Shown here: positions 1-64,000 of the stretch, piece by piece
How the letters are laid out: each line of letters starts with the position of its first letter
How positions within the stretch are numbered: the first letter of the stretch is position 1
Notes under the pieces: model-generated
The model's input: the letters and a program-made list of their open reading frames with translations, nothing else
Database searches by the model: none
Told to the model about the DNA's origin: nothing
NCBI GenBank assembly: GCA_947570135.1
Contig: CANOTP010000003.1
Span: 1-64,000, forward strand
DNA from: an uncultured Candidatus Melainabacteria bacterium
GTDB taxonomy: Bacteria; Cyanobacteriota; Vampirovibrionia; Gastranaerophilales; Gastranaerophilaceae
Direction of reading: 5' to 3'
DNA length: 64,000 bases
Position numbers and translations under genes: made by a program

Positions 1-233
1 ATTGTTTTTTGACAAAAATTGTTTTTTATTTTTTTAATAATGAATATGTTCCTCCAATATATCTAATTGCAGGTTTAAAGCTTTTTCATTTGTTAACAGA
101 TGTTATTGTCTTGCTGATACGGCGTTAGCTGCTAACTTTTACCCGTGCAATGGAGATAGAATGACAAATATGTTCAGGTTCAAACTTTTGGATAATGAAA
201 TATTAAGCAGAAAAATTTCCTGATGTTTTATTG
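1..233. other. Upstream intergenic region, no gene seen
   Basis: T-rich stretch with no convincing reading frame. TTGACA at 9-14 could be a -35 box, but the matching -10 (AATAAT-like, about 35-41) is poor. A small perfect palindrome GTTAGC-T-GCTAAC lies near 124-136. The left edge may hold the end of a gene or RNA outside the window; nothing more can be supported. Confidence 0.4.
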
Positions 234-239
234 TATAAT
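234..239 (+). promoter_or_regulatory. -10 box of mpg, leaderless spacing
   Basis: Perfect TATAAT whose last base is 6 nt before the ATG at 246. A transcript starting 6-7 nt after the -10 would begin at the start codon itself. No Shine-Dalgarno sequence fits between. Confidence 0.6.
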
Positions 240-245
240 TTTAAT

Positions 246-785
246 ATGACTATTTTAAAACAAGATTTTTATAACAGGGATACTTTGGTTGTAGCAAAGG
301 ATTTATTGGGGTGCAAGCTTTGCAGAAGGGTTGACGGTAAGGTATTTGAAGGGATTATTGTAGAAACAGAGGCTTATACTCAGGACGATCCTGCCTGTCA
401 CGCTTATCGTGGGAAAACTCCGAGAGCAATAACTTTATTTAAGCAGCCGGGGATAGCTTATGTTTATTTTATTTACGGGATGTACTATTGTTTTAATGTT
501 ATAACAGAGCCTGAAGAAACGGCGGGTGCGGTTTTAATCAGAGCGTTAGAACCTATTAATAGTGAAAATACCAATGGTCCTGGAAAATTATGCAGGGCTT
601 TAGGTATTACAAAAGATTTTAATGAAGTTAATTTAACGGATAGAAAATCAGATTTGTGGTTAGAAAGTTATAAAAACTTTGATGAATCCGAAATTGTTAC
701 GACTACACGAATCGGAATTAAGCAAGCTGCTGACTATCCGTGGAGATTTTATGTAAAAAATAATGAATTTGTTTCAAAAAAATAG
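246..785 (+). CDS. mpg: DNA-3-methyladenine glycosylase (AAG/MPG family)
   Basis: Excises alkylated or deaminated purines (3-methyladenine, hypoxanthine) in base-excision repair; monofunctional glycosylase. The 179-residue protein shows family signatures in order: AKDLLGCKL near the N-terminus, VETEAY at about 39-44 (containing the Glu that activates water), HAYRGKT, then YFIYGMYYCFNV and the GAVLIRALEP block, ending with the TRIGI segment. The frame is open from a TTG at 231, but that codon lies inside the TATAAT promoter, so ATG 246 is preferred. It stands alone. The length is slightly short for the family but no motif is missing. Confidence 0.93.
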   Translation: MTILKQDFYNRDTLVVAKDLLGCKLCRRVDGKVFEGIIVETEAYTQDDPACHAYRGKTPRAITLFKQPGIAYVYFIYGMYYCFNVITEPEETAGAVLIRALEPINSENTNGPGKLCRALGITKDFNEVNLTDRKSDLWLESYKNFDESEIVTTTRIGIKQAADYPWRFYVKNNEFVSKK

Positions 786-855
786 GTTTATTTTCTTGAT
801 TTAACATTTGGTTTGTTATAGTATTTTTAAGTAAGAGATTAGTTGGGGTTAAAGA

Positions 856-1089
856 ATGCTGATTTCAAAAATCGGGTATTTTAAAGCGATGGACAATATG
901 GTGTTGCAAGATACCGCTAATAAGTCGCAACAAACCAGAAACAAGTTATCCGAAGGTTTCGGAAACTATGACAAAAACAATTTTTATTCTATAGATAAAG
1001 TAAACTTTTTCACTTTTATGAAAAATTCTTTTATTTCTATTTTTTCTAAGAATAAACAAGACTCAAAGAAATTATCTATAATTTCTTAG
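856..1089 (+). CDS. Small hypothetical protein (77 aa)
   Basis: Unrecognised. It is a 77-residue, Lys/Asn/Ser/Phe-rich soluble-looking protein with no signal peptide or clear membrane segment. A purine-rich GTTGGGGT lies about 9 nt before the ATG, and TATAGT near 818 could be its -10 box. Its 3' end overlaps the convergent transporter gene by 14 bp. It could be a lineage-specific small protein or a chance frame; codon content is similar to neighbours. Confidence 0.45.
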   Translation: MLISKIGYFKAMDNMVLQDTANKSQQTRNKLSEGFGNYDKNNFYSIDKVNFFTFMKNSFISIFSKNKQDSKKLSIIS

Positions 1090-2245
1090 GTTCAAAAAGG
1101 TATTTTACAAGTACGGAGCATACGGCAGGGATTATTGATAATACTGTTAAAACAGGTAAGATGCTTGTCGCCTGTGCTATGTAGCCGATTACTGACATTG
1201 CGATAGCAACAATGCCCCAAGAAAAACCGTTTATAAATCCGCCGATAATACTTTTGTATTGCGGTAAAACTTTTTGTGCCATACTCATTGTAATCGGGGT
1301 TGCAAACATTGTGACAAAACCCATTAGAGCAAATATTACAAATGAAAGTTGCGGGATAGTTTTATATGTAATCGCAAATAATATCATCATCGGGAATGTT
1401 GCAATCATTGAAATGTAGAAAACATTTTGTGTCCCTATTTTTTTCTCGAATTTAGCGCTTAAAAGAGAGGCAAGACCTCCTAAAAACAGAAAGAAAAATA
1501 AAGCTGTTCCGATTTGGAATTTTGTATACCCTTGAGCTTTCCATAAAAATGGTAAAAGAATTGAACATGATGTTGTGATGAGGGATTTCAACATCGCAAT
1601 TATGTTTAAAATGTTTAATTTTTTGTTTGAAAGGATATCAATGAAAGCTTGTTTTAGATGAATTGTTGATTTTGGAGCTTGATTATTTGAGAATTTCGGA
1701 ACACAACTAAACATCAATAGTGCCCAGATTATGCCAAGAGCTGCAAGAAACGGCATTTTTTCAAGCCCAAAGTATTGAGCGGTAGCAGATGAGAGTAAAG
1801 GTCCCATAGAAAATCCTAGTGTTCCCATTGCAATAAAGATTCCCATGTTTTTAACGTTGTCTGATGTGGAGAATTTTGATATAAACCCTAAAGATTGCGG
1901 GTGGAAAAGACTTGAACCTGTACTGCCTAATATTATACAGCCAATCATAACGGGGATTGATTTAGCCGCAGGAACAAGTGATATAAAAGTTGATGTTAAG
2001 AGTAATCCCCAAAAAATGAGTGCGCGTTTTCGCATTTTATCTGCGAAGAATCCGAAATACGGCTGCAAAAGTGATGAAAAGATATGTGAACAGCTTAAAA
2101 TAATTGTAGCTACAGGCATGGAAATTCGTGCCTGTTCTGCGATAAACGGCATAATCGGGTTTAATAACCCTGTGTAGATGTCGTTAATAAAATGTGCTCC
2201 GCAAAGCCAAATTTGGGGTTTTCTTTCATCATTGTTGTATATCAT
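1076..2245 (-). CDS. MFS transporter, fosmidomycin-resistance (Fsr)-like
   Basis: Twelve-helix major facilitator, 389 aa, in the inner membrane, probably a proton-driven drug or metabolite exporter. The opening HFINDIYTGLLNPIMPFIA, the loop FGFFADKMRKR (MFS motif A) and GSTGSSLFHPQSLGFIS match the Fsr subgroup, whose members have HFxND and GxGSSxFHPE at these points. Substrate cannot be told from sequence. Single gene; the region before the ATG reads GATTAT-TAAAAT-ATG, so it may also be leaderless. It converges on the small ORF at 856-1089. Confidence 0.85.
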   Translation of the reverse strand: MIYNNDERKPQIWLCGAHFINDIYTGLLNPIMPFIAEQARISMPVATIILSCSHIFSSLLQPYFGFFADKMRKRALIFWGLLLTSTFISLVPAAKSIPVMIGCIILGSTGSSLFHPQSLGFISKFSTSDNVKNMGIFIAMGTLGFSMGPLLSSATAQYFGLEKMPFLAALGIIWALLMFSCVPKFSNNQAPKSTIHLKQAFIDILSNKKLNILNIIAMLKSLITTSCSILLPFLWKAQGYTKFQIGTALFFFLFLGGLASLLSAKFEKKIGTQNVFYISMIATFPMMILFAITYKTIPQLSFVIFALMGFVTMFATPITMSMAQKVLPQYKSIIGGFINGFSWGIVAIAMSVIGYIAQATSILPVLTVLSIIPAVCSVLVKYLFEPKKL

Positions 2246-2316
2246 ATTTTAATAATCTCATTAAAAATTTGAAATTGCAATAAAGAAATGGTATAATTAA
2301 GTAAAAAAAGCAGCAC

Positions 2317-2399
2317 AGATATTACTAAATTTGATATAATACAGAAGGAGAAAACAGATGAAAAAGCAGAGTATAGTTAGGATTGCGGGGGGGGTAACT
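2317..2399 (+). repeat. 83-bp pilin leader block, copy 1, with G8 tract
   Basis: This block is 75/83 identical to 8184-8266 and has the same length. It contains TGATATAAT (extended -10 box, TATAAT at 2335-2340), the ribosome site AGAAGGAG, the ATG at 2358 and ten leader codons, and ends just after a run of exactly eight G (2387-2394). Identity stops immediately after the G run. It looks like a duplicated expression cassette placed ahead of different pilin bodies. Confidence 0.85.
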
Positions 2400-3136
2400 T
2401 TTACGGTTTAGAATCTGACTGTCGCGGAAGAGGGTTAGCCATTGGTAGCAAAGTACCCCGTGCGGTGAGCACAGGTTTTACACTCGCAGAGGTTTTAATT
2501 ACCCTTGGTATTATCGGAGTAGTTGCGGCACTTACTATCCCCGGTTTGATGACCGCTTATAAGGCTCATCGTTATCGTTCTCAGTTTTTGAAATCCTATT
2601 CAATTGTTCAGCAGGCGTTTCGTCAAATGGAAGCCGATGATGTTTCGACGGACCCGAATTCGTACGGATTGGATTCGTATTACAAGACTTTTTCTCATTA
2701 TGTAAAATTTCTTGCAGATTGTGGTACTAATGCAAAGGGTATGAAGTCTTATCCTCAGTGTTATACAAAAACAAGTCCGAAAGCATACAAGGCTTATGAC
2801 GGGAAAACAAAGGCTTATACGGAAGTTTTTGATGATGGTCAGCTTGTTTTAATTGACGGTACGAATTTGTTGTTTGAAAACCCTTCAAACACAAGGATTT
2901 TTGTCCATGTTGATTTGAACGGGTTTTTGAACCCTCCAAACCGCTGGGGATATGATTTGTTTACTTTTCATTTTATAGACGGTGAATTACGTACAATGGG
3001 AAGTCGTGGTACGGCATACAGTGCTGAAACTTATTGTAATCCTAAATCAACATCTAATTATAACGGTATAGGTTGTGCTCATTATGCTAAAAATAATACC
3101 GATTATTTCAAAAAGATTATAAAATCACTTAAATAA
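2358..3136 (+). CDS. Prepilin-like protein, out of frame at a G8 tract
   Basis: Type IV pilin/pseudopilin-like protein with a prepilin peptidase site G^FTLAEV followed by the hydrophobic helix LITLGIIGVVAALTIPG, then about 190 residues of extracellular-type sequence with Cys pairs. The start with a good ribosome site is ATG 2358. As given, that frame ends after 17 codons (TAG 2409-2411). Adding one G to the run at 2387-2394 (or removing two) joins it in frame to the pilin body, giving a 36-codon leader ending ..VSTG before FTLAEV. The only start within the pilin frame is GTG 2465, which has no ribosome site. Phase variation, slippage or a homopolymer consensus error are the candidate explanations. 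Confidence 0.75.
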
Positions 3137-3211
3137 TTTACATCAAATGGAGTATGCCAAAAACTTGCCCTGCCTATATACTGTAATAAAGACACAAAAA
3201 GGGGAGAAACT

Positions 3212-3400
3212 ATGGTAGCTCAAGCTTTAAGAAATAATTTTAAAAATATTGATGTAACAGAAGATATTGAGTTACAGGAAAGTGATATTGTTGAAAATCC
3301 TGACGAAGTTATCGTTAACTTTCCAATAGTTTCAGATATTCAGTTAGAAGAAAAATTACCGTTTTTTAAGTCAATAATGGTAAAGTTTGCAAGCCTGTGA
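3212..3400 (+). CDS. Small acidic protein coupled to SulP gene (62 aa)
   Basis: Unrecognised 62-residue protein, acidic (many Glu/Asp) apart from a basic/hydrophobic C-terminus. The evidence for a real gene is the ribosome site AAAGGGGAG 7 nt before the ATG and the TGATG junction: its stop codon overlaps the ATG of the sulfate-permease-family gene by one base. That arrangement implies translational coupling and a role tied to the transporter, perhaps an N-terminal regulatory partner. Function unknown. Confidence 0.7.
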   Translation: MVAQALRNNFKNIDVTEDIELQESDIVENPDEVIVNFPIVSDIQLEEKLPFFKSIMVKFASL

Positions 3401-5007
3401 TGTTGAAAGAAAAGTTAAGCGTTTTTAAAGGTGATTTGTTCGGTGCAATTATTGCATCTATTATTGCATTTCCGCAGGCTGTAGCTTTTGGTGTAGCATC
3501 AGGACTTGGGGCATCGGCAGGGATTTTCGGTGCAATAATCTTATCATTTGTTGCAGGAATTTTAGGATGTAATTTACCCATAATTTCGGGACCAACAGGT
3601 CCTGCGGCGATTATTACGGCAATAATTGTAAGCGGTGCGGGTGGGAATTTAGAATATATTATTCCGATTTTAGTTCTTGCCGCGGTGTTTCAGCTTGTAA
3701 TTTCTCTGACCGAAATCCCGAGGATGATAAAATATGTTCCTTATCCTGTGATTTCGGGGTTTTTGACGGGAATTGGGTTGATAATTATTATACTTCAATT
3801 GCCGCCGTTAATTGGCGGGGTGACGCATTCTTCAACAATTAAGACTTTGTTATATTATCCCGAGGTTTTTGCTAATATCAATTTTCAGGCACTGATTTTG
3901 GGTGCTGCGACATTAGGAATTTTGTTTTTTACACCAAAAATTATTTCAAAATTTATTCCCGTGCAATTGTTGGCGCTTGTTTGTATGACAGGTGTGGCGT
4001 ATTATTTGGGGTTTGATGTTGAGAAAGTTGCGGGGGTAACCTTCAGTCTGCCACAGGCTCATATTCCCCATTTTACTATGGAAATCATTACAAAAAGTGT
4101 TCCAATAGCTTTGACTTTGGCGTTTATTACAACAAGTGAAAGCTTGTTGACTGGAATTATTATGGATTCATTGACAAAAGTTAAACATAACTCAAAAAGA
4201 CTTGTTGCATCTCAAGGTATAGGAAATCTTTTCTGTGCGCTTACAGGCTCAATGTACGGGTCTGCTGCTACTATGAGAAGTGTTGCAGCGGTTAAAGCAG
4301 GTGCATCAACAAGGATTGCCGCTATAATTTCTGCTGTTATTTTAGCGTTTGTTTTGTTTAAGTTTACTGGATTTATTTCGCAGATTCCGATTTGTGTTCT
4401 GGCAGCTATTCTTATTAAAATCGGTTATGATATTTTGGATTTGAAGGTTTTGAAAGTTTTAAAATACGCGCCGAAAGATGACTTGTATGTGTTGCTTACT
4501 GTTTTAGGTTTGACTGTGTTTTATAATCTTATATTTGCACTCGGAACAGGGATTGTTCTGGCGGCGTTGCTTTATGCCAAACGAGTTGCAGATAATACAA
4601 ATATTAAGGTTAACAAATATCAGCCTGATGCGTATAGTGAATATGAAACAAAAATTGAGCGTGAATCTCATTATAAGATAAGAATTTTACATATTGACGG
4701 ACAGTTCTTCTTTGGGTCTATAACACAGATTGTATCACATTTTGACCAACTGCTTGAAACAGAATATATTATTTTAAATTACACATCAAATTCCGAACTT
4801 GATATGTCTGCAATTTTTGCACTTGAAGATATTATAGTTCGTCTTCAGGCTCAGAAAATTAAGTTGTATTTGGTTATCACAAACGAAAAAGTTTATGAAC
4901 AGGTTAAGTCTTTGGAAATTATCTCTCAAATTGGGGAAGACTCCTTGTTTAGTGATGAAACGGATGCGATAAATAAAGCGATTGATAATACACATCTTGA
5001 TGTATAA
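3400..5007 (+). CDS. SulP family anion transporter with STAS domain
   Basis: Inner-membrane SLC26/SulP transporter, 535 aa, for sulfate, bicarbonate or a dicarboxylate; which one is not readable. The N-terminal two thirds hold about 12-14 hydrophobic segments with SulP signatures (AFPQAVAFGVASGLGASAG near residue 25; ISGPTGPAA near 65). The C-terminal 100 residues (from about 425, RILHIDGQFFFGS) form a STAS domain, although the usual phosphorylatable Ser region is weakly conserved (SNSELDMSAIFALEDI). ATG 3400 is chosen over GTG 3397 because it forms the TGATG overlap with the preceding small gene. Confidence 0.92.
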   Translation: MLKEKLSVFKGDLFGAIIASIIAFPQAVAFGVASGLGASAGIFGAIILSFVAGILGCNLPIISGPTGPAAIITAIIVSGAGGNLEYIIPILVLAAVFQLVISLTEIPRMIKYVPYPVISGFLTGIGLIIIILQLPPLIGGVTHSSTIKTLLYYPEVFANINFQALILGAATLGILFFTPKIISKFIPVQLLALVCMTGVAYYLGFDVEKVAGVTFSLPQAHIPHFTMEIITKSVPIALTLAFITTSESLLTGIIMDSLTKVKHNSKRLVASQGIGNLFCALTGSMYGSAATMRSVAAVKAGASTRIAAIISAVILAFVLFKFTGFISQIPICVLAAILIKIGYDILDLKVLKVLKYAPKDDLYVLLTVLGLTVFYNLIFALGTGIVLAALLYAKRVADNTNIKVNKYQPDAYSEYETKIERESHYKIRILHIDGQFFFGSITQIVSHFDQLLETEYIILNYTSNSELDMSAIFALEDIIVRLQAQKIKLYLVITNEKVYEQVKSLEIISQIGEDSLFSDETDAINKAIDNTHLDV

Positions 5008-5057
5008 TTCGCTATCACTCCTTTTTGTGCTAAGATAAAGAAAAAAGGAGATATGTT

Positions 5058-5267
5058 ATGTTTCAAGTTTATACATCAACGGATAAATCAGAATTATCAA
5101 AAAATTTAGTCGGTGAATTTAAAGACTGGGATGACGCTATGGATTGCGCCGAACAAGCTATCGAAGGGAAAAAAGGCTTGAGATACATTGTTGAAGAAAC
5201 AAATGGCACGGTAAACAGCTACGGAGAACTTATCGCATCTGTTGTTGCAGAAAGTGATTTTAATTAG
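5058..5267 (+). CDS. Small hypothetical protein (69 aa)
   Basis: Unrecognised compact protein of 69 residues with an even mix of charged and aromatic residues. A strong ribosome site (AAAAAAGGAG, 7 nt before ATG) and a strong terminator right after the stop support a real monocistronic gene. No known domain is apparent; the pattern (FKDWDDAMDCAEQAIEGKK... IVEETNG) looks like a small alpha/beta fold. Confidence 0.7.
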   Translation: MFQVYTSTDKSELSKNLVGEFKDWDDAMDCAEQAIEGKKGLRYIVEETNGTVNSYGELIASVVAESDFN

Positions 5268-5277
5268 CCTTGACAAT

Positions 5278-5320
5278 TGAAAGGCTGCCTTATATTTCCC
5301 CACCTAGCCTTTCATTTTTT
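5278..5320 (+). terminator. Rho-independent terminator after 5058-5267
   Basis: Perfect 9-bp stem TGAAAGGCT (5278-5286) / AGCCTTTCA (5306-5314) with a 19-nt loop followed by six T. The right arm also encodes the last codons of the convergent HxlR gene. Confidence 0.8.
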
Positions 5321-5648
5321 CAAGTAGTTTAATATATTTTTTATAATCTTTTCCCCAGGATTTTAATGAGTCAAGCACGGGTAAAAGACTGTAACCAACA
5401 TCTGTCAGTGTATACTCAACTTTTGGCGGAGTTTGTTCGTAAACTTTGCGCTCCAAAAGTTCCAGTTCTTCAAGTTCGCGAAGTTTTGCGGTCAGGACTT
5501 TTTGTGTAATCCCATTACAGCCTTTTTTAAGTTCGCAAAAACGTTTTGTTCCTGTTAAAAGTTCGCGTATAATAAGTACTTTCCACTTGCAGCCAAGCAT
5601 TTTTAAAGTGGTTTCTATCGGACATTTCGGGAGGTCTTTTGAGTTCAT
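5304..5648 (-). CDS. HxlR-type winged-helix transcription regulator
   Basis: 114-residue DNA-binding regulator of the HxlR/MarR-like class, usually redox- or aldehyde-responsive. It shows the family N-terminal Cys (CPIETTLKMLGCKWKVLIIRELL), the recognition-helix region GITQKVLTAKLRELEELELLERKVY and the wing PPKVEYTLTDVGYSL. The start is ATG 5648. No partner gene lies directly next to it; the 5' end faces the aroB gene, transcribed in the same direction. Target unknown. Confidence 0.9.
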   Translation of the reverse strand: MNSKDLPKCPIETTLKMLGCKWKVLIIRELLTGTKRFCELKKGCNGITQKVLTAKLRELEELELLERKVYEQTPPKVEYTLTDVGYSLLPVLDSLKSWGKDYKKYIKLLEKMKG

Positions 5649-5712
5649 CTTACGGTATCCTTTTGCTACTGTTATGAAAAGTATTCTATCACAACAGCGA
5701 AAGACATTGCAA

Positions 5713-6798
5713 CTATATTAAATCCTCAAAAAATTCTTTCACTTCTTCTGGTGTAAAATCAAACGCATCGACTGTTGCGTAGTTTGTCGGAAGAATGAAT
5801 TTTATATGCTCATTTGTTGCTTTTTTGTCGTTTGTAATAACGTTTAAAATCCTTTTTTTATCAAATTTTATCAAAGGTTTGTAGTTAAATTTTTTGATTA
5901 AATCCTCACATAAATAGTTGTATTCTTTATCAATGAGATTAAGTTTAACTGCAAGTTTTTGGGCAAACAAAATTCCTTCGATTACGCAATGTCCGTGGGT
6001 GTATTTGCGATAGTGTGTAAGGTTTTCCACCACGTGTCCGTAAGTGTGACCGTAATTAAGAATTTTTCTTAATCCGTTTTCGTGTTCATCTTTTTGAACA
6101 ACCGCAATTTTTAACTCGATACATAATTTTATAAGTTCTTTTAAAATAAGCGTGTCTTTATTAAGTATTTTTTCGTAATGTTCGGTTAAAAAGTTTATCA
6201 AATGCGCGTCAAACTCAGGTCTACAGCTTTTTTCGATGAATCCGTATTTCAAAACTTCACCCAGCCCGCTTTTGAATTGGTTATCATCAAGTGTTTTTAA
6301 GAAATTCACGTTAATAAATACGGCTTTCGGCTGATAAAACGACCCGACAAGATTTTTACCGTAATTAGTATTTATTGCGGTCTTTCCGCCGACAGAACTG
6401 TCTGTTGCTGCAAGCAGTGTTGTCGGAACCTGGATAAAATTAATTCCGCGCATATAAGTTGATGCGGCAAATCCTGCCAAATCCCCGATTACCCCTCCGC
6501 CGATTGCGATAATTGCATCTTCACGTTTTAGTTTATTTTTCAGTGCAAAGTTTAAAATTTTAAGATAATTTTTGTAATTCTTTTCCTGTTCTCCGTCAGG
6601 CATGATAAGGGTTTTGGCTTTTGGGAAATCTAAAATTTTTGAATAAATTTTGTGAACTTTTTTACTTATTACAACGATGTAATTTTTTTCATTAATTTCT
6701 TTTAGAATTACATTTTTCATTTTTTCAATATCAATATTGTTTATGTATATCGGGTAATTTAGTTCCAGCCCTTTGATATGTACTGATAAATTAATCAT
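5713..6798 (-). CDS. aroB: 3-Dehydroquinate synthase
   Basis: Second step of the shikimate pathway: converts DAHP to 3-dehydroquinate using NAD and a divalent metal, in the cytoplasm. The 361-residue protein shows the NAD loop GGGVIGDLAGFAASTYMRGI, QVPTTLLAATDSSVGGKT, and metal ligands in KYG, LNYGHTYGHVVE and YTHGHCVIEG. Its ATG overlaps the aroK stop by one base (TAATG), so the two are a translationally coupled operon aroK-aroB. Confidence 0.95.
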   Translation of the reverse strand: MINLSVHIKGLELNYPIYINNIDIEKMKNVILKEINEKNYIVVISKKVHKIYSKILDFPKAKTLIMPDGEQEKNYKNYLKILNFALKNKLKREDAIIAIGGGVIGDLAGFAASTYMRGINFIQVPTTLLAATDSSVGGKTAINTNYGKNLVGSFYQPKAVFINVNFLKTLDDNQFKSGLGEVLKYGFIEKSCRPEFDAHLINFLTEHYEKILNKDTLILKELIKLCIELKIAVVQKDEHENGLRKILNYGHTYGHVVENLTHYRKYTHGHCVIEGILFAQKLAVKLNLIDKEYNYLCEDLIKKFNYKPLIKFDKKRILNVITNDKKATNEHIKFILPTNYATVDAFDFTPEEVKEFFEDLI

Positions 6799-7295
6799 TA
6801 TAAAGCTCCTGTAATTTCTTCGATAATTTCTTCTATTGTCTTGTTATCCGTTGATATTGTATATTGTGCAGATTCGTAATTTTTTAATCTTAATTCCAAA
6901 ATCTTTTTTATTTTTTCTATATTCATATTACCACATAATAAAGGACGAGTGGAGTCGTTTTTAATCCTTTCAAAAATAATTTCGGGTGAAGTTTTTAAAT
7001 AAATTGTCACTGCGTTTTTATTTAAAAAATCCCGTATTTCACTGTTTTCAAATGCTCCGCCGCCAAGTGAGATGATTTGGTTTTCGGTATGGAAAAGTTC
7101 TTTTATCGTTTTTGCTTCAAGTTCGCGGAAATATTTTTCGCCTTTGGTTTTGAAAATTTCTGTGATTGTTGTTTGTTCGTTTAATTCAACACAAGAATCA
7201 ATATCGACAAATTCAAGGTTAAGTTTTTTACTTAAAAGCTTGCCTACGCTTGTTTTCCCGCTTCCCATTAATCCTGTTAAAACAATTGTTTTCAT
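6798..7295 (-). CDS. aroK: Shikimate kinase
   Basis: Phosphorylates shikimate with ATP in the cytoplasm. The 165-residue protein shows the P-loop GLMGSGKTSVG, the shikimate-binding DIDS, the EKYFRELEAKTI segment (Arg that contacts shikimate), the ISLGGGAF Walker-B-like glycine loop and the lid RPLLCG. First gene of the aroK-aroB pair. It appears leaderless (see promoter at 7302-7307). AroE, a later enzyme of the same pathway, is encoded elsewhere in the window (47.6 kb). Confidence 0.95.
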   Translation of the reverse strand: MKTIVLTGLMGSGKTSVGKLLSKKLNLEFVDIDSCVELNEQTTITEIFKTKGEKYFRELEAKTIKELFHTENQIISLGGGAFENSEIRDFLNKNAVTIYLKTSPEIIFERIKNDSTRPLLCGNMNIEKIKKILELRLKNYESAQYTISTDNKTIEEIIEEITGAL

Positions 7296-7301
7296 AGATT
7301 T

Positions 7302-7307
7302 ATTATA
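7302..7307 (-). promoter_or_regulatory. -10 box of aroK, leaderless spacing
   Basis: On the minus strand TATAAT is followed by six bases (AAATCT) and the aroK ATG. No ribosome site can fit. Confidence 0.6.
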
Positions 7308-7323
7308 ACATAAATTTACCCTT

Positions 7324-7351
7324 TTGACTTATCGATATTGTAAGGTATTAT
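7324..7351 (+). promoter_or_regulatory. Sigma70-type promoter of the binding-lipoprotein gene
   Basis: TTGACT (7324-7329), 16-nt spacer, TATTAT (7346-7351). The RNA would carry a leader of about 18 nt containing the ribosome site AGAGGG. Confidence 0.6.
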
Positions 7352-7375
7352 TGATTGAAAGAGGGTAAAAAATAA

Positions 7376-8161
7376 ATGTTTAAAAAGATATTTGCTATAC
7401 TTGTATTGACGATTGTTTTTTTCTGCGGGTGCGGGAAAAAACAAGATGAAACAACAGTCAGCGCTTTAAGTGAAATTATGGCTAAAGATAAGATTGTTGT
7501 CGGGATTAAGACAGATGCTTATCCGTTTGGGTATATTGATAAAAAAGGGCATTATGCGGGGTATGATGTAACTTTAGGTAGAGTTATCGCAAAAGGATTG
7601 TTGGGGGATGAAAAGAAGGTTAAATTTATTCCCGTAACCGCATCAGATAGGATGATGAAACTGTACTCGGGCGATATTGATATGCTTATTGCAACGATGT
7701 CTGTAACCCCGAAAAGACAAGAAATTTTGGATTTTTCCAATTCATATTACACGGCAGGTCAGGCACTTTTGGTAAGACGCGGTAGTAAGGTAAAAAATAT
7801 AAGAGATTTAAATGGTAAAAAAGTGATTATAGTTTTTGGTTCGACTGCCGAAAACAGTATTAGGGCAGCCGTACCAAACATTGGAATTGTCGGTTATAAG
7901 ACTTATCCTGATGCATATAACGCCCTGAAAACAGGTAAAGCTGATGCAATTGTCGCTGATGATACTATTTTAATGGGATTTTCGCTAAACGATGACGGCG
8001 TGGTGCTGCTTCCAAAAAAATACTCAAAAGAACCTTATGCCGTGGCGTTTAAGAAAGGTGACGAGTCAAAATCCTTGATAAAAGCCGTAAACAGTATAAT
8101 TGATATTGAAACAAAAAACGGTAACTTAAAACGAATCCGTAAGAGTTTCGGGATTAAATAG
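7376..8161 (+). CDS. Amino-acid-type ABC transporter substrate-binding lipoprotein
   Basis: Periplasmic solute-binding protein of family 3 (polar amino acids), 261 aa. The N-terminus MFKKIFAILVLTIVFFCGCG is a lipoprotein signal peptide with the Cys after FFCG as probable lipid site. The mature part starts the bi-lobed fold at DKIVVGIKTDAYPFGYIDKKGHYAGYDV and contains the family motif DMLIATMSVTPKRQEILDFSNSYY. Permease and ATPase genes are not adjacent, so it works with components encoded elsewhere or acts as an orphan receptor. Confidence 0.9.
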   Translation: MFKKIFAILVLTIVFFCGCGKKQDETTVSALSEIMAKDKIVVGIKTDAYPFGYIDKKGHYAGYDVTLGRVIAKGLLGDEKKVKFIPVTASDRMMKLYSGDIDMLIATMSVTPKRQEILDFSNSYYTAGQALLVRRGSKVKNIRDLNGKKVIIVFGSTAENSIRAAVPNIGIVGYKTYPDAYNALKTGKADAIVADDTILMGFSLNDDGVVLLPKKYSKEPYAVAFKKGDESKSLIKAVNSIIDIETKNGNLKRIRKSFGIK

Positions 8162-8183
8162 AGGTAAAGGGGTAAATATATAT

Positions 8184-8266
8184 AGATATTACTGAATTCG
8201 ATATAATACAGAAGGAGAAAAAGTATGAAAAAACCGAGTATAGCTAGGATTGCGGGGGGGGTAACT
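8184..8266 (+). repeat. 83-bp pilin leader block, copy 2, with G8 tract
   Basis: This block is 75/83 identical to 2317-2399 with no gaps: TATAAT at 8202-8207, AGAAGGAG, ATG 8225 and eight G at 8254-8261. Even the out-of-frame leader peptide has the same length (17 codons, stop TAG 8276-8278). Confidence 0.85.
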
Positions 8267-8970
8267 CTTTTTGCTTAGCGCGGAGCGCGTTTACTCTTGC
8301 AGAAGTATTAATAACCCTCGGAATTATCGGGGGTGTGGCGGCGATGACTATCCCGAATTTGATAGCCAAAAACCAAAAAAGACTTGTTGAAACCCGTTTA
8401 AAAAGTACGTATTCTATTTTATCTAACGCAGTAAGGTTATCCGAAGAAGAAAACGGTTCAGGATTTAGTCCTGATTTTGGTTCAGGTTGGAATAAAGAAA
8501 AATCCAAGCGAATTTTTGAACAATATTTTCGTCCTTATTTAAAAATTAATTTTCAATATTCTGATGCCGAGTGCGTAAAGTTAAGTGAAAGTTATTCATC
8601 ATCAGCCACTTCTCAAAAATATACCGACAGTAACGGAGCTTGTTATGCTTTAATGAACGGTGTTTCTATAATCTTTTTTGCAGGTAACAATTTTGATAGC
8701 AATAATAAAATGATTGTCAGAGCAGTAATAAATCCAACCAAAAAGAGAAAAGTTGAAGGAAAAGATGTGTTTTCTTTAGTTTATGTCAATGGAGAAAACG
8801 GTTATTATTTGGGAACGTATGATTTAGTATCGGATAAATCCACATTGGTAAAGTATTGTGATAATGAATCTTCAAGAGTCGGCGGAGGCTGGACCCGTGC
8901 AGGGTTTTGTACCGAGTTAATTAAGCGCAGCGGTTGGATAATTCCTCCGAATTATCCTATTAAATTTTAA
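8225..8970 (+). CDS. Prepilin-like protein, out of frame at a G8 tract (second copy)
   Basis: Type IV pilin-like protein: after the G8 run the pilin frame reads SAFTLAEVLITLGIIGG then VAAMTIPNLIAKNQKR and about 195 further residues with several Cys. ATG 8225 has a good ribosome site but is one base out of frame with the body. In the pilin frame a TAG stands just before the G run, and no ATG/GTG/TTG occurs before GTG 8335, which is inside the transmembrane helix. So the gene cannot make a full prepilin unless the run is nine (or six) G. It overlaps the convergent galM gene by 11 bp. Confidence 0.75.
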
Positions 8971-10189
8971 AAGAATAAACTATTTCGCGGTTATATTCTT
9001 CGCCTTTTTTCAGGATTCCTTTTTCTTTGAATGAATCTGTGTTGATTGCATTCGGGAAAAATTGCGGTTCAACACAGAATGAAGAACGTTTTTCATAGCG
9101 GGAACCGTGCTTGCCGTTTGGCTGTGCGGTTTTGCCAAGGTGGTTTGCGCTGTAGAATTGGAATCCCGGGAGATTTGTTAACACTTCAAGTTTGATTCCT
9201 GTTTTTTGTGATTCAACTTCGGCGGCTTTAATCAGTGTTTTTCCGTCGTAGTTATCAATAACATAATTTTGATCAAATCCCGAGCCGATTTTAAGTTGGT
9301 CTGATTCTGAATTTATTACATCACCTATTTTTTTCGGAGTTTTAAAATCAAACGGTGTTCCTTCGACTTTTAAAAGTTTACCCGTCGGGATTGCAATTTC
9401 GTTATTCTCCGTGATAGTTGAAGAATTAGGAAGGGTTACGATGTGGTCATAAACCGAATTTTCTTGTGTATTTTCCGCTCCGTCAAGGTTAAAATAGGTG
9501 TGATTTGTCAGGTTTATAAGTGTGTCAGCATCGGATTTTGCCTTGTAAATTATGTGCAGGTTATTATCGTTATCAAATTTGTAGGTAACGGTTGTGTCTA
9601 CGTTTGCAGGGTAGCCGCCTTCCATATCTTTTTTTGTGTAGGTAAATTCTATGCCGTCTTTTAATATATTGGCTTTCCAGTTTTTAGCGTCATAACCTTC
9701 GCTTCCGCCGTGGCAGTGTGTTTTACCGTTGTCTTTGTTTTTTTCTAAAGAATATGTTTTGTTATTTATCTTAAACTCGCCGTTATTAATTTTGTTTGCA
9801 ACAGGTCCGATTGTCCCGCCTGCGTGCCCGACAGGTGAGGTTTCGTACGGGGTTACGTTATCGTACCCTTGGGTTACGTCAATAATTTTACCGTTTTTGT
9901 CGGGAACTTTTATGGATGTAATTGTTGCGCCAAAGCTTGACAGGTCAACGCTTGCGCCGTTTTTGTTTGTGATTGTGTAAAGTGTTGCAGTTTCGCCTGT
10001 TTTTTGAATTTTACCAAAAGATTTTTTGTTGACTTTTATCCCGTCAAAGTTTGCATCATTCACGTTAATACTTTTGGTAAAAGTGTCTTTTATCGGTTGA
10101 TTATCGGCTACAAAACGGTTGTGAACGATTTTTTGTGCCAAGTGGTTGTTTGTGTTGAATGCAAAATGAGGGTTAAAATCTATCGGCAT
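8960..10189 (-). CDS. galM: Aldose 1-epimerase (mutarotase)
   Basis: Interconverts alpha and beta anomers of aldoses such as galactose and glucose. The 409-residue protein has the GalM core from about residue 60: SFGATITSIKVPDKNGK, GHAGGTIGPVANKI, the His of KTHCHGGSEGYD, LTNHTYFNL, FDQNYVID, and the catalytic Glu in FCVEPQFFPNAIN near the C-terminus. The first 50-55 residues (Asn/His-rich) exceed the usual ~340-residue length and are of unknown role; no signal peptide is seen. Single gene with an AAGGAG ribosome site. Confidence 0.92.
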   Translation of the reverse strand: MPIDFNPHFAFNTNNHLAQKIVHNRFVADNQPIKDTFTKSINVNDANFDGIKVNKKSFGKIQKTGETATLYTITNKNGASVDLSSFGATITSIKVPDKNGKIIDVTQGYDNVTPYETSPVGHAGGTIGPVANKINNGEFKINNKTYSLEKNKDNGKTHCHGGSEGYDAKNWKANILKDGIEFTYTKKDMEGGYPANVDTTVTYKFDNDNNLHIIYKAKSDADTLINLTNHTYFNLDGAENTQENSVYDHIVTLPNSSTITENNEIAIPTGKLLKVEGTPFDFKTPKKIGDVINSESDQLKIGSGFDQNYVIDNYDGKTLIKAAEVESQKTGIKLEVLTNLPGFQFYSANHLGKTAQPNGKHGSRYEKRSSFCVEPQFFPNAINTDSFKEKGILKKGEEYNREIVYSFKI

Positions 10190-10242
10190 AAGAACTCCTT
10201 TACTGCCTTTGTTTTATAACAAAGTAACTAATATTTCAACCG

Positions 10243-11532
10243 TTAAGGTTTTGAAGGAAGTTTTACACAAAATTCTGTTTTAACGTTTTCTTCACTTGTT
10301 ACGATAATTTCGCCGCCATGGGCTACCGCGATTTGCTGAGATAAGTATAAGCCAAGTCCTGTGCCGACTTTACGCAGTTTTTTAGCCGCTGAGTAGTATT
10401 TGTTAAATATCATCTTAAGTTCATCTTTTCCGATTCCCTGCCCGTAGTCTATTATCGAAATCGTTGTGTAACTGTCGATTTTGCCGAGTTTTATATCAAT
10501 GTCTTTTTTTGTGTTGCTGTGGTCAATCGCGTTTGAGATAAGATTTTTTATAATTCTTTTTAGTTGCATCGAGTCTGCCGAAATTACGGGTGAAATTGTT
10601 TTCGGGGTAAAGTTTATGTTTATTTTTGCATTGTGGGCTAATGGCTGCATTTCATTTACTATACTTTCAATCAGTGTATTAAGTTCAATATTTTCTTTAG
10701 TAAGATTAATACCTTTTTCTTGCAGTTTGTAGGTTTCAAGAAGGATTTGAACAAGATCCAGTAAGCTTTTGTTTGAATCTTTCATGTTTTCAAGCGCAAA
10801 TTTTTGTTTATCGGTAACTTTTCCGAACTTGTCTGCCAAAAACAGGTCAATAATATTTGCCGCGGCTACTATCGGAACTTTAAGGTCGTGGGTTAAGGTT
10901 GCGACAAAGTCTTCTTTTAAGGTTTCGATTTCTTTTTCTGTTGTTATATCTTTTATGATAAGTACAAATCGTTTTTTCTCGATTGATTGAAGAGGCTGAG
11001 AGCTCATTATAAAATTATTTGTCGGGGTGTGTTTGATAAAAACTTCGGCATTATTAAGTTCTGCGATATCAAAGTTCTCGTCATGCACAGGCTGAATAAA
11101 TTCAAAAACATTTTTACCTATAATATCTTTTCCTTTAATGTCAAACCATTTTAAAATTTTTGGGGTAGCCCGCAGAATTTCAAATTTTTCGTTTATAATC
11201 AAAATCCCGTCAGATAACGAGTTAATGACTGATTCCAAGAGCTGATTTTGGCGCATAAGTTCAGCTTGATATTCGACAATCATTTTTTCTCTGTCATTCA
11301 GGGTTTCTACCATTCGGTTAATACTATCGGTGACATTTTGATATGTCGGGTGCTCGATTTTTTCAATTTTTGTCGATAAGTTCCCGTAACGGATTGAGTC
11401 AACAGTTGTGGTTACTTTTCCCAAGTAATCATTAATCTTTGACCAGCGTTTGTTGGTTTTTCTTGTTATGAAAAACAGGCAGATAAATACGATGATTACA
11501 CAGATATTGATTATATAAAAATATGAAAACAT
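10243..11532 (-). CDS. Sensor histidine kinase with one membrane helix and PAS domain
   Basis: Membrane-anchored kinase, 429 aa. Residues about 4-22 are a transmembrane helix, followed by a HAMP-like/coiled-coil linker, then a PAS domain (VINSLSDGILIINEKFEILRATPKIL, about 105-210). The transmitter has H-box FVATLTHDLKVPI, N-box NLISNAIDHS, G1 DYGQGIG and G2 GTGLGLYLS. There is no extracellular sensor loop, so it probably senses an internal or membrane signal through PAS. No response regulator gene is adjacent, making it an orphan kinase. No Shine-Dalgarno is seen before the ATG. Confidence 0.9.
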   Translation of the reverse strand: MFSYFYIINICVIIVFICLFFITRKTNKRWSKINDYLGKVTTTVDSIRYGNLSTKIEKIEHPTYQNVTDSINRMVETLNDREKMIVEYQAELMRQNQLLESVINSLSDGILIINEKFEILRATPKILKWFDIKGKDIIGKNVFEFIQPVHDENFDIAELNNAEVFIKHTPTNNFIMSSQPLQSIEKKRFVLIIKDITTEKEIETLKEDFVATLTHDLKVPIVAAANIIDLFLADKFGKVTDKQKFALENMKDSNKSLLDLVQILLETYKLQEKGINLTKENIELNTLIESIVNEMQPLAHNAKININFTPKTISPVISADSMQLKRIIKNLISNAIDHSNTKKDIDIKLGKIDSYTTISIIDYGQGIGKDELKMIFNKYYSAAKKLRKVGTGLGLYLSQQIAVAHGGEIIVTSEENVKTEFCVKLPSKP

Positions 11533-11602
11533 TTTTTACTTTTACTACTCTCTTTATGTGATTTATGATATAATTATACCAAATAGTTTGGAGTTTGTTA
11601 AG

Positions 11603-12085
11603 ATGTCAGGAATAAAATTACCAAAAACCATAAAAACGGTTATTACGGATTTTGACGGAGTTGTGACTGATAATTGCGTTTATGTAAACGAAGACTTTAC
11701 AATGTCGCGGAAGTTGAATTTTAAAGATGTTATGGGGTTTTCACTGTTAAAGAAAAACGGTTATGAGATTGCAATAATCTCAGGGGAAGCAAATTCTGCT
11801 ATTGAAATTATGGCAAAAAAGTTTGGGATTTCTGAGATACATCAAAATATAAGAATTAAGATTGATGTATTAAAAAAGATTATTGAAAAATATAATCTTT
11901 CTCAAGATGAATACGTTTATATCGGGGATGATGTAAATGATTTGGAATGCTTAAATTATGCAAAGTATAAAATAACTGTTCCGCATTCGGTTGAAAAAGT
12001 TAAAGCGGTTGAAGGTATTCAGGTGACGAAAAGTGTGGCAGGTGACGGGGCGTTTAGAGAGGTGGCAGATTGTTTAATCGGTTAA
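11603..12085 (+). CDS. KdsC-type HAD phosphatase
   Basis: Small HAD-superfamily phosphatase of the KdsC class (3-deoxy-D-manno-octulosonate 8-phosphate phosphatase) or a related sugar-phosphate phosphatase; 160 aa. HAD motif I is TVITDFDGVVTD, motif II AIISGE, motif IV YIGDDVNDLECL. KdsC would fit the lipopolysaccharide machinery found elsewhere in the window (lptC, lptA), but no kds neighbours confirm the substrate. The frame opens at 11558, but ATG 11603 with GGAG 9 nt before it is preferred. First gene of a cluster with the TPR gene and lysC. Confidence 0.8.
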   Translation: MSGIKLPKTIKTVITDFDGVVTDNCVYVNEDFTMSRKLNFKDVMGFSLLKKNGYEIAIISGEANSAIEIMAKKFGISEIHQNIRIKIDVLKKIIEKYNLSQDEYVYIGDDVNDLECLNYAKYKITVPHSVEKVKAVEGIQVTKSVAGDGAFREVADCLIG

Positions 12086-13557
12086 AAAACTTTTTTTCTA
12101 AAATTAAAGATTTAAGCGGAACGGTAGATTCTTACAGGCAGGATTCTATCATCCAGTCACTGCCTACGGTTGCTTATGTTAATCAGGCAAAAAAACTTGT
12201 TGAGGAACGTGATTTTGAAGCGGCGGAAGTTATATTAAAAAAAGCACTGGATATTTCAACGCAGGATGCTTTAGTGTATAAATATTTGGGTAAAATTTCG
12301 GAGTACCGTGCAAATTATGAAGACGCGATGAATTATTACCAAATATCTGCCCGCATAAGTCCTCAGGATAAGGAAATTTGGTTAAGACTCGGGTTAATGC
12401 GTTTAAATTGTGGGCAAATTGATGAATCAATCAGAGCGTTTGAAAAAGCCGATAAAGTTACTCCGTTTAATACGGATGTCAAGACAGGTTGGGGCATGGC
12501 TTTGATGAAACAAAATAAGTATGCGCTTGCCAGAGATAAATTTGTTGAAGCCTCAAGAATCAGCAAATACAACTATACGGCGATACTTTTATCTGCGATT
12601 ATGGAAATAAGACTCGGGGATTTTGACTCGGCAGACTTAAAGCTTGCATTTCTTGCAAAAGTTGCCCCAAATGAAAGCAGTACTTATGAGTATGCAAATC
12701 TTAAGCTTTTGAAAAATGATTACTCTGCGGCTGAAAAATTTGCTAAAAAATCAATAGAAATTAATAAACAAATGCTTCCTGCGTATTTGGTTTTGGGTGA
12801 GGTTTATTCAAGACAAAATGATATTGAAAATGCAGAAAAAATATTCCAAAAAGCATTATTTAATGACTTAGACTGTGCAAGATTACACCTTGAATGGGGA
12901 AAAGCTTATTTAAGATTCTTTGATTTTGAGAAAGCCGAAATAGAGTTATCTAAAGCAGTTGAAATGAACGAAAATTTTCTTGAAGCTAAAACGGTAAAAT
13001 CATTAGTCGATGCTTTAAATGGTGATTTTGAGCTTTTAGATTCTTTAAAAGAGCGTAATGGCGGAAATGTTTACGTTCAAGAGGCTATGGGGCTTGAATA
13101 TCTTGCATCGTGCAAGTTTGAAGATGCTGTTGATATGTTCAAAAAAGCCTTGCGTTCAGACAAACGCCGTATTTATAATTGGCTTTATCTTGCAAGGGCT
13201 TATCGCGAGTTAAATAACAAAGACAAGACAAAAGAATATTTTGAAAAATTCACGCTTGAATGTCCTCATTACGTCCAGGGTTATGTTGAATATGCAAAAT
13301 GGCTTATGAGTATTTCGGATTATGCAGATGCTCAGCGAAAACTCAGAAAAGCAGAAAAACTTGATTCAAATAATATTGATTTGTTGAATTTATTATTTTT
13401 TACTTCATATACTCTTGTCAAAGAGAGTAATTGTGACTATAATATAAAGGAAGCAATTTCTCTTGCCGATAAAATTAAAGACCTTGGGAGATTTGATTAC
13501 GAGCAGGAATATGCAGAGCTTGAAAGTATTTTGGTAAATATACATAGGACAAGTTAA
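12070..13557 (+). CDS. TPR-repeat protein (495 aa)
   Basis: Scaffold-type protein built almost wholly of tetratricopeptide repeats, from about residue 35 to 470 (e.g. ALVYKYLGKISEYRANYEDA, EIWLRLGLMRLNCGQIDESI). No signal peptide or membrane helix. It starts at TTG 12070, inside the end of the KdsC-like gene, with GAGAGGTGG just before, which implies translational coupling. It ends 1 nt before lysC. A role in assembling a cell-envelope or pilus complex is possible but not shown. Confidence 0.85.
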   Translation: MFNRLKNFFSKIKDLSGTVDSYRQDSIIQSLPTVAYVNQAKKLVEERDFEAAEVILKKALDISTQDALVYKYLGKISEYRANYEDAMNYYQISARISPQDKEIWLRLGLMRLNCGQIDESIRAFEKADKVTPFNTDVKTGWGMALMKQNKYALARDKFVEASRISKYNYTAILLSAIMEIRLGDFDSADLKLAFLAKVAPNESSTYEYANLKLLKNDYSAAEKFAKKSIEINKQMLPAYLVLGEVYSRQNDIENAEKIFQKALFNDLDCARLHLEWGKAYLRFFDFEKAEIELSKAVEMNENFLEAKTVKSLVDALNGDFELLDSLKERNGGNVYVQEAMGLEYLASCKFEDAVDMFKKALRSDKRRIYNWLYLARAYRELNNKDKTKEYFEKFTLECPHYVQGYVEYAKWLMSISDYADAQRKLRKAEKLDSNNIDLLNLLFFTSYTLVKESNCDYNIKEAISLADKIKDLGRFDYEQEYAELESILVNIHRTS

Positions 13558-13558
13558 A

Positions 13559-14824
13559 TTGAGAAAAATTATTGTACAAAAGTTTGGCGGAACATCTGTT
13601 GCGGATACCGATAAAATAAAAAATGTCGCACAAACCGTAATAAGAGAAAAAAATAACGGGAACGACGTAGTAGTTGTAGTCTCAGCTATGGGACATACGA
13701 CAGACCACCTTGTAAAAATGGCAAAAGATTTAAATCCTAACCCTTCAGGACGTGAAATGGATATGCTTTTATCAACGGGTGAATGCGTTTCTATTGCGTT
13801 ATTAACAATGGCAATTCAGGCAGCAGGATATAAAGCCGTAAGTTTTAACGCTATGCAAATAGGGATTTTAACCGAAAATATTCACACTAAAGCAAGAATT
13901 GTCGATATTAAAACAGACAAATTAAGAAAAAATTTGGATGAAGGTAATATAATTGTTGTTGCAGGATTTCAAGGTGTAACGGAAGACGGCGAGATTACAA
14001 CTTTAGGCCGCGGAGGTTCCGATACTTCGGCTGTAGCCTTAGCGGCTGCATTAAATGCTGAAAGATGTGATATTTATACGGATGTTGAAGGTGTTTATAC
14101 AACAGATCCTCGTGTAGTACCTAATGCCTCAAGACTTGATATCGTGTCTTACGAAGAAATGCTTGAATTAGCTCATGCAGGGGCTAACGTGCTTCATCCG
14201 CGAAGCGTTGAAACCGCAAAACAATACGCTGTACCGTTAAGAGTACGAAGCAGTTTTAAACTTGATAATATGGGAACTTTAATTGTAGGAGTGGAAAAAA
14301 TGGAAATAAATAAACCGGTTACAGGTGTTGCAGCAGATTTATCACAAGTAAGAGTCGTTGTTTGTGATGTTCCCGATACACCGGGGGAAGCAGCCGTATT
14401 ATTCAGCAGTTTAGCCGAAAAAAATGTGTCGGTTGATATGATTATCCAGTCTTATGCACGCAAAGCTTCTAAGACAAACGATATCGCTTTTACAATAAAT
14501 AAAGAAGACTTAGATAAAGCAAAGCCCGTACTTGAAGAAGTTAAGGCAAAACTAGGTGCGGCTGATGTTAAAATTGATGATAATATTGCAAAAGTTTCAA
14601 TAATCGGTGCAGGCATGATTGACCGTCCGGGGATTGCATCTGCCATGTTCCAAACTTTAGCCGATACAGGCATTAACATCAGAATGATTTCAACAAGTGA
14701 AATTAAAATAAGCTGTTTAATTAACAAAGAAGATGCTCAAACCGCTGTTAAAGCGCTGCATGATGAGTTCCAGCTCGGTTGTGATGAAATAGCCGATGTC
14801 AAAGGAACCCTGCCTGATGTATAA
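13559..14824 (+). CDS. lysC: Aspartate kinase
   Basis: First step of the aspartate family pathway (Lys, Thr, Met, diaminopimelate); 421 aa. The kinase domain opens with IVQKFGGTSVAD and has GREMDMLLSTGE and TTLGRGGSDTSAVALAAAL. Two ACT regulatory domains follow from about residue 265 (VVVCDVPDTPGEAAVLFSSL and VSIIGAGMIDRPGIASAMFQ), so feedback inhibition by Lys/Thr is expected. Start TTG 13559, two bases after the TPR gene stop, with AGGA about 10 nt upstream. dapF at 52.4 kb uses the same pathway for peptidoglycan precursors. Confidence 0.95.
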   Translation: MRKIIVQKFGGTSVADTDKIKNVAQTVIREKNNGNDVVVVVSAMGHTTDHLVKMAKDLNPNPSGREMDMLLSTGECVSIALLTMAIQAAGYKAVSFNAMQIGILTENIHTKARIVDIKTDKLRKNLDEGNIIVVAGFQGVTEDGEITTLGRGGSDTSAVALAAALNAERCDIYTDVEGVYTTDPRVVPNASRLDIVSYEEMLELAHAGANVLHPRSVETAKQYAVPLRVRSSFKLDNMGTLIVGVEKMEINKPVTGVAADLSQVRVVVCDVPDTPGEAAVLFSSLAEKNVSVDMIIQSYARKASKTNDIAFTINKEDLDKAKPVLEEVKAKLGAADVKIDDNIAKVSIIGAGMIDRPGIASAMFQTLADTGINIRMISTSEIKISCLINKEDAQTAVKALHDEFQLGCDEIADVKGTLPDV

Positions 14825-14936
14825 GATAAAGGGTAAATGTTTTGGGAGTTAATATTCTTGCAAAAGAATATTGATAATATGTTACGGTTTTTGTAGAAAA
14901 ATAGCTAATTTAATGTCTGTCATTTTATTTTCATGG

Positions 14937-14942
14937 TAGAAT
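14937..14942 (+). promoter_or_regulatory. Extended -10 box of ppdK
   Basis: TGGTAGAAT (TGn extension plus TAGAAT), giving a leader of about 45 nt with AAAGGAG before the ATG. No good -35 is visible. Confidence 0.5.
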
Positions 14943-14994
14943 TTTATTACAATTATCTGGCGAAGATATTTAAATTAAAAGGAGAAAGAAAATT

Positions 14995-17655
14995 ATGACA
15001 GAAAAACGAGTATGGCTTTTCAGAGAAGGAAACGCTGATATGCGTAATCTTCTGGGTGGTAAAGGCGCAAACTTGGCAGAAATGACAAACTTAGGTTTGC
15101 CTGTACCTCCGGGTTTGACTATTACAACCGAAACTTGTATGGCTTATATCAATAACGGCAACAAAATGCCTGAAGGTTTAATGGACGAAGTTAAATTCGC
15201 ATTAAAAGAAGTTGAAGAACAAAAAGGGCAAAAATTCGGCGATGCTGAAAATCCTCTTTTAGTTTCAGTAAGATCAGGTGCAAGAGTTTCTATGCCTGGT
15301 ATGATGGAAACAATCTTGAACTTAGGTTTAAACGACCAAACAGTTGAAGCGATGATTAAATTAACTAACAATCCTCGTTTCTGCTACGATTCATACAGAA
15401 GATTTTTAACAATGTTTGGTTCAGTTGCTTGGGAAATGGACAGACAAAAATACTTCGAATCTGAGTTAGAAAAAGTTAAAGAACGTGAAGGCGTTAAACA
15501 AGATACAGAAATCTCAGCAGAAGGTTTGAAATCTTTAATCCCTGTTTACAAAAACATTATTAAAGAAGTTACGGGAAAAGAATTCCCTCAAGATCCTTAT
15601 GTTCAATTACAAGAAGCAATTGAAGCAGTATTCAGATCTTGGAACATTCCTCGTGCTGTTGCATACAGAAACATGAACAAAATCGATCACAACTTCGGTA
15701 CAGCAGTTAACGTTCAATCAATGGTATTTGGTAACATGGGTGATGATTGTGCTACAGGTGTTTCATTCACTCGTAACCCTGCTACAGGCGAAAACAAATT
15801 CTACGGCGAATACTTAACAAACGCTCAAGGTGAAGACGTTGTTGCAGGTATCAGAACTCCAAAACCTATCGCTGAACTTGAAACAGAAATGCCTGATTTA
15901 TACAGACAATATGTTGATATCGCTAAAAAACTTGAACTTGGCTACAAAGACGTTCAAGATATGGAATTTACTATTGAAAAAGGTAAATTATACATTCTTC
16001 AAACACGTAACGGTAAAAGAACTGCAGCAGCTGCTGTAAGAATTGCCGTTGAAATGTGTGAAGAAGGAATTATCACAAAAGAAAGAGCAATCCAATTGGT
16101 TGACCCTTATTCAGTTAATCAAATCTTACTTCCTTGTTTTGATTCAAAAGCAATGGAAGAAGCTCACAAGATTGCAACAGGTGTAAACGCATCTCCTGGT
16201 GCTGCTGTAGGTAAAATCGTATTTGATACCGAAGAAGCAGCTCGTCGCGGCGAAGCAGGTGAAAAAGTTATCTTGGTTCGTGTAGAAACTTGTCCAGATG
16301 ATATTCACGGTATGGCAGTTTCTCAAGGTGTTTTAACTCTTAGAGGCGGTGCTACATCTCACGCAGCAGTTGTTGCTAAAGGTATGGGTAAACCTTGCGT
16401 TTCAGGTTGTGAAGATATGAAAATCGACCTTTCTAACGAAACATTAACAGGTTTTGACGGTAAAGTTTACCACAAAGACGATATTATCTCACTTGACGGT
16501 GGTAAAGGTATCGTTATGGAAGGCGCTGTTAAACTTGTTGAAGCAAGAATTGACGATAATTGGAACAAATTCTTCTCTTGGGTTGACGAAATTAAGTCAT
16601 TAAAAGTTGAAGCTAATGCTGATACTCCAAAAGATATCGAAAATGCAATCAAATTTGGTGCTGAAGGTGTTGGTCTTTGCAGAACCGAACACATGTTTAT
16701 GGATCCTGACAGACTTCCTTGGGTACAAAAAATGATTATTGCGGGAACTCCTGAAGCAAGAAAAGAAGCTTTAGACAAACTTCTTCCAATGCAGTATTCA
16801 GATTTCTATGCAATGTTTAAAGCATTAGGAGCTATGCCTTTAACAGTAAGACTTTTAGATCCGCCTCTTCACGAATTCTTACCTTCTAAAGAAGATTTAA
16901 TCGCTGAAGTTGCAACACTAAAAGCTCAATGCAAAGACGCAAAAGAAAAAGAAGAAATGCTTCACATCGTTGAAGGTTTGTCAGAATCTAACCCTATGAT
17001 GGGTCTTCGCGGATGCCGTTTAGGTTTGACTTACCCTGAAATCAACGAAATGCAAGTTAGAGCAATTTTTGAAGCTTGCTGTGATTTGAAAAAAGAAGGC
17101 GTTGATGTTAAACCTTGGGTTATGATTCCGCTAATCGGACATGTTAACGAACTTAAAGTTGCTAAGTCTATCTTAGAAAGAGTAGCTGAACTTGTTATGG
17201 CTGAAAAAGGTGTTCAAGTTGATTATAAATTCGGCACAATGATTGAAATTCCTCGTGCAGCTTTAACTGCCGATGAAATCGCTGAGTACGCAGAATTCTT
17301 CTCATTCGGTACTAACGACTTGACTCAGATGACATTCGGTTATTCAAGAGACGACGCTGAAGGTAAATTCTTAAACAGATATGTTGAACAAAAAATCTTA
17401 CCTTCTAACCCGTTTGAAACACTTGATACAAAAGGTGTTGGACAACTTATCGAAATGTCTATGGAAAAAGGTAAGTCTGTTAACTCATCATTAGTTGGCG
17501 GTGTTTGCGGTGAACACGGCGGAGATCCTGATTCAGTTAAATTCTGCCACAGAATCGGTTTGAATTACGTATCTTGCTCACCGTTCAGAATCCCGCAAGC
17601 AAGACTTGCAGCTGCTCAAGCTGCGGTTGAAGATCGTAAATTAGCTCTTGTATAA
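14995..17655 (+). CDS. ppdK: Pyruvate, phosphate dikinase
   Basis: Reversible conversion of pyruvate, ATP and phosphate to PEP, AMP and PPi; in anaerobes often used for PPi-linked glycolysis. The 886 residues match the family's normal length. N-terminal ATP-grasp (LLGGKGANLAEMTNLGLPVPPG), central phosphohistidine domain (TLRGGATSHAAVVAKGMG, His of TSHAA near residue 455), and C-terminal PEP/pyruvate TIM barrel (GLCRTEHMF, FGTNDLTQMTFGYSRDD, GGVCGEHGGDP with the catalytic Cys). Its strong ribosome site and smoother codon choice than its neighbours suggest high expression. Confidence 0.97.
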   Translation: MTEKRVWLFREGNADMRNLLGGKGANLAEMTNLGLPVPPGLTITTETCMAYINNGNKMPEGLMDEVKFALKEVEEQKGQKFGDAENPLLVSVRSGARVSMPGMMETILNLGLNDQTVEAMIKLTNNPRFCYDSYRRFLTMFGSVAWEMDRQKYFESELEKVKEREGVKQDTEISAEGLKSLIPVYKNIIKEVTGKEFPQDPYVQLQEAIEAVFRSWNIPRAVAYRNMNKIDHNFGTAVNVQSMVFGNMGDDCATGVSFTRNPATGENKFYGEYLTNAQGEDVVAGIRTPKPIAELETEMPDLYRQYVDIAKKLELGYKDVQDMEFTIEKGKLYILQTRNGKRTAAAAVRIAVEMCEEGIITKERAIQLVDPYSVNQILLPCFDSKAMEEAHKIATGVNASPGAAVGKIVFDTEEAARRGEAGEKVILVRVETCPDDIHGMAVSQGVLTLRGGATSHAAVVAKGMGKPCVSGCEDMKIDLSNETLTGFDGKVYHKDDIISLDGGKGIVMEGAVKLVEARIDDNWNKFFSWVDEIKSLKVEANADTPKDIENAIKFGAEGVGLCRTEHMFMDPDRLPWVQKMIIAGTPEARKEALDKLLPMQYSDFYAMFKALGAMPLTVRLLDPPLHEFLPSKEDLIAEVATLKAQCKDAKEKEEMLHIVEGLSESNPMMGLRGCRLGLTYPEINEMQVRAIFEACCDLKKEGVDVKPWVMIPLIGHVNELKVAKSILERVAELVMAEKGVQVDYKFGTMIEIPRAALTADEIAEYAEFFSFGTNDLTQMTFGYSRDDAEGKFLNRYVEQKILPSNPFETLDTKGVGQLIEMSMEKGKSVNSSLVGGVCGEHGGDPDSVKFCHRIGLNYVSCSPFRIPQARLAAAQAAVEDRKLALV

Positions 17656-17675
17656 TAAAGAGTTGAGATAAACGT

Positions 17676-17708
17676 AAAAACGGACCTGAGAATCAGGTCC
17701 GTTTTTTT
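17676..17708 (+). terminator. Rho-independent terminator of ppdK
   Basis: Stem ACGGACCTGA / TCAGGTCCGT with a GAA loop, flanked by A and T runs; it can also work for the minus-strand WYL gene. Confidence 0.9.
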
Positions 17709-17709
17709 A

Positions 17710-18663
17710 TTATTCTTCTTCGTAATTATTCAGTGTTTTGTTTATAAGTTCTTTAAACTCTTCTCTTGCATATTTTGGTGAAATAATTTCACAATTTGAG
17801 CCGTATCTCATAAGCCTTTGGAACAGTTTATTTGTCGATTCGTTTCTGTTTATAACAGTAAGTGTACCCTCAGGTGATTCAGCTGCCATTTGCTCGTTCT
17901 CAGGCTTAAGTTTGTACGTTTTTGCTAATCTTCCGCTTAATCTGTAGACCACAGTGTGAGTCATTTCATTTGGTTTTGCTATTTGCGGCTGAACTTCAAT
18001 TCTCAAAATTTTAAATAATGAAACTTCTATATTTTGTTTCTTTTGTGTGTCATATAATTTGAAATAAACATTTTTTGAATCATATATAAGTTCTTTAGGA
18101 GTGCATTTTGTATGTATTTCTTTTGTACCTTTCAGGTAAACGATATTAAGTGTTTGGTTATTTTTACAAAGCTCCTGGCATTGTTTTATTTGTTCTTTCA
18201 GTTCAAGATATTTAAATGAAAAATTATAATTGTGGGTCTGATTAATATTGTCATACGATATTTTATCTTCCTTATTCATCCTGAATGTTACATTGTCAAG
18301 AAACTCGGAAACTCCTTCTGTCAGGGTTTCATCAGGAAACTCTTTTATGGTTGAAGATAATATATTTATTGATTTTAAATCATCAAGGGAAAATTTCATT
18401 GTATAAATGCTGCTTAATAATTTAAACTTTTTGTTTTCTTTTATAATATTCATACCAAAAACTTTTAAAGTATTTATGTACTTATTTAGTACAACTTGAA
18501 TAGTATTAGTGGTTTGTCCTGCTTTTAAGTCGTCTTTAAGAATATTGATAACATTATCATAATCAGCATTTTTTTCATAAAGCAGTTTAAGAAATTCAAA
18601 GAGTTTTAAACTGCTGTCATTGATTTTTGTATTGCGGTTTTTATCTTTATCGTTATTCTGCAA
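17710..18663 (-). CDS. WYL-type transcription regulator, second of a tandem pair
   Basis: 317-residue protein with an N-terminal DEOR-like winged helix region (about 20-80) and a WYL-like domain about 165-240 (TLNIVYLKGTKEIHTKCTPKELIYDSKNVYF), followed by the C-terminal extension typical of these regulators. WYL domains bind nucleic acid or nucleotides and gate transcription. It overlaps the preceding WYL gene by 11 bp, so the two proteins are made together and may form a heterodimer like PafB/PafC. The target is unknown. Confidence 0.7.
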   Translation of the reverse strand: MQNNDKDKNRNTKINDSSLKLFEFLKLLYEKNADYDNVINILKDDLKAGQTTNTIQVVLNKYINTLKVFGMNIIKENKKFKLLSSIYTMKFSLDDLKSINILSSTIKEFPDETLTEGVSEFLDNVTFRMNKEDKISYDNINQTHNYNFSFKYLELKEQIKQCQELCKNNQTLNIVYLKGTKEIHTKCTPKELIYDSKNVYFKLYDTQKKQNIEVSLFKILRIEVQPQIAKPNEMTHTVVYRLSGRLAKTYKLKPENEQMAAESPEGTLTVINRNESTNKLFQRLMRYGSNCEIISPKYAREEFKELINKTLNNYEEE

Positions 18664-19594
18664 TGTATCCCTCTTTCATTTTCTTTAATGTAGAAATTAC
18701 TTCTGTTCTGATAGTTTCAGGAGATAATACTTTACATTTGTAATTATGATAAAGGATTCTCTGCATTATTTCGAATTTACTTTTTGAAATAAGTTCAATT
18801 ACATATTTATTTTCATATTCTTCAAGAATTTTTTCACAGCTTAACAGTTCTATGACTTCTTTCGGTTCTTTAAAGTATTCGTATTTAACAATTATATCGG
18901 GAAGATTAAGCGTCTTGGCTCCAAAATTGATATTAACAATTTTATCAATCTTTGAAATAAGAAAACTTGAATAATCCATTTTCTCTGAATTGACGCCGTA
19001 TACATAAGGCTTACCGTTATAAATTGCAAGTCGGTCAACATTAATTGTAATATTTTTATTACCTGAATTTGCTGATTTATAATCAACAGTAATCTCAGCA
19101 TTATGCTGAGCATAGTATGTTAAATCTTTAATAAGTTTCGGGTCAATTCCGTTTAACGGAGAGATACATTTTAAATCTTTTTTTAACTTTTCGTTTGTAA
19201 CGTATTCAGACATTTTTTCAAAAAAAGTTTGTAAAGAAAGTAAATCCGAAACTTCAATGGATTTTGCGATTGCCTGATAGATTTTAATAATGCTTTTCGC
19301 TTGTTTATCATCAATTTTTAATTCAAAAGGGTGTGAAGCTATAGAAAAAGTTGTAACTCCTTTTTTAGTAGTTTTTTGAATATCACATCCTATTTCTTTA
19401 AGGGAATTAAAATAAACTCTTAATGTGTCAATAGATATATTTTCTCTTAAGTATTCATGATTTTGCAATGCTTCTTGAAGTTGAGCATAAGTTTTCGGAC
19501 CATCCAACAAAAGTGTAAATATAAGTATTGATTTAAACCCGGTAAAGGACATTAAATTATGTGTTACTGTATTCGTTTTTAGAAATTCTTTCAT
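18653..19594 (-). CDS. WYL-type transcription regulator, first of a tandem pair
   Basis: 313 aa. The N-terminal helix-turn-helix region (TYAQLQEALQN..., about 30-75) is followed by a linker and a WYL-like strand set (AEITVDYKSANSGNKNITINVDRLAIYNGKPYVYG is about 165-200 in the chain), then a C-terminal domain. Shares overall plan with the gene downstream (17710-18663) but little identity, so the duplication is old. AAAGGGGAC lies before the ATG. Identification rests on domain layout rather than a diagnostic motif. Confidence 0.7.
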   Translation of the reverse strand: MKEFLKTNTVTHNLMSFTGFKSILIFTLLLDGPKTYAQLQEALQNHEYLRENISIDTLRVYFNSLKEIGCDIQKTTKKGVTTFSIASHPFELKIDDKQAKSIIKIYQAIAKSIEVSDLLSLQTFFEKMSEYVTNEKLKKDLKCISPLNGIDPKLIKDLTYYAQHNAEITVDYKSANSGNKNITINVDRLAIYNGKPYVYGVNSEKMDYSSFLISKIDKIVNINFGAKTLNLPDIIVKYEYFKEPKEVIELLSCEKILEEYENKYVIELISKSKFEIMQRILYHNYKCKVLSPETIRTEVISTLKKMKEGYIAE

Positions 19595-20145
19595 ATAATG
19601 ATGTCCCCTTTCCTTAAGATTCAGTCTATCACAAATCTTTAGGAAATCCTAATTATTAATTTCCCATGCTTTAAAAATCAATGCTAATTCCGTAATGTCA
19701 AATAAAATCGGTGAAAATTTTTACAAGATTTCATTAAAATATCTTCATTAAGATTTGCGAACACGTATTTTTCCTTATGAATACAAGGGGCATGGTCAAA
19801 TGTAAAAATTTATCAAAATTTCTTTACTTGTAATCACTCCTCCTTAGTTATAGAGTTAAATACATAAGGAAAGCCGAATTAGAAAAGGTTACCGGACAAG
19901 TGGAAGGGTTAGTTATTTAACAAGAGTTAAATAATTGTAAAATAAAAAAGTTGGACATATGAAATAGAGGTGATGGCGAAGAAGTCCAAAGGGAAAAAGA
20001 GATTATTGAGGTAAAGTTTTAAAAACTGTAGATTAGGGATATTTTAACAGTTTACATTATGGATATGTATATCTGGTGTGTTTTGGGGGTTAAAAGCAAA
20101 GGCTTTTAGAAGAGAGTAAGTAAGGATAGTTGTAAACTTTTGAAT
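19595..20145. other. Long noncoding stretch between WYL pair and anmK
   Basis: About 550 nt with no credible gene. The left half (19600-19840) holds nothing recognised; the right half forms several hairpins and is listed separately as a possible RNA. Confidence 0.5.
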
Positions 20146-20176
20146 AGTCTGTACTTGTACAAGTGCAGGCTTTTTT
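19850..20176 (+). ncRNA. Possible structured RNA of about 330 nt (unidentified)
   Basis: A chain of stem-loops ends in an intrinsic terminator. Seen: AGTTATTTAAC-AAGA-GTTAAATAATT; TTGGAC...GTCCAA enclosing about 27 nt; AAACTGT...ACAGTTT; GATAT-GT-ATATC; TAAAAGC-AAAG-GCTTTTA. It does not show the conserved cores of RNase P, tmRNA, SRP or the common riboswitches that I could look for. A weak promoter (TTTACT then TTATAG, about 19821-19852) could drive it. The 5' end is a guess. It may instead be a long leader of anmK, though the terminator argues for a separate RNA. Confidence 0.4.
20146..20176 (+). terminator. Intrinsic terminator just upstream of anmK
   Basis: 12-bp stem AGTCTGTACTTG / CAAGTGCAGGCT (two G-T pairs) followed by six T. 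It has no gene to terminate on the plus strand, which is the main hint of an RNA gene upstream. Confidence 0.75.
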
Positions 20177-20177
20177 A

Positions 20178-20183
20178 TATAAT
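20178..20183 (+). promoter_or_regulatory. -10 box of anmK, leaderless spacing
   Basis: TATAAT followed by six T and then the ATG. It lies directly behind the terminator. Confidence 0.6.
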
Positions 20184-20189
20184 TTTTTT

Positions 20190-21317
20190 ATGAATGAGTT
20201 AGAAGTAAAAAAAGTTATCGCTTTGATGTCAGGAACATCTTGTGACAGTATTGATGCAGGATTATGTGAAGTTTATCCTGATAGAAGCGTAAAATTAATT
20301 AAAGGTATAAATTATCATTATCCCGAGCATGTAAGAGCAAAGATTTTTCAGATGTTTCGTGGTGAAGCATCCGTAAAAGATATTTGTCAGATGAATTTTG
20401 TAATCGGTGAATGTTTTGCTCAGGCTGCAAATGTTTTGATTGGAGAGTTTGGAAAACCTGATTTTATTTCAAGTCATGGTCAGACGGTTTATCATTATCC
20501 GTTTGATACAAAACTTGACGGTATAAGTTTAAAAAGTACGTTACAAATTGGTGAAAGTTCCGTGATTTCACAAAAAACAGGCTGTACGGTAATCTCAAAT
20601 TTTAGAGAAGCAGATATGGCTCAAAACGGTCAGGGAGCACCTTTAGTTTGCTTTGCCGATGAAAGTTGGTTTAAATCAAAGAAAAAGAATTTTGCTATCC
20701 AAAATATCGGTGGAATTTCAAATGTTACCGTAGTTTCTCAAAATTATGATACTTTCGGCTTTGATACAGGTTTAGGCAATATTATGATTGATTATTGTAT
20801 GAGAAAATATTTCGGTAAAACTTATGATAAAGACGGAGAGATTGCTGCAAGCGGGGTTGTTTGCGATAATTGGCTGGAGTTATTACTTTCTGATGAATAC
20901 TATTTTATCGAACCTCCAAAATCTACGGGCAGAGAATATTTTTCGCCCGAATATATTGAAAACACATTAAAATATGCTCCCGAAAAACCTGAAGATATAA
21001 TAGCAACGGTTACTGCGTTAACGGCTAAAACCATTACTCAAAGTTATGAAAGATTTATTTACACGAATGTTGATATTGATGAAGCTGTAATTTGCGGCGG
21101 CGGAGCTTATAATAAAACGTTAATGAAATTTTTACGTAAATATTTACCTAAACATATTGGTTTAACAACTTGTGAAGATTATGAAATTTCCAATAACTTT
21201 AAAGAGGTAATGGCATTTGCCTTGCTTGGATATTGTACATATTATGGAATCCAAAATAATTTACCTTGCTGTACCGGAGCAGATAAACGAGTTGTGTTGG
21301 GTAAGATTACGGGTTAA
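20190..21317 (+). CDS. anmK: Anhydro-N-acetylmuramic acid kinase
   Basis: Recycles cell-wall muropeptides: opens the 1,6-anhydro ring of anhMurNAc and phosphorylates it to MurNAc-6-P. 375 aa. ASKHA-fold signatures: VIALMSGTSCDSIDAGL (phosphate loop), SHGQTVYHYP, QIGESSVI, NFREADMAQNGQGAPLVCFADE, NIGGISNVT, FDTGLGNIMIDY and the C-terminal VICGGGAYNKTLM. The frame extends upstream to 20163, but that part is terminator and promoter, so ATG 20190 is taken. Fits a Gram-negative-type envelope. Confidence 0.95.
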   Translation: MNELEVKKVIALMSGTSCDSIDAGLCEVYPDRSVKLIKGINYHYPEHVRAKIFQMFRGEASVKDICQMNFVIGECFAQAANVLIGEFGKPDFISSHGQTVYHYPFDTKLDGISLKSTLQIGESSVISQKTGCTVISNFREADMAQNGQGAPLVCFADESWFKSKKKNFAIQNIGGISNVTVVSQNYDTFGFDTGLGNIMIDYCMRKYFGKTYDKDGEIAASGVVCDNWLELLLSDEYYFIEPPKSTGREYFSPEYIENTLKYAPEKPEDIIATVTALTAKTITQSYERFIYTNVDIDEAVICGGGAYNKTLMKFLRKYLPKHIGLTTCEDYEISNNFKEVMAFALLGYCTYYGIQNNLPCCTGADKRVVLGKITG

Positions 21318-21351
21318 ATTAAAAAATTTTAATAGAAAATTAAAAAAGGGG

Positions 21352-21379
21352 TTTACAAACAAAATTTAGCATGTAGAAT
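21352..21379 (+). promoter_or_regulatory. Promoter of tRNA-Ala
   Basis: TTTACA (21352-21357), 16-nt spacer, TAGAAT (21374-21379). Transcription would start near 21386, giving a tRNA precursor with a leader of about 95 nt. Confidence 0.6.
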
Positions 21380-21384
21380 AAATA

Positions 21385-21481
21385 TTGCAAGGGTTGAGAA
21401 AGCCCGAGCGGGGGAAACCTCAAGAGGCAAATTCTCGGGCGGGGTCTGATGTAGGATCTGGCAGGGAATCGAAGCCAAAAT
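21385..21481 (+). other. GC-rich leader of the tRNA-Ala transcript
   Basis: About 97 nt, much richer in G+C than the surroundings. GCCCGAG (21402-21408) can pair with CTCGGGC (about 21435-21441), and GGCAGGGAATCGAAGCC can form a second stem. It could be a processed 5' leader, a small RNA cut from the tRNA precursor, or a remnant of integration. No known RNA family recognised. Confidence 0.4.
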
Positions 21482-21557
21482 GGGGGATTAGCTCAGCTGG
21501 TAGAGCACCTGCTTTGCACGCAGGGGGTCAGGAGTTCGAATCTCCTATCCTCCACCA
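21482..21557 (+). tRNA. tRNA-Ala (anticodon UGC)
   Basis: Full cloverleaf: acceptor GGGGGAT/ATCCTCC (one G-U), D arm GCTC..GAGC, anticodon arm CCTGC-TTTGCAC-GCAGG with TGC, T arm AGGAG-TTCGAAT-CTCCT, discriminator A and encoded CCA. Its T-arm is the left attachment site of the element that follows; the gene remains complete. Confidence 0.98.
21527..21547 (+). other. Left attachment site (attL) in the tRNA-Ala T-arm
   Basis: GTCAGGAGTTCGAATCTCCT plus A; pairs with 39847-39867 with one A/G difference. The tRNA 3' end beyond it (ATCCTCCACCA) is intact. Confidence 0.7.
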
Positions 21558-23129
21558 TTTTAAACAAATAGAACTATTGAAAACAGAGCCTTCGGGCTCT
21601 TTTTTAATGCTTTCAATACATTCGTTTTGAGAAGAAATTATTGCAGACTTGAATTCAGACAATCCAACTTCTGCTATCTCTTTTTTTGCATGTTTTACAA
21701 GGTTTTCAATAGATGCAAACGGTTCTTTGAAAAGGATTTTGACCTTTTTATCTTTGACTGTTGCACTCAAGTAGGTTTCTCTTATCAGTTGAGCAATTTC
21801 TTCAGGTGAAAGTTCGCTTGCTGGTAAGGTTGCTTTTTGGCATACTTCAAGGATTTTGAGCCCTGTATCTAAAAAATTTGTATTAGCAATGTTATGTTTT
21901 TGGAGTTCCACACTTAATCGGCTCAATTTTACTTCATATTCGTTTTTTAGATTTACCCATAATTCATAATCAAGCACGTTATTAACTTGATCAAGATACA
22001 TCTTTTTAAGAATGTCTTTGCACTCTTCCATTTCTTTATTTATGCGTAAAATTTCTTGTTTATGAAACTCTTGCTCATCACCAAGACAAGATTTTAGAGA
22101 ATATTTTAATAGTTCATACAAATCCTTATTTAGCGCGATACGTTTTAGGTGCATACGAAAAGAACGAGTTAGGTCATTTTCAGAAATATAGCTAGTGTTA
22201 GGACAACTTCTATCAAAATGAGAACATCTGTAATAAATATGACGTTTTTTCTGTCTTTCACCACAAAATGAATAACCACAAACCCCACATTTTACGATTC
22301 CCGGATACAAGAAATCAAAGTTTTTACGTACTTTTGACTTATCGGTACGTTTAAAGGCTAATTGAGCCTTATCAAAAATCTCTCTTGAGATAATTGCAGG
22401 GTGTTTTCCCTGATAAAGCACACCATTGCAATTCATTTGTCCTACATAAAAGACATTTTTTAGCATTATTTCAAGCACGCAAGCCGTTATTTTAGGTCTG
22501 TTTGGCTGATAATAATACCCATCTTGAAAAAGTTTCTCAGCAAGCTTTCTTAATGAATATCTACCAGTCGCAAAAAGTTCAAATGCTTGCCTAATAAAGA
22601 TGACTTTTGCCTTGTCTATGTTTAAATTCTTTTTTGTGCCTCTAACATAACCATAGGGTGGTCTAAATGGCCAAAAACCTTGTTCTAATCCCTCGTGTAA
22701 TCCTTTAGAAATCTCTTCTGACAGGTTATCAATGTAATTTTTAGCCATCAAAACCTTAATTCCATGTATGAATTTATCGTGTGATTTTGAATCTTTGCTA
22801 ATTACTGTACCTTCTTTGACTAAATGTACCTCTAAATCGTAATCTTCAAGGGTAACATAGTCTTTAAAGTTACGATAAAGTCTGTCGGTTTTTTCTACAA
22901 GAACTGTTCTAATGTCTGGATTAGCTCTTAAAAACTCAAGCATAGAATTGTAATTAGTACGTCCAGCTTTTTTAGCAGTTTCGGCATCTGAAAACTCTTT
23001 AACAATCTGAAAACCATGTTTTAAAGAGTATTCTTTTAGTAATTTTAGTTGTGCAGGGATAGAAAATCCTTCACGTTCTTGTTCACGGCTAGAAACTCGT
23101 GCATAAATAACAACTTGTTTGTGTTCCAT
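21528..23129 (-). CDS. Large serine recombinase 1 (CcrB-like zinc-ribbon type)
   Basis: Site-specific recombinase, 533 aa, probably performing integration/excision at the neighbouring att site. Resolvase domain at the N-terminus (IYARVSSREQEREGFSIPAQ, catalytic Ser about residue 13; VEKTDRLYRN), recombinase domain (RPPYGYVRGTKKNL... GRYSLRKLAEKLF), a Cys4-type zinc ribbon (CGVCGYSFCG ... YYRCSH...CPN, about 293-325) and a C-terminal coiled coil. The last ~20 codons run antisense into tRNA-Ala (the WWRIGDSNS tail is reverse-complement tRNA sequence), so the present C-terminus is set by the integration site. Confidence 0.9.
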   Translation of the reverse strand: MEHKQVVIYARVSSREQEREGFSIPAQLKLLKEYSLKHGFQIVKEFSDAETAKKAGRTNYNSMLEFLRANPDIRTVLVEKTDRLYRNFKDYVTLEDYDLEVHLVKEGTVISKDSKSHDKFIHGIKVLMAKNYIDNLSEEISKGLHEGLEQGFWPFRPPYGYVRGTKKNLNIDKAKVIFIRQAFELFATGRYSLRKLAEKLFQDGYYYQPNRPKITACVLEIMLKNVFYVGQMNCNGVLYQGKHPAIISREIFDKAQLAFKRTDKSKVRKNFDFLYPGIVKCGVCGYSFCGERQKKRHIYYRCSHFDRSCPNTSYISENDLTRSFRMHLKRIALNKDLYELLKYSLKSCLGDEQEFHKQEILRINKEMEECKDILKKMYLDQVNNVLDYELWVNLKNEYEVKLSRLSVELQKHNIANTNFLDTGLKILEVCQKATLPASELSPEEIAQLIRETYLSATVKDKKVKILFKEPFASIENLVKHAKKEIAEVGLSEFKSAIISSQNECIESIKKEPEGSVFNSSICLKWWRIGDSNS

Positions 23130-23310
23130 ATCTGAATTTCCTTATAACTTTTCTGAATTTCAACATTTTAATTTTTACTCTTTTTTCAAAAAAGTAAAGT
23201 GAGCATTTCATACGAAACTCCTGCTATAAATAAAAGAAAACCCACACTATGTGCGGGCTGAAATTCAGATTTTATGAAAATTATTTATCAATGGAAATTT
23301 AAGATAAAGT

Positions 23311-24747
23311 TTATCGTTGTCTTATCTTCCGAAAAGCTGATTTAAAAGTTAATTTTACCCTTTTGTCTTGAAGTTCAAGTTTATTTTTAACTAATTCAAG
23401 AATTTTTCTTTGATTTCCAAAATTAAGCTGAATATAAATGTCGTAAAGTCGTTTCTTCATAACATCTTCGCATTTTGAAGTGATTTTCTTGATCTGCTCT
23501 TCGCTGTTTTTTATCCGTTCATGCAAGTTTTCATAGGTGTTTTCTATGTCTTCTAGCTCGTCTAAGATGAAATCTGTATCGTCTATTTTACCCTGCTTTA
23601 TGAAGTCGTTTAATCGTAGTTTTCTGTGATATTTTCGACTGACATTTCTTTTTAATGTTGAATATTCTTGTTTTAAGTCTTTTAATTCCTCTTTCAAAAC
23701 GGATTTTACTATTTCTTTGGGGATAAGATTTAGACGAATTTCTTTAAAATACTCTAAAATTGCTTCTGTAACGTGGGTTTCATTAATGCAGTGATATTTT
23801 TTCTCATTATCATAGGCTTTGTAGTAGATATATTGCCCCTTTTTGATTTCACCTGTCATTAATTTACCAGTTTCTTGAAGTGTTAAAAGTTGTGAATAAA
23901 GAAATTGATGCTTTTTTATCTTTTCATAACCTGAAATACTGAGCATTTCCTGAACTTTGTCATATAATTCACGCTCAATAATAGGTTTATGAGCACCTTT
24001 TATCTCTCCATCATAGTCGGGAAAAGTGTAATAACCAGTGTAAAAGAGGTTTTTAAGCATACTTGAAAGCGAAGCTCTAGGAATTTTCTTGTTTGGTTGC
24101 TTTGAGTAGTAAAAACCTTGCTCATATAGTTTATCACAAAGCGAATTTATGGAATAACTACCTGTCGCATACAATTCATAGGCTTTTTTAACAAAATTAG
24201 CATCATTAGGCACGACTACAATCTTATTTTTGTATGTTTTGTACCCATAAGGTGCTAAACAAGGTCTTTTACCTGTTTTTGCTCTTGCTAATAAGCCGAT
24301 TTTGCGAATTTCTTTCATATGCTCAATTTCAAATTCAGCATTTGCTACTAAAATATTGAAAAAATACTTTTCATAGCTTTTAAACGGCTTTTGAATAACC
24401 ATATTTTCTTTAACAAAGACAATTTTAGTGTTGTATTTATCCACCAATTCTCTAATGAAGTAAAAATCTGGGTGATTTCTTGTTAAACGGTTTAAAGTGT
24501 AAACCATAATGACATCAACTCTATCTTTTGTCTTTTGTAGCGCAAGAATTTCTTCAAAAACAGGTCTTTTAGAACCATGCAAAGAACTTTTATTTTCATA
24601 ATATACTGCTTTAACGCTCATTTCTTCTTTTTCACAAAATGCACGACATTTTTCTTCCTGCACCTCTTTTGACATACCGTCTTCTTGCTTTTTACTAGAC
24701 AATCGAACATAAATTAAAGCTGTTTGGTGTTTAAAATTTTCATTCAT
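23311..24747 (-). CDS. Large serine recombinase 2 (partner, degenerate zinc ribbon)
   Basis: 478-residue recombinase of the same family: LIYVRLSSKKQEDGMSKEVQ with catalytic Ser near 17, YTLNRLTRNH, APYGYKTYKNKI, GSYSINSLCDKLYEQGFYYSK and a long C-terminal coiled coil. Where recombinase 1 has its zinc ribbon this protein reads LLTLQETGKLMTGEIKKGQY, with the Cys ligands lost. The frame opens at 24810, but ATG 24747 is chosen because it overlaps the upstream stop (ATGAATGA, 8 nt), showing translational coupling. Two unequal recombinases side by side recall CcrA/CcrB, where both are needed for some reactions. Confidence 0.88.
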   Translation of the reverse strand: MNENFKHQTALIYVRLSSKKQEDGMSKEVQEEKCRAFCEKEEMSVKAVYYENKSSLHGSKRPVFEEILALQKTKDRVDVIMVYTLNRLTRNHPDFYFIRELVDKYNTKIVFVKENMVIQKPFKSYEKYFFNILVANAEFEIEHMKEIRKIGLLARAKTGKRPCLAPYGYKTYKNKIVVVPNDANFVKKAYELYATGSYSINSLCDKLYEQGFYYSKQPNKKIPRASLSSMLKNLFYTGYYTFPDYDGEIKGAHKPIIERELYDKVQEMLSISGYEKIKKHQFLYSQLLTLQETGKLMTGEIKKGQYIYYKAYDNEKKYHCINETHVTEAILEYFKEIRLNLIPKEIVKSVLKEELKDLKQEYSTLKRNVSRKYHRKLRLNDFIKQGKIDDTDFILDELEDIENTYENLHERIKNSEEQIKKITSKCEDVMKKRLYDIYIQLNFGNQRKILELVKNKLELQDKRVKLTFKSAFRKIRQR

Positions 24748-26416
24748 CGGAACTCTTCTCGTCTTCAGGGTGTTTAGAAACTCGATTGAGAATATCCAAA
24801 AGGATTTCATTCTGCGAAATATCTATTTTAATGGCTTTTCCAATGGGTTTCATATCTGAACCTTTCAAACATACCATTCTATTGTCATTCGATAGTTTTA
24901 ATCTTATTTGAGCAGGGGTTAATTTTTTATTTTCATGTGAACTGTTGAAAACGTCACAGTATTTTGTAAGATTTATTCTCAAAAATCGCCTTTTTGTGAT
25001 TAGAAAATCTCTACCATAAACAAGTTTTTCAGTACAAAACAAGTTATATACATCTGATAAGAAAACATCGCCATATGATAGCTCAGTATCTAGATACTGC
25101 TCAAAATAATCAAGGTAATCTATAACCAAAGTTTCAGTATTAACGACCTCTTTGCCTAAAATGTCGTTAATTACAATTCAGATAGCCATTCCAATCGCTA
25201 TATTGTTGCAAACTCTAGCGAAACTACAATGTTTTTGAGCAATTTTGTACTGTTCTCGGTAAATATCCAAGATTTTATCCCTATAAAATAAGATTTCAGG
25301 AAGAAAACTTGAAAGCTTTTCAAACTCATCTGCTGAATGATACTTAAAATCGCTTAAATCAAACTTACCACGTCTTAAATTCACGGGAATGCACCTTGAA
25401 AAGTTAGCAAAAGTCATTTCTTCAAAGAAATGATTTGTACCAACACAAAAAGATGAGTTGATTTCAGTAATAATTTCTTTACCATCTTTAGAAGATTTTT
25501 TGCGTGGGTTAGCTGAAAAACTATCTTTGCCTAAATCTTCTATATAATGGATTTTGAAACGGTCAATTTCTTCAAAAAATACAAGAAAATTGTTGTATTT
25601 TTCAAGTTGAGCCCTCAAACTAACTCCTGTTGATGTTCCACTTGTTAAAGTTGTCATATTAGTTATGCCATAAAAAGCAGCTAACATATGCAAAATAGTT
25701 GATTTCCCTGCATTTGATTCACCATAAAAAATGATGTATGGAAAACCTTGAGTCTTTGCTATGAAAAGATCAAAGAAGCAACAAGCAAATCCAATAGCTA
25801 TAGCCATTAAAATTGGAGCGTCAAAAACTCGTTTTACTTCATTAACAAACTCTTCAAGAACGATTTTAGGATTTTCGCATTCATAAAGTTTAGGCACAAT
25901 GCCATTTGCTGAGAGAATTTGGAGTTTTTCTTGTTCGGTAAGTGGTAAATTATCAGGTAATAAAGGGTAATTTTCTATTTTTCTCTCATTAATTAGCACC
26001 TTTTTATTACTAAAAATGTATGAGTTTTCTCTAGGTTGATACCCAAAATTAGAATAAATATGAATAATTTTAGGATTTTGGTTGAGCATTTCCATCAACA
26101 ACAGAAACTTTTTACGGTTAAAATCCTCAACAAGCCCAATTGTGTCCTTATGAATGACATTAAAAAAGCTTTTTAGGTCAATTTCATCATTACCATCAAT
26201 GATTTTGATGTAAGTTTCTTGTGGGTTACTCTCTTTTGTTAGCCGTAAAACTCGTTTTTCAGCTACTTTAAATTGGTTTTTTGTGTTGGTAATAAATTTC
26301 ATAATAACGAGATTTTCAAGTGAATAATTAGCACATTTAGCACTCTTTAAATCACCGTTTTTGTCTGTAAAATAATACATCAGACAGTTATTTTCATTGA
26401 TTATATATTTTGTCAT
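24740..26416 (-). pseudogene. AAA+ replication ATPase (Cch/DUF927-like), interrupted by TGA
   Basis: One frame from ATG 26416 (AAGGA 7 nt upstream) to 24740 is broken by a single TGA at 25178-25180. The first part has Walker A IIFYGESNAGKSTILH, Walker B FLVFFEEIDR and a sensor-like CVGTNH, as in SF3/MCM-like replicative ATPases of mobile elements. After the TGA the frame continues without a strong new start (TTG 25129, no close ribosome site) for about 145 codons of basic, DNA-binding-like sequence and couples to recombinase 2. Likely a recent nonsense mutation or two separately translated halves. The role would be replication of the excised element. Confidence 0.65.
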
Positions 26417-26442
26417 ATTGTTATCCTTATGTTTTGTGAAAA

Positions 26443-26464
26443 GAAAGAGGGGGAATTTCCCCCT
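26443..26464 (-). terminator. Intrinsic terminator between 26496-26921 and the ATPase gene
   Basis: GAGGGGGAA / TTCCCCCTC hairpin; on the minus strand it is followed by TTTCTTTTC. It stands just before the ATPase ribosome site, so it may attenuate that gene. Confidence 0.7.
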
Positions 26465-26495
26465 CATAGATAATACGTGGAATTTGTACTATATG

Positions 26496-26921
26496 TTATT
26501 TAGTTGTTAATTCAAAACAAAGGTTTTTTTCACTAATGTCAACATTTTCTAACGGGTATAAAATCATTTGATTGTATTTGTTAACTGAAGCATCAAAGTA
26601 ACAATCATTCCATTTCAATATCGGTTGATAAATGTTGAATAAAAGCGAATAAGGGATGAGTTCATCCGACAACTGCAATTCAAAAATACTATTTTCAACA
26701 TCTTCTTTGTCGTAACATCTGTTTAGCGTTGTTCCAACAAATAAATCAGTTAATAAATTGATGTCATCAAGATCTTGTAAATCACTGATTTCAAGTTTGT
26801 TCACCTGATGATTCATAATGTTTGAATTGTAGAGTCTTCCTAACACCAAAGGTTTTATTCCTAGTTCTTTCAAACCTTCGAAGCTACAAATTGTATCCAT
26901 AATATAATTTTTATCTGTCAT
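26496..26921 (-). CDS. Hypothetical element protein (141 aa)
   Basis: Unrecognised. Acidic, Leu-rich, soluble-looking protein with no signal peptide or obvious motif. Strong ribosome site AAAAGGAG 8 nt before the ATG. It sits upstream of the replication ATPase in the same direction, separated by a terminator hairpin, so it may belong to the replication/maintenance part of the element. Confidence 0.7.
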   Translation of the reverse strand: MTDKNYIMDTICSFEGLKELGIKPLVLGRLYNSNIMNHQVNKLEISDLQDLDDINLLTDLFVGTTLNRCYDKEDVENSIFELQLSDELIPYSLLFNIYQPILKWNDCYFDASVNKYNQMILYPLENVDISEKNLCFELTTK

Positions 26922-27019
26922 GTTTATTTTCTCCTTTTACGTTTTACTTAAACAAAAGCAGGATTGAAATTAGTCTTGCTTTTGCGTATATTGTTTTTGT
27001 GTGAGACATCATTTGATGT

Positions 27020-27121
27020 CTACGGGGCAAGATTTAAGGTTTTAGAAATGTGTTTGAAAAGAATTTCTAAAAGTAATTTTATTTCTTGCTCTTCTTTTTG
27101 AGTTAATACTACACTTTTCAT
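27020..27121 (-). CDS. Small ORF (33 aa) with strong ribosome site
   Basis: Starts at ATG 27121 behind GAGGAGG (7 nt spacing), reads MKSVVLTQKEEQEIKLLLEI and ends ...KTLNLAP. It is an amphipathic, mainly helical peptide. The stop codon lies at the edge of an AGACATC/GATGTCT hairpin. The ribosome site is among the best in the element, which is the main evidence. Could be a small regulator or a Cro-like fragment; unknown. Confidence 0.5.
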   Translation of the reverse strand: MKSVVLTQKEEQEIKLLLEILFKHISKTLNLAP

Positions 27122-27216
27122 GTAAAGCCTCCTCTATTGATTAGTTTTCTCATAGAAAAACTCCTACCTTTCTCCTGTCGTTGAGTGCTTTAATCAAAAT
27201 TGACAGGTTATTTTAA

Positions 27217-27720
27217 TTAAATGTCTGTTTTGTCATTCCAAAAACTCTCATTTCGTGCAATTTTGCACTTACTAAAGAAACCTTCATGTCCATATAAGGC
27301 AGTTCCAAGGTCATACATAAATGCATCGCCGTAATAATTGTATTTTCCTGCATATACAATTTCTAAATGTGATGCACTGTAATTCAGTGTTACCCTAAAA
27401 ACGTGTTCAAAAATTCGGAATTCAAAGTTTAAGTCGTCTAATGAATTCATAATTTTTTGAAATGCATTAGGCAATTCTAAGATGAAATTACCATGTTGAA
27501 GGCTCCAAAAACCTAACTTATCCTTTAAACTACACGTGATTAAAAGCATTAACCTTTTTTCTAAGTCTTCTAGTTTTGGAATGATGGAAAACGTCCCATC
27601 TTTTTTGTTGAATTTTGCGTATTTTGGAGCATTTTTGCATTTTTCCCAAATGTCCTCATTGCTTAGTCTGAACTCATCACCTTCTACTGTAATATCCATT
27701 TTTTCTTTCAGTTTATCCAT
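27217..27720 (-). CDS. Hypothetical element protein (167 aa)
   Basis: Unrecognised soluble protein, with an acidic N-terminus and aromatic-rich C-terminal half. Ribosome site AAAAGGAG 7 nt before the ATG. A row of TTGTAT repeats lies directly upstream (27741-27788), so it may be regulated through them or be a replication initiator acting on them; no initiator motif is visible, so this is only a positional guess. Confidence 0.65.
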   Translation of the reverse strand: MDKLKEKMDITVEGDEFRLSNEDIWEKCKNAPKYAKFNKKDGTFSIIPKLEDLEKRLMLLITCSLKDKLGFWSLQHGNFILELPNAFQKIMNSLDDLNFEFRIFEHVFRVTLNYSASHLEIVYAGKYNYYGDAFMYDLGTALYGHEGFFSKCKIARNESFWNDKTDI

Positions 27721-27740
27721 TTTTCTCTCCTTTTTTATAA

Positions 27741-27789
27741 TTGTATGATTTGTGTTGTATCAGTTGTATCCGTTGTATTCGGTTGTATT
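27741..27789. repeat. Iteron-like array of TTGTAT repeats
   Basis: GTTGTAT(C/T) begins at 27754, 27763, 27772 and 27782 (9, 9 and 10 nt apart), with another TTGTAT at 27741. Regularly spaced direct repeats just upstream of a gene suggest an operator or a replication origin with iterons. Confidence 0.5.
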
Positions 27790-28038
27790 CAGTTTTCAAT
27801 GTACGGCAAGCCTCGCAAACAGATAGATTATGTATCATACTGTTTGCTTGGTTTATTATTGCCCTGTAAGAAGATTTTTAGTTCTAAAAAAGGCTTTGTT
27901 ACTTACATATTAAAAGAGACATTAAATTCGTCAATACCTTTAGGCATTAAGGTATGCTAAAAAATGTAAGCAATTTTAATAGTCATAATTCGTTTACGTT
28001 TTTTGTTAAAACGCTTAATAAAGCTTAACAAAGTTGAA
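27790..28038. other. Intergenic region, no supported gene
   Basis: Contains a small hairpin ATACCTT-TAGGCATT-AAGGTAT near 27935-27956. A plus-strand open frame (27745-27960) crosses it, but half of it is the TTGTAT array and it has no ribosome site. Confidence 0.4.
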
Positions 28039-28374
28039 TTATAGATAATCCCGGCTGTTTTTGAATTCTAAAGCTAGGTTTTTGAAATTGTTTTCAAGCG
28101 CAATATATTTCTCAATGTTCTTTATATGAAAACGCATACCATCATAGTTAAAGTCTTTGCAAATGATTTCGTTTTCTATTAAGAACTGTGTGTCTTTTGT
28201 TATATTGGTTAGTTTCGTTTCCTCTAATAATTCGTCTCTTGTTAGTCCTTTATCGGGAGACTTAAATTGTGCGCGCAATATTTTCCAAATTGATGGTCTT
28301 GATAAAAATTTGGCAACTTCACACATTTCATTGATTTCTTCATCTGTCATTTCTAGTAAATTTACGTTAAACAT
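28039..28374 (-). CDS. Winged-helix-like small regulator (111 aa)
   Basis: Probably DNA-binding. The middle section (FLSRPSIWKILRAQFKSPDK then LTRDELLEETKLTNITKDTQFLIENEIICKDF) has the helix pattern of a winged helix, and the C-terminal helix could dimerise. AAAGGA lies before ATG 28374. Located between the replication genes and the restriction operon, it is a candidate regulator of either; target unknown. Confidence 0.6.
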   Translation of the reverse strand: MFNVNLLEMTDEEINEMCEVAKFLSRPSIWKILRAQFKSPDKGLTRDELLEETKLTNITKDTQFLIENEIICKDFNYDGMRFHIKNIEKYIALENNFKNLALEFKNSRDYL

Positions 28375-28630
28375 ATAACCGTCCTTTCTTTTGTGTACAA
28401 AGGAATTCCTCTAAAAGATTATTTTTGCTAGTTAGATACTGATTTTAAGCTATTTTGTATAGAAAATTGTGACAAAATAGAAAAATTTTCAAAAATACCT
28501 AGAAAAGTTTTCTAAAAAGTGAGCATAATTGAAACTTTTTATTTGCTATGATTTTAATTTTTTGAATAAAATTTCAGTTAAATGAGAAAAAATCTTTCAA
28601 ATTTTATCAAAACTAAGATTTTTAGAACAA
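28375..28630. other. AT-rich noncoding stretch
   Basis: About 255 nt between the small regulator and the hsdR terminator. Repeated T-rich/A-rich runs (AAAATAGAAAAATTTTC, TAGAAAAGTTTTCTA) with short inverted repeats; no gene or clear promoter seen. Confidence 0.4.
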
Positions 28631-28664
28631 AAAACATGCCTGTAGAAAAATGCAGGCATGTTTT
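28631..28664 (-). terminator. Terminator of the hsd operon
   Basis: Stem AAAACATGCCTG / CAGGCATGTTTT with a 10-nt loop; T-run on the minus strand 17 nt past the hsdR stop. Confidence 0.85.
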
Positions 28665-28680
28665 ATTTAATGATACCAAA

Positions 28681-31600
28681 TTAAATTCCAAAATATTTTT
28701 CAAAGAAGCTGGTAAGTTTTTCAATGATTATTTGTTTTTTCTCTTGTCGATTATTTTTACTACTTCCAAATCTTCTTACTGGTGGCAAGATTTTGTCTAT
28801 ATCCGTGCCAGTTGTTTTTAACATTCCATCTCTAAAAGAATTGTCAATGAATTTTTTAGTTTCTTCTGGTTTTAAGTTTTCTTCTACAATAATATTGTTC
28901 AAATCAGATTCTTTTTGTTTTGCGACGTGTTCTTTCCAGTCTTCATCTACTTTTGTATTCGTGTTAATTGTAGCAATGAATGATTCGATAAGTTCTTTTT
29001 TGCTTCTTAATTCTGGGCTTGCACCTATTGCTTTATTAATATCAATTAGAATTTCTTTATCTTTGCAGTTTGATTTATGGTACTTAAGCACCAACAACAA
29101 GATATAATCAATATTAATCTCAACTTGTTTAATAAGTTCCATTTCAAAAACAATATCATCATTAATGTTTTCTTTATCGTCTTTTATTCCAGGTCTTAAT
29201 TCGTTGTATAGGTCGATATACATGCTTTGATAATCTTGCAAGTCTCTGTCTGTTATTTTGTTATCACCAATAAAATCATCAAATGCTGATAAAATATTTC
29301 TTGCTTTTAACAGCGCACCAAACAATTTAATAAAATCTTTTTGTGCCTCTTCTCCTATTATTTGCGTTCCTAGAGGATATTTTTCTTTAATTTCGGTAAT
29401 TATTTCTACATAACCAGCGTGATGTCCTTTTTCATCATCATAACCATTGTAATAATCCTCAAATTTTTTCAGTAAAACAATGCCGCTAGCATTTTTATCA
29501 CCAAATAATGCAACAGCTTTTTCGGTAGCTTCTTGTAGATCTCTAAAACAGATAATATTACCAAATTTTTTAACTGAATTTAGTATTCTGTTTGTCCTTG
29601 AAAAAGCTTGAATTAGACCATGATATTTTAAGTTTTTATCAACCCAAAGAGTATTTAATGTTGTTGCATCAAACCCTGTTAAAAACATATTAACAACAAT
29701 AAGAAGGTCTAATTCTCTATTTTTCATCCTCAATGAGACATCTTTGTAGTAATTTTGGAATTTATCAGGCGACGTGTCATAGTTGGTACTAAACATTTTA
29801 TTGTAATCAGAAATCGCCTTATCCAAAAAATCTCTTGATGAATCATCTAAACCTTCAGTATTTTCAGGATTTTCCTCCTCTAAAATATCTGTATCATCAT
29901 TAGCACCAAAACTATATATTAAACCAACTTTTAATGCATTTTCAGGATTTGCTTCCATTTGACGTTGAAATTCGTTATAATATGCCTTTGCTGTTTCTAT
30001 TGAAGAAACTGCAAAAATAGAGTTAAAGCCTAAAAGTTTTCGCTTTTGTTTGATTTCTTCAACTGAACCTCTTACTTTCGCAGACGCTACATCTTGAATG
30101 TTTGTTAGTTGGCTGAATTGGTAATGACCATCAATTCTATTTGTTTTTTGATTAAAATGCTCCAAAATATATTCAACAATATTTTTTATTCGTTTTGGAT
30201 CATTTAACGCTTTTTCTGTATCAATAGCTTTTACAGATTTATCTCTTATTCCTTCTTTCTTTTTGATTGTATCAACATAAGCAATTCTAAATGGTAGAAC
30301 ATTATTGTCATTAATTGCATCAACGATGGTATAAGAGTGTAATGGTAAAACCTTTTTCTTTTCATTATTAATTTCGCCACCAAACACATCTGGAGTAGTT
30401 TTTAGATTAGGACATCCTCCACTATTAGCATTAACAGAGAATATAGGAGTCCCAGTAAAACCGTAGATATAATAATTTTTAAAGCTTTTAGTAATAGCTT
30501 TATGCATATCTCCAAATTGAGAACGATGGCATTCATCAAAAATAATTACAACGTGTTTGTTAAAAACCTCGTGTTCTTTGTATTTAGAGATGAAATTGCT
30601 TAATTTTTGAATTGTGGTAATGATTATTTTTGAGTCAGGTGATTTCAGTTGTTTTTCTAAAACTTTTGTTGTTGCATTTGAATCAGCTGAGCCTTTTTCA
30701 AAACGATCATATTCTTTCATTGTTTGATAGTCTAAATCTTTTCTATCTACAACGAATAAAACTTTATCAATGCAAGATAAATCTTTTGCTAATTGAGCAG
30801 TTTTGAAAGAAGTTAATGTTTTACCACTTCCTGTAGTGTGCCAAATATATCCACCCGCATCTTTACTACCATAATATTTATAGTTATTTGCAATACCAAT
30901 TTTGTTTAAAATTCTCTCACAAGCAACTATTTGATAAGGTCGCATTACTAAAAGTAAATCTTCAGATGTAAAGACACAATACTTGGTTAGAATATTTAAT
31001 ATTGTATGTTTGGAGAAAAATGTTTTAGTAAAATCAACTAAATCCAAAATAACTTTGTTATTTGCATCTGCCCAATATGAAGTAAATTCAAAACTATTAG
31101 ATGTTTTCTTTGATTTGTTTTTACCTGCACTTTGCTCTTTTATATGACTTGTTCTTGTTGTGTTTGAATAATATTTAGTATGTGTTCCATTAGAAATTAC
31201 AAAAATTTGAACATATTCGTATAATCCACATGAAGCCCAAAAACTATCTCTTTGATATCTTTTTATCTGGTTAAAAGCTTCTCTAATTGCGACACCACGT
31301 CTTTTGAGCTCAATATGAACCAAAGGAAACCCATTGACTAAAATAGTAACATCATATCTATTTGGATGATTTCCATCTTCTGTTTCGTACTGATTAATAA
31401 CTTGAAGACTATTGTTATGAATATTGTCTTTATCTATTAATCTGATATTTTTTGTTAAACCATCATCTTTATTTAAAATCTGAATATGATCAGTCTGAAT
31501 TTTTCTTGTTTTCTCAACTATGCCGTCGTTAGAAGATGCTATGTTATTTTTGAAAAATCTATCCCATTCTTCATCTGAAAAAGAAAACTCGTTAAGTCTT

Positions 31601-31806
31601 TCTAATTGTAATCTTAGATTCTTTATCAAATCCTCTTCGTTATTTATTGTTAAATATTCATAACTCAAGGCAGATAACAACCCAATAAATTCTTTTTCTA
31701 ACTCAGCTTCGCTTTGGTATGCTGTTGCAACTTTTTCTTCTGGTGTGTATTCTGCAACAACTGTGCTTTGGTTTGTACTGGCAACGATATTATAACTACT
31801 TGTCAT
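28681..31806 (-). CDS. hsdR: Type I restriction enzyme, R subunit
   Basis: Motor and nuclease subunit of a type I restriction enzyme, 1041 aa (normal length). Nuclease motif YDVTILVNGFPLVHIELKRRG (D..E.K, about 150-170), SF2 helicase Walker A IWHTTGSGKTLTSF, DEAD-like DECHRSQFG, motif III GFTGTPIF and later motifs ending TGFDATTLNTLWVDK. Sequence style is that of the EcoR124I (type IC) group. Its ATG shares a base with the hsdS stop (TAATG), so it is the last, coupled gene of the operon. Confidence 0.96.
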   Translation of the reverse strand: MTSSYNIVASTNQSTVVAEYTPEEKVATAYQSEAELEKEFIGLLSALSYEYLTINNEEDLIKNLRLQLERLNEFSFSDEEWDRFFKNNIASSNDGIVEKTRKIQTDHIQILNKDDGLTKNIRLIDKDNIHNNSLQVINQYETEDGNHPNRYDVTILVNGFPLVHIELKRRGVAIREAFNQIKRYQRDSFWASCGLYEYVQIFVISNGTHTKYYSNTTRTSHIKEQSAGKNKSKKTSNSFEFTSYWADANNKVILDLVDFTKTFFSKHTILNILTKYCVFTSEDLLLVMRPYQIVACERILNKIGIANNYKYYGSKDAGGYIWHTTGSGKTLTSFKTAQLAKDLSCIDKVLFVVDRKDLDYQTMKEYDRFEKGSADSNATTKVLEKQLKSPDSKIIITTIQKLSNFISKYKEHEVFNKHVVIIFDECHRSQFGDMHKAITKSFKNYYIYGFTGTPIFSVNANSGGCPNLKTTPDVFGGEINNEKKKVLPLHSYTIVDAINDNNVLPFRIAYVDTIKKKEGIRDKSVKAIDTEKALNDPKRIKNIVEYILEHFNQKTNRIDGHYQFSQLTNIQDVASAKVRGSVEEIKQKRKLLGFNSIFAVSSIETAKAYYNEFQRQMEANPENALKVGLIYSFGANDDTDILEEENPENTEGLDDSSRDFLDKAISDYNKMFSTNYDTSPDKFQNYYKDVSLRMKNRELDLLIVVNMFLTGFDATTLNTLWVDKNLKYHGLIQAFSRTNRILNSVKKFGNIICFRDLQEATEKAVALFGDKNASGIVLLKKFEDYYNGYDDEKGHHAGYVEIITEIKEKYPLGTQIIGEEAQKDFIKLFGALLKARNILSAFDDFIGDNKITDRDLQDYQSMYIDLYNELRPGIKDDKENINDDIVFEMELIKQVEINIDYILLLVLKYHKSNCKDKEILIDINKAIGASPELRSKKELIESFIATINTNTKVDEDWKEHVAKQKESDLNNIIVEENLKPEETKKFIDNSFRDGMLKTTGTDIDKILPPVRRFGSSKNNRQEKKQIIIEKLTSFFEKYFGI

Positions 31807-33029
31807 TAGGCTGTTTTCTCCTTAAAGGTTAAGAGTTTATCTCTGTAGTATTCATATTGTTTTTGACGAGCTTCAATCTCTGCTGGAAGCCCTATTGATA
31901 TGTCATTACATAAAGCATCAAATCTGTCTAAGATAGATACTATGCGTTCTTGTTCTTCTAATGGTGGAATAGGGACAAGATAATTGTTAATCATCTTGAG
32001 ATTAAGTCCACCCCTTGTTCCATCTCCAGACGAAACCTGTCTTAGTTGTTGATACTGTGATTTAAGATAATGAAATAAATAATAACTATTTACTGTATTA
32101 TCTGTAATAATAGAACATAGTGATTGATTAGTACACAATTCAATTTGAGTAATAGCAACAGTACCTCGTGTCTTTCCTTGTCCTGCTAAAGCGATTACGA
32201 CAGAATGTGGAGGTACTAATTTTGTACTACAATTATCATAGCCTAATTTAGTTATCATTTTATCTGTTTCATATACTTTACCTTTATTGACTTCTCCAGA
32301 ACTCATCCAAGGTATAGTACCATTATCCCAATATTCTGGATTGGATGTTGATGGAGTAGCTCCAGCATAACATTTTGCGAAATTTTCTATTTTGACCATT
32401 GGGACACTATCATCAAATGTTAGCAGTTCATCTCTATAATACTCATACTGTTTCTTTCTAGCTGTAAGCTCTGCTGTAAGCTCTGCTGTAAGCTCTGTGA
32501 AATTGTCCAAAATACGGACAATTTCACACTGCACCTCCAACGGAGGTACAGGAATTTTAAATTTAGAAAACTCTTCTTTGGTAATAGTTTTAAGGGTACT
32601 ACCTCTTGCATGTTCTTTTTCAACATCGAATTTTGCTTTAAGTTGATAAGCAAAGTATTTCTTATTAATTTTGTCTATTTTAAAACTTTCAAATATTGCT
32701 AGCGTTCTATCAACATAAGAATCATATTGAGTAATCGCAACTCTACCAATAGTACCTTGTAGTGTTACAAGTACTGTCCCTTTAGGTACAAATACACTTT
32801 TGGGTTGAGCTAAAACAGAAATTGTTTGTTTTGTTTCATCTACCAACTCAAAGGTTTCTTTAACATCGGCAACTTGAACAAAAGGCATAGCACCTTCTCC
32901 ACCATACCAATTTGCTTGTCCGTATGGTTGAGGAAAAGAACCTCTTCTGTAATTAGCAATTTCATCAAGCGTTTTATATTCAACACCATTTGGACAAAGT
33001 TGTTTTATTAATTCTTCTAATTTACTCAT
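31806..33029 (-). CDS. hsdS: Type I restriction system specificity subunit
   Basis: 407-residue DNA-recognition subunit with two target-recognition domains (about 1-180 and 215-385), each ending in a conserved helix (IPVPPLEVQCEIVRILD and IPIPPLEEQERIVSILD). The central spacer contains a TAELTAELTA array encoded by three perfect 12-bp repeats, like EcoR124I. Start ATG 33029 overlaps the previous stop by 8 nt (ATGAGTAA); the longer frame from 33038 is less likely. It pairs with HsdM to methylate and HsdR to cut. Confidence 0.95.
   Translation of the reverse strand: MSKLEELIKQLCPNGVEYKTLDEIANYRRGSFPQPYGQANWYGGEGAMPFVQVADVKETFELVDETKQTISVLAQPKSVFVPKGTVLVTLQGTIGRVAITQYDSYVDRTLAIFESFKIDKINKKYFAYQLKAKFDVEKEHARGSTLKTITKEEFSKFKIPVPPLEVQCEIVRILDNFTELTAELTAELTARKKQYEYYRDELLTFDDSVPMVKIENFAKCYAGATPSTSNPEYWDNGTIPWMSSGEVNKGKVYETDKMITKLGYDNCSTKLVPPHSVVIALAGQGKTRGTVAITQIELCTNQSLCSIITDNTVNSYYLFHYLKSQYQQLRQVSSGDGTRGGLNLKMINNYLVPIPPLEEQERIVSILDRFDALCNDISIGLPAEIEARQKQYEYYRDKLLTFKEKTA
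32461..32496 (-). repeat. Three perfect 12-bp tandem repeats in hsdS
   Basis: Plus-strand unit GCTGTAAGCTCT three times in a row, coding ELTA-ELTA-ELTA in the spacer of HsdS. In EcoR124I/EcoR124II gain or loss of one such unit changes the gap between the two half-sites recognised. Confidence 0.9.
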
Positions 33030-33903
33030 TATTTGCACCTATACCACTATAACTACAACCAAAGCCAATTTTAGTCAATGCTTCTCGAATTTCCTTATTG
33101 TTTCTTATTTCTTCTTTTTGCCTGTTTATATTATCTAGAATTCCTTTAACTAAGCGTCTTAATTCTGGATAATACTCAAGAGCTTCTTGTTCCGATGCGT
33201 TTCCATGTGCTATGTTGCTTAATTTCTTAAATAAATTATATCCATCTTGTTTATATAAATCGGGTATAATTGCACATTTTTCATCAACTGTAGAAAGTAC
33301 CTCAATAAAAGGCTTTAGGTTGCCATTTGCTTTATATATTTGCAAACCTTCAAGATTACCTAGTTCCTTCGTTATACTTTCAAATATCGTTCTTAGATAT
33401 ATTACGGAACCAGCTCCCAACTTTTCTCTATAAGCATAATCCGCTTTTGCAAACCATTCAGCATATATATCAGATGTTTCATAAAAGAATTTAATATCTT
33501 CAGGAACTTTGAAATTATATTTCAAAATCCGAACACTAGGTTTATCGGAAAAGATGTTATCAGCTTCGATCAAAAACCATGCCTGAATTGTTCTCTGGCA
33601 ATTTTTACAACTATTACAATCAATGCACTCTAATATACAATCGATACTTAATATTCTATTATTTACAACAAGACAATGTTGTATAGTAGATTTATAAGTT
33701 ACATTGTCATTTTTAGCAACACAAAAAAAGTGTAATATCAGCGTTCCTATATCTAGTTCAATTATCGAACCATTTTCAACAGCTTCTCTATACTCGTCAG
33801 CAATATCTTCTTCTGGGTCATAATACTTATCTCTATCTATTAAAGACTCTACTTGTCTAGATGTATTATTTTCATATTCTGATAATATTGTACTAAGACG
33901 CAT
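33022..33903 (-). CDS. DUF4145/HEPN-like protein inside the hsd operon
   Basis: 293 aa, role unknown. The C-terminal half (AEWFAKADYAYREKLGAGSV, IYLRTIFESITKEL, then LFKKLSNIAHGNASEQEALE and ELRRLVKGIL) has the helical plan of DUF4145 proteins, which are HEPN-related and often sit in restriction or phage-defence loci. The N-terminal half has a Cys cluster CIDCNSCKNC that may bind zinc. It overlaps the genes on both sides (11 and 8 nt), so it is a built-in member of the operon. It could modulate the restriction enzyme or be a separate defence effector. Confidence 0.65.
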   Translation of the reverse strand: MRLSTILSEYENNTSRQVESLIDRDKYYDPEEDIADEYREAVENGSIIELDIGTLILHFFCVAKNDNVTYKSTIQHCLVVNNRILSIDCILECIDCNSCKNCQRTIQAWFLIEADNIFSDKPSVRILKYNFKVPEDIKFFYETSDIYAEWFAKADYAYREKLGAGSVIYLRTIFESITKELGNLEGLQIYKANGNLKPFIEVLSTVDEKCAIIPDLYKQDGYNLFKKLSNIAHGNASEQEALEYYPELRRLVKGILDNINRQKEEIRNNKEIREALTKIGFGCSYSGIGANNE

Positions 33904-34429
33904 ATTGTTCCACCTCTATATCTTTCAATAGGTCATTATGGAACTCTACTTGTTGTTGAATCACTTGCTTATGTAAGGACAATAGTTTACTTCTTGTTTT
34001 AGCAAGCTCTAATCTATTGCAAAATCCTTTATCTTCCAGTTTTTCATGAGCTTTTCTATCTAATGAAGCTCTGTCATCAAGCATCAAATCGCCTTCATCA
34101 GTTAATGCCATAAATGAATGACAAATTGCATTTCTTAAACTTTCTAATGTCATTTCCGATAATGTACCATCCTTATTCATAACTTTGGCAAACATTGAAT
34201 TGACATCCAATTTGGGAATATTGCAGTTTTCACTAGGCGTTTCAAGTTGAGACTTAGTAATATAAGGAACTAACAAATACATCGCAAGCAATTCCCTTAC
34301 ACCTTTAATATTAAGAGGATTCCCACCCATAAGAAGACTAATAGCTATATTAGACATTGTTATAGCGTGGTTATTATAACTTGTTATGTTTTCTAGTTCT
34401 TCTTTATGCACAATTTTACTAAGCCTCAA
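33893..34429 (-). CDS. HEPN-like protein with an Rx4H motif, inside the hsd operon
   Basis: 178-residue helical protein. [13 protein letters not shown] at about 97-109 gives R-N-A-I-C-H, the Rx4-6H signature of HEPN ribonucleases. Starts 11 nt inside the hsdM end and overlaps the next gene by 11 nt, so translation is coupled to hsdM. HEPN proteins in defence loci cut RNA when triggered (PrrC, itself embedded in a type I system, is the classic case), but this protein lacks PrrC's ATPase part. Whether it is active is an inference from one motif. Confidence 0.6.
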
Positions 34430-35981
34430 TTTCTGCTACAATCTTGTCAATTTCAGCCCTTAGTTGAGCTTCTCGTTCGACAATTCTAGCTATTTCTTTA
34501 TTTAATTCAGTTATATCAATAACCTCTCTTGTGTCTTCTTGCTCCACATAAGTTGATACAGACAAGTTGTATTCTTCTTCTGCAATTCTTGTATTAGGAA
34601 TAAGCGCAGAAACATAATCTTTGTTTTCTCGCTTAGTAAAAGTATCGATTATTGATGCAACATTTGCCTCAGAAAGCTTATTACTATTAGTTATTTTGAC
34701 AAATTCTTTGCTAGCATCAATAAATAATGTAGAATTATCTTTTTTAGATTTTTTCAATACCATAATACAAGTAGCAATAGATGTGCCAAAAAATAAGTTA
34801 TCTGGAAGCTGAATTACACAATCAACATAGTTATTATCAATTAAATATTTACGAATTTTTTGTTCTGCACCACTTCTATACATAATTCCAGGAAAACAAA
34901 CTATTGCAGCTGTGCCGTTAGATGCTAACCAAGATAGTGAATGCATAATAAATGCCATATCAGCTTTTGATTTTGGAGCTAAAACCCCTGCAGGAGAAAA
35001 TCTCGGATCGTTAATTAAGATAGGATTGTCATCACCTTCCCATTTAATAGAATATGGGGGGTTAGAAACGATAGCCTCGAAAGGCTCATCATCCCAATGT
35101 GCAGGAGTTTTTAAAGTATCGCCATGAGCAATATCAAATTTTTCATAACCAATATTATGTAAAAACATATTAATTCTACATAGGTTATAAGTTGTAATGT
35201 TGATTTCTTGTCCAAAGAAACCATTTCTAATATTTTCTTTACCTAAAATTTTAGCGAATTTGAGTAGCAATGAGCCTGAACCACATGCAGGGTCATATAC
35301 TTTATTTACTGAATCTTTTCCGACCAATGTTATTTTTGTTAAAAGTTCCGAAACTTCTTGGGGAGTAAAGAATTCACCACCTGATTTACCAGCATTTCCT
35401 GCATACATACCCATTAAATATTCATACGCATCGCCAAATAAATCTATAGTGTTATCGCTATCTTTTAAATTCATACTAGCAATACCGTTCATGAGTTTTA
35501 CTAAACGTTCATTGCGTTCTTTAACAGTACCACCAAGTTTTTTACTATTAACATCTATATCATCAAACAAACCTTTAAAATCAGCTTCACTATCAGTACC
35601 AAGAGCCGAATTTTCAATATTTCTAAAGATTTTTTCTAAGGTTTCATTTAAGTTTTTGTCTTCAGAAGCTTTTGCTTGAATGGTTGAAAACAATTCACTT
35701 GGTAAAATGAAAAATCCTTTTGTTTGTACTAATTCTTCTCTAGCAGATTCCGCTTCTTCGTCAGTTAATTGCGCATAATCGAAATTAGATGCACCACCTT
35801 CATTTTCGCCTTCATTAATATAGTTTCTTAAGTTCTCAGAAATGTATCGATAAAACAACATGCCTAAAACATATTGTTTAAAATCCCATCCATCAACAGA
35901 ACCTCTTAAATCATCTGCAATACTCCATATTGTTCTATGAAGCTCAGCTCTCTCCTGCTCTTTCTTATTATCTATTGCCAT
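34419..35981 (-). CDS. hsdM: Type I restriction system methyltransferase subunit
   Basis: Adenine-N6 methyltransferase, 520 aa. N-terminal helical domain ([16 protein letters not shown]), SAM-binding motif [21 protein letters not shown], catalytic motif [12 protein letters not shown], and [11 protein letters not shown] before them, as in type IC HsdM. A C-terminal coiled coil contacts HsdS. ATG 35981 with GAGGGA 6 nt upstream is preferred to TTG 35993. First gene of a five-gene operon hsdM-HEPN-DUF4145-hsdS-hsdR in which every junction overlaps. Confidence 0.96.
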
Positions 35982-36007
35982 AATATCCCTCAAACTATAA
36001 CCTTGAA

Positions 36008-36037
36008 ATTATAGCAAAACAAAGTAGGCATGTCCAA
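36008..36037 (-). promoter_or_regulatory. Promoter of the hsd operon
   Basis: On the minus strand TTGGAC, 18-nt spacer, TGCTATAAT (extended -10). Leader of about 20 nt before hsdM with its ribosome site. Confidence 0.7.
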
Positions 36038-36100
36038 ATGTTAAGATATACGAGACTCTATCTCATTTTGTGGTATTATGTAGAAAATAAAGGAGTGGCT

Positions 36101-36724
36101 ATGTCTGAGAAGTATGAAATTGTTTATGTCTTAAGAAATGAAGCAATGCCAAATCTTATTAAGATTGGAAAAACTCAACGAAAAGATTTGCAAGCTAGAA
36201 TGTCAGAACTTTATTCAACAGGAGTTCCTTTCCCATTTGAATGTTTATGGGCTGGTGAAGTTCGTGATTGTTCTAGAATTGAATCTCTTATTCATAATGC
36301 TTTCAGACATAATAGAGTTAATCCTAAAAGAGAGTTTTTTAACATTGAGCCTGATCAAGTAATACCTTTATTGCAGGAATTAGCAATAAATGAGTTAACG
36401 CTTGATGTTGGCAAGGCTTTGCGTCAAGGTATTACAAAAGAAGAGCAAGAAGCACCTAAACAGTTCCATAGACCAATGCTGCATTTTGAAGAAATGAACA
36501 TTTCTTCGGGCTCTATTTTGTCTTATGTTAAAGATCCTGATATAACAACAACTGTTGTATCTGCTAAAAAAGTTTTGTTCGAAGAAACTGAATTTTCTTT
36601 AACTGCGCTAACAAGAAAATTGCTTGATTTACCATACAATGTAGCTCCTTGCCGATATTGGACTTTTGAAGGCAAAAACCTACAAGAAATCTATGATGAA
36701 ACATATACAATAGCTGAAGTATAG
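36101..36724 (+). CDS. T5orf172/GIY-YIG superfamily protein
   Basis: 207 aa. N-terminal 95 residues match the T5orf172 (MUG113) branch of the GIY-YIG nuclease fold: YVLRNEAMPNLIKIGKTQRKD, ARMSELYSTGVPFPFECLWAGEV, ESLIHNAFRHNRVNPKREFF. The C-terminal half is unassigned. Such proteins occur in phages and islands, probably acting on DNA. Transcribed divergently from the hsd operon. ATG 36101 with AAAGGAG 8 nt upstream is chosen over the earlier ATG 36038, which overlaps the promoters. Confidence 0.85.
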   Translation: MSEKYEIVYVLRNEAMPNLIKIGKTQRKDLQARMSELYSTGVPFPFECLWAGEVRDCSRIESLIHNAFRHNRVNPKREFFNIEPDQVIPLLQELAINELTLDVGKALRQGITKEEQEAPKQFHRPMLHFEEMNISSGSILSYVKDPDITTTVVSAKKVLFEETEFSLTALTRKLLDLPYNVAPCRYWTFEGKNLQEIYDETYTIAEV

Positions 36725-36806
36725 TGTATATATGAAATTTTGTTACACTTTTGGCATGAAAACCTTAATTTTTTAGGTTTTTTCCACATGCCTTTTAAAA
36801 AATTGC

Positions 36807-36812
36807 TATAAT
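36807..36812 (+). promoter_or_regulatory. -10 box of the 41-aa peptide gene
   Basis: TTGCTATAAT (TGn extension). The 60-nt leader carries a GTACGA/TCGTAC hairpin (36821-36842) before the ribosome site GGGAGGAG. Confidence 0.6.
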
Positions 36813-36873
36813 AGAATTTGTGGTACGAACCCAATAGTCGTACGGGGGATAAATAATTTTGGGAGGAGTAAAA

Positions 36874-36999
36874 ATGGCTCAAAAACGAAATTATAGAGAC
36901 GCAGGAACAGGACAATATGTGACTAAAAAGTATGCAGATAGTCACCCAAAAACAACTGTATCTGAACCACGTCCAAACAACAAACCAAAGAAAAAATAG
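36874..36999 (+). CDS. Conserved-looking small basic protein (41 aa)
   Basis: MAQKRNYRDAGTGQYVTKKY begins a very basic 41-residue protein ending NNKPKKK. The pattern (YRDAGTGQYVTKKYAxxHPKTTV) resembles a small protein I recall from many gut genomes, where it carries uninformative names. Its own promoter, leader hairpin, very strong ribosome site (GGGAGGAG) and terminator make it a complete small transcription unit. Function unknown; nucleic-acid binding is possible from its charge. Confidence 0.75.
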   Translation: MAQKRNYRDAGTGQYVTKKYADSHPKTTVSEPRPNNKPKKK

Positions 37000-37032
37000 T
37001 CTACAGAATTGACCCTCGGCAGACTATTTAAT

Positions 37033-37065
37033 AAACCCTCTAGAGTAATCTCTAGGGGGTTTGTT
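37033..37065 (+). terminator. Terminator of the 41-aa peptide gene
   Basis: AAACCCTCTAGAG / CTCTAGGGGGTTT stem (one G-T pair) followed by T-rich sequence; it also lies past the end of the fic gene on the other strand. Confidence 0.8.
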
Positions 37066-37106
37066 CATTCATAATACATGACGAGCATGTAAAAATCAAG
37101 CTTTTG

Positions 37107-38192
37107 TTAAAATTTCGAATACCAAACGCCACGACCTTTAGAGTGCATTGTTAGGTAGCGTTTATCTACTAGGTTTGAAATAGCTTTTTTGAGTGTATTT
37201 CTGTTTGAACCTGTAAACTCTAGTAATTTTGCGTTTGAACCACGTTCATTTTGTTCAAAATACTCTAAAATCTTTAACTCTAATTCTGTTAGGTTGTTTT
37301 TATTCAAATAGATATCATTTTCACCTAATTTGTACTCTAAACGAATTTTTTGTTTTTGCAATGATTTCAAGAAAAACATTAACCAAGGCTCATAATAAGG
37401 TGTTTCACCTTTTAAAGTCATTTGAGTTTGTCTCAAAGCTCTATAATACCCCTCTTTATTGTCCTCAATTACTGATTCAAGGGAACTGTATTGCATATAA
37501 TGATAACCTGTTTTTAACAGTAATAAGCAAGTTATGGCACGAGATAATCTACCATTACCGTCTTCGAATGGGTGAATTGCTAAGAAATTAACAATAAAAA
37601 CACCAATAACGATTAATGGGTGGAAAAATCTATCATCAAGATTTTTGCGTGTCCAATTAACTAACTCTTCCATTTTTAATGGTGTTTCAAATGGAGTTGC
37701 AGTTTCAAACACAATTCCTAATTCTTTGCCATCTTGAGAATATGCGGCAACTGTGTTTGATATTGTTTTGTAATTCCCTTTATGATGCTCATCTTTTGTA
37801 GAATATTGTAAAAGAATTTTATGTAACTGCTTGATGTAATTTTCTGAAAAATTAAGAACTTCCCAATCCTCAAAAATTGTATCCATCAAATTTGCATAAC
37901 CTGCAACTTCTTGTTCATCACGAGTAGCAAAAGATTGTTTTTTTATGTTAGATAACAACTCCTCAACCTGCTTATCGCTTAATTTGTTGCCTTCGATACG
38001 ATTAGAAGAACCAACGCTTTCTATAGTTGCAACTTTTTTAAGGCTTTTTAATCTCTCAGGAGATAATTGTCCGTACAGTTTCCAAGAACCTTTGAACTCA
38101 TCTAATTCTGAGATAATTGATAGCATTTGATTTGTTATTTTGATGTCGTTTTCTTTAATCATTTTACCCAATCTATATCCAATTATATCCAT
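37107..38192 (-). CDS. fic: Fic-domain protein AMP-transferase, class II
   Basis: Transfers AMP (or another nucleotide moiety) to target proteins; 361 aa. Canonical Fic motif HPFEDGNGRLSR at about 207-218. The inhibitory motif SSNRIEGN at about 62-69 precedes the core (class II, self-inhibited through Glu). A C-terminal winged helix follows (LELKILEYFEQNERGSNAKLLEFTGSNRNTLKKAI). Such fusions usually regulate themselves. Two 20-bp direct repeats cover its promoter and start. No antitoxin gene is adjacent. A fragment of a different fic gene lies at 39869-40012. Confidence 0.93.
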   Translation of the reverse strand: MDIIGYRLGKMIKENDIKITNQMLSIISELDEFKGSWKLYGQLSPERLKSLKKVATIESVGSSNRIEGNKLSDKQVEELLSNIKKQSFATRDEQEVAGYANLMDTIFEDWEVLNFSENYIKQLHKILLQYSTKDEHHKGNYKTISNTVAAYSQDGKELGIVFETATPFETPLKMEELVNWTRKNLDDRFFHPLIVIGVFIVNFLAIHPFEDGNGRLSRAITCLLLLKTGYHYMQYSSLESVIEDNKEGYYRALRQTQMTLKGETPYYEPWLMFFLKSLQKQKIRLEYKLGENDIYLNKNNLTELELKILEYFEQNERGSNAKLLEFTGSNRNTLKKAISNLVDKRYLTMHSKGRGVWYSKF

Positions 38193-38212
38193 TTTTATCC
38201 AATTATACCCAA
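38173..38212 (-). promoter_or_regulatory. Tandem 20-bp repeats over fic promoter and start codon
   Basis: Two adjacent 20-bp units on the minus strand (16/20 identical), each containing TATAATTGGATA: one covers the -10 box, the other begins at the ATG. They are suitable as an operator for the Fic protein's own winged helix. Confidence 0.5.
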
Positions 38213-38236
38213 TTTTATCTATTTTGTAAAGGGGTA

Positions 38237-38281
38237 CAGTTTTTTATGCAGAAATTTTTGAAGGTGTCGCATAAAAAACTG
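38237..38281. repeat. Perfect 13-bp inverted repeat
   Basis: CAGTTTTTTATGC (38237-38249) and GCATAAAAAACTG (38269-38281) with 19 nt between them. Too A/T-run rich and wrongly placed to be a simple terminator on either side. Confidence 0.65.
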
Positions 38282-38287
38282 CACTTT

Positions 38288-38355
38288 CTTGACATACTTA
38301 AAACCCAAGTCCCTACGCTGTTTCCATAATTTTGTGTGTTAAGTCGTATGTCAAG
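38288..38355. repeat. 10-bp inverted repeat with 48-nt spacer
   Basis: CTTGACATAC (38288-38297) and GTATGTCAAG (38346-38355). Lies between the preceding inverted repeat and the terminator hairpin; could be the base of a longer RNA structure or a recombination site. Confidence 0.5.
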
Positions 38356-38362
38356 GTCCACC

Positions 38363-38400
38363 ATAAAAAACCGAATGACATTTGTTGTTCGGTTTTTTAT
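38363..38400 (-). terminator. Bidirectional terminator hairpin
   Basis: ATAAAAAACCGAA / TTCGGTTTTTTAT, 13-bp perfect stem with a 12-nt loop, about 60 nt past the stop of the exported nuclease-like gene. Confidence 0.8.
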
Positions 38401-38459
38401 TACACGTGTGTTAGGGATTTTGACATAAAGTATTGCGAGTTTGACATTTTAGTCGGAAG

Positions 38460-39212
38460 TTATTTGGGTAAAACACGCAATACTTTGTAGGGAATTTTAT
38501 TTTTTATCAAAAATTCACCCCATTCAATTTGTTCAGGTTTTAGAGTTTCATTCATGCGTTTCACTTCAACAAAAATCATTTCTTTGTTATTCCAAACTAT
38601 ATAATCCGGTGACCCGACAGGGTTTCTGTCATAATCCTTTATCGTATGTTGCAAGATTTTGCAAAAAGTTTTATTATCAATTTTAGCCAAAAACTCTTGC
38701 ACAATTGGCGATTTAAAATACTCTGTCGGATTTTGATAACCCTCAATTTCCCACTCATCAAGCCACCGTATATATGAGCCTTGTTCGTGTTTTGCGATTT
38801 GAGTATTTATAAAGTTTTGAAGATTAGATTTTTTTATTAAATTTAATTTTTGATTTAATTCTTCGGATGTGACATTTTTGTTTTCAATATCAAATAATTT
38901 GTTTTCAGATTTGGTATTCAATGTTTGCGGATATAATTCATCAAGAAAAACAAGTACAAAAACACCTTTCCAGAAAGAATATTCAGCGCGCATTACTTGA
39001 TAACCATTATTTTTATAATATTCTCGGACAACTTGTTCAGTTGAACACTTTTCACCATTAGAGCAATAAAAATAATTTTTACAAAGTTCACCTGTTTTTT
39101 GAGCAGTAATTGTGATTGTGTTTGTAGTAATTTTTTCAGGTAAAACTTGCTTTGCCCCTGCATAAGGAACAAAACAAGTTAAAAATAACATTGTTAAAAT
39201 AAACTTTTTCAC
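38460..39212 (-). CDS. Exported protein with C-terminal VRR-NUC-like nuclease domain
   Basis: 250 aa starting at GTG 39212. Residues 1-20 (KKFILTMLFLTCFVPYAGA) are a clear Sec signal peptide. The C-terminal ~55 residues read NPVGSPDYIVWNNKEMIFVE then VKRMNETLKPEQIEWGEF, matching the VRR-NUC pattern G-xPD...E-x-K...Q (PD-(D/E)xK family). The middle region is unassigned. A nuclease of this fold outside the cytoplasm is unusual; it could degrade incoming DNA in the periplasm. The -10 box ends 6 nt before the GTG, so it looks leaderless. Confidence 0.7.
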   Translation of the reverse strand: MKKFILTMLFLTCFVPYAGAKQVLPEKITTNTITITAQKTGELCKNYFYCSNGEKCSTEQVVREYYKNNGYQVMRAEYSFWKGVFVLVFLDELYPQTLNTKSENKLFDIENKNVTSEELNQKLNLIKKSNLQNFINTQIAKHEQGSYIRWLDEWEIEGYQNPTEYFKSPIVQEFLAKIDNKTFCKILQHTIKDYDRNPVGSPDYIVWNNKEMIFVEVKRMNETLKPEQIEWGEFLIKNKIPYKVLRVLPK

Positions 39213-39218
39213 AAGATT

Positions 39219-39224
39219 ATTATA
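39219..39224 (-). promoter_or_regulatory. -10 box of the exported nuclease-like gene, leaderless spacing
   Basis: Minus strand TGATATAAT (extended -10), then AATCTT and the GTG start. Confidence 0.6.
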
Positions 39225-39228
39225 TCAG

Positions 39229-39561
39229 CTAAGCAGCATTTAAATCAATTTCTTCAACAAAACACCTGCAGTTTGGATGGAGATCATCAGGGATGTCTTC
39301 CATGTGTTCAAAAATTTTCCCTTCCATAGAATCGCATTTCCCGCAAACTTTACCATCGCCCATTGTGTGCCAAACGAAAATTCTGCCTTGATTTTCGTAT
39401 GCAAGTTCACCGTTTGTTGGTATACCAATTTTGTTCAGTTGTTCGTGAATGCGTTTTTCATATTTTTCAAATTCATCGCCGGACATTTTTTCAATTTTTT
39501 CACGAGTAAAAATCTGTTGCACGCTTTCCGGGGTATTCATAAATTTTAAGTATTTAGACAT
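39229..39561 (-). CDS. Phage Mu F-like minor head domain protein (110 aa)
   Basis: The C-terminal part VWHTMGDGKVCGKCDSMEGK followed by DLHPNCRCFVEEI has the Cys-x2-Cys ... HPNCRC pattern of the Mu F / phage head morphogenesis family. It is much shorter than a real head protein, so it is either a trimmed prophage relic or a stand-alone zinc-binding version. Ribosome site AGAGGC before ATG 39561. It ends 17 nt upstream of the next gene's start on the same strand. Confidence 0.65.
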   Translation of the reverse strand: MSKYLKFMNTPESVQQIFTREKIEKMSGDEFEKYEKRIHEQLNKIGIPTNGELAYENQGRIFVWHTMGDGKVCGKCDSMEGKIFEHMEDIPDDLHPNCRCFVEEIDLNAA

Positions 39562-39846
39562 AAAGCCTCTTTATATAGTGTAAATCTTATAAACATCCAC
39601 ATTATAATGATTATTTGAATTGCCTACAAGTCCGTATTTTTACCTGAGCCAAAAGGGTAATTGTCATGATTTTTCACGCTATGACTTGATTTCATCCATC
39701 TATATCCACTAAAATTCTAAAAATTTACGATTTTTTTGTAAATTTTTTGCTTAACAATTATTTATGTTGAAATGATACGAAATAACAAAAAAGTATTGAT
39801 ATTACTTTAATATAGAGTTAAATTGTGTATGATAAACGAATAAAAT
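39562..39846. other. Right-end noncoding part of the element
   Basis: AT-rich, no open frame of note; ends at the right attachment site. Short repeats of TTATAATGATTATTTGAATT type only. Confidence 0.4.
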
Positions 39847-39867
39847 GTCAGGAGTTCGAGTCTCCTA
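39847..39867 (+). other. Right attachment site (attR), tRNA-Ala T-arm copy
   Basis: 20/21 match to 21527-21547. The surrounding sequence has no acceptor, D or anticodon arm, so it is not a tRNA gene. The sequence to its right does not continue the tRNA 3' end, so the junction has either eroded or belonged to an earlier insertion. Confidence 0.65.
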
Positions 39868-39868
39868 A

Positions 39869-40012
39869 ACTATAGAAGGGAATAAACTCTCGGATAAACA
39901 AGTTGAAGAATTGTTATCTCGAATTAAAAAGCAGTCTTTACTCAAAAAAAAATTAAATGAATTAAGAGAAGAATTTAAACATATTGCAACAGAATATGGA
40001 TATGTGGATTAA
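39869..40012 (+). pseudogene. Fic gene fragment
   Basis: Reads TIEGNKLSDKQVEELLSRIK right after attR, closely matching residues about 65-84 of the intact Fic protein at 37107-38192 but with many silent DNA differences, so it comes from a separate fic gene. After KKQS it changes to unrelated sequence (LKKKLNELREEFKHIATEYG) and stops. It begins without a start codon; it is a broken fusion. Confidence 0.75.
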
Positions 40013-40586
40013 TTCTTGACTGAAAACACTAGATTTTTAGGTAGAATGTTATTGTTTTGTAATGGATTTTAAGTTTAGATTTTACTGCTATTCAAAAGTG
40101 ATAAACACTTCCGGCTTTGTTCCGAGTTAAAAATAGGCAATTTCAAATGGGCCTTTTTGTCTTGTTTTTACCAATGCCAACATATAGAGTATCTTTGAGT
40201 TTTGGGGATTTATTTAAATTTGGACTGGATTTTTGAGGGATAAAAAGAGTAATAAAAGACCCTTTTGAGTAATTTCAGTCAATTCGCATTAAATCGCTAA
40301 AACTTAAACACCTTCGGCAACACAGGCTAATTGATTACATTTCAAAAGTCTCAAATAATCCCCACCAATAGTAATTTATCAAATATAAATCTTGCACGCA
40401 TAATTCAGCAAAACACAGGAGATTTACTTAACTGGCTATCAAGTCAAGATTTAGAACCTGCATTAGCAAAATTAGAAGCTCAAAGAAAAAAGTTGAAGAA
40501 AAGCCTGAACTATAGATTAACGGTGAGACTAATGATGAATTTAGTATCAATTATGAAATTAGCAAAATTTTTGACAGTAAATATGC
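40013..40586. other. Degraded stretch, no intact gene
   Basis: Holds a terminator-like hairpin near 40128-40158 and scraps of open frame (for example 40331-40615, containing GDLLNWLSSQDLEPALAKLE) that shift frame repeatedly. The parent gene of these scraps was not recognised. Confidence 0.5.
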
Positions 40587-41207
40587 GAAATTTATTATGC
40601 GCAGTTCAAAAATAATCCTAATGATGATGTTACACCAGGGTTATCCAAGTATTTTAATTTAGGTTTTATATCAAGTCAAAGGGTTGTGTTAGAAGTTATA
40701 AAATCAGATGTGGATGAATAAATAAAGAGATGTTTTGGGAAGAATTTATTGTAAGGAAGGGATTAGCTGACAATTTTTGTTTATATGCAAAAAATTTTAA
40801 AGATCTTTCTGGTATCCTTGATTGGGCAAAATTTTCACTTAATTTTACAGATATGATTTAAGAGTGCATATTTATACCCGTAAAGAATTAGAAGACGCTA
40901 AAACAAAGGATGAATTATGGAGTGCGACGCAAGAACAGTTAAGAAAAGAAGGAAAATTTCATGGATATTTAAGAATGTATTGAGCAAAAAAGATAACAGA
41001 GTGGACAAACAGTCCTGAAGAAACGCTTGAAATTGCATATATTTAAACGATAAATATGTGTTTGATGCCCCGTCTGCAAACGGTTATGTAGGAATTTTAT
41101 GGGCAATGGGAGCTTTGCATGACAGGGCATTTCCGGATTATCCAGTAACAGGTAAATTTCGCAGAATGACATATAATTCTGTTAAAAGAAAAAATAGAGA
41201 TTATTAA
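40587..41207 (+). pseudogene. Class II DNA photolyase remnant (C-terminal half)
   Basis: Translating across frames gives, in order, NNPNDDVTPGLSKYFNLGFI, FWEEFIVRKGLADNFCLYAK, LDWAKFSL, ELWSATQEQLRKEGKFHGYL, RMY-stop-AKKITEWTNSPEETLEIA, and DAPSANGYVGILWAMGALHD. This is the FAD-binding C-terminal half of class II CPD photolyases, which have YLHFG.ISAQR, ADNF.FY, HGYMRMYWAKKILEW and GYVGC.W...GLHD. At least two frameshifts and internal stops make it dead; the N-terminal half is not found. Confidence 0.88.
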
Positions 41208-41219
41208 TATTTTTTGTGC

Positions 41220-41225
41220 TAGAAT
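41220..41225 (+). promoter_or_regulatory. -10 box of lptC, leaderless spacing
   Basis: TGCTAGAAT (extended -10), then 7 nt to ATG 41233; no ribosome site. Confidence 0.55.
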
Positions 41226-41232
41226 TTAGAAT

Positions 41233-41814
41233 ATGAACTGGAAAGATTTACCAAAAAAGAAACGGTTGTATTTTATGATTTTCGGTGCAATAGGTGCCGT
41301 TTTAGCCTGGGCGTTTATCACTGCGGGCATTATTACGCATGATTTCAATCGTAAACAATTACAGGTAAACGGTGATGAGCAGGAAGCTATGGTTAACGGG
41401 GTTATTTTAACCGAGACAAAAGATGACCAAAAGTTCTGGGAAATTTACGGAGAAAACGGTAAATGGGACAGTTCTATGGGGATTGCCCAGCTTAACGGTG
41501 TTATCGGGAATTTTTATAAGGATAATGAAGTTTCTATGAGTTTTGAATCTTCAAAGGGGACTTATAACTCAAAAGAGGGAAATATTACTCTTTATGATGA
41601 TACTTTTATTGTTTTAAAAGACGGTATAACTCTGAATGCGGACAGACTTTACTGGTATAATTCGCATTCGCCTGTTGTGGCTGAAGGGCATATTAAGATT
41701 CAAAAGGGCAATGAACTTTTATCGACTGCGGATAAAATTACGATAAGCCCTGATTACAACAGTTTTAAAATTGAAGGAAACACTGTTTCAAAAGTTTATG
41801 AGGATAAAAAATAG
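41233..41814 (+). CDS. lptC: LPS export protein LptC-like
   Basis: Inner-membrane protein that hands lipopolysaccharide from the LptBFG transporter to LptA. 193 aa: one N-terminal membrane helix (about 13-32) and a periplasmic beta-rich domain (VNGVILTETKDDQKFWEIYG, FYKDNEVSMSFESSKGTYNS). The next gene encodes the LptA-type partner, 1 nt after the stop, which supports the call. Confidence 0.82.
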   Translation: MNWKDLPKKKRLYFMIFGAIGAVLAWAFITAGIITHDFNRKQLQVNGDEQEAMVNGVILTETKDDQKFWEIYGENGKWDSSMGIAQLNGVIGNFYKDNEVSMSFESSKGTYNSKEGNITLYDDTFIVLKDGITLNADRLYWYNSHSPVVAEGHIKIQKGNELLSTADKITISPDYNSFKIEGNTVSKVYEDKK

Positions 41815-41815
41815 T

Positions 41816-42790
41816 ATGAAAAAGTTGTTAGTCGGATTAGTATCTTTATTGTTATTAACAGGTTTGGCTGTTTCAGCATCAGACTTGATTATTGAATCTA
41901 AGACTCAAACATTTAATGAGGCTGACAGTAAGATTAAGTTTAACGGTAATGTAAAGGTTACTGTTGATGATTTGAAGGTTGTAGGCGACAGCGCGGATGT
42001 TAATGTTACAAAAGACCAAAAACTTGATACTGCGACTTTTTATGATAAACCTTACGCGTTTGAGATAAAGAAAAATAAAAAAAGAGAAGTTAAGGCAAAT
42101 ATTTTAAAAGTTTCTTTAATTTCAAAGATTATAAGAGCAGAAGGTGACACACAGTCTGTTGTTTTTGAAGGTAAAACTCCTGTTGTTGTAATCAACTCGG
42201 ATGTTCAGGAATACGATACAAAAACAGGCATAATGACTGCAACGGGTGCAGTAACTATGCTTTATAAAGAAATTGAAACTTTTTCTAATCGCGCAGAAAT
42301 TACAACGGATAAAAACGGTGATTTGAAAAAACTTGTTTTAATCGGTAACGCTAAAGTTAAACAGGAAAAAAGCGAATCTTATGCTGACAGGTTTGTGTAT
42401 GATGCGACAAGCGGAAACTTGACGGCTTACGGTAATACAACATCAACTTCTGTTGCTGATGACGGTTCAAAGTTGGTATTAAAATCAAGCTATCAGGAAT
42501 ACAATCAGAAAAAATCAATTTTTAATGCAAGCGGAAATGTTCGTATTTGGTATCAGGATTACTATGCAGCAGGTCCGAAAGTTACATTATACCCGGGGGC
42601 AGGTACAAACAAACCTAACGAAGCTTATTTCACGGGCCGTTCAAGTATAACTCAGGGTGTAAGAACGATTTATGCAGATAAAATTAGAATGGTTATGAAA
42701 CCGAAAAGTTTTGATGCTCAAGGAAATACAAGAACCGTTATTAAAAACATCGGTTCAGGTTCTGATGATAATATGACTTTAGGATTGTAG
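41816..42790 (+). CDS. lptA: LptA/OstA-type periplasmic LPS bridge protein
   Basis: 324 aa with a signal peptide (KKLLVGLVSLLLLTGLAVSA) and two OstA-like repeats (IESKTQTFNEADSKIKFNGN; TKTGIMTATGAVTMLYKEIE). LptA oligomers carry LPS across the periplasm. Longer than E. coli LptA (185 aa), consistent with two fused domains. ATG 41816, directly after lptC, is preferred to the open frame's earlier start because of the signal peptide. Confidence 0.85.
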   Translation: MKKLLVGLVSLLLLTGLAVSASDLIIESKTQTFNEADSKIKFNGNVKVTVDDLKVVGDSADVNVTKDQKLDTATFYDKPYAFEIKKNKKREVKANILKVSLISKIIRAEGDTQSVVFEGKTPVVVINSDVQEYDTKTGIMTATGAVTMLYKEIETFSNRAEITTDKNGDLKKLVLIGNAKVKQEKSESYADRFVYDATSGNLTAYGNTTSTSVADDGSKLVLKSSYQEYNQKKSIFNASGNVRIWYQDYYAAGPKVTLYPGAGTNKPNEAYFTGRSSITQGVRTIYADKIRMVMKPKSFDAQGNTRTVIKNIGSGSDDNMTLGL

Positions 42791-42805
42791 GGGAAATCAC
42801 AGGTT

Positions 42806-43579
42806 ATGAAAGATAAAATTGATAAAGCGATAGAATGTTTTAAAAATAAAGATTGGAACAGTGCAATCGATTTATTTACATCCGTTCTTGAAGTTGAAAC
42901 CGACAGTGCTGAAGTTTATAACAACTTGGGACTTTGTTATGCTAATATCGGGGATGACGAGAAAGCCGAAAAAAATTATTTAAGATGTATTGAGCTTAAC
43001 CCTGAACTTGCTCAATGTTATATCAATTTGGTTGACCTTTATTATAAGCAAAGACGTTTGGGTGAAGGAATTAATATTTTATCTTACGCAATTGATATGT
43101 TGCCCGATGATATTATTTTCAGGCATTACCTTGCAAGGTTCTATATGGAAGATGCAAAAGGTGATTTAGCGATTGACGAACTTACATATATTTTGGAACG
43201 TCAGCCTGATAATTATGATGCTTATTATGATTTGGCAAAAGTTTATTTTGAGTTTGGAAATTACGATTCTGCTATCGAAAATTTGGAAAATGTTTTAGAG
43301 TACAAGCAGGATAATGAATTAATTTATTATTACCTTGCAGAGGCTTATCAGGCAAATGACGAGATTGATAAGGCTATTTCAAACTTTTTAAAAGCAATTG
43401 CAACAAATAACAAATTTCCTCCTGCTTATAAAAAAGTTGCAATATTATTTATGGCAAGAGGTGATTATCAAGATGCCGCGGAATATCTGGAAGATTATTT
43501 GAATCTTGATATAACAGAAGAAGAAAAAGAGAATACAACAAAACTTATTGAAAGATTAAAGAAAAGAGATGAAGCGTAA
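42806..43579 (+). CDS. TPR-repeat protein (257 aa)
   Basis: Made of about six tetratricopeptide repeats (AEVYNNLGLCYANIGDDEKA, YDAYYDLAKVYFEFGNYDSA) with no signal peptide. AGGGGAA ribosome site. It lies between lptA and dprA in the same direction and its end overlaps dprA by 11 nt. A scaffold role is likely; partner unknown. Confidence 0.85.
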   Translation: MKDKIDKAIECFKNKDWNSAIDLFTSVLEVETDSAEVYNNLGLCYANIGDDEKAEKNYLRCIELNPELAQCYINLVDLYYKQRRLGEGINILSYAIDMLPDDIIFRHYLARFYMEDAKGDLAIDELTYILERQPDNYDAYYDLAKVYFEFGNYDSAIENLENVLEYKQDNELIYYYLAEAYQANDEIDKAISNFLKAIATNNKFPPAYKKVAILFMARGDYQDAAEYLEDYLNLDITEEEKENTTKLIERLKKRDEA

Positions 43580-44657
43580 ATACTGGATTGCATTTTCTTC
43601 GATTGAACAGATTGACAGCGTTTTTATACAGAAATTGTATAATCATTTCGGTGATATTGAAAAAGCGTTTAATTGTTCTTTAGATAATTTAAAAAATATA
43701 GACGGGCTTAGTGCTAAAAAAGCCGAAAAGTTTCTAAATCTAAGAGATAAAGTCGATATAGACAGAACATTTACCGAAGTGGAAACAAGAGGGATAAATT
43801 TTCTGACATTGGAAGATGAAAATTACCCGCAAATGCTTAAAAATATTGATAATCCGCCTGCAGTTTTATATTACAAGGGAAAACTTTTCGAATGTAATTT
43901 AGAAAAAACCTTAGCCGTTGTAGGTTCAAGAAAAGCAAGTTACAACGGTCGTGAGGATTTGAAAAAACTTTTATCAGGGCTTGCAAATACCGATATTTGT
44001 ATAGTATCGGGCTTAGCCTCTGGTATTGATACGGTAGCTCATACATCAGCCATTGAAAATAACTTAAAAACAATCGGTGTTATTGCAAGTGGTTTTGATT
44101 TTACCTACCCTGCAAGTAATAAAGGCTTATACCAAAATATTGAAAACGGTTACGGCGCTGTTGTAACGGAGTATTATCCGACATTTGAACCGCTAAAGTT
44201 CAGATTCCCGCAGCGAAACAGAATTGTATCGGGTCTTTCTTACGGAACTTTAGTTTCAGAAGCCTCACTAAAAAGCGGAGCCTTGATTACTGCAAACTTA
44301 ACGCTTGAACAAGGCAGAGAACTTATGTGCATCCCGGGGTTAATTTCTAATCCGAATACTCAAGGGATTTATAAGCTTTTGAAAAACGGTGCGACATTGG
44401 TAACTGAAAGTGATGATATTTTGAATGCTTTAGGCTGGGAGGTTAAAAAAGTCAGTTCGGGTGAACAGCTTACACTTCCTATGATGACGCCTGAGGAGGA
44501 AAAGATTTACCAAGCTCTTGAAGTAGAAGAAAAAGGGTTTGATGAAATGATGATGTTAACGAAATTAAGTGTTGAAAATTTGTTGATGAACTTGACAACA
44601 TTAGAGCTTAAGGGCATAATAAAGCAAGGTGCAGGGGATAGATACAGAAGGGTATAA
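43569..44657 (+). CDS. dprA: DNA processing protein A
   Basis: Loads RecA onto single-stranded DNA during natural transformation. 362 aa: N-terminal helix-hairpin region (NIDGLSAKKAEKFLNL), the Rossmann core (VVGSRKASYNGREDL, SGLASGIDTVAHTSAI, GSGF-like IASGFDFTYPASNKGLY, FPQRNRIVSGLS) and a C-terminal winged helix (EEKIYQALEVEEKGFDEMMML). Start ATG 43569 overlaps the TPR gene. With comM at 58.2 kb and prepilin-like genes it suggests transformation ability. Confidence 0.95.
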   Translation: MKRKYWIAFSSIEQIDSVFIQKLYNHFGDIEKAFNCSLDNLKNIDGLSAKKAEKFLNLRDKVDIDRTFTEVETRGINFLTLEDENYPQMLKNIDNPPAVLYYKGKLFECNLEKTLAVVGSRKASYNGREDLKKLLSGLANTDICIVSGLASGIDTVAHTSAIENNLKTIGVIASGFDFTYPASNKGLYQNIENGYGAVVTEYYPTFEPLKFRFPQRNRIVSGLSYGTLVSEASLKSGALITANLTLEQGRELMCIPGLISNPNTQGIYKLLKNGATLVTESDDILNALGWEVKKVSSGEQLTLPMMTPEEEKIYQALEVEEKGFDEMMMLTKLSVENLLMNLTTLELKGIIKQGAGDRYRRV

Positions 44658-44667
44658 GAGAAAATAA

Positions 44668-46986
44668 ATGGCAGAAACAAAGAGTAAAGTAAAAGAAAAA
44701 TCATTAGTTATAGTTGAGTCGCCTGCAAAATCAAAGACTATTAAAAAGATTTTGGGCAGCGAGTTTCAAATAGAGGCAAGTTACGGTCATATCAGAAATT
44801 TACCGACAAAAGATTCTGCAACGGATAACTTAGGGTTTGACGTAAATAATAACTTTGAGCCAAAATTTGAGGTAATCCCGGGCAAACAACAGGTCGTAAA
44901 AAAATTAAACGACTTAGCCAAAAAAGTTGATAAAATTTATCTTGCATCCGACCCCGACCGTGAGGGAGAAGCTATTGCGTGGCACGTTCGTCAGGTTTTA
45001 AAAGTTCCTGATGATAAGATATATAGAATTGTATTTAACGAGATTACGCCAAAAGCCGTCAAGCATTCTGTTGCAAACCCGAGAACTATTGATATGGATA
45101 TGGTTCAGGCTCAACAAACAAGACAGATTTTGGATAAACTTGTAGGGTTTAAGTTAAGTCCAGTTCTTTGGAAACAAATCGGTAACAGAAACCTTTCAGC
45201 AGGTCGTGTCCAGTCTGTTGCTTTGCGTATGATTTGTGAAAGAGAAGAAGAGATTGAAAAATTTATTCCGCAGGAATACTGGTCAATTCATGCAAATTTA
45301 GATAAAGACGGAAAGCTTTTTGATGCCGAGTTATCAAAAATTAAAGGTAAAGCGGTTGAAAAAACTATTAAAAATAAAGAAGAAGCTCAAAAAATTGTTG
45401 ATTACCTGACAAACCCGCAGTCGCAGTTTGAAGTTGCAAAGGTTACAAAAAAGACAACAAAACGTAAGCCTACAGCACCTTTTATAACATCTACAATGCA
45501 GCGTGCGGCATCTTCAAAACTTGGTTTTGGGGTTTCAAAAACAATGCAGGTTGCCCAAAAACTTTACGAAGGTATTGAAATTGACGGAACACCTGTAGGT
45601 TTGATTACCTATATGAGAACGGACTCTGTGAGGGTATCAGATGACGCGCAGAATATGGCGCATGATTTTATTTTGCAAAATTACGGCGAAAAATATTACC
45701 CTGAATCTCCTAATATTTACGCTAAAGGCAAACAAAACGTACAAGACGCGCACGAAGCCATTCGTCCGTCATACCCTGAAAGAACGCCTGACAGTATTAA
45801 ACAGTATCTTGATAACGATCAGTATAAACTTTACAAACTTATTTGGGAAAAATTTATGTCTTCTCAAATGTCACCTGCTGAGATTGCAAATAAAACAATC
45901 GAAATAAATTCAGGCGATTACACTTTAAGAGCAGGCACAAGTAAGGTTATGTTTGACGGCTTTTTGACTCTTTATAATGATTCGGAAGACGGAGATGAGA
46001 AAGCTTCTGATGCTAAGATTCCTGATTTGGAAAAAGGTGATAAAGTAGCTTGCCGCAAGGTTGAACCAAAGCAGCACTTCACTCAGCCACCTCCAAGATA
46101 TAATGAAGCATCACTTGTTAAAGCCCTAGAAGAATACGGAATCGGTCGTCCGTCAACTTACGCAACGATTATTACCGTAATTCAAACAAGAAAATACGTA
46201 GAGAAAAAAGACAAAGCACTTCATCCTACACTTCTGGGCAGAACAGTGTCAAAGCAGTTGGTGAGTCAGTTTTCGGATATTATGGATTACAAATTTACGG
46301 CAGGCATGGAGGCAAAATTAGATAAAATCGCCGAAAAAGAAGCTGTTTGGGTAAAAGTTTTACAGGATTTTTATGCTCCGTTTATGGAAGAAGTTAATTC
46401 CGTAATGAAAACAGCACAGAAAGTAACAATCGAAACAAAGATTAATTGTCCGAATTGCGGAAAACCGATGCTACTTAGAACAAGCAGAACGGGTTCACAA
46501 TTCTTGGGCTGTTCAGGTTATCCTGATTGCAAAACAACAATGTCAATTAACGTCATGCAGGAAATGGAGGGAGCAAACGAAGAGGGTGCTTCTGAAAAAC
46601 CTCAAGAAATCTGTGAAGAAAAATGTGAAAAATGCGGTTCTGATATGATATTTAAGTTAGGACCTTACGGAAAGTATATGGAATGTACAAACGAGGATTG
46701 TAAGTTTCGTAAACCTTACCGAAAATCAACGGGTGTAACTTGCCCGAAATGCGGAGAAGGCGTAATTGTTGAACGTAAATCAAAACGCGGTACGGTATTT
46801 TACGGCTGTAACAAGTACCCTGACTGTGATTTTGTACTGTGGAACGAACCGACTGGTGAAACCTGTCCGACTTGCGGAAGCCTTTTAGTTAAAAAGGTTC
46901 TTAAAAAAGGTACAGTAATTTCATGTTCTAATATGAAATGTTCATACAAAAAAGAACCTGAGCAAGAAACCGTTACGGAAGAATAA
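44668..46986 (+). CDS. topA: DNA topoisomerase I
   Basis: Relaxes negative supercoils (type IA), 772 aa. Toprim domain (VIVESPAKSKTI, DPDREGEAIAW), active-site Tyr in GLITYMRTDSVR near residue 318, and RPSTYATI. Four C-terminal zinc ribbons, each CxxC...CxxxxC (CPNCGKPM, CEKCGSDM, CPKCGEGV, CPTCGSLL); the last one is shortest. Follows dprA by 10 nt in the same cluster, a common pairing. Confidence 0.97.
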   Translation: MAETKSKVKEKSLVIVESPAKSKTIKKILGSEFQIEASYGHIRNLPTKDSATDNLGFDVNNNFEPKFEVIPGKQQVVKKLNDLAKKVDKIYLASDPDREGEAIAWHVRQVLKVPDDKIYRIVFNEITPKAVKHSVANPRTIDMDMVQAQQTRQILDKLVGFKLSPVLWKQIGNRNLSAGRVQSVALRMICEREEEIEKFIPQEYWSIHANLDKDGKLFDAELSKIKGKAVEKTIKNKEEAQKIVDYLTNPQSQFEVAKVTKKTTKRKPTAPFITSTMQRAASSKLGFGVSKTMQVAQKLYEGIEIDGTPVGLITYMRTDSVRVSDDAQNMAHDFILQNYGEKYYPESPNIYAKGKQNVQDAHEAIRPSYPERTPDSIKQYLDNDQYKLYKLIWEKFMSSQMSPAEIANKTIEINSGDYTLRAGTSKVMFDGFLTLYNDSEDGDEKASDAKIPDLEKGDKVACRKVEPKQHFTQPPPRYNEASLVKALEEYGIGRPSTYATIITVIQTRKYVEKKDKALHPTLLGRTVSKQLVSQFSDIMDYKFTAGMEAKLDKIAEKEAVWVKVLQDFYAPFMEEVNSVMKTAQKVTIETKINCPNCGKPMLLRTSRTGSQFLGCSGYPDCKTTMSINVMQEMEGANEEGASEKPQEICEEKCEKCGSDMIFKLGPYGKYMECTNEDCKFRKPYRKSTGVTCPKCGEGVIVERKSKRGTVFYGCNKYPDCDFVLWNEPTGETCPTCGSLLVKKVLKKGTVISCSNMKCSYKKEPEQETVTEE

Positions 46987-46992
46987 TTGTTG

Positions 46993-47262
46993 TTAGTGTA
47001 AATAGTTCATATTTTGGTTTTGTAAAATGTAGTATGCACATCCCCAGCCTGAAACATCGCCATATTCTTCTTCTGCCATACGAATTGCTTGAGAAAGTAT
47101 TGATTGTGTTTCTCTCAAGATAGTTACTGTACGTTTTTCAAAATTACTCTGAATAAGGTTAGGAATTGTCATTGCCGCAACGACTCCGATAATTCCTAAT
47201 GTAATCAATACCTCTGCAAGAGTGAATGCGTTGTTTTTAAAATATCTTAACTTGTTAAACAT
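46993..47262 (-). pseudogene. Truncated prepilin-like gene
   Basis: 89 residues: leader MFNKLRYFKNNA then FTLAEVLITLGIIGVVAAMT with the usual helix and about 50 more residues, stopping 7 nt from the topA stop. Full-length relatives here have about 200 residues, so most of the outer domain is missing. It keeps a normal leader and no G tract. Likely cut off by a past deletion; it could still enter the membrane if expressed. Confidence 0.65.
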
Positions 47263-47338
47263 ATAAATTTATGATTACATTAATTCATTAAATCTTCAAC
47301 GAATTTGTATAATTTTAAATATATAAATGGAGTAAATT

Positions 47339-47557
47339 ATGTCAATAATTGTTGAATTAAAAAAAGTATTGCTTGATGTAAATGTCAGTTTGAGCGAACT
47401 GGCACAAACTCTTGGAAAGCGTCTTAATAAACCGTATTCGATGCAGAATCTTTCAAACAAACTGAGGAATGAAACGATTACTCATTGTGAAATGCTTATT
47501 ATCGCAGATATTTTGGGTTATGATTTGAAATTTGTAAGAAAAGATGAGAAAAATTAA
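47339..47557 (+). CDS. Small helix-turn-helix protein (72 aa)
   Basis: Cro/CI-like DNA-binding peptide: VSLSELAQTLGKRLNKPYSM then QNLSNKLRNETITHCEMLII is a helix-turn-helix pattern with an insert. Ribosome site GGAG 7 nt before the ATG. It stands 58 nt upstream of aroE, whose own promoter (TATAAT 47591-47596) lies between; regulation of aroE is possible but unproven. Confidence 0.75.
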   Translation: MSIIVELKKVLLDVNVSLSELAQTLGKRLNKPYSMQNLSNKLRNETITHCEMLIIADILGYDLKFVRKDEKN

Positions 47558-47615
47558 GTTATAATTGTACAAAATAGGAAAAGTTTTGTATAATGTGAAA
47601 AAAGGGACGAACTTT

Positions 47616-48842
47616 ATGGCTGTTGATAAAATGGAATTGCTAAAGCGTTATAAAGAACTGAAAGCTCAAGGGGTAAGTATTACTCTAATGGAGCTTAAAA
47701 AGCAGTTGGAATCAGAAGAGGGGGTAAATGATTCTGCCCCTCAGCCTGACTCATCCCCTGCTTTTGTCAGCAGTTTTACGCCACAGGTTGAAACTTCGCA
47801 GATTCAACTTCAGCAGGTTACGGAATCCCAAGTTCAGACGCCTCAATATCAGAGTTATCAACAGCAGTTTGAATCTCCTCAGATGTCGGTTTCAGCTTTT
47901 ATGCCTGCATCGGAACCGCTTCAACAAGTCCCTTTGCCGCAGTCTGAATCCATGAAATATAGCGGTAATGTATCTGCTTCTCTATCTGAGGAAGAGCCAA
48001 GACTGCAAAAATACGCGCTTATCGGTTATCCTTTAGGGCATTCGCTGTCACGTTTTATTCACGATGCAGGCTTCAAAAGTTTAGGTATGGATTTTAACTA
48101 TGAAATTCTTGAAACCTCCCCTGACAGTCTTGTTGACAGGATTAAGTTTTTAAAATTCAATGGATATTCGGGGTTCAATGTCACAATTCCGTTAAAGCTT
48201 CCTGTGACATTATTTTTGGATGAAGTCGACTCATCAGCCGATATTATTGGGGCGGTTAATACTGTTGTAATCAATCCCGACAAAACCATGAAGGGTTATA
48301 ATACTGATGTCATAGGGTTTAGAAAAGCAATCCCAGATGATGTAACACTGGCAGGAAAAGTCGCGGGAGTTCTCGGGACAGGCGGTGCTGCGCGTGCTGC
48401 GATTACGGCACTTGCTCAAAGTCAGGTAAAAGAAATAAAGGTCTATACAAGAAGTATTCCAAATTCTATGGAGTTGATGACGTTTTTACGTTCGAAGTTT
48501 CCTAATGTTGGATTTAATGTTTACCAAATTGAGCGAATAAGGGATTTATCGGATGTTCAGATACTTGTAAATACAACCCCTATCGGAATGCAAGGTCGTG
48601 CCGCTGATTTAACCCCCGTTGAAGAAAATGAGTTAAGAACATTACCGCAAGGAGCTGTTGTTTATGATGTAATTTATAACCCTAAGAAAACGGTTTTATT
48701 AAAACTTGCGCAGAAAAACGGTTACAGAATAATCAATGGTGTTGATATGTTTATTTATCAGGCACTTGCCGCAGAACAAATCTGGACAGGCAGGACGCCC
48801 GATTTTAAGGATATGAAGATTGCCGCATTGGAAAACTTATAA
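47616..48842 (+). CDS. aroE: Shikimate dehydrogenase with long N-terminal extension
   Basis: NADPH-dependent reduction of 3-dehydroshikimate. The catalytic part begins about residue 130: YALIGYPLGHSLSRFIHDAG (substrate site), FNVTIPLKLPV with the catalytic Lys, NTVV, NTDVIGF, GTGGAARAAI (NADPH loop), VNTTPIGM and GVDMFIYQA. The first ~30 residues form a charged helix (VDKMELLKRYKELKAQGVSI), then about 90 Gln/Pro/Ser-rich residues link to the enzyme, a region not found in normal AroE (~270 aa). ATG 47616 with AAGGGA 9 nt upstream is chosen over the earlier in-frame start that overlaps the TATAAT. Confidence 0.92.
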   Translation: MAVDKMELLKRYKELKAQGVSITLMELKKQLESEEGVNDSAPQPDSSPAFVSSFTPQVETSQIQLQQVTESQVQTPQYQSYQQQFESPQMSVSAFMPASEPLQQVPLPQSESMKYSGNVSASLSEEEPRLQKYALIGYPLGHSLSRFIHDAGFKSLGMDFNYEILETSPDSLVDRIKFLKFNGYSGFNVTIPLKLPVTLFLDEVDSSADIIGAVNTVVINPDKTMKGYNTDVIGFRKAIPDDVTLAGKVAGVLGTGGAARAAITALAQSQVKEIKVYTRSIPNSMELMTFLRSKFPNVGFNVYQIERIRDLSDVQILVNTTPIGMQGRAADLTPVEENELRTLPQGAVVYDVIYNPKKTVLLKLAQKNGYRIINGVDMFIYQALAAEQIWTGRTPDFKDMKIAALENL

Positions 48843-48843
48843 T

Positions 48844-48873
48844 AAAAAACCACCGTTGAAACGGTGGTTTTTT
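48844..48873 (+). terminator. Terminator of aroE (bidirectional)
   Basis: AAAAAACCACCGT / ACGGTGGTTTTTT hairpin with a small loop, directly after the aroE stop and 7 nt from the convergent bioB stop. Confidence 0.9.
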
Positions 48874-48879
48874 ATTCGA

Positions 48880-49806
48880 TTATACTATATTTTTTCCTAA
48901 TTTATTAAATGTTTCTAAATCATTTTTAATGTCTTGTCCGACTGTGGTTAGGTAATCACCGATTAGGGAACCTTCAACGCAAGTCTTTAAAGCCAGTTCT
49001 TGGTTTTCTTTTGAAAGTCGCATTCTACCTCCTGCGAAGCGTAGTTTTGATTTAGGGTTGGCTATTTTAAAAATCGCCATTGTTCTTAAAATATTTTCTT
49101 CATCAATTTTGTTGTGATAGTTTTCAAACGGGGTTTGGGCAACCGGCATCAATATATTTATAGGAATTGAATTTGGCTGAATTTCTGCAAGTTCCATTGC
49201 CATTTCAATACGTTGTTCAACGGTTTCTCCCATACCTAAAATTACACCGCAGCAAAGCTCCATACCGTATTTTTTAACAAGTTTGCAGGTATTTAATCTG
49301 TCATCCCAGCTGTGTGTCGTACAAACTTCAGGATAGTATGAGCGACAAGTGTTTATATTATGGTGAAATCTTTTCAATCCCGCATCTGCCAGTGCTTTTG
49401 CTTGTTCTTCTGTTAAGATTCCTAATGATGCACATGATTGCAGTCCGTCTATATTATTGATTTCTTTAATCATGTCAAGTTCAATATTGAAATCTCTTCC
49501 TTCATCAGGGGTTTTCCCGCTGGTTACTATTGAAAAATGATAAGCGTTATTTTCTTTTGATTCAAGTGCCGCTTTTTTTACAACTTCAATATCCACAAGC
49601 GGGTGGGTTTGAATATTTGTGCAATAATGTGAACTTTGAGCGCAATATTTGCAGTTCTGAGAACATTTGCCGTTTCTGGCATTTATTAACGAACAACATT
49701 CTATTTCATTGGTCATATATTGCGATGATTCTTTTAATAATTCTTCAAGCGGTAAGTTATAAAGTCTTAGTAATTCTTCTTTTGTGTAGTTTATTGTGCT
49801 GTTCAT
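48880..49806 (-). CDS. bioB: Biotin synthase
   Basis: Radical-SAM enzyme inserting sulfur into dethiobiotin; 308 aa. Cluster motif NGKCSQNCKYCAQSSHY (CxxxCxxC) near 50-60, then ESKENNAYHFSIVTSGKTP, LKRFHHNINTCRSYYPEVCT and the C-terminal RFAGGRMRLSKEN. ATG 49806 is preceded by AAAGGAGG at 7 nt; a GTG two codons earlier is less likely. No other bio gene is adjacent. A palindrome overlaps its promoter. Confidence 0.95.
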   Translation of the reverse strand: MNSTINYTKEELLRLYNLPLEELLKESSQYMTNEIECCSLINARNGKCSQNCKYCAQSSHYCTNIQTHPLVDIEVVKKAALESKENNAYHFSIVTSGKTPDEGRDFNIELDMIKEINNIDGLQSCASLGILTEEQAKALADAGLKRFHHNINTCRSYYPEVCTTHSWDDRLNTCKLVKKYGMELCCGVILGMGETVEQRIEMAMELAEIQPNSIPINILMPVAQTPFENYHNKIDEENILRTMAIFKIANPKSKLRFAGGRMRLSKENQELALKTCVEGSLIGDYLTTVGQDIKNDLETFNKLGKNIV

Positions 49807-49826
49807 ATCCACGCCTCCTTTAGGTC

Positions 49827-49838
49827 AATGTATACATT
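49827..49838. promoter_or_regulatory. 12-bp palindrome over the bioB promoter
   Basis: AATGTATACATT, perfect dyad; it includes a TATACA that can serve as the bioB -10 box. A plausible operator for a biotin-sensing repressor; it does not match the BirA boxes I know. Confidence 0.4.
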
Positions 49839-49877
49839 TAATAGTACGTCGGATAATATGTTATGTCAATTTTATGT

Positions 49878-49883
49878 TAAAAT
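49878..49883 (+). promoter_or_regulatory. -10 box of the nitrilase gene, leaderless spacing
   Basis: TGTTAAAAT (extended -10), six bases, then ATG 49890. Confidence 0.55.
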
Positions 49884-49889
49884 AAATTT

Positions 49890-50702
49890 ATGGCAGGAAT
49901 TTTAAACATACAATTTAAACCGACTATCGGTAATAAAGAAATTAATTTGAAAAAAGTTGAGCATTATATTAAGAAAAATGCTGATAAAAAATTGGATTTA
50001 GTAGTTTTGCCCGAGTTTTTTTCAACAGGTGTTCATCACGAATCTTTTTTGAATGATTATGAAGATGAAAACGGCGGTAATACTATTAAAACGGTTTGCG
50101 AATATGCAAAAAAGTATAACACCAATATTATTGCGGGTACTGTTATTGAAGGGGTGAACGGGAAATTATACAACACATCTTTTGCAATAACCCGAAATGG
50201 TGAAATCGTTGACAAATACCGTAAAATTCATTTGTTTAACTATATGGGTGGCACGGAAGGTGACAGAATAACAGCAGGTGACAGGTTAGTTGTTGTTGAT
50301 TTTGACTTTGGAAAGGTTGGTTTAGCGATTTGTTTTGATATGCGATACCCACTGCATTACAAAAAACTTGTTCAAATGGGGGCTGAAATTATTGTGCTGC
50401 CTACAGCTTGGATTGTACCGAACGAAGTATATGATGATTTAGAATCACGTAAATTTGCGGTAACTACGTGGGAAGCTATGAATAAAACCCGTGCATATGA
50501 TAATTTGGTTTATCTTGTTTCTTGTAATCAATGTGGTAGAGCTACTGATACAATGAGCGGGCTTGGGTCTTCAATGATTGTAGCGCCGACTTCTCAGGTT
50601 TTGGCTGATGCTAAAGATGAACAATGTGCAATTTTTGCAGATGTTGATTTAGAAGTCGTCAAATATTATAAATCAGTTTATCCGATTGCAAATATTGACT
50701 AA
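49890..50702 (+). CDS. Carbon-nitrogen hydrolase (nitrilase superfamily)
   Basis: Hydrolyses a non-peptide C-N bond (amide or nitrile); 270 aa. Catalytic triad visible: Glu in VVLPEFFSTG (~43), Lys in DKYRKIHLF (~110), Cys in GLAICFDMRYP (~150). Substrate not readable; omega-amidase or N-carbamoyl-type activities are options. Single gene. Confidence 0.9.
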   Translation: MAGILNIQFKPTIGNKEINLKKVEHYIKKNADKKLDLVVLPEFFSTGVHHESFLNDYEDENGGNTIKTVCEYAKKYNTNIIAGTVIEGVNGKLYNTSFAITRNGEIVDKYRKIHLFNYMGGTEGDRITAGDRLVVVDFDFGKVGLAICFDMRYPLHYKKLVQMGAEIIVLPTAWIVPNEVYDDLESRKFAVTTWEAMNKTRAYDNLVYLVSCNQCGRATDTMSGLGSSMIVAPTSQVLADAKDEQCAIFADVDLEVVKYYKSVYPIANID

Positions 50703-51031
50703 GAGGTAAATATATGATGTTGGTAAGTTTGTCAAAGAGTTCGTCATTACGAGGACTGCAAAGCACGACGTAGTAATCTCATTATAAAAATGAGATTGCG
50801 ACCTTTACTGTGTTCGCTCGCAATGACATTTTGCAAGATAATTGTCATTGCAAGACTCGAGTCGTGATAACCCAGTTTGAGCCTTTGGGGAGAAATTTTT
50901 TGGGAAAAAACTATAAAATAGTAAAAAGGTTTTATTGTTTATTCAAAAACTTCTAAGTTTAACGCTAAATACAGACCAGGCCATATTGTAAGTGTTCGTT
51001 CTAAAAGGATTTCATTTTGAACAATTTATAA
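50703..51031. other. Intergenic region carrying a palindromic repeat element
   Basis: No gene. It contains the 87-bp inverted-repeat element (listed separately), a further half-copy at 50843-50861 (GTCATTGCAAG..CGAG), and plain AT-rich sequence. Confidence 0.5.
50742..50828. repeat. Palindromic intergenic repeat (REP/MITE-like)
   Basis: CGTCATTACGAGGACTGCAA ... ending CTCGCAATGACA. Arms CGTCATT.CGAG / CTCGCAATGAC and an inner AATCTCATT / AATGAGATT pair to form one long hairpin. This matches the widespread intergenic palindrome with CGTCATTGCGAGG ... CAATCTC ends seen in many bacterial phyla. Confidence 0.7.
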
Positions 51032-51062
51032 ACAAGGCGGATACAAAATGTATCCGCCTTGT
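51032..51062 (-). terminator. Terminator of the rpsF-ssb-rpsR operon
   Basis: Perfect 14-bp stem ACAAGGCGGATACA / TGTATCCGCCTTGT with AAA loop, 21 nt past the rpsR stop. Confidence 0.85.
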
Positions 51063-51082
51063 TGTTTATTCGTTTTTAATAA

Positions 51083-51310
51083 TTAGTCAAAAACGTAGCT
51101 GATAATTGCAGCTTCTCTTGCTTTTTTAATTGCTTTAGCAATCATTCTTTGGTGAGCTGCACAGTTGCCTGTGATTCTGCGAGGAATGATTTTTCCTGCT
51201 TCTGTCAAGTATCTTTTTAGTTTTGCAGCGTCTTTGTAATCGATAGATTCAACTTTATCAGCACAAAGACTGCAATTTTTACGTTTTTTCTTGTCTTCTT
51301 GTCTTGCCAT
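51083..51310 (-). CDS. rpsR: 30S ribosomal protein S18
   Basis: 75-residue small-subunit protein that binds S6 and 16S rRNA. Signature DYKDAAKLKRYLTEAGKIIP and RRITGNCAAHQR. The N-terminal CSLC pair fits zinc-binding type S18. Last gene of the classic rpsF-ssb-rpsR set; the gap to ssb is unusually long (about 150 nt). Confidence 0.97.
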   Translation of the reverse strand: MARQEDKKKRKNCSLCADKVESIDYKDAAKLKRYLTEAGKIIPRRITGNCAAHQRMIAKAIKKAREAAIISYVFD

Positions 51311-51463
51311 TGTTTTATTTTGCCTTTCTAGCCTATATTATTTTACTGTTTGTTTTCTTTTAATTTCCGCCTGTGCAATCAAATATTGCTTCATTTACTT
51401 CGTTCGTCCTTGCTCGTCAACACTCTCGTGTGCCGACACCGGACTCACACCGGCTTATGTGTA

Positions 51464-51874
51464 TCAGAACGGAACTTCTTCATCATCCATTAATACATCG
51501 GTGTTAGCATCAGATGAAGATTCCATTTCTCCGAATGTTAAAATGTCTCCGTCATCAGTAGAACTTGAACCTGCTGATGCGCCGCTCATTAGTTCAATTG
51601 TTGACGCTTCGATTTCGAACACCTTTTTTTCTGTTCCGTCATCAAGTTTGCTGATACCGTTTTGTAATCTGCCTTCAACCAATACTTTTTGGTTCTTTGA
51701 GAGTGATGAAACAACTTCTTCCAAAGCTTGGCGTTTTGAGATTACTCTAACCAAGGTTTCGTCTTGTGTTCCGATATTTAAAACAAATGATGAAACAGCT
51801 ACATTGTTCTGGGTGAACCCTGTCTTAGGTGTTTTGTAAACTATTCCTGTTACTACTGCTTTTGCTAATGACAT
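51464..51874 (-). CDS. ssb: Single-stranded DNA-binding protein
   Basis: 136 aa, OB-fold (MSLAKAVVTGIVYKTPKTGF, VSSFVLNI, LVEGRLQNG) with an acidic tail ending DDEEVPF, the tip that recruits partner repair proteins. Shorter than usual (about 150-180) because the linker is brief. Lies between rpsF and rpsR as in many bacteria. Confidence 0.93.
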   Translation of the reverse strand: MSLAKAVVTGIVYKTPKTGFTQNNVAVSSFVLNIGTQDETLVRVISKRQALEEVVSSLSKNQKVLVEGRLQNGISKLDDGTEKKVFEIEASTIELMSGASAGSSSTDDGDILTFGEMESSSDANTDVLMDDEEVPF

Positions 51875-52010
51875 TTTTAATTCCTTTTAATTTAATTTGT
51901 ATCTTTGATTTTGCTGTGCTCAGGTAAGTTGTTCATTTCGCTTCGCTGTCATTCACATTAGCCTTCGCACCTTACGGGACTACGCTGCGCTTCGCCCTAC
52001 GCAAAATCCG

Positions 52011-52310
52011 CTATACAGAAGCTTTTTCAGCAACTTCCATAAACATTGTTCTTAGAACGCTGTCATTTAATCTTAATTGTCTTTTGAACTCGGCAACCTT
52101 GTCTCCAGGTAATGCTAATATTGTTGTTGTGAAGAATCCGTCTCTGAAGTTTTGGATTTCATAAGCTAATTTTTTTCTGCCAGCTTTATCTGTAGAAACG
52201 ATGCTTCCGCCAAATTCAACGATAGTTGAGTTAATTTTTTCGATAGCTTTATCAACTTCTTCTGCATCAAGATTTGGTTTGAATATAGCTAATAATTCAT
52301 AATTTTTCAT
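52011..52310 (-). CDS. rpsF: 30S ribosomal protein S6
   Basis: 99 aa; YELLAIFKPNLDAEEVDKAI and GRKKLAYEIQNFRDGFF are typical S6. Partner of S18. AAAGGAG before the ATG. First gene of the ribosomal/ssb operon. The 135 nt to ssb is G+C-richer than neighbouring gaps. Confidence 0.97.
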   Translation of the reverse strand: MKNYELLAIFKPNLDAEEVDKAIEKINSTIVEFGGSIVSTDKAGRKKLAYEIQNFRDGFFTTTILALPGDKVAEFKRQLRLNDSVLRTMFMEVAEKASV

Positions 52311-52376
52311 TTAATTTTTCTCCTTTGTACTATTTTGCTGGTGTATGGCTAAATCATACCATGAAAAAACAATTTT

Positions 52377-53204
52377 TTACAACATGTAATCAGCTTGAAA
52401 GCTGTAGTCAGCAGGTCCGATAAGGAAAATATCGGCATTCGTATTTTCCCGTGTCCCGCTCCATTCAACGTTTACGGCACCGCCAAGGAGATTTACTTTA
52501 ACTTTTTGTTCTGTTAAGTTATTTAAAACACACGCAACAACACTCGCGCAAGCTCCCGTTCCGCAGGCTAAAGTTATGCCGCATCCGCGCTCATACACTC
52601 GCATATCAATTTCGGTTTTGGAAATTATTTTGACAAATTCTGTGTTGGTTTTTTCAGGGAAATATGGGTGTTTTTCCATATCAGGTCCGTAATTTTGAGC
52701 AAGAAGCATCGGGTCTTCATCGGTGAAGATTATACAGTGCGGATTTCCCATAGAAACCGGTGTAATATCAAATGTTTTATCTTTGACCTGAACTGTTTTT
52801 TCACCCTTAAACGGAATTTTAGAATCTTCCAGAATCGGGGTTCCCATATTAACTTTTACTGTTCCGTCTTCTTGAATTTCGGGTTTTATGGTACCTGCAA
52901 GTGTTTTTACGCTGAATTGTTTTTTATTAACAAGTTTTTTATCGTAAACGTATTTTGCAAAACATCTCATACCGTTTCCGCACATTTGAGCGGTTGTGCC
53001 GTCTGAGTTGTAAAAGTACCAACTAATATCTGTTTGTCCGTTTGGTTTTGTATCAGGAATAATCATTCCGTCAGCGCCTATTCCAAAGTGTCTGTCGCAT
53101 AATTTTACGGCAAGTTCTTCCATTGTAAGTCCTGATTTTTCATATTCTTCATAATCAAGGATGACAAAATCATTGCCGCAGCCTTGCATTTTTGTTATTT
53201 TCAT
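52377..53204 (-). CDS. dapF: Diaminopimelate epimerase
   Basis: Converts LL- to meso-diaminopimelate for lysine and peptidoglycan. 275 aa with both catalytic Cys regions: AQMCGNGMRCFAKYV (~75) and CGITLACGTGACAS (~220). Opening KMQGCGNDFVILD and MGNPHCIIF are family marks. GAGGT ribosome site. Acts in the pathway started by LysC (13.6 kb). Confidence 0.95.
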   Translation of the reverse strand: MKITKMQGCGNDFVILDYEEYEKSGLTMEELAVKLCDRHFGIGADGMIIPDTKPNGQTDISWYFYNSDGTTAQMCGNGMRCFAKYVYDKKLVNKKQFSVKTLAGTIKPEIQEDGTVKVNMGTPILEDSKIPFKGEKTVQVKDKTFDITPVSMGNPHCIIFTDEDPMLLAQNYGPDMEKHPYFPEKTNTEFVKIISKTEIDMRVYERGCGITLACGTGACASVVACVLNNLTEQKVKVNLLGGAVNVEWSGTRENTNADIFLIGPADYSFQADYML

Positions 53205-53268
53205 AATATTTTACCTCGTGTTTTTCGTAAATTATATCCTAATCAAATCTCGGGTGCAATAAATATTT

Positions 53269-53877
53269 CTAAGCTTTAACGTTCAGTCCTTTTGCTACTT
53301 TTACTTGTTCCTGATTTTGGTAATAAGCGGCTCTTTGTTCTTTTCCAAACGGGATATCAACTTTATCTGCTACAAATTTACCTATTTTAGCGCCAAGTGT
53401 AGAGAATCCGATAGATCCTGTGATAAAGGTTAATCCTTTAACAATAGGTTTCCATTTGCCTGATATAGGTAATTTATCAAGTATTCCGACAAGATTTTTC
53501 TTCATCCAGCCTTCTGCCAGGAACATACCGACAAGACATCCGCCTTCTGTGATAAGTGTTTTTGTACGGTCTTCTTTCTTAGCCAAAATAACTTTTAAAC
53601 CGCTTGATGCTGTAATTAGCGGGTTAACATACTTACTTGCCCAATTAACGCTTTTAACCAGTCCGTTAAATAACGGATCGGCTTTAGCAACTTCTCCTGT
53701 AGTATTAATTATAGCCTGACAAGGTGTAGCAAAAACAGATTTTCCTGATTCGGCACCTGCTTTAACAGCGTTAACAGCTTGACCTACAAGTACGGGTATT
53801 CTGCCCGCATCTCCGCTGCCGACTTTTTGTCCGTTTCTGAAAACAAATCCGACTGTTGCTACATCACTGAATGCCAT
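53269..53877 (-). CDS. Hypothetical protein (202 aa), lineage-type
   Basis: Not recognised. Ala/Gly/Lys-rich protein with several amphipathic or weakly hydrophobic helices (about 95-120 and 140-165: LVGMFLAEGWMKK; GLTFITGSIGFSTLGAKIG), no signal peptide. AAAGG lies 10 nt before the ATG. Could associate with membranes. Sits alone between dapF and the glycosyltransferase gene. Confidence 0.7.
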   Translation of the reverse strand: MAFSDVATVGFVFRNGQKVGSGDAGRIPVLVGQAVNAVKAGAESGKSVFATPCQAIINTTGEVAKADPLFNGLVKSVNWASKYVNPLITASSGLKVILAKKEDRTKTLITEGGCLVGMFLAEGWMKKNLVGILDKLPISGKWKPIVKGLTFITGSIGFSTLGAKIGKFVADKVDIPFGKEQRAAYYQNQEQVKVAKGLNVKA

Positions 53878-53980
53878 AGAACACTATAACCTTTCACACT
53901 AATTACCTACATATAAATAAAGTAATTTTTTATAGCGTTTTTGCGCATGTTAATAAATTTGTTACATTTCTTAAATAATC

Positions 53981-54973
53981 TTATTTACAAACTGTATCAG
54001 CGATTTTTTCGGCAGTAATTTTTAAACAATCAAGATTTTCACAAGTTGTCTGACGTCTTGCCCAAAGACAGGGTTTTAGCGGGCAATTATCATTTGTCAT
54101 AATCGGGATGACGTTGTCGTTATCTGGAATTAATGCCTTAACATCAGTCGGTCCGAAAATCGGGTATGTTTTTATTCCCAGCGCAACTGCAACATGTAAT
54201 GGCGCTGAATCCGAGCATAAGAATTTTTCTGTTGATGAGATTAATTCTGCTAAATCTTTCAGACTTTTTGTTGTCCCGTAAAGGTTTTCAAAATCTTTTG
54301 TTCGGACTGTTTTTAAAATTGTTTCAATACATTCTTTATCGTCAGGCCCGCCGACAAGCAGTACTTTTTTGCCTTTTGATACTAAAAGGTCAATTGTTTG
54401 CGCCCAAATTTCAGGGGTAATTGTTTTTATACAGCCTTTTTCGACACTTAATTTACTAACCCCGGGGTGGATGAGGATAGAATTTTCGATTGTTTCTTTT
54501 CGTTCAACTTTAATTTCAGGAAGTTCGGTGTTTTTATCTGTAATATTTCTAATCAAATCATGATACATTTTGCATGCGTATTGGTTTTTGTTAAGAGGCA
54601 TGGCAAAAGTTAAAAGTTTTTGGCTTAATTTGCCTGTGTCATATCCGCAACGAACTTTTATCCCCGTTAAAAACAGCAAAATACTAATTAATTTGTTTCC
54701 GCCTGATGAGATTACCATGTCATATTTGCCAAAACGCGCTTTTATCAGTAATTTTAGCATCTCAATGTACTTGTTTTTACCTTTCACATCAATCAAAATC
54801 AAATCATCAATAATATCGGTAAGTGTTTTAACTCCTTTGCTTCGAGGTTCAAGGGCAAGGGTTACATGTGCGTTTGGGAACTCTTTTTTTAATGAAATCA
54901 ATGTTGGTAAAAAGAAGATTTCATCACCGATTCCGCCAAAATTTATTGTAAGTATTCTGTTAATCTTTTCCAT
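53981..54973 (-). CDS. Glycosyltransferase family 9 (heptosyltransferase-like)
   Basis: 330 aa, likely transfers a heptose or other sugar from an ADP/nucleotide donor to lipopolysaccharide core. N-terminal ILTINFGGIGDEIFFLPTLI (acceptor-side loop) and C-terminal donor site LVGGPDDKEC, TKSLKDLAELISS, CSDSAPLHVAVALG.KTYPIFGPT, as in WaaF/WaaC. The rfa-type Cys-rich tail (NCPLKPCLWARRQTTCENLDC) is typical too. Appears leaderless. Confidence 0.88.
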   Translation of the reverse strand: MEKINRILTINFGGIGDEIFFLPTLISLKKEFPNAHVTLALEPRSKGVKTLTDIIDDLILIDVKGKNKYIEMLKLLIKARFGKYDMVISSGGNKLISILLFLTGIKVRCGYDTGKLSQKLLTFAMPLNKNQYACKMYHDLIRNITDKNTELPEIKVERKETIENSILIHPGVSKLSVEKGCIKTITPEIWAQTIDLLVSKGKKVLLVGGPDDKECIETILKTVRTKDFENLYGTTKSLKDLAELISSTEKFLCSDSAPLHVAVALGIKTYPIFGPTDVKALIPDNDNVIPIMTNDNCPLKPCLWARRQTTCENLDCLKITAEKIADTVCK

Positions 54974-54979
54974 GATTTT

Positions 54980-54985
54980 ATTATA
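54980..54985 (-). promoter_or_regulatory. -10 box of the GT9 gene, leaderless spacing
   Basis: Minus strand TATAAT, then AAAATC and ATG. Confidence 0.6.
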
Positions 54986-55118
54986 CTAAAAAAATAACCC
55001 CACTACATGTATTAGAAAACCTTTAATGATTCGTGTCTGTTTTCATACTTTTAAATGATGTTTAAAAAGTTGAATATTATAGAATAGAAATGTAATAACG
55101 AAGGAATTGGGTAGGTTA

Positions 55119-55943
55119 ATGGAACAAGGTTTTGACTTTTCTTCTTACAATAGCATAAAACGTATGTCAGAGGATGAACTCACCACATTGTGGGGAAAAT
55201 ATCTTGCCGATAAAACAGATAAACAATCAAGAGATACACTTATTGTTCAGTATATTTATCTTGTAAGATATGTTGTCGGACGTGTAAAAATGACATTACC
55301 TTCTACAATTTCTGTTGAAGATATTGCAGGTTACGGGGTTGAGGGGTTAATCAATGCGATTGAAAGATTCTCGCCTCAACATAATTCAAGATTTGAAACC
55401 TACGCGCTTATCAGAGTGCGCGGTTCTATAATTGATAAAATCCGTTCTCAGGACTTTTTGCCAAGAAGTGTCAGAAAGAAAATTAAAGACGTTAAACAAG
55501 CATCAGAAGTTTTAAAACAACAGTTAGGTCGTACTCCGACAACATCGGAAATCGCTCAATATCTTGAAATGGAACCTGATAAGGTTGCTCAAATTCTATC
55601 AGAAGATGTTACCATGACATCAATTTACGAAAAACGCGGTACATCTGAAGATAGTATGGAAATTATTGATACGATTGAAGATTCTAATAAATTAACTCCG
55701 CAGGAACAACTTGAAGAAAAAAATGTTAAATTTGATTTGCAAAGAGCTTTGCAAAGACTTCCTGAACGCGAACGTGTTTTAATGGTTCTTTACTATCAGG
55801 AGAACATGACGATGAAAGAAATCGGTGAAACTCTAAATATGTCAGAGTCCAGAGTTTGTCAGCTTCATGCTCAGGCGATTATGAAGTTGAAAAATATTTT
55901 CAGCGAAAACAGAACTTCACGTCTTCAACAAGCTATTGTTTAA
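55119..55943 (+). CDS. RNA polymerase sigma factor, FliA/WhiG type
   Basis: Alternative sigma factor, 274 aa, of the sigma-28 class. Region 2: LIVQYIYLVRYVVGRVKMTL, EDIAGYGVEGLINAIERFSP, FETYALIRVRGSIIDKIR. Region 3: RKKIKDVKQASEVLKQQLGR. Region 4: LPERERVLMVLYYQENMTMK and IGETLNMSESRVCQLHAQAI. No flagellar gene is in the window, so it may serve another regulon (as in non-motile WhiG users). Start could be TTG 55107; ATG 55119 has GGGTAGG upstream. Confidence 0.9.
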   Translation: MEQGFDFSSYNSIKRMSEDELTTLWGKYLADKTDKQSRDTLIVQYIYLVRYVVGRVKMTLPSTISVEDIAGYGVEGLINAIERFSPQHNSRFETYALIRVRGSIIDKIRSQDFLPRSVRKKIKDVKQASEVLKQQLGRTPTTSEIAQYLEMEPDKVAQILSEDVTMTSIYEKRGTSEDSMEIIDTIEDSNKLTPQEQLEEKNVKFDLQRALQRLPERERVLMVLYYQENMTMKEIGETLNMSESRVCQLHAQAIMKLKNIFSENRTSRLQQAIV

Positions 55944-55975
55944 GATGTGCAGACATTATAAAAAGGAGAAAAATT

Positions 55976-56344
55976 ATGGAAATGTTTTTGAATTTATGGA
56001 AGTTAGATGAACCAGTAGGAAGATTAAAATTTTTGTTGAATAATATTTTAATTTTTGTTATTCTGTTGGTTCTATCGGCACCATTTTATGCGATTTTAGC
56101 TGCTCCTAATGGCACAAAAGGACCTGTTGCTATAGTTTTAGGTTTAGTTTCTTTATATTTATCATTTATAAATATTGCAAAAAGATTTTGGGACTTAACT
56201 GCAAGAAAAATGCAGGGTATATGGTTTACTGTCGGATATTTTGTTGCAATGATGATACCGATAATTAATGGTCTTTTAGCGCTTGCAGCATTTATTGTAT
56301 TATTCTTTATCCCCGGAAGAGGCGATTCTAAAGACGAAGAATAA
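55976..56344 (+). CDS. DUF805 membrane protein
   Basis: 122-residue inner-membrane protein with four hydrophobic segments. The block IAKRFWDLTARKMQGIWFTV and the final IVLFFIPG are the DUF805 pattern (normally R...D.g.sGWw). Ribosome site AAAAGGAG. Function of the family is unknown. Follows the sigma factor by 32 nt and may be co-transcribed. Confidence 0.85.
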   Translation: MEMFLNLWKLDEPVGRLKFLLNNILIFVILLVLSAPFYAILAAPNGTKGPVAIVLGLVSLYLSFINIAKRFWDLTARKMQGIWFTVGYFVAMMIPIINGLLALAAFIVLFFIPGRGDSKDEE

Positions 56345-56365
56345 GTAAATATAATTGTAATAAAG

Positions 56366-56395
56366 AATGGCGCAGGGTTATGACCCTGCGCCATT
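56366..56395. terminator. Bidirectional terminator hairpin
   Basis: AATGGCGCAGGG / CCCTGCGCCATT, 12-bp perfect stem with a 6-nt loop; it overlaps the last codons of the OmpA-domain gene. Confidence 0.75.
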
Positions 56396-56869
56396 TTCGT
56401 AATCAATTATGACAAAGTCAATTCGTTGGGTCAGCGTTTCAGGCATGATTGACCCGAACCCTATTGCTCTGATTTTTTGCGGACTCAGTTGATGAACTTC
56501 GATTAAATATTGCGCTATTTTTTGGGCGCGCGTGATTGAGATTTCCCAGTTTGTATCGTAGTTATTATCGCTTATTTTTGCATTTCCTTCAATGACGCAG
56601 GGTTTGTCTGTAAGTTTGATAAATTCTCCGATTTGGTCAAGAAATTCTTTAGAATTTTCTTTTATTTCATCGCGGTTTTTGTCAAAAAATACTGAGCTGT
56701 TTACGCTTAAAACAACTCCCCGCGGAGTTTTGGTGTAAGTGATGTATTTATTAAAGTTTGATAGGCTTGCTGTTATTTGATAATCTGATTCGGCATATAC
56801 AGGCAGTAATATTCCCGAGAGGATTGAAAAACAAATAAAACATATAACTTCTCTGATTTTATTTTTCAC
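56378..56869 (-). CDS. OmpA/MotB-domain protein with signal peptide
   Basis: 163 aa. Signal peptide at 1-26 (ICFICFSILSGILLPVYA). The C-terminal domain (FFDKNRDEIKENSKEFLDQI ... NWEISITRAQKIAQYLIEVH ... IRAIGFGSIMPE) has the OmpA-like peptidoglycan-binding plan, though the usual GHTD loop reads GNAKISDNN. No beta-barrel part. Starts at GTG 56869 with AGAGGG upstream. Probably periplasmic, wall-associated. Confidence 0.8.
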   Translation of the reverse strand: MKNKIREVICFICFSILSGILLPVYAESDYQITASLSNFNKYITYTKTPRGVVLSVNSSVFFDKNRDEIKENSKEFLDQIGEFIKLTDKPCVIEGNAKISDNNYDTNWEISITRAQKIAQYLIEVHQLSPQKIRAIGFGSIMPETLTQRIDFVIIDYENGAGS

Positions 56870-56930
56870 GTGACAACCCTCTCAACTCAAATATTGTTAA
56901 AGTTGAGGAAATTTTCCATTAGCTGACAAG

Positions 56931-58145
56931 TTAAGGTTTTATAATTGAAAGCGTGTAGTTTTCGTTAAAGCACTTGTTTGCTGTATCTGATATGTCTTGA
57001 ATTGTTACTTCCTGAATTTTTTGCTTTATGGTCTGTGCAAAATCAAAACCGTATCCTAAAATATCAAATTTTGCACAATAATTTGCTTGTTGAGCGTTTG
57101 TTTCTTCCATAAACGCAAACTTTCCGATAAGGTTGTTTTTAGCATCATCAAGTTCTTTTTCAGAAACAGGTATGGTTTTGATTTTTGTTATTTCTTCATC
57201 AAAACCTTTTAAGCAGGTTTCAATGTTACTTGGTTCTGTAGCTATGTAAATCATGAAGTTTCCTGCAAGTTTCAGGGTTTCGTATGAACTTCTTACAACA
57301 TAAGCCAAGCCTTTTTTATCGCGAAGTTCCAGGAATAATCTTGAAGATAAGCCTGATGAACCTAAGATAATATTAAGCAGTAAAAGTGAATAATATTCTT
57401 TTTCTCCGTATGTAGGAACAATCCAACCTTTCATGATGTGTGCCTGATTCAGGTCTGATTTGTGGTTTATGACTTCGCGTGATTCATTAAGTATTGGTTT
57501 TTCGATTTGCAAGTTTCCTTCAATAGATTCAGGCAGCTTGCCGACAGTTGATTCTACAAGCGGCAAAACTTTGTCTTTATCAATTGAACCGACGATTGCA
57601 ATACTTTTTTTGCTGTTGTGCATTATATAATTAAATGCTTCTACAACATCGTCTTTAGTAATTGTATCAATGCTTTCTAAAGTCATATTTAAAGATACTC
57701 CGTAGTAATGGTCTTTAAAAATTGTACTGCAATAACTGTCCACCACTACCATTTTAGGTGAATCCAATTGGGCAGGAATTTCAAATTTAAGTTTTGTGCG
57801 TTCTTTTTCAAACTCTTCAAAGGTTGAATTTACCAATACTTCGTTTAATAACTCCATAGCTTTTTCAAAGTCTTCGTTAAGACAAGCAAATTTTAATTGT
57901 AAAAAATTAGGGGTTGTGTTTGTGGAAAAATCTATTGCGAATTTTTCAAATTCTGTTGCAAGTTCTTCCGAGTTGTAATTTTTTGTCCCTTGCAGAAGTA
58001 GTCTTGACATAAGCGAATAAATACCATGTTTTATGTCAGGTTTGTTTATTGAGAAGTTTAAGCAAACAGCGATTCTTGGTGTGTTTGCATTATATTTGTA
58101 CATATATTCTATATTATTATTTAATTTTGAAATTTCTTTTGTCAT
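56931..58145 (-). CDS. M16 peptidase homologue lacking the zinc motif
   Basis: 404 aa with the two-domain M16 fold. Where active members have HxxEH it reads HGIYSLMSRLLLQGT, so zinc ligands are absent. The C-terminal half keeps the R/Y signature SSRLFLELRDKKGLAYVVRS. M16B enzymes are often pairs in which one subunit supplies HxxEH and the other R/Y; this looks like the R/Y partner, yet no catalytic partner is next to it. ATG 58145 with GGAG upstream preferred over 58160. Confidence 0.85.
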   Translation of the reverse strand: MTKEISKLNNNIEYMYKYNANTPRIAVCLNFSINKPDIKHGIYSLMSRLLLQGTKNYNSEELATEFEKFAIDFSTNTTPNFLQLKFACLNEDFEKAMELLNEVLVNSTFEEFEKERTKLKFEIPAQLDSPKMVVVDSYCSTIFKDHYYGVSLNMTLESIDTITKDDVVEAFNYIMHNSKKSIAIVGSIDKDKVLPLVESTVGKLPESIEGNLQIEKPILNESREVINHKSDLNQAHIMKGWIVPTYGEKEYYSLLLLNIILGSSGLSSRLFLELRDKKGLAYVVRSSYETLKLAGNFMIYIATEPSNIETCLKGFDEEITKIKTIPVSEKELDDAKNNLIGKFAFMEETNAQQANYCAKFDILGYGFDFAQTIKQKIQEVTIQDISDTANKCFNENYTLSIIKP

Positions 58146-58211
58146 TTTTAAGCTCTCCATAAGCTGATTTTATCATGGTTTAACATAAAAGACAAATTCA
58201 AAAAATTGTGA

Positions 58212-58217
58212 TATACT
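58212..58217 (+). promoter_or_regulatory. -10 box of comM, leaderless spacing
   Basis: TGATATACT (extended -10), 7 nt, ATG 58225. Confidence 0.55.
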
Positions 58218-58224
58218 AAACCGT

Positions 58225-59742
58225 ATGGTTAATAAACTTAAAACTGCATCAAATATTGGTATAAATGCCTATGAGGTTTCTGTTGAAACGGATGTTGTTA
58301 ATGCACTTCCGGGGATTTCTATTGTAGGATTGCCTGATGCTGCCGTGAATGAGTCAAAAGATAGGGTTAAATCGGCAATAAAAAATTCGGGTTATACTTT
58401 TCCTGCCAAAAAGATCATAATAAACCTTGCACCTGCGGATTTAAAAAAGACGGGAACTGGATTTGATTTGCCTATCGCGCTTGGGATTTTGGTGGAAGAA
58501 GAGGTTCTTGACGCTGAAAAAATGAAAGATTACGCGTTTATCGGCGAGTTGTCGTTAGACGGCGGGATTAGAGGGGTAAACGGTGTTTTACCACTTGTTT
58601 TGGGACTGAAAGATGTTGGGATTAAAAATGTTATTGTTCCGAAATGTAATGTTAAAGAAGCTGCGCTAAACGGCGTTGTTAACGTATTTGGCGCTGAAAC
58701 ATTAAACGAAGTTGTGGCGCATTTTACGGATAAAAAACTTGAACAGACTGTTATTGATGCTCAAAAATATTTATCAGAAAAAGTTGAACAGGATTATTTG
58801 TTTGATTTCAAAATGGTAAAGGGTCAGTATAAGGCGAAAAAAGCACTGGAAATTGCCGCAGCGGGTGGTCATAATATCTTGATGTCGGGTTCTCCCGGGT
58901 CAGGAAAAACAATGATGGCAAAGTGTTTGCCTTCGATTCTTCCTCCGCTTGAACTCTCGGAAGCCCTTGAATTAACCAAAATTTACAGTATTTGCGGACT
59001 TTTACCCCCTGATGAACCGCTTGTGACAACACGTCCTTTCCGCTCGGTTCACCATACGGCATCGGCTAACGGGATTATTGGCGGAGGAGGGAACCCGAAA
59101 CCCGGAGAAATTACTCTTGCTCATCGCGGGGTTTTGTTTTTGGATGAAATGGTTGAGTTTCCGCGTTTTGTATTGGAAGTTTTAAGACAGCCACTGGAAG
59201 ACGGTGAGGTCGTAATTTCAAGAACAAAACATTCTCTGAAATATCCTGCCGATTTTATGCTGCTTGGCGCGATGAACCCTTGTCCTTGCGGGTATTACGG
59301 TGATAAAAAAGGCTGTTCGTGTACTGATTTTAAGCGTAATAGGTATTTATCAAAGCTATCGGGGCCGCTTTTAGACAGGATAGATATAAGAGTTGATGTC
59401 CCAAGGCTAGAGGCGGAAGACTTGATGAATATGGCAGCGGATGGTGAAGATTCTGCTACAATCAGACAGCGCGTGGTGAATGCCAGAAAGATTCAGGCAA
59501 AACGCTACGCAGATGAAGGTATTTTGACAAATTCCGAGCTTAATTCAAAACAAGTTCGAAAATATTGCACCCTTGATGATTTGTCCAAAAAACTTTTGAA
59601 ATCTGCTGCGATACAGTATGGACTTTCAGGGCGTAAGTTTGACAGGATTTTGAAACTTGCGCGTACGGTTGCGGATTTGGAAGGGAGTGCGGATATTAAG
59701 GCGCCGCACATGACTCAGGCGCTTCAATATAAACTTGGGTAG
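58225..59742 (+). CDS. comM: ComM/YifB Mg-chelatase-like AAA+ ATPase
   Basis: 505 aa helicase-type ring ATPase; ComM drives branch migration during natural transformation. N-terminal ChlI-like domain (EVSVETDVVNALPGISIVGL PD region), Walker A MSGSPGSGKTMMAK, Walker B VLFLDEMVEF, and NPCPCGYYGD / Cys-rich insert before the sensor LLDRIDIRVDVPR. Complete. Single gene. Confidence 0.94.
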   Translation: MVNKLKTASNIGINAYEVSVETDVVNALPGISIVGLPDAAVNESKDRVKSAIKNSGYTFPAKKIIINLAPADLKKTGTGFDLPIALGILVEEEVLDAEKMKDYAFIGELSLDGGIRGVNGVLPLVLGLKDVGIKNVIVPKCNVKEAALNGVVNVFGAETLNEVVAHFTDKKLEQTVIDAQKYLSEKVEQDYLFDFKMVKGQYKAKKALEIAAAGGHNILMSGSPGSGKTMMAKCLPSILPPLELSEALELTKIYSICGLLPPDEPLVTTRPFRSVHHTASANGIIGGGGNPKPGEITLAHRGVLFLDEMVEFPRFVLEVLRQPLEDGEVVISRTKHSLKYPADFMLLGAMNPCPCGYYGDKKGCSCTDFKRNRYLSKLSGPLLDRIDIRVDVPRLEAEDLMNMAADGEDSATIRQRVVNARKIQAKRYADEGILTNSELNSKQVRKYCTLDDLSKKLLKSAAIQYGLSGRKFDRILKLARTVADLEGSADIKAPHMTQALQYKLG

Positions 59743-59801
59743 ATGAGTTTCCTGTTATAAGAAACGTAAGAGGAGTCCTATTTTTTGCCGACGCTTTTGT
59801 G

Positions 59802-59888
59802 ATGAGTGTGTTAACGTGGGCTTTTGTGGTGTGTTTGCTGATATATTTCAGAATCCATGACATTCTCGTTGAAGTTGAGGATGAGTAA
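59802..59888 (+). CDS. Possible single-helix membrane peptide (28 aa)
   Basis: MSVLTWAFVVCLLIYFRIHD then an acidic tail LVEVEDE: one transmembrane helix. AGAGGAG lies 25 nt upstream, too far for a normal site, so the start is uncertain. The hydrophobic-helix plus acidic tail pattern is protein-like but short. Confidence 0.35.
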   Translation: MSVLTWAFVVCLLIYFRIHDILVEVEDE

Positions 59889-59908
59889 TTAAATTTTGTT
59901 AAGATTTT

Positions 59909-60106
59909 CTATTCGTCTATTCTCAAACCCATTTGCGCAGCCAAGTATGCAAGATGAACTTTATTGCGTGCACCTGTCTTTTCCAGAATGGATTTAATAA
60001 TTTTACCGATTGTTGATTCGGGTATTTCCAGAGTCTTATTAATCTCTTTGTTGCTATAACCTTTTGCAATAAGCCTAAAAATTTTCATTTCGTCATTAGT
60101 CAACAT
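59909..60106 (-). CDS. Stand-alone LuxR/GerE-type helix-turn-helix protein (65 aa)
   Basis: Only the DNA-binding domain is present: LTNDEMKIFRLIAKGYSNKE then INKTLEIPESTIGKIIKSIL. Similar to GerE-size regulators. GAGGAT lies before the ATG. Target unknown; DUF488 starts divergently 56 nt away and is one candidate. Confidence 0.85.
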   Translation of the reverse strand: MLTNDEMKIFRLIAKGYSNKEINKTLEIPESTIGKIIKSILEKTGARNKVHLAYLAAQMGLRIDE

Positions 60107-60161
60107 TTTTTATCCTCTTCAACTATTGTCAAACTTCCTCCATTATATTATATCAAATTTC

Positions 60162-60521
60162 ATGAAAGACTTAAAGATCAAAAGAATTTATGAAACCCCT
60201 ACACCTAATGATGGTGTTAGAATTTTTGTTGACAGATTGTGGGCAAGAGGGGTAACAAAAGCTCGAGCTCATCTTGATTTGTGGGACAAAAATATTGCTC
60301 CGAGCACGGAATTGAGAAAGTGGTTTAATCATGAACCTGAAAAGTTTGAAGAGTTTAACAAATGTTATCAAAAAGAGCTTGACTCAAAGCCTGAAGAAAT
60401 ACAGAAAATATTGAACTTGCTGAAAGAACATAATGTTACATTAGTTTATGCCGCGAAAAGCCCGACAATTAATCATGCTGTTGTTTTGAAAAATTATATT
60501 CTAATGCAAGCCATGCTCTGA
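60162..60521 (+). CDS. DUF488 family protein
   Basis: 119 aa. The pattern IKRIYETPTPNDGVRIFVDR, LWARGVTKARAHLDLWDKNI, APSTELRKWFNHEP and the C-terminal VTLVYAAKSP is the YeaO-type DUF488 family; biochemical role unknown. A TATATC lies 7 nt before ATG 60162, possibly leaderless. Its end overlaps the convergent hypothetical gene by 21 bp. Confidence 0.88.
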   Translation: MKDLKIKRIYETPTPNDGVRIFVDRLWARGVTKARAHLDLWDKNIAPSTELRKWFNHEPEKFEEFNKCYQKELDSKPEEIQKILNLLKEHNVTLVYAAKSPTINHAVVLKNYILMQAML

Positions 60522-62846
60522 GAAGATATCGAAATAGAAGTTGTTTCCGCTTGAGAAAAGACGATCGTCGTGCCCGCTTATTTTTAATTCCATTTTATAT
60601 TCCTGAGATTCGTTATTTCTGCCTGTTTGTTTTACTCCAGATGAGCCGCGTGCTCCTGCAAGTCTTGATAATGCATTTTCAAAGGCCTCCAGATATTCAA
60701 GACAGTTAGGGAATTTGTATTTTTCTATAATTGCTTTTTTTGTACTTGCGCACATTGCGCTTGTTACGCTTTCTGTTTCGTTTAATTTCAATTCGGCAGT
60801 CGTATCAATGTTTGAGTATTCGTTTTCTATTATGTTTTTCAGAATAAGTTTTTCGGAAAGTTTTTTTGTATCGAACATTTTGGTTAATTCGGAAACGGAA
60901 CTTTTTAAAGCAGTATCCGCGATATTATAATCATTTAACTTACATAATGCGATAATTGATTCTTCAGGGTCTTGGCTTCGGGTTATTATTTTTTCGAGTA
61001 AATCCGGGTTTTTCACAAATTCTCGGCTTTGCGGGTATGAATTTATAATCTCCGAGTTTGTGATATATTGTCCGGCTTTAAGTTTGTCTGTTTCCCCATC
61101 AGGTGTTGTACCGTAGGCAAGAGCTTTTATATATATCGGATTTTGCGGGTCATTGTTTTCGTAGAATTTAAGGATATCCCAATTTGTTATGATGGATTCA
61201 ACTTTTGGTTTGTTTATTTCAGAGTTCTCGTTTGTATTTTGCGCAATTGTTTTTATCAAAAAGCTTGCGTCAGCGGTTGTTTGCGGGTTAAGACTTTCGG
61301 GACGGTATTTTGAGCAGACTGATGCTATTCCGTTCATATCATTCAGATATAAGATGTCGATTGTGGTATCAAATTTTGATTTTAAATTGTTTAACTCTTT
61401 TAATTTTTGTTGTTCAAGTTTAACTCGTTCAATTTCTTTTTGTTGTTCTTCTTCATTCAGTCGTTGTGTTTCAATCGGTTTAATTCTTTCTGTTTCTATT
61501 TTTTCAAGTATTTCTTTAACGGTTTTGTTTCCGTCAGCAACGTTATCTAATTCTTTTAACAATTTGATAAAATTTTCACGGTCTTGAGGGGCACATTGGC
61601 TGAAGTTAAGCATGTTTATTAATAACTCTTCGTTATCTGCAAGTTCTGTTGTTGCATAGTAATTCAGTCGTTGATGAAGTTTGTCGTGGTCAAACAGCTC
61701 ATAACTGCGTTGTCCGAGTCGGATTTTTTCTGCCAATTTTACAAGTGTGAGCGGTTTTTCATGTACTTTTTCAAATTTATATTCGGTATTACTTAAACTT
61801 TTTATCGGTATTGTTGTGTTTTTGTAAGTGTATGTTATATCGTTAAGTTTTTTTGATTCAAGATATTGTTGTTTTAGGGTTGATAAAACTATGTTGTCAA
61901 AATTAAGTGCAAGTAGTTTTAAATCTGTTTCCGTAATTTGCGGCACGGTATTTTTTCTTTTTTCGTGCAGGTTTGAAAATCCGTTAAGTACTGCATTTTT
62001 GTACTTATCTACAATTGCAAGATGAATTGCTCCTGCTGTTTTTACGTATAAAAAGTCAGGATCAATATTGAATTTCGTTGATATTTCGTCAAGAAGTTGA
62101 GAAATTTTTTTGTCCAGAAATTTGAACCCGTCACTTGAAGATTTATCGCATTCATTTGAAAACTCTTCATAAAAATCTCTTGTAAGAGTATCAACAATTT
62201 TTTTTGCGATAACTTCTTGCGGTGTTGGCGGAGTTTTTATTTTTGGGTATTTTTTATGAAGTTGTTTAAGTGTTTTAATCTTTTCAAGACCGCTGTAGTA
62301 ATCTTGATAAACTTCATCTAACCTGAAATTGTCTTCAAGTATGGCATTTTTGAATCTGTTTATTAATTTAAAATCAATTTTTTCATTTCCGGGTTTTGGT
62401 TTTGGAGCTTTAGGAGGTTTGTTGTTTTCTATTTGTTTAAATTCTTTTTTTATTGAAAACAGTTCATTTATATCTGCTTGAGTTGGGTTTGTGGTTTTTG
62501 ATGTGAGTTTATCCAAGCGTTCGTTTAATTTTTGCAGTCGGATGCTTTTTGAACGCAGGTGGTTTAAAGACCTGTGAAGCTCCATAAAAAACATTTCTTC
62601 TCTACTTTGGTTTGTAATCTCTTCGCTTTCAAGGATTTCATCAATCTGTCGTAAAAGCTTAGCTTTTTCCTGTTCTACGTTGACAAGTTTTTTGGGCGGC
62701 TGAATATTATGTATTGCGCAAAATGGAATTTTTGAGTAATCAACGTTATCATAAGTTTGCCGAGTTATTGAAGATTCCGCTTTTATGGATGTTTGAGGGT
62801 TATATTTTTTTATTCGAGGTAATGTATTTATGTTTTGAATAATCAT
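60501..62846 (-). CDS. Large hypothetical protein (781 aa)
   Basis: Not recognised. Lys/Asn/Glu-rich, mostly helical, with coiled-coil segments (about 45-130 and 455-490: ETQRLNEEEQQKEIERVKLE). No signal peptide or membrane segment. A Pro/Lys patch (NKPPKAPKPKPGNEK, about 145-160) separates two parts. Starts 46 nt after the porin gene stop on the same strand, so they might share a transcript. Looks like a lineage-specific cytoplasmic or effector-type protein. Confidence 0.75.
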   Translation of the reverse strand: MIIQNINTLPRIKKYNPQTSIKAESSITRQTYDNVDYSKIPFCAIHNIQPPKKLVNVEQEKAKLLRQIDEILESEEITNQSREEMFFMELHRSLNHLRSKSIRLQKLNERLDKLTSKTTNPTQADINELFSIKKEFKQIENNKPPKAPKPKPGNEKIDFKLINRFKNAILEDNFRLDEVYQDYYSGLEKIKTLKQLHKKYPKIKTPPTPQEVIAKKIVDTLTRDFYEEFSNECDKSSSDGFKFLDKKISQLLDEISTKFNIDPDFLYVKTAGAIHLAIVDKYKNAVLNGFSNLHEKRKNTVPQITETDLKLLALNFDNIVLSTLKQQYLESKKLNDITYTYKNTTIPIKSLSNTEYKFEKVHEKPLTLVKLAEKIRLGQRSYELFDHDKLHQRLNYYATTELADNEELLINMLNFSQCAPQDRENFIKLLKELDNVADGNKTVKEILEKIETERIKPIETQRLNEEEQQKEIERVKLEQQKLKELNNLKSKFDTTIDILYLNDMNGIASVCSKYRPESLNPQTTADASFLIKTIAQNTNENSEINKPKVESIITNWDILKFYENNDPQNPIYIKALAYGTTPDGETDKLKAGQYITNSEIINSYPQSREFVKNPDLLEKIITRSQDPEESIIALCKLNDYNIADTALKSSVSELTKMFDTKKLSEKLILKNIIENEYSNIDTTAELKLNETESVTSAMCASTKKAIIEKYKFPNCLEYLEAFENALSRLAGARGSSGVKQTGRNNESQEYKMELKISGHDDRLFSSGNNFYFDIFSEHGLH

Positions 62847-62891
62847 AGGTATTTTTTCTAAAACTTCTAAAAAAATATTTTTGCTACATAT

Positions 62892-64000
62892 TTATATCGC
62901 GATTTGGAATCCTGCAAGGATTCTGTGACTGTCGGGTTTGGCATCATTTTGACAGAAAATATAGTTGAGGATGAGTTTCAGTGCTTGACCTTTTATGTAG
63001 TAATTAATCCCTGCGGTGTACTCGCGGATGTTATTATCACGAATTGTTCTGTCAGGGTCAAATTCATCGTATCTTGCAAGAAGTTCAAGTTTTTTTGTTA
63101 TATGGTAACCGACTGTGACATACCAGCCTTGGCGGTGTTTTGAGGTTAATCCCGAACCTCCGTTTGAACCGTTTGACAGGGCATATTCCATTCGGGTCCA
63201 AAACTTTTTGTATTCATAACCGATATAAGCACCGCCCGTAAAATAATCAACGGAATTTCTTGAACCTGTAACAATCCCGCCGCCTGTAGTGAGTTTTCCG
63301 TATTTGCCGTTGGTTTTTGCTAAAGGTTTTAAGTTCATCCAGGCGTCAAACTCAGCACCAGGCATAAATTCCGTGAAAAAAGTATCTGAACTGTATGCGC
63401 CTAAATCGTAATCGACAAGTGAATAATCACCCTTAACGCGTAATCCGACTTTTCTTATATTGGCAAAGTTTCTTGATATTTGGGAGCGGTTGATAAACGG
63501 AAGTGTATAAGGAGATTGCGCACCTTCATAACCCGTTCCCGTTCTGGAGTTACCAAAAAGTACTGTGTGGTGCGGGATTCTTGTTGATTCAATGTAGGCA
63601 TCCTGTACAAATTGTTGTAAAAACGGTCTGTTATGTTGATGTGACGGGTCAAGCATTAACCTGAAATTTTCTTTCCCGCCTTTAAATTTTCCGTCAAATA
63701 AGACATTAACAAGTGCGGGATTAAACTTTGTTGAACCGTTTTCGCTCTCTTGCATCATTGTGTCAAAGTTACCCTGAAAAACGCCCCATGTGTGAAGACT
63801 TTCTAACGGTCCGTGTTCAAAATGTTTGGTTAGAGGTTCGGCAAACAGTGCGGACGGCGAATTTATATTTTCTATTTGCAGGTTATAAATGTTTTTTGCG
63901 GTTTGCGAAATCCCGTTAAACAATCTTGTTTGTTCGCATGTAGGAGAAGATGTTTCAAAAACTTCGCTCGGCATGACGACTTGAGTTGGTTCTAAAATCT
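62892..64000 (-). CDS. OprO/OprP-like porin, start outside the window
   Basis: C-terminal part (369 codons present) of an outer-membrane beta-barrel. Features: GVFQGNFDTMMQESENGSTK, then repeated amphipathic strands with aromatic girdles (YIGYEYKKFWTRMEYALSNG, GWYVTVGYHITKKLELLARY, FDPDRTIRDNNIREYTAGIN) ending AGFQIAI. This matches the phosphate/polyphosphate-selective porin family, where GYEYKKFW-like and LELLARYDxxD blocks occur. The frame stays open to the window edge, so the N-terminus with signal peptide and possible SLH domain is missing. Confidence 0.8.
   Translation of the reverse strand, partial: ILEPTQVVMPSEVFETSSPTCEQTRLFNGISQTAKNIYNLQIENINSPSALFAEPLTKHFEHGPLESLHTWGVFQGNFDTMMQESENGSTKFNPALVNVLFDGKFKGGKENFRLMLDPSHQHNRPFLQQFVQDAYIESTRIPHHTVLFGNSRTGTGYEGAQSPYTLPFINRSQISRNFANIRKVGLRVKGDYSLVDYDLGAYSSDTFFTEFMPGAEFDAWMNLKPLAKTNGKYGKLTTGGGIVTGSRNSVDYFTGGAYIGYEYKKFWTRMEYALSNGSNGGSGLTSKHRQGWYVTVGYHITKKLELLARYDEFDPDRTIRDNNIREYTAGINYYIKGQALKLILNYIFCQNDAKPDSHRILAGFQIAI

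What the first reader, a model, noticed from the sequence alone, without database searches (positions are those of the whole stretch)
2317..2411. Prepilin gene switched off by one base at a G8 run: probable phase-variable surface protein
Seen: ATG 2358 with a strong ribosome site leads to a 17-codon peptide ending at TAG 2409. With one more G in the run 2387-2394 the same ATG reads straight into the G^FTLAEV prepilin body. Runs of eight G in an AT-rich genome are rare and hypermutable. Known: poly-G tracts switch surface genes on and off in Campylobacter, Helicobacter and others. Inference: this is a contingency locus for a pilin-like surface protein; a consensus error in a homopolymer is the main rival.
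Basis: partly seen in the sequence, partly recalled or inferred. Interest (0 to 1): 0.78.

Follow-up and report, generated by a model that had tools for sequence, protein, structure and literature searches.

The report
Default-off homopolymer switch on pilin genes
The gut bacterium's pilin-like gene at this spot, and dozens of sister genes across its genome and its relatives, carry a run of G's that puts the gene one base out of frame, so each pilin looks switched off by default and one slip away from being made; this would be an unusually large on/off repertoire of one surface protein family.

Summary
Observation confirmed: ATG 2358, G8 at 2387-2394, a 17-codon peptide ending at TAG 2409, and an intact prepilin body one base out of frame. 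It is not a single-locus oddity. The host is a Gastranaerophilales-type bacterium (1.9 Mb, 34% GC, 122 prepilin-motif places). Of 45 runs of seven or more G, 37 sit in the same leader architecture (SD-ATG-about 10 codons-Gn-spacer-prepilin), including a second copy at 8225-8970. The architecture recurs in 68 of 286 genomes of the order, up to 73 loci per genome. In all 13 genomes with at least 5 scored loci the commonest tract length is out of frame: in-frame in 3/149 loci of modal length and 13/39 of other lengths. Bodies are intact and under purifying selection (dN/dS 0-0.28). The G-run lies on the leading strand (38:1), and poly-C versions lie on the opposite strand. Best reading: a default-OFF, slippage-switched prepilin repertoire like bifidobacterial pilus G-tracts. 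Against free hypermutability: run length is nearly fixed in some species (G10 in 44 of 45 loci), 15 orthologue pairs share it, and MutS and MutL are present. Recoding at the run remains the main rival; only raw reads or proteomics can separate them.

The parts
2269..2297 (+). promoter-like site (TTGAAA, 17 nt, TATAAT, 11 of 12 matches)
   Evidence: consensus scan only; a second TATAAT lies at 2335-2340 by eye
2347..2350 (+). Shine-Dalgarno core GGAG, 7 nt before ATG 2358
2358..2411 (+). leader ORF in the out-of-frame (G8) state, 17 codons, stop TAG 2409-2411
2387..2394 (+). G8 tract on the leading strand; offset to the body is 2 (one base short of in-frame)
2395..2476 (+). 82-nt leader spacer, open in the body frame; carries an insert-like segment shared with the loci at contig 4:139.4 kb and contig 5:53.3 kb
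2477..3136 (+). prepilin body (FTLAEVLITLGIIGVVAALTIP...), intact to TAA
   Evidence: TIGR02532 over cut-off; PF07963 24.2 bits in the six-frame search, 18.4 bits when scanned as a protein (cut-off 21.2)
8225..8278 (+). second copy: leader ORF, 17 codons, stop TAG 8276-8278
8254..8261 (+). second copy: G8 tract, same offset 2
8290..8970 (+). second copy: prepilin body, intact; DUF6613 domain over cut-off, prepilin motif TIGR02532 just over cut-off

Best explanation
Each gene is a type IV prepilin-like surface or filament protein whose long cleavable leader contains a homopolymeric G (or C) tract. At the commonest length the ribosome starting at the SD-ATG leaves the tract out of frame and stops within a few codons, so no prepilin is made. 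Gain or loss of one base by replication slippage joins leader and body and switches the gene on. With tens of such genes per genome, a population would carry rare cells expressing different single or few pilins from a default-OFF repertoire. Shown here: the anatomy, the frames, the OFF bias, intactness and purifying selection on the bodies, length variation between loci, and the leading-strand orientation. Inferred: that slippage occurs in living populations, that it switches expression, and that the proteins reach a filament or the surface.
For: Same architecture at 37 of 45 runs of G>=7 in the genome and in 68 of 286 genomes of the order. The body frame between tract and motif is open in nearly every copy. 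The OFF copies of the typical type have no start with an SD in the body frame. Frames: modal length is out of frame in 13 of 13 genomes; in-frame 3/149 modal and 13/39 non-modal loci; non-modal loci keep the genus leader-plus-spacer frame in 24 of 39, as expected when only the tract changed. Bodies are conserved: dN/dS 0-0.28 in orthologue pairs in which both copies are OFF. Interrupted tracts go with truncated bodies, 3/6 against 0/22 for pure G8 (p=0.006, small numbers). The DNA-level orientation rule (G-run on leading strand 38:1; poly-C leaders 6/6 on the opposite strand) points to replication rather than RNA. In E. coli and Buchnera, RNA polymerase insertions were not found at G or C runs (PMC5574713). 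Working precedent: B. breve pili with out-of-frame G10/G11 tracts (PMC9187656).
Against: Tract length is very uniform in some genomes (G10 in 44 of 45 loci of G111; among all G/C runs of 7 or more in 216 kb there are 52 of length 10, one of 11, none of 7-9) and is identical in all 15 clean orthologue pairs, which is not what fast free slippage predicts unless the consensus hides variants. MutS and MutL are present. Three interrupted-tract copies have intact bodies although they should be locked OFF. Compensated frames (12) exceed unrelated frames (3) among non-modal loci, hinting that a particular offset is selected. No read-level data were available.
Confidence: 0.6

Rival explanations
1. Recoding at a fixed-length run: the DNA stays at the conserved out-of-frame length and a set fraction of prepilin is made by ribosomal frameshifting (or transcriptional slippage) at the G or C run, with the stop just after the run releasing the other ribosomes.
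For: Length nearly invariant within some genomes and between orthologues; offset conserved within each genus (offset 2 in 73 of 83 loci of genus g7) and partly restored by compensating indels; stops lie 4-12 nt after the run in most loci; OFF bodies are under purifying selection.
Against: The offset differs between lineages: +1 base needed in the window genome, g7 and g45; -1 (or +2) in g10, g13, G034 and Zag_111, so no single frameshift direction fits. The same logic occurs with poly-C leaders, a different codon and tRNA. The leading-strand rule has no reason in a translational model. About a fifth of loci have other lengths, a third of them directly in frame. RNA polymerase insertions were reported absent at G/C runs in two bacteria (PMC5574713).
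Confidence: 0.27
2. Silent cassettes: the out-of-frame copies are sequence donors that recombine into one or a few in-frame expression loci, as pilS donates to pilE in Neisseria.
For: Many related copies per genome, few in frame; leaders repeated closely enough to break the assembly at shared stretches of about 55 bases.
Against: Copies keep their own SD and start codon, unlike pilS; bodies are diverse, encode full proteins, and many orthologues are retained between species at ordinary divergence; no sign here of a dominant acceptor locus.
Confidence: 0.07
3. Assembly or consensus error in homopolymers makes intact genes look frame-shifted.
For: Metagenome assemblies; N-filled runs in G213 show some length errors.
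Against: The same offset in dozens of loci, in independent assemblies and genera, in both directions, with poly-C as well.
Confidence: 0.03

Closest known systems
Bifidobacterium breve sortase-dependent pilus G-tract switch (bbr_0113, bbr_1889; PMC9187656)
   Same: Gut commensal; pilus gene split at a G10/G11 tract into a short upstream ORF and an out-of-frame main ORF lacking its own translation start; default sequence out of frame; slippage shown by deep sequencing there, with apparent enrichment in mice.
   Different: Sortase pili in one or two clusters per genome there; here type IV prepilin-like genes with the tract inside the leader, up to 73 loci, G or C runs, strand-restricted; slippage not measured here.
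Campylobacter jejuni poly-G/C contingency loci (29 loci of 7 or more repeats in NCTC11168; PMC4965091)
   Same: Genome-wide set of G/C tracts of about 8-12 in an AT-rich genome, frame set by length.
   Different: There unrelated surface-modification genes; here almost all tracts sit in one protein family, lengths are far more uniform, and modal length is OFF throughout.
Neisseria pilE/pilS and other pilin variation systems (from general knowledge)
   Same: Variation of type IV pilins from a repertoire.
   Different: Gene conversion there; here each copy has its own SD, start and tract.
Programmed transcriptional slippage or ribosomal frameshifting genes (review PMC5009743, listed, not read)
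   Same: Two overlapping frames joined at a homopolymer with a nearby stop.
   Different: Known slippage cases use mostly A/T runs (general knowledge and PMC5574713); direction of shift differs between lineages here.

Membership tests
Poly-G/C contingency (phase-variable) loci | homopolymer long enough to slip, within the 5' coding part, far above chance | tested here: met
Poly-G/C contingency (phase-variable) loci | length decides whether the gene is in frame, and both states occur among loci | tested here: met
   (16 of 189 loci in frame)
Poly-G/C contingency (phase-variable) loci | length varies within a population or between close strains at the same locus | tested here: inconclusive
   no reads available; 15 clean orthologue pairs show no change, different loci of one genome do differ
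Poly-G/C contingency (phase-variable) loci | reversible change of expression | not testable with these tools
   needs culture, reporter or proteomics
Type IV prepilin-like proteins | GFxxxE N-terminal cleavage/methylation motif with hydrophobic helix | tested here: met
   TIGR02532 over cut-off for both window copies; PF07963 over cut-off for 2468, under it
Type IV prepilin-like proteins | processing by a prepilin peptidase and assembly into a filament | not tested
   not searched
Programmed ribosomal frameshift genes | one conserved shift direction at one slippery site across relatives | tested here: not met
   needed shift is +1 base in some genera and -1 in others; G and C runs both used
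Transcriptional-slippage genes | long A or T run | tested here: not met
   runs are G or C; heterogeneous transcripts could not be tested
Neisseria-type silent pilin cassettes | copies lack their own translation start | tested here: not met
   copies have SD and ATG

The most novel reading that the evidence does not exclude
A replication-strand-specific homopolymer system: runs of a species-specific set length, always with G on the leading strand whichever way the gene is read, keep tens of prepilin genes exactly one base out of frame, implying directed or strand-biased slippage (or a dedicated recoding factor) that releases single pilins from a default-OFF repertoire.
Probability: 0.25. Interest if true: 0.9.

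Novelty: new variant of a known kind. Interest (0 to 1): 0.77.

Why it matters
Non-photosynthetic gut relatives of Cyanobacteria have scarcely been studied at the cell surface. The paper library held none that combine Gastranaerophilales with phase variation. A family of up to 73 pilin genes per genome, each held one base out of frame, would be a very large homopolymer-switched set devoted to one protein family, plausibly serving attachment, phage escape or host-immune variation. It is directly testable from existing stool read sets. The strict leading-strand placement of the G-run, which holds for poly-C genes read the other way, raises an open question about how replication direction shapes such tracts.

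Tried and rejected
Consensus error: rejected (same offset in many loci and assemblies). Internal start in the body frame: none with an SD in the typical G8 copies; the window copy has only GTG 2465 without an SD. Free random slippage: rejected for genus g7 by the uniform G10. SD-sequestering hairpin between AGGAG and the conserved AGCTCCT after the run: noticed, but the element also encodes Leu-Ser-Ser in the ON frame and is absent from many copies, and was not pursued. Searches of viral contigs for strain-level copies of the leaders found nothing. Forward and reverse counts are not comparable (forward counts each register of a tract) and were not used for strand bias. The strand test in the window genome assumes the skew switch on contig 2 lies near 60 kb (between 40 and 110 kb by skew).

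Full report
Observation. The feature is as described. An SD (GGAG 2347-2350) and ATG 2358 lead through G8 (2387-2394) to TAG 2409. The prepilin motif starts at 2477, offset 2 from the ATG, and the body is open to 3136. G8 is expected 0.11 times in the window by shuffling and occurs twice. The second G8 at 8254-8261 has the same anatomy and the same offset.

Genome-wide family. The genome (1.90 Mb, 99.9% complete) has 122 places matching the prepilin motif PF07963. Of 45 distinct runs of seven or more G, 37 lie in the same leader architecture, with 27 G8, 7 G9, 2 G7 and 1 G11 (read; a few are contig ends in the repeat). Related loci come from Candidatus Gastranaerophilales, Melainabacteria and similarly labelled metagenome assemblies. 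Across the order, 68 of 286 genomes (13 of 50 genera) have G7 or more just upstream of a prepilin motif; the richest have 73 (G111), 41 (G213) and 30 (G101) loci. Leaders differ in sequence between genera but keep the order SD, ATG, about 7-12 codons, run, 10-38 nt, motif.

Frames. In the window genome 27 of 38 scored leaders have offset 2, and two are truly in frame with G9. In 18 other genome sets 15 of 175 scored loci are in frame. Over 13 genomes with at least five loci, the modal length is out of frame in every one; in-frame loci are 3 of 149 at modal length and 13 of 39 at other lengths. Loci within a genome are not independent, so the per-locus p-value against one third overstates the case; at genome or genus level the evidence is weaker. 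Non-modal loci mostly keep the genus frame of leader plus spacer (24), some are compensated (12), few neither (3), which says that the run changes length against an otherwise fixed frame and also hints at selection on the offset.

Function retained. Bodies are intact in 45 of 45 G111 loci. Orthologues of G111 and G213, both out of frame, show dN/dS of 0-0.28. In the window genome three of six interrupted runs go with truncated bodies, none of 22 pure G8 (Fisher p=0.006).

Stability. Against fast switching, G111 has G10 at 44 of 45 loci, and 216 kb of it contain 52 G/C runs of length 10, one of 11 and none of 7-9. Eighteen reciprocal pairs with G213 were found; leaving out three with gap-filled or dissimilar leaders, all 15 keep G10. 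MutL and MutS are encoded in all five genomes tested. In B. breve a G10 pilus tract was likewise much less mixed in culture than a G11 tract (PMC9187656), so uniform G10 does not exclude switching.

Strand rule. GC skew at third positions shows that the + strand is the leading strand over the sampled pieces of the window genome except contig 2 near 20-40 kb (reversed) and contig 10 (weak). Coding is about equal on both strands, yet poly-G leaders are 38 leading to 1 lagging, while prepilins with ordinary short leaders are 18 to 42 (Fisher 2e-12). In G111 the runs follow the sign of the skew in every piece. Prepilins with poly-C leaders (three in G111 pieces; L211, L212, L220) lie on the opposite strand from the poly-G genes of the same contig, so that the G-run is again on the same DNA strand (6 of 6, two of them orthologous). 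This is hard to explain by translation and favours a replication-level role or filter.

Interpretation. The best-supported reading is a default-OFF, slippage-switched prepilin repertoire, working like the B. breve pilus tracts and Campylobacter contingency loci. Membership in the class of contingency loci is only partly tested, since population variation could not be measured. Recoding at the run is the chief rival; it explains uniform length but not the opposite offsets between genera, the poly-C versions, or the strand rule. The closest body relative of the window gene in another species (L166, 70% identity) has an in-frame leader without a G-run, so the switch module is not tied to one body lineage.

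Noticed in passing
own genome, all contigs: Prepilins with ordinary short leaders are mostly on the lagging strand (42 of 60), poly-G ones on the leading strand; the two classes are strand-partitioned and the reason is unknown.
   Followed up: partly
L310, L312, L315, L211, L212, L220: Prepilin genes with C10 (C11) leaders, read from the opposite strand, also out of frame where checked; some have a second in-frame ATG just before the motif.
   Followed up: partly
L309:54, L319:6422, L337:5944, L331:6635 (minus-strand coordinates of the locus): G10 runs outside recognised prepilin leaders, again on the same strand as the neighbouring poly-G runs; one pair is orthologous and looks like a C10 near the start of another gene.
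   Followed up: no
window 2395-2476; contig 4:139.4 kb; contig 5:53.3 kb of the own genome: A shared segment of about 60 nt inserted in frame in the leader spacer; other leaders carry other palindrome-rich inserts, so the leader seems to tolerate insertions.
   Followed up: no
own genome contig ends C1, C2, C3, C5, C15: Assembly contigs break inside the leader repeat (shared stretch of about 55 bases), two ends with the same leader but G8 and G9.
   Followed up: partly
leader loci of several genera: Conserved AGCTCC just after the run, complementary to the SD and encoding Ser-Ser in the ON frame.
   Followed up: no
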